DNA of 6,608 nucleotides from Spirochaetales bacterium. Its GTDB lineage: Bacteria; Spirochaetota; Spirochaetia; DSM-16054; Sediminispirochaetaceae. Below are positions 1 through 6,608 of this stretch, piece after piece. Position 1 is the stretch's first letter; the number at the start of each line of letters is the position of its first letter. The translations under genes and the position numbers were made by a program. Below the pieces are notes generated by a model. It saw nothing but the letters and a program-made list of their open reading frames with translations. It was not told the DNA's origin and did not search any database. The DNA is taken from NCBI GenBank assembly GCA_021767325.1, contig JAASTM010000135.1, positions 1 to 6,608 on the forward strand, read 5' to 3'.

Positions 1-520
1 ATTCTGCTTCGGTCATGCCCTGCTGGTTCAGTGCTTTTTGGTACGCATCTTCATCGGCGAAACGGCCTTTGGTTTTCTGCAGCTCCTGGTCGAGTTCCTC
101 TTCACTGGGACCGTAGCCGTTCTCTTTTGCGATTTGGTACATCAGCTCATTGTCGATCAGACTCTCGAGTACCATTTTTTTCAGCTGCTCGAGCTGAGGT
201 CCCTGTACCTGCATACCCTGTTGCATATATTGATAGCGAAAGTAGTTCAGCAGCTGCTCGAACTCTTGCTGGCTGATTTCTTCTCCGTTCACCACAGCAG
301 CAGGTCCGCCCTGCCCATCTTCAGCGGTAACGATCTGCTCTGCAGTTTCGCTCGACTTTTCATCCTGCTCAGGTGCAGATTGCTCGGTAGTCTCCTGCTT
401 TGACTCAGTCTCTTTTTCGGGGGCTTTTTCCTGTTTACCTCCGGCAAATACCAAAGCGGAACTTACAAACAGCATAATAGACACAGCTGTAAAAAGGCGA
501 AGCATACGTCGTGCGTGCAT
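1..520 (-). CDS. Secreted SurA/PrsA-type peptidyl-prolyl isomerase or chaperone, N-terminal part (cut by the left edge)
   Basis: 173 codons are present and the frame stays open to the window edge, so the C-terminal part, where a parvulin (rotamase) domain would lie, is outside. ATG at 520 is chosen because AGGAG (527-531, minus strand) sits 6 nt upstream. Residues 1-26 look like a signal peptide: basic MHARRMLR, a hydrophobic core, then SSALVFA before GGKQE. There is no lipobox cysteine, so the product is probably periplasmic rather than a lipoprotein. Residues 29-72 are a low-complexity linker rich in E, K, Q, T and S. From about residue 75 the pattern is that of the SurA N-terminal chaperone domain: VVNGEEIS at 77-84, the helix LKKMVLESLIDNELMYQIAKENG (113-135), then a helix starting EEELDQELQKTKGRF. 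Family knowledge: such proteins help outer-membrane or secreted proteins fold. Whether a catalytic domain follows cannot be seen. Confidence 0.85.
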   Translation of the reverse strand, partial: MHARRMLRLFTAVSIMLFVSSALVFAGGKQEKAPEKETESKQETTEQSAPEQDEKSSETAEQIVTAEDGQGGPAAVVNGEEISQQEFEQLLNYFRYQYMQQGMQVQGPQLEQLKKMVLESLIDNELMYQIAKENGYGPSEEELDQELQKTKGRFADEDAYQKALNQQGMTEAE

Positions 521-573
521 AATTTACTCCTAATGCATAAAAATTCTTCGTGAACATCTTACGTGCTCATATT

Positions 574-618
574 AAAAAAGTCAAAGGCGTACCCACCCGG
601 GAGTTCCTTTGACTCCCC
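574..618 (-). promoter_or_regulatory. Candidate transcription attenuator in the leader of the foldase gene (terminator with a competing hairpin)
   Basis: Read on the minus strand, GTCAAAGG (613-606) pairs perfectly with CCTTTGAC (587-580), and six T follow at once (579-574). This has the form of an intrinsic terminator, with an 18-nt loop. The same segment holds a second perfect pair, GGGAGT (617-612) with ACTCCC (604-599), loop 7 nt. The second hairpin uses bases of the terminator's 5' arm, so the two cannot form together. The terminator points toward the foldase gene and ends 53 bp before its start codon, with no minus-strand gene upstream in the window for it to terminate. Leader attenuation is the natural reading but is inferred. 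No known riboswitch class was recognised. Confidence 0.55.
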
Positions 619-621
619 TAT

Positions 622-651
622 AAAATAACAGCTATCTTGCCCTACTTTCAA
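622..651 (-). promoter_or_regulatory. Possible sigma-70-type promoter for the foldase gene
   Basis: On the minus strand TTGAAA (651-646) is followed after 18 bp by TATTTT (627-622). A start about 6-7 nt further would fall on the G run at 618-615, so the RNA would begin right at the first arm of the two competing hairpins. The -10 element matches consensus at only four of six positions, so this is a moderate call. Confidence 0.4.
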
Positions 652-664
652 GTCTCAACACCCG

Positions 665-714
665 AAAATAGCAGTTTTTACATATCGGAGAATAAAATAG
701 CAAATTTGTACATA
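665..714. repeat. Imperfect direct repeat pair in the divergent spacer
   Basis: Copy 1 spans 665-684 and copy 2 spans 694-714. Both begin AAAATAGCA and end TACATA, with five or six T-containing bases between. The AAAATAGCA starts are 29 bp apart and the TACATA ends 30 bp apart, close to three helical turns. The pair lies between the divergent foldase and chemoreceptor genes, upstream of both predicted promoters. Two half-sites for one regulator is a possible reading, but AT-rich spacers often produce such similarity by chance. Confidence 0.4.
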
Positions 715-748
715 CCTAATTTATTAGACTTATTTATAGAGTTAATCA

Positions 749-777
749 TGGTCAAATTCACTTTTCCTTGTTAAAAT
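749..777 (+). promoter_or_regulatory. Possible promoter for the chemoreceptor gene
   Basis: TGGTCA (749-754) and TAAAAT (772-777) are separated by 17 bp. The first matches TTGACA at four of six positions and the second matches TATAAT at five of six. The predicted start is near 784, about 22 nt before the ATG. No sigma-28 (flagellar) promoter of the TAAA / GCCGATAA type was found in the spacer, although chemoreceptor genes often use one. Confidence 0.4.
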
Positions 778-805
778 AATACAAAATCATACGCGGACGG
801 GTGCC

Positions 806-2647
806 ATGAAAATCAAAACCAGACTGTTACTATTGAATATTCTCTTTCTGACAGCTCTCGCGGTTACTGCGGCAAGTTCCTATATACTCTATAATATTCG
901 CGGTAATCTGGATAATTTGATCCTCGAAATGCAGACCATTACTTCTCAGATGTACCGTACCAATTCCATGACAAAAGAACTGCTGCTCACACCGGACATC
1001 TCGGTAGCTTACTCACGCTTTCTCGATCAGTACTCCAGCTTTTACGATCAGAGTATGGATCTGTTAGAATCGCAGGAGTATCTTTCGCTCATCTCGCAAA
1101 ACGAACAGGGCGTAATGCGAACCGACTACCTGAAGGATATTTTGAGACGCGCCGATTCGAATGTGGAGAGTATCGGTTCGCGAATGATACAGATAATTCA
1201 GGACCACCCGGAAGGAGTCCCCGGACTCGAAGATGCAGTACGAAAATTCAATGATCCGCAGGTCGCTGAGGTGAAAATGGAAGTCGAGAGTCTCACTTAC
1301 TATTTCGGGGAATCGCTGCAGTCGACCCTTGCAGAACTCTCTGATCGCCTGACAGATGGAGCCGAGAAAAAAACCAGCTCGCTTCAGAACACCACTTTTC
1401 TGGTGGTAGCGGCGTTTGTAGTGGTGATACTGCTGTTATCAGCTACCCTTGTGGCGAAAATCCGCACCCAGTTCAATGACCTCCTCAACAGTCTGCAGGT
1501 AATGAGCACGGGCGACTTTTCGCACCGTCTGAAGGAGGGCGGGAAGGATGAGCTCTCGGATTTAGCCCGATCGGTAAACTCGTTCCTGAATGATTTTTCC
1601 ACAATCATCCTCGAAATTAAACAGCTTTCCGCGGAAAGCACACGATTGAAGGACGAGCTCACCGGCGCCAGCAATGAGTCTGCTGCGGCAGTAAATCAGA
1701 TGAGCTCGAATATTGGCTCTATAGGCGATCAGTTCGAAGATCTGGTCTCGAAAATGGAAACTGCTACCAAAGCTTCCGACGATATTCTGACCGGTATTCA
1801 GGCACTTACCGAGCGTATTAATACGCAGTCTTCGGCAGTTACACAGTCATCCGCATCAATTGAGGAAATGACTGCGGCCGTCGAAAATGTCAGCACCATT
1901 GCGGAGCGCCGCAGAGAGGCCACGGATAAACTGGTGGATATTACCGCCTCCGGCGGTCAGAAGATCGAGGATACGAACGCCCTGATTGAAGAGAGCACCA
2001 GGGATGTAAGCGAGATCCTGGAAGTCATTGATATCATCAACAATGTTGCTAGTCAGACCAACCTGCTCTCCATGAACGCTGCCATCGAGGCCGCCCACGC
2101 CGGTGACGCGGGACGCGGCTTTGCAGTGGTTGCCGAAGAGATCCGCAAACTGGCCGAATCCACAAACGGGAACGCCAAACGGATCAAGACAAGTATAAAT
2201 ACCATTGCCCAGAGGATTCAGACCATTCACAGCACCAGTAATGAGAGTCGCGAGGCATTCAAAACAATCGAAGCGGAAACCCGCTCTTCCAGCGAAGCGA
2301 TGGCCGAAATAAGCTCCAGTATGAAAGAGCTGAGTACCGGCAGTAACGAGATTCTCGAAGCCATGAACTCACTCTCCAACACTACCCAGGAGATACAGGA
2401 CAATGCGGCGAATGTCTCCGGAAACACCGAAAGCATCCATCATTCCATACAGGGCATACTCGATATAGGCAACGTCATCAATGACGGCATGCAGGAAATA
2501 GAAGCCGGCATCCAGGATATCAACAAATCGATGAGTCAGGTGAATGAGCTGAACGAGAGAAGCAGTGAATCTATCGACAATTTGGTGGAAAAGGTAGCTG
2601 CGTTCAAGACCGAACCGGCCGAAGCCGAGGAACCGGAGCTTTTATAG
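806..2647 (+). CDS. Methyl-accepting chemotaxis protein (transmembrane chemoreceptor)
   Basis: 613 residues, a normal length for a full transmembrane receptor. Residues 7-29 form the first membrane helix. Residues 30-195 are a mostly helical extracytoplasmic sensor with no recognised ligand motif; a four-helix-bundle type is likely but not proven. Residues 196-218 form the second membrane helix. A HAMP domain follows at about 219-272, with [10 protein letters not shown] then [13 protein letters not shown]. The long coiled-coil signalling region turns at the conserved tip, residues 417-451, with [14 protein letters not shown] and [16 protein letters not shown], the surface that binds CheW and CheA in this family. 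The tail is acidic ([11 protein letters not shown]) and lacks a CheR-tethering pentapeptide such as NWETF. The RBS is weak (GGACGG at 795-800). It probably senses a small molecule outside the inner membrane and controls flagellar rotation; the ligand is unknown. No other chemotaxis gene is present here. Confidence 0.95.
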
Positions 2648-2655
2648 TCGCGTAC

Positions 2656-2684
2656 TTGGAAAATTTCACTACAGTTCGTATATT
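2656..2684 (+). promoter_or_regulatory. Promoter of the yqgE-like gene, placed for a leaderless transcript
   Basis: TTGGAA (2656-2661), a 17-bp spacer, then TATATT (2679-2684). Only six bases separate the -10 element from the ATG at 2691, so a usual start about 7 nt downstream falls on the A of the start codon. No Shine-Dalgarno sequence precedes the ATG (GTAGGC only), which fits leaderless initiation. The promoter lies just after the chemoreceptor stop codon. Confidence 0.6.
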
Positions 2685-2690
2685 GTAGGC

Positions 2691-3323
2691 ATGAAGGATT
2701 TTAAGCATCTGCAAGTACCCCCTCCGCTGGAACCGGAAGAGGTGCCGGAGTTTCTATCCGGTTATATGCTGATTTCAGAATCGGAACTCAAAGACCCCAA
2801 CTTTTTCCGCACGATCGTACTGATCTTGACCCACGATAAAAACGGGGCTATGGGTCTGGTGATCAACCGCCCCAGTAATGCGACCCTGTCGGAAATAGCC
2901 GAAGATATGGATGACACCGAATTTTCCGACGCGCCTATCTATATCGGCGGACCGGTCGACCAGAACTACCTGTTCGCCCTGCACTCCGGTTTTGTAGGGG
3001 ATATAAAGAGCGACGGTGCAATCCAGGTCGGTGATCACATAGTATTCGAACCCGATTTTACCCTGCTGCATACGAACTATAAGAAGCTGCAGCAGGAGCA
3101 TGTACCCATCCCCCCTAACGTGCGTTTCTTTGCCGGGTATGCCGGCTGGGCGGGCGGACAGCTGGAGAGCGAGCTGCGGCGCAATGACTGGCTGATCATT
3201 CCCGCCTCTGCCGATCTGGTTTTTTCAGACAACCCGGGAAAAACCTGGAAGCAGGCTTTATATAAAAAAGGCGGTATCTACTGGCTGGCCGCTGAAACCG
3301 GCCACAAACCCTCTATAAACTGA
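2691..3323 (+). CDS. yqgE: YqgE/AlgH family protein (UPF0301, DUF179)
   Basis: 210 residues, against roughly 185-190 for the E. coli member; the excess is mainly an N-terminal extension of about 20 residues rich in proline and glutamate. Family motifs run in order: LSGYMLISESELKDPNF (22-38), RTIVLILTH (40-48), NGAMGLVINRP (51-61), IGGPV (85-89), FAGYAGWAGGQLESEL (147-162), NDWLIIPA (165-172). The ATG at 2691 is preferred over the internal ATG at 2766, because FLSGY, encoded just before the latter, aligns with the usual family start and no RBS is suitably spaced there. The family is conserved and cytosolic, with no agreed biochemical role; the AlgH name comes from an alginate regulation study in Pseudomonas. 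It is 43 bp downstream of the chemoreceptor and could receive readthrough, but it has its own promoter. It converges on the nitroreductase with a 3-bp gap. Confidence 0.92.
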   Translation: MKDFKHLQVPPPLEPEEVPEFLSGYMLISESELKDPNFFRTIVLILTHDKNGAMGLVINRPSNATLSEIAEDMDDTEFSDAPIYIGGPVDQNYLFALHSGFVGDIKSDGAIQVGDHIVFEPDFTLLHTNYKKLQQEHVPIPPNVRFFAGYAGWAGGQLESELRRNDWLIIPASADLVFSDNPGKTWKQALYKKGGIYWLAAETGHKPSIN

Positions 3324-3326
3324 ACC

Positions 3327-3857
3327 TTATTCACTACTCTCCCACCCATTCCAGTGTATCTTGCTTTCATCCCACTTGCTTTTCGGATCACTGTTCTCGG
3401 CAGGATACCCTATCGGGATTACATTCAGAGGGATCAAGTATTCGGGCATGTTCAATGTACTCTGCACCGCATCTATCCGGCTGGCTACCGGGTGAACCGC
3501 CGTCCACACGGCTCCCAATCCGATCGCATGCGCTGCCAAAAGGATGTTCTGCGCCGCCGCCGAGCAATCCTCTACCCAGTATTCCCGCTCGCGTTGATCC
3601 AGGGTTCTCCTCAGATCGCCGCAGACTATAATCGCCAATGGCGCATCTTTTAACATCTTGGCATAGGGAAGCTTCTCTGCCAGGACGTCCAGCAGCTCTC
3701 TTGTATCGATAACCACAAACATCCATGGCTGCATGTTAACCGCCGAGGGAGCGGCCATCCCAGCCTCCAGCAGTTTGGTCACTTCTGTCGATGAAACCGC
3801 CTTATCAGAGAATTTTCTGATACTTGTTCTCGAGAGTATGCATTTCATTGCATCCAT
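3327..3857 (-). CDS. Nitroreductase family flavoprotein (probable FMN-dependent NAD(P)H oxidoreductase)
   Basis: 176 residues, the size of the short single-domain nitroreductases. FMN-contact motifs are visible: SRTSIRKF (9-16), APSAVNMQPW (36-45), the helix DCSAAAQNILLAAHAIGLG (97-115), GAVW (115-118) and the phosphate-side PIGYPAE (148-154). The C-terminal KIHWNGW (166-172) resembles the ending of a subgroup found in anaerobes. Family members reduce nitro compounds, quinones or other small acceptors as homodimers; the physiological substrate cannot be told from sequence. ATG at 3857 is chosen because GGGGG lies 5 nt upstream on the minus strand; the ATG three codons later (3848) is possible. 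It lies 150 bp downstream of the 130-residue membrane protein on the same strand, so shared transcription is possible. No terminator is visible between its stop and that of yqgE. Confidence 0.93.
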   Translation of the reverse strand: MDAMKCILSRTSIRKFSDKAVSSTEVTKLLEAGMAAPSAVNMQPWMFVVIDTRELLDVLAEKLPYAKMLKDAPLAIIVCGDLRRTLDQREREYWVEDCSAAAQNILLAAHAIGLGAVWTAVHPVASRIDAVQSTLNMPEYLIPLNVIPIGYPAENSDPKSKWDESKIHWNGWESSE

Positions 3858-4007
3858 TGCAGCCCCCTTTGCATGCCATCTAGCACTTTTTTATATAGTT
3901 CTCTATGCTACCATATAATGTACAAACTGTTTTAGACAGCAGCAAGCTCTCAGCCCTGGAATTTGAACCCGGAGGGCAGGAGGTTGATGTAGCGGCGGAT
4001 TAGGCTG
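3858..4007. other. 150-bp spacer between two minus-strand genes, with protein-like short frames
   Basis: No promoter with correct spacing was found for the nitroreductase, although AT-rich segments such as TATATA (minus strand, near 3891-3896) are present. Two short frames look peptide-like. On the plus strand, an ATG at 3905 starts 32 codons ending at TAG 4001-4003 (ending LEFEPGGQEVDVAAD), with no RBS. On the minus strand, an open frame without its own start codon ends at TGA 3952-3950 and reads LIRRYINLLPSGFKFQG at its end. Pairs GCCCT/AGGGC (3953-3957 with 3973-3977) and AGCAGC/GCTGCT (3938-3943 with 4004-4009) could fold weakly. None of this supports a gene call. Confidence 0.35.
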
Positions 4008-4400
4008 CTACTGGTCGATACTCCAGCGGACCTCGAAGCTGCCCCGCGCCTCTTCTCCCTTTACCTGCAGATTGATCTGTCCGCTCTCGGGAGCACTGAA
4101 GGTGATGGTGTCCGCCTCCTCGGCTTCAATTGATTCGCCACGCGTATCAACCCGCAGCAGTAAACGGCCCTTTTTGAGTTCCGGTTCCCATTCAATACGC
4201 ACATCCTCGTTTTCCTTCACACTGAAGGCGCGCTCCTTTTCGCCGGAAAACAGATAGAATTGTGCACGGGTATAGTTGGTGCCGTTGCGCTCGAACCACA
4301 GGATGCGCGCCTCGTCATCCAGCATTTTGATTCCGATGGCCAGCAGCAGCATGGGAATACCGATCAGCAGTATTCGTTTTATGTCAGCTTTCTTCTTCAC
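4008..4400 (-). CDS. Hypothetical single-pass membrane-anchored protein (130 aa)
   Basis: The family was not recognised. The start is taken as GTG at 4400 because GGGGAG (4411-4406, minus strand) stands 5 nt before it. The frame is open further upstream to a TTG at 4532, but that extension would run across the promoter and start of the divergent gene and has no RBS. Residues 1-9 are basic (VKKKADIKR), followed by a membrane helix at about 9-26 (ILLIGIPMLLLAIGIKM). That arrangement predicts the remaining roughly 100 residues lie outside the inner membrane. This part alternates hydrophobic and charged residues and looks like a beta-sandwich: FYLFSGEKERAFSVKENE (48-65), ELKKGRLLLRVDTRG (74-88), then GQINLQVKG and ARGSFEVRWSID at the end. 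This resembles small uncharacterised envelope proteins ending in a 'kGsf.i.W' strand, a similarity from memory only. It may share a transcript with the downstream nitroreductase. Confidence 0.72.
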   Translation of the reverse strand: MKKKADIKRILLIGIPMLLLAIGIKMLDDEARILWFERNGTNYTRAQFYLFSGEKERAFSVKENEDVRIEWEPELKKGRLLLRVDTRGESIEAEEADTITFSAPESGQINLQVKGEEARGSFEVRWSIDQ

Positions 4401-4405
4401 GTGAA

Positions 4406-4411
4406 CTCCCC
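4406..4411 (-). promoter_or_regulatory. Ribosome binding site that fixes the GTG start of the 130-aa membrane protein
   Basis: The minus strand reads GGGGAG, five bases (TTCAC), then GTG. This is a good Shine-Dalgarno with good spacing and is the main reason to reject the longer upstream frame. Confidence 0.7.
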
Positions 4412-4425
4412 TCCCGATACGGCTC

Positions 4426-4456
4426 AGTGTAGCCCGCAACCGCCCCCTCTGGTCAA
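4426..4456 (-). promoter_or_regulatory. Weak candidate promoter for the 130-aa membrane protein
   Basis: On the minus strand TTGACC (4456-4451) is followed by TACACT (4431-4426) with a 19-bp spacer, longer than ideal. A second possible -10, TATAAT on the minus strand near 4503-4508, overlaps the divergent promoter but lacks a good -35. Confidence 0.3.
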
Positions 4457-4478
4457 GCGATTGCCCCTCATGAGTAGT

Positions 4479-4507
4479 TTGATAAGCATTAGCAGATTCA
4501 TTATATT
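4479..4507 (+). promoter_or_regulatory. Strong promoter for the 86-aa protein
   Basis: TTGATA (4479-4484), exactly 17 bp, then TATATT (4502-4507). The predicted start near 4514 coincides with the beginning of the Shine-Dalgarno, leaving a leader of only about 11 nt. Confidence 0.65.
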
Positions 4508-4513
4508 GTTGAT

Positions 4514-4520
4514 AGGAGGT
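4514..4520 (+). promoter_or_regulatory. Strong ribosome binding site for the 86-aa protein
   Basis: AGGAGGT is nearly a full anti-16S match; four bases separate it from the ATG at 4525. It is the strongest plus-strand RBS in the window and sets the start over the internal ATG at 4540. Confidence 0.8.
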
Positions 4521-4524
4521 ACCT

Positions 4525-4785
4525 ATGACCAATAATACAATGCTCGCCAGATCTTTAGCCTTTTCTTCCCCATTCGCATATCAGGACCTGCTGTGCCAGA
4601 TCGACCGCTTATCTTCATATAATTTTCCGCAGGAACGAATCGAAGATATCCTAAAGCAGGCGATGGATATGTCGCAGAAATCAAACTATAGCCTCCAGCA
4701 GGCGGTGGATAAAATTGCGGCGCCTTTTTTGAAACAGAAAAAACACTCAGCCGCTGTACAAAATCTGAAGACAGATAAAAAATAA
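4525..4785 (+). CDS. Hypothetical small helical protein (86 aa)
   Basis: The protein was not recognised. It has no signal peptide, membrane segment or metal-binding motif, and only one cysteine (C24). Residues 18-70 are predicted helical from composition: YQDLLCQIDRLSSYNF, then PQERIEDILKQAMDMSQKS, then SLQQAVDKIAAPFLKQKK. The last 20 residues are basic and lysine-rich (KQKK, KTDKK). This is the look of a small cytosolic adaptor or a nucleic-acid-associated protein, but no function can be assigned. A strong promoter and near-consensus RBS support a real, well-expressed gene. It is divergent from the 130-aa membrane protein across 124 bp and is followed by a strong hairpin, so it is probably a single-gene transcript. 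Confidence 0.78.
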   Translation: MTNNTMLARSLAFSSPFAYQDLLCQIDRLSSYNFPQERIEDILKQAMDMSQKSNYSLQQAVDKIAAPFLKQKKHSAAVQNLKTDKK

Positions 4786-4807
4786 CCCCAGCGGCTCTCA
4801 AGCTGCC

Positions 4808-4843
4808 CTGCGGGCCGGCGGCTGTCTGGCCGTTCGCCCGCAG
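4808..4843. terminator. Strong GC-rich hairpin between convergent genes, probable terminator
   Basis: CTGCGGGC (4808-4815) pairs perfectly with GCCCGCAG (4836-4843). Inside, CGGC (4816-4819) pairs with GCCG (4829-4832), leaving a 9-nt loop and a 3-nt bulge (TTC). It lies 22 bp after the stop of the 86-aa gene and 7 bp after the stop of the convergent dehydrogenase, so it could serve both. The following tract is only C/T-rich (CCCTTCTCT) on the plus strand and lacks a T run on the minus strand, so termination may be inefficient or need Rho. Confidence 0.55.
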
Positions 4844-4850
4844 CCCTTCT

Positions 4851-5648
4851 CTACAGGTAGTGTGAGAGAAGGGATTCGCTCAGCTCCCACAACCTTCTAG
4901 CCTTGTGATCAGGCTCATCCAGGAACCTGGAAAAGGCCGGTCTTTTATTCACAAAGTACTTGCCCGAGACTCCTTCGACTTCCTCCGAGGCTGCCAGATA
5001 TGCCGGAGTGCGGGCCCCCTGCTCTACCGATGCCCCGCCGGAGAACAACACGTGCAGCAGCTTCGTATTTATTACCCCGGGGTGCAGCGCATTCGAGCTG
5101 ATTCCCTCTTTGAAATACCGTCCGTGCAGTTCACGGGTGAACAGCACCATCGCAACCTTGGATTGCGCATACGCCCGGGAGGGATTATAACTGCGCTCGG
5201 AGTGCAGATCTTCGAAGTCGATACTGCCGCTTTCGTGCACCATCGAACTCACATTTACCACCCGGCTCGGGGCGTTGTTACGTAATAAATTCAATAATTT
5301 ATACGTAAGTAGGAAGTGTGCAAGATAATTGACTGCAAAGGTTTCCTCGAAGCCGTCAGCGGTTACCACCCGCTCTGTCCGGATGACCGCCGCGTTATTG
5401 ACCAGCACCTGCAGGTCGGGAAACGACCCGCTCACCTCGTCTGCCAGACGAGATACCGACTCCATACTGGCAAAATCTGCCGTCAGAAGATCAACCTCCG
5501 ACTTCGCTTCCGCCTGGATTTCCGAGTGAGCAGATATGCTCTTGCGGTTATCCCGGCCGACCATAACTATACTGTGGCCCTGGCGGCTCAGTTGGCGGGC
5601 CGTCTCTTTTCCGATTCCGTCGCTCGCGCCTGTAATCAGAACTCTCAT
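4851..5648 (-). CDS. Short-chain dehydrogenase/reductase (classical SDR, retinol-dehydrogenase-like)
   Basis: 265 residues, typical for a classical SDR with a Rossmann fold. The cofactor-binding glycine motif is TGASDGIG (6-13); R32 in GRD just after the second strand favours NADP(H) over NAD(H). Other motifs: D58 in LLTADFAS (adenine side), NNAA (84-87), NVSS (132-135) holding the catalytic serine, YAQSK (160-164) giving catalytic Y160 and K164, and HPGVINT (189-195). The run NVSS, then GSIDFEDL, then YAQSKVAMVLFTRELHGR follows the pattern of the retinol-dehydrogenase-like subgroup; these act on varied hydrophobic carbonyls or alcohols, so the substrate is open. All catalytic residues are present. 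ATG at 5648 has AGGAGG (5660-5655, minus strand) upstream. It is divergent from the EIIA fusion gene and convergent with the 86-aa gene, so it probably stands alone. Confidence 0.93.
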   Translation of the reverse strand: MRVLITGASDGIGKETARQLSRQGHSIVMVGRDNRKSISAHSEIQAEAKSEVDLLTADFASMESVSRLADEVSGSFPDLQVLVNNAAVIRTERVVTADGFEETFAVNYLAHFLLTYKLLNLLRNNAPSRVVNVSSMVHESGSIDFEDLHSERSYNPSRAYAQSKVAMVLFTRELHGRYFKEGISSNALHPGVINTKLLHVLFSGGASVEQGARTPAYLAASEEVEGVSGKYFVNKRPAFSRFLDEPDHKARRLWELSESLLSHYL

Positions 5649-5667
5649 TTACCCCCTCCTGAACACA

Positions 5668-5696
5668 AACATACTACTGTAAAAATGCACTGACAA
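5668..5696 (-). promoter_or_regulatory. Promoter of the short-chain dehydrogenase gene
   Basis: On the minus strand TTGTCA (5696-5691), a 17-bp spacer, then TATGTT (5673-5668). The predicted start near 5661 is just before the AGGAGG RBS, giving a leader of roughly 13 nt. Confidence 0.62.
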
Positions 5697-5707
5697 GTAC
5701 ATGTTCA

Positions 5708-5720
5708 GCCCTCCGAGGGC
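5708..5720. repeat. Short palindrome in the dehydrogenase/EIIA divergent spacer
   Basis: GCCCT, CCG, AGGGC: a perfect 5-bp stem with a 3-base loop between the two divergent promoters, 14 bp before the -35 of the EIIA gene. It could be an operator or incidental; no T run follows on either strand. Confidence 0.3.
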
Positions 5721-5733
5721 CCCGCCGATGGGC

Positions 5734-5762
5734 TTGCTTTTCCATTACAGCTTATAGATAAT
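5734..5762 (+). promoter_or_regulatory. Promoter of the EIIA-DAC fusion gene
   Basis: TTGCTT (5734-5739), a 17-bp spacer, then GATAAT (5757-5762). The predicted start is near 5769, which leaves about 11 nt before the ATG at 5780, and the G run at 5769-5773 would act as the RBS. Confidence 0.55.
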
Positions 5763-5779
5763 GAGAGCGGGGGCGCGCG

Positions 5780-6436
5780 ATGTCATTAGCCGGTTTCATT
5801 ACACCCAGACGTACGGTAATACTGGATTCAAAGAACAAACGCGATACTCTGGAAGAGCTACTGAGCTGTATTGAAGATGATGTCCCGGAACTGAACAAAG
5901 CAGGGATTCTCAAGCGAATACTCGAACGAGAGAAGAATATCACCTCGTATATGGGGTCGGGAATAGCGATTCCCCACGTCGTAATGGATACCTACGAATC
6001 GACTTATATCGCGGTAGGACTCAGCAAACCGGGTATAAAATGGGACCCGGCCAAGCAGGAGCTCGTCCACCTGGTCATTCTGATGATAGGCGGGCCTCGG
6101 GAACATCTGCAGATACTAAGTGAAGTAGCCTCCCAGTTGAAAGACGGGGAGCTGTACACCCGTCTGCTGGCTTCCACCAGCCAGGAGGACCTGTACGCCC
6201 GGATATCTAATCCCTCCAGCCGGGCTATCCAGAGCCGTTTCCACCGTGGACAGGAGATTACCGGAGCCAGTTTTCGCAAAGGTGTTGAACTCGCCGGGGA
6301 GTTAGACGGGGCTCAAATACTCCTGCACGCCGATGCTTTTGAAACTGCCGAACAGGTACAAAGCGTTATCGGTACGCAGGAAGTACTGATAGTTACCCAC
6401 AAGCTCGATCTCTACACCGACTGCAATCGTATCTGA
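5780..6436 (+). CDS. PTS EIIA (fructose/Ntr type) domain fused to a diadenylate cyclase (DAC/DisA_N) domain, 5' part up to the frameshift
   Basis: 218 codons are read before TGA at 6434-6436. Residues 1 to about 148 form a PTS_EIIA type-2 domain: ITPRRTVILDSKNKRDTLEEL near the start, the phosphorylation-site motif GSGIAIPHV with H66 as the expected phospho-acceptor, VHLVILMIGGPREHLQILSEVASQL (96-120), then LYTRLLASTSQEDLYARI. A linker follows (about 149-180), then an alpha/beta segment DGAQILLHADAFE and EVLIVTHKLDLYTDCNRI that leads into a DAC domain, whose next part is found in another frame after the stop. The ATG is supported by the G-rich RBS 6 nt upstream and an in-frame stop at 5762-5764. 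DAC proteins make cyclic di-AMP from two ATP; EIIA domains pass phosphate from HPr-like carriers. A regulatory coupling of the two is inferred. No membrane segment is visible, so it is cytosolic. Confidence 0.85.
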   Translation: MSLAGFITPRRTVILDSKNKRDTLEELLSCIEDDVPELNKAGILKRILEREKNITSYMGSGIAIPHVVMDTYESTYIAVGLSKPGIKWDPAKQELVHLVILMIGGPREHLQILSEVASQLKDGELYTRLLASTSQEDLYARISNPSSRAIQSRFHRGQEITGASFRKGVELAGELDGAQILLHADAFETAEQVQSVIGTQEVLIVTHKLDLYTDCNRI

Positions 6437-6608
6437 CCCGGATTTTACAGATTGCCGGTGAACTGGCAGCGGAAGGACGTGAAGGCCATGCGGTAGGCAC
6501 TCTGTTCGTGTTCGGCGACCACTCCAATGTAGTAACATACATCCGTCAGATGATTGCAAATCCCTTTGCAGGTTTAAAGGAGGCCGACCGGAATATTCTC
6601 GATCCGAA
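6437..6608 (+). pseudogene. Continuation of the diadenylate cyclase domain in the -1 frame (frameshifted, cut by the right edge)
   Basis: From CTG at 6433 onward this frame reads LTRILQIAGELAAEGREG, then HAVGTLFVFGDHSNVV, then IANPFAGLKEADRNILDP up to the edge. This is the conserved DAC/DisA_N sequence: 'EGREG', 'GTlFVfGD', 'NPF.G..e..RNIlDP'. The catalytic DGA and RHR motifs normally follow and are beyond the window. No ATG lies near its beginning and the frame is open upstream only from 6343, where the peptide is not DAC-like. It is therefore the same gene as the EIIA frame with one base missing around 6421-6434, not a separate gene. It may be a true mutation, an assembly error or, less likely, programmed recoding. 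Confidence 0.8.

Follow-up and report, generated by a model that had tools for sequence, protein, structure and literature searches.

A recurrent fusion of a phosphotransferase EIIA domain to a DacZ-type diadenylate cyclase domain, likely a PTS-gated and usually accessory source of c-di-AMP

RESULTS

The window, by which we mean the whole 6608-base stretch of DNA analyzed here, ends in part of a gene that joins an EIIA type-2 domain to a diadenylate cyclase (DAC) domain, and searches with its relatives show that this EIIA-DAC fusion is a real and recurrent protein family. Intact relatives are ∼440 amino acids long and are composed, in this order, of an EIIA domain, a putative DacZ_P/PK_C-like domain, and a DacZ-type DAC domain. 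The best explanation for the family, to which we assign a probability of roughly 60%, is a three-domain enzyme in which phosphate passed from EI and HPr to His66 would set the output of the DAC domain, usually beside CdaA. The fusion is likely to be gated by the PTS and, in most cases, to be accessory to another DAC.

The fusion gene in the window and its break

The window corresponds to one entire contig (P0001), so that the DGA and RH motifs of the DAC domain lie past its end and can be read in relatives only. Its features are the following.

2-520: SurA-like chaperone (Pfam), truncated by the contig start
806-2647: chemotaxis receptor (Pfam), an ordinary neighbor
2691-3323: AlgH-like protein (DUF179; Pfam), an ordinary neighbor
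3327-3857: nitroreductase (Pfam), an ordinary neighbor
4525-4785: 86-amino-acid open reading frame (ORF), matched by nothing in Pfam
4851-5648: short-chain dehydrogenase (Pfam), an ordinary neighbor
5780-6436, + strand: ORF of 218 amino acids with the EIIA type-2 domain and the start of the middle domain; its TGA end is caused by the break
5813-6211, + strand: PTS_EIIA_2 domain, residues 12 to 144
5927-5929, + strand: Arg50 codon, invariant in 95/95 main-clade fusions
5975-5977, + strand: His66 codon, predicted phosphorylation site; H in 95/95 main-clade and 17/40 other fusions
6104-6106, + strand: His109 codon, second conserved EIIA histidine (91/95 main-clade fusions)
6227-6433, + strand: beginning of the middle (DacZ_P/PK_C-like) domain, ∼residues 150 to 218, placed by alignment, with an approximate start
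6430-6436, + strand: break, with 241 bases absent relative to P0003, a frame change, and a stop
6433-6606, + strand: opening 58 residues of the DacZ-type DAC domain, in a different frame and truncated by the contig end

The EIIA type-2 domain with an intact GSGIAIPH motif, including H66, that an earlier note had read from the bare sequence was borne out by Pfam, where the window ORF matched PTS_EIIA_2 (PF00359) with an E value of 2.7e-21 and 76.5 bits against a cutoff of 27; it missed the cutoff of the PtsN equivalog TIGR01419 (53.1 versus 138.7 bits). We take the phospho-acceptor role of H66 and the active-site role of R50 from EIIA enzymes generally. The earlier note also had the EIIA domain continuing into DAC sequence. 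The four motifs named there (EGREG, GTLFVFGD, NPFAGL, and RNILDP) are all encoded at the window end, but in another frame and with 241 bases absent, and the domain search recovered the EIIA half more clearly than the DAC piece, which matched no Pfam family at an E value of 0.1 and only weakly matched the NCBIfam DacZ model (E value of 3.4e-6, 26.6 bits against a cutoff of 430). The middle domain, which like the gap had been missed earlier, is named in the window from relatives, since DacZ_P scores above its cutoff in P0009.

The extent of the break follows from comparison with P0003 (an NCBI "diadenylate cyclase" from a Spirochaetota MAG), P0004, and P0005, each of 440 amino acids and 79, 61, and 51% identical, respectively, over the matched part. 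The first window piece aligns without gaps to residues 1 to 218 of P0003 (172/218 identical) and the second to residues 299 to 356 (54/58 identical), leaving residues 219 to 298 (80 residues) without a counterpart, and base 6433 is used in both frames. The 80 absent residues and the one shared base mean that 241 bases are missing. The gap is identical when compared with P0004 and P0005, so that a one-base frameshift is ruled out, and in the frame-corrected protein proposed earlier, the greater part of the middle domain would be absent.

As assembled, the gene is broken and, barring an error of assembly at the gap, would yield its EIIA part only. That the window copy is a genuine pseudogene or deletion allele, as the absent bases, the frame change, and the stop would suggest, is a serious possibility that we hold somewhat below even odds. 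Damaged copies exist elsewhere (L037 is split, and G117 and G217 have single stops within the match), but the break lies ∼175 bases before the contig end, the protein was seen once, on one contig, and the good conservation of both pieces argues against long decay. No close DNA relative spanning the break was found, the top protein identity being 46% among the 394 genomes of the class, so that a true deletion and an assembly error are not separable here. The split copy, in a Fibrobacter MAG (L037, 9965-11292), encodes the fusion in two frames of 274 and 205 amino acids and is itself either broken or misread.

Architecture and distribution of the family

Both Pfam domains, EIIA and DAC, were present in 57 of the 68 protein-search matches, and the DAC model PF02457 scored above its cutoff in 6/6 relatives scanned. 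The middle domain is less uniform in Pfam, with DacZ_P above the cutoff in P0009 and below it in P0033, PK_C below the cutoff in P0044, and neither in P0003, P0025, and P0059. Fold searches hardly covered residues 212 to 286, and the middle domain is therefore assigned from sequence matches. In some JGI records, automatic annotation already pairs both domain names.

The fusion as an architecture, which the earlier note had read from a single copy, recurs in a number of free-living spirochaetes as well as in bacteria further removed from them. P0003 matched 60/394 genomes at E values of ≤1e-60 in the class to which the Spirochaetaceae MAG G002 belongs, with clearly cut copies in G105 and G270, and P0044 matched 34/40 genomes at E values of ≤1e-40 in the class to which the Chitinispirillaceae MAG G008 belongs. 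Of 198 genomes in the class that includes Alkalispirochaeta alkalica (G030), 46 had a single profile match reaching from one end of the fusion to the other, a count over the matches listed, with more genomes of the class having partial matches; the G002 draw overlaps many genomes of the G030 draw. Full fusions also appear in MAGs labeled PVC group (L017) and Pirellulaceae (L046), where transfer or misbinning is possible. One longer frame (L042, 3712-5268; 519 amino acids) has additional sequence separating EIIA from DAC. Separate EIIA-type ORFs of 153 to 167 amino acids lie within ∼6 kb of the fusion in L009 (16161-16619), L011 (12471-12938), and L013 (16161-16619), all on the - strand, and in L015 (4273-4773, + strand).

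His66 in all main-clade fusions and its frequent loss in a second clade

We used a tree of 173 rows, built with a quick method and re-rooted on one Thermococcus row, that contained 38 DACs without EIIA and 135 of 137 distinct fusions, the other two being excluded for missing N-terminal columns. A main clade comprised 95 fusions, in which R50, E51, A63, P65, H66, and G85 alone were invariant among 137 columns. The support of this clade is an SH-aLRT value of only 76, which counts against the explanation favored here. The fusion and no-EIIA states require four changes on the tree, so that the tree does not establish one common origin for the fusions.

The remaining 40 fusions had H (17), Q (20), K (2), or Y (1) at residue 66. 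All 23 rows without H fell within one 33-row clade (SH-aLRT of 99), with 31/33 rows from the Chitinispirillaceae class; these counts are of sequences, near-duplicates included, and not of events, and on the tree the histidine changes at least six times. Loss of H66 through loss of the PTS was ruled out, given that genomes of this class contain EI (39/40) and HPr (38/40). Thus, the EIIA domain can outlast its histidine, since 23/33 members of the second clade are without H66 although EI and HPr persist in the class, and this too weighs against a phosphate-gated enzyme. In some genomes, H66 and H66Q paralogs occur together, e.g., in G008 (L010 and L127), G012 (L015 and L128), and G406 (L133 and L148).

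These losses bear on a different role for the EIIA domain, that of a docking module which, like unphosphorylated PtsN, would place the making of c-di-AMP next to potassium transporters or kinases, with phosphorylation secondary or absent. Passages of the review PMC13104625 describe potassium control by E. coli PtsN through contacts with TrkA, YcgO, and KdpD and state that phosphotransfer from PtsN to a target is not known; PtsN thus offers a precedent for work by protein contacts, and the retention of EIIA after H66 loss in 23/33 of the second clade fits it. Pure docking, however, would not require H66 and R50 to be invariant in 95/95 main-clade fusions while most of the EIIA domain varies, and we regard this alternative as unlikely.

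Phosphate donors are present, but no conserved operon

Among 44 spirochaete genomes hand-picked from the G030 draw, mostly with matches on low-numbered contigs, EI was found in 18/18 carriers of the fusion and HPr, sought in carriers, in 17/18, the exception being G110, whose EI frame is short too. This check, suggested with the original reading, indicates that a phosphoryl donor exists in carriers. EI was equally common in noncarriers (26/26), showing that its presence does not track the fusion, a point against the favored explanation. PTS_EIIC scored above its cutoff in 9/18 carriers and 4/26 noncarriers, so that a permease of this family was not seen in half of the carriers. A GAF domain, as found in PtsP, was present in 5/8 carrier EI proteins scanned with Pfam, and 0/10 carrier EI proteins reached the NCBIfam cutoff of NF008283, which we take to be the PtsP model, with several of these frames cut N-terminally by the stretch fetched.

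The neighborhood of the gene gave no conserved operon that would hint at function, again to the disadvantage of the favored explanation. Among 57 sources, made up of the window plus 56 loci, only one neighbor cluster, a broad one of 11 loci, occurred in more than six, and its example resembles an ABC transporter ATPase as judged by its Walker motif. Among 34 close same-strand neighbors, no Pfam family was found on more than two at an E value of 1e-8; these were 34 of 39, the omitted ones being two near-copies of a scanned neighbor, two from another record of a genome already included, and a short ORF. No c-di-AMP riboswitch was found by the fusion in the window and seven loci, where the sole Rfam match was a tRNA.

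Most spirochaete carriers have a second DAC

The fusion had been proposed earlier as the possible main c-di-AMP source of its organism, a role for which most spirochaete carriers give no support. Two DACs were found in 17/18 hand-picked carriers, compared with one in 26/26 noncarriers, and in these 17 carriers the second DAC scores higher than the fusion; G168 is the sole hand-picked carrier with the fusion as its only DAC. Likewise, another DAC (E value of ≤2.4e-31) was present in 29/36 genomes behind the first loci. All 10 second DACs tested, of 13 fetched from the hand-picked set, passed the NCBIfam CdaA cutoff, suggesting that the fusion adds to CdaA in most spirochaete carriers. In G060 (L084, L095), both genes share a strand of contig C1 and are separated by ∼7 kb, with the CdaA-like DAC at 1238392-1238742 and the fusion at 1245554-1246858.

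The proposal may hold elsewhere. In the Chitinispirillaceae class, a DAC was found in 35/40 genomes, and 25/34 carriers were without a DAC of the higher-scoring kind; here, as in G168, the fusion may be the main c-di-AMP source, with MAG incompleteness as a caveat. Genomes of this class with a higher-scoring DAC, in frames of 471 to 513 amino acids, were G008, G031, G416, G417, G418, G419, G429, G432, G435, and G436.

Catalytic motifs of the DAC domain

To read the catalytic motifs, which we took as the GxRHRxA and SEE motifs defined in passages of PMC7288161 together with DGA, we aligned 106 fusion rows (59 from the protein search and 47 from loci, the sets not being deduplicated). The two motifs expected beyond the window fared differently in relatives: DGA was present in 106/106 rows, and a literal RHR in 0/106, one row being gapped. 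After RH, 77 rows have A, 23 have T, and 5 have another non-R residue, with the remaining row gapped there, and at the SEE position the fusion variants listed have SES or, in a few cases, SQS. CdaA-like proteins, in contrast, keep RHR and SEE in 13/13. RHR occurred in 11/41 locus rows without a detected EIIA, a set that includes five cut or split fusions (L012, L035, L037, L040, and L050) and the CdaA-like L095. The second Arg also varies in DacZ-like proteins without EIIA, and passages of PMC6741144 describe Haloferax volcanii DacZ as an active, essential DAC and a PK_C-like N-terminal fold as common to the DacZ and CdaZ classes. Judged from these motifs, diadenylate cyclase activity of the fusions is likely; with RHR altered to RHA or RHT in nearly all of them and SEE to SES, which counts against the favored explanation, it is not assured.

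The same changes could point to a signal running in reverse, in which a weak or inactive DAC-like domain would sense ATP or c-di-AMP and steer phosphate through EIIA, and the second DAC in 17/18 hand-picked carriers would be in line with this. We consider it improbable: DGA is kept in every row, DacZ-like proteins without EIIA show the same variation at the second Arg, and the 25/34 Chitinispirillaceae-class carriers and G168 would be left without c-di-AMP.

DISCUSSION

In the three-domain enzyme that we favor, EI and HPr of the sugar PTS and/or PTS-Ntr would hand phosphate to His66 in intact main-clade relatives, and the DAC domain would receive the phosphorylation state of His66 by way of the middle domain. 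DAC output, and with it the amount of c-di-AMP made by the fusion enzyme, usually beside CdaA, would be set in this way, giving a putative chain from phosphoenolpyruvate through EI, HPr, His66, the middle domain, and DAC output to potassium and osmolyte control. Phosphorylation, catalysis, and their coupling with its sign are what we infer, whereas the domains and their order, the recurrence of the family, the conservation of His66 and Arg50 in every main-clade fusion, and the donors in carriers are observed. A more specific version, that c-di-AMP output is set directly by phosphate flow reaching His66 through EI and HPr and that the second, mostly Chitinispirillia clade is largely phosphate blind through the change of H66 to Q, K, or Y, is a tentative proposal that we place just short of an even chance.

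According to PMC7900238, many bacteria use c-di-AMP to control their potassium and osmotic balance. If the favored explanation is true, two separately known potassium controllers, PtsN and c-di-AMP, would be merged in one protein, providing a direct and testable wire from phosphoenolpyruvate status (nitrogen status via PTS-Ntr) to the potassium and osmotic signal. The phosphate-blind clade would then be a natural matched experiment, sometimes beside an H66 paralog in the same genome, and the natural H66 and H66Q forms make the switch testable without designed variants.

A literature search by titles and abstract starts recognized no paper on the EIIA-DAC fusion. The architecture may already have been described, e.g., by Galperin in 2023, whose "All DACs in a row" is reportedly a likely census of DAC architectures. 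The term c-di-AMP is absent from the PtsN review PMC13104625, and spirochaete c-di-AMP work, as presented in passages of PMC12974146, concerns the CdaA-type enzymes of Borrelia, Treponema denticola, and Leptospira.

Among known systems, CdaA has the DAC fold and the DGA motif in common with the fusion, but P0003 misses the cutoff of TIGR00159 (37.6 versus 188.8 bits), and CdaA-type DACs coexist with the fusion. For DisA, P0003 misses the NF010009 cutoff (39.9 versus 201 bits), and the matched part is the DAC domain only. On the EIIA side, P0003 scores under the PtsN cutoff (45.1 versus 138.7 bits), and the fusion differs from PtsN and fructose/mannitol EIIA in that its EIIA is joined to a DAC and in that H66 is lost in 23/33 of the second clade. 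DacZ/CdaZ (DacY) of archaea and some bacteria has, according to passages of PMC6741144, a PK_C/DacZ_P-like domain N-terminal to its DAC domain, an arrangement that the fusion probably shares. Of the NCBIfam DAC models, DacZ matches P0003 best, at 104.2 bits and far under the equivalog cutoff of 430 of this haloarchaeal model, and what the fusion adds to this arrangement is the EIIA domain.
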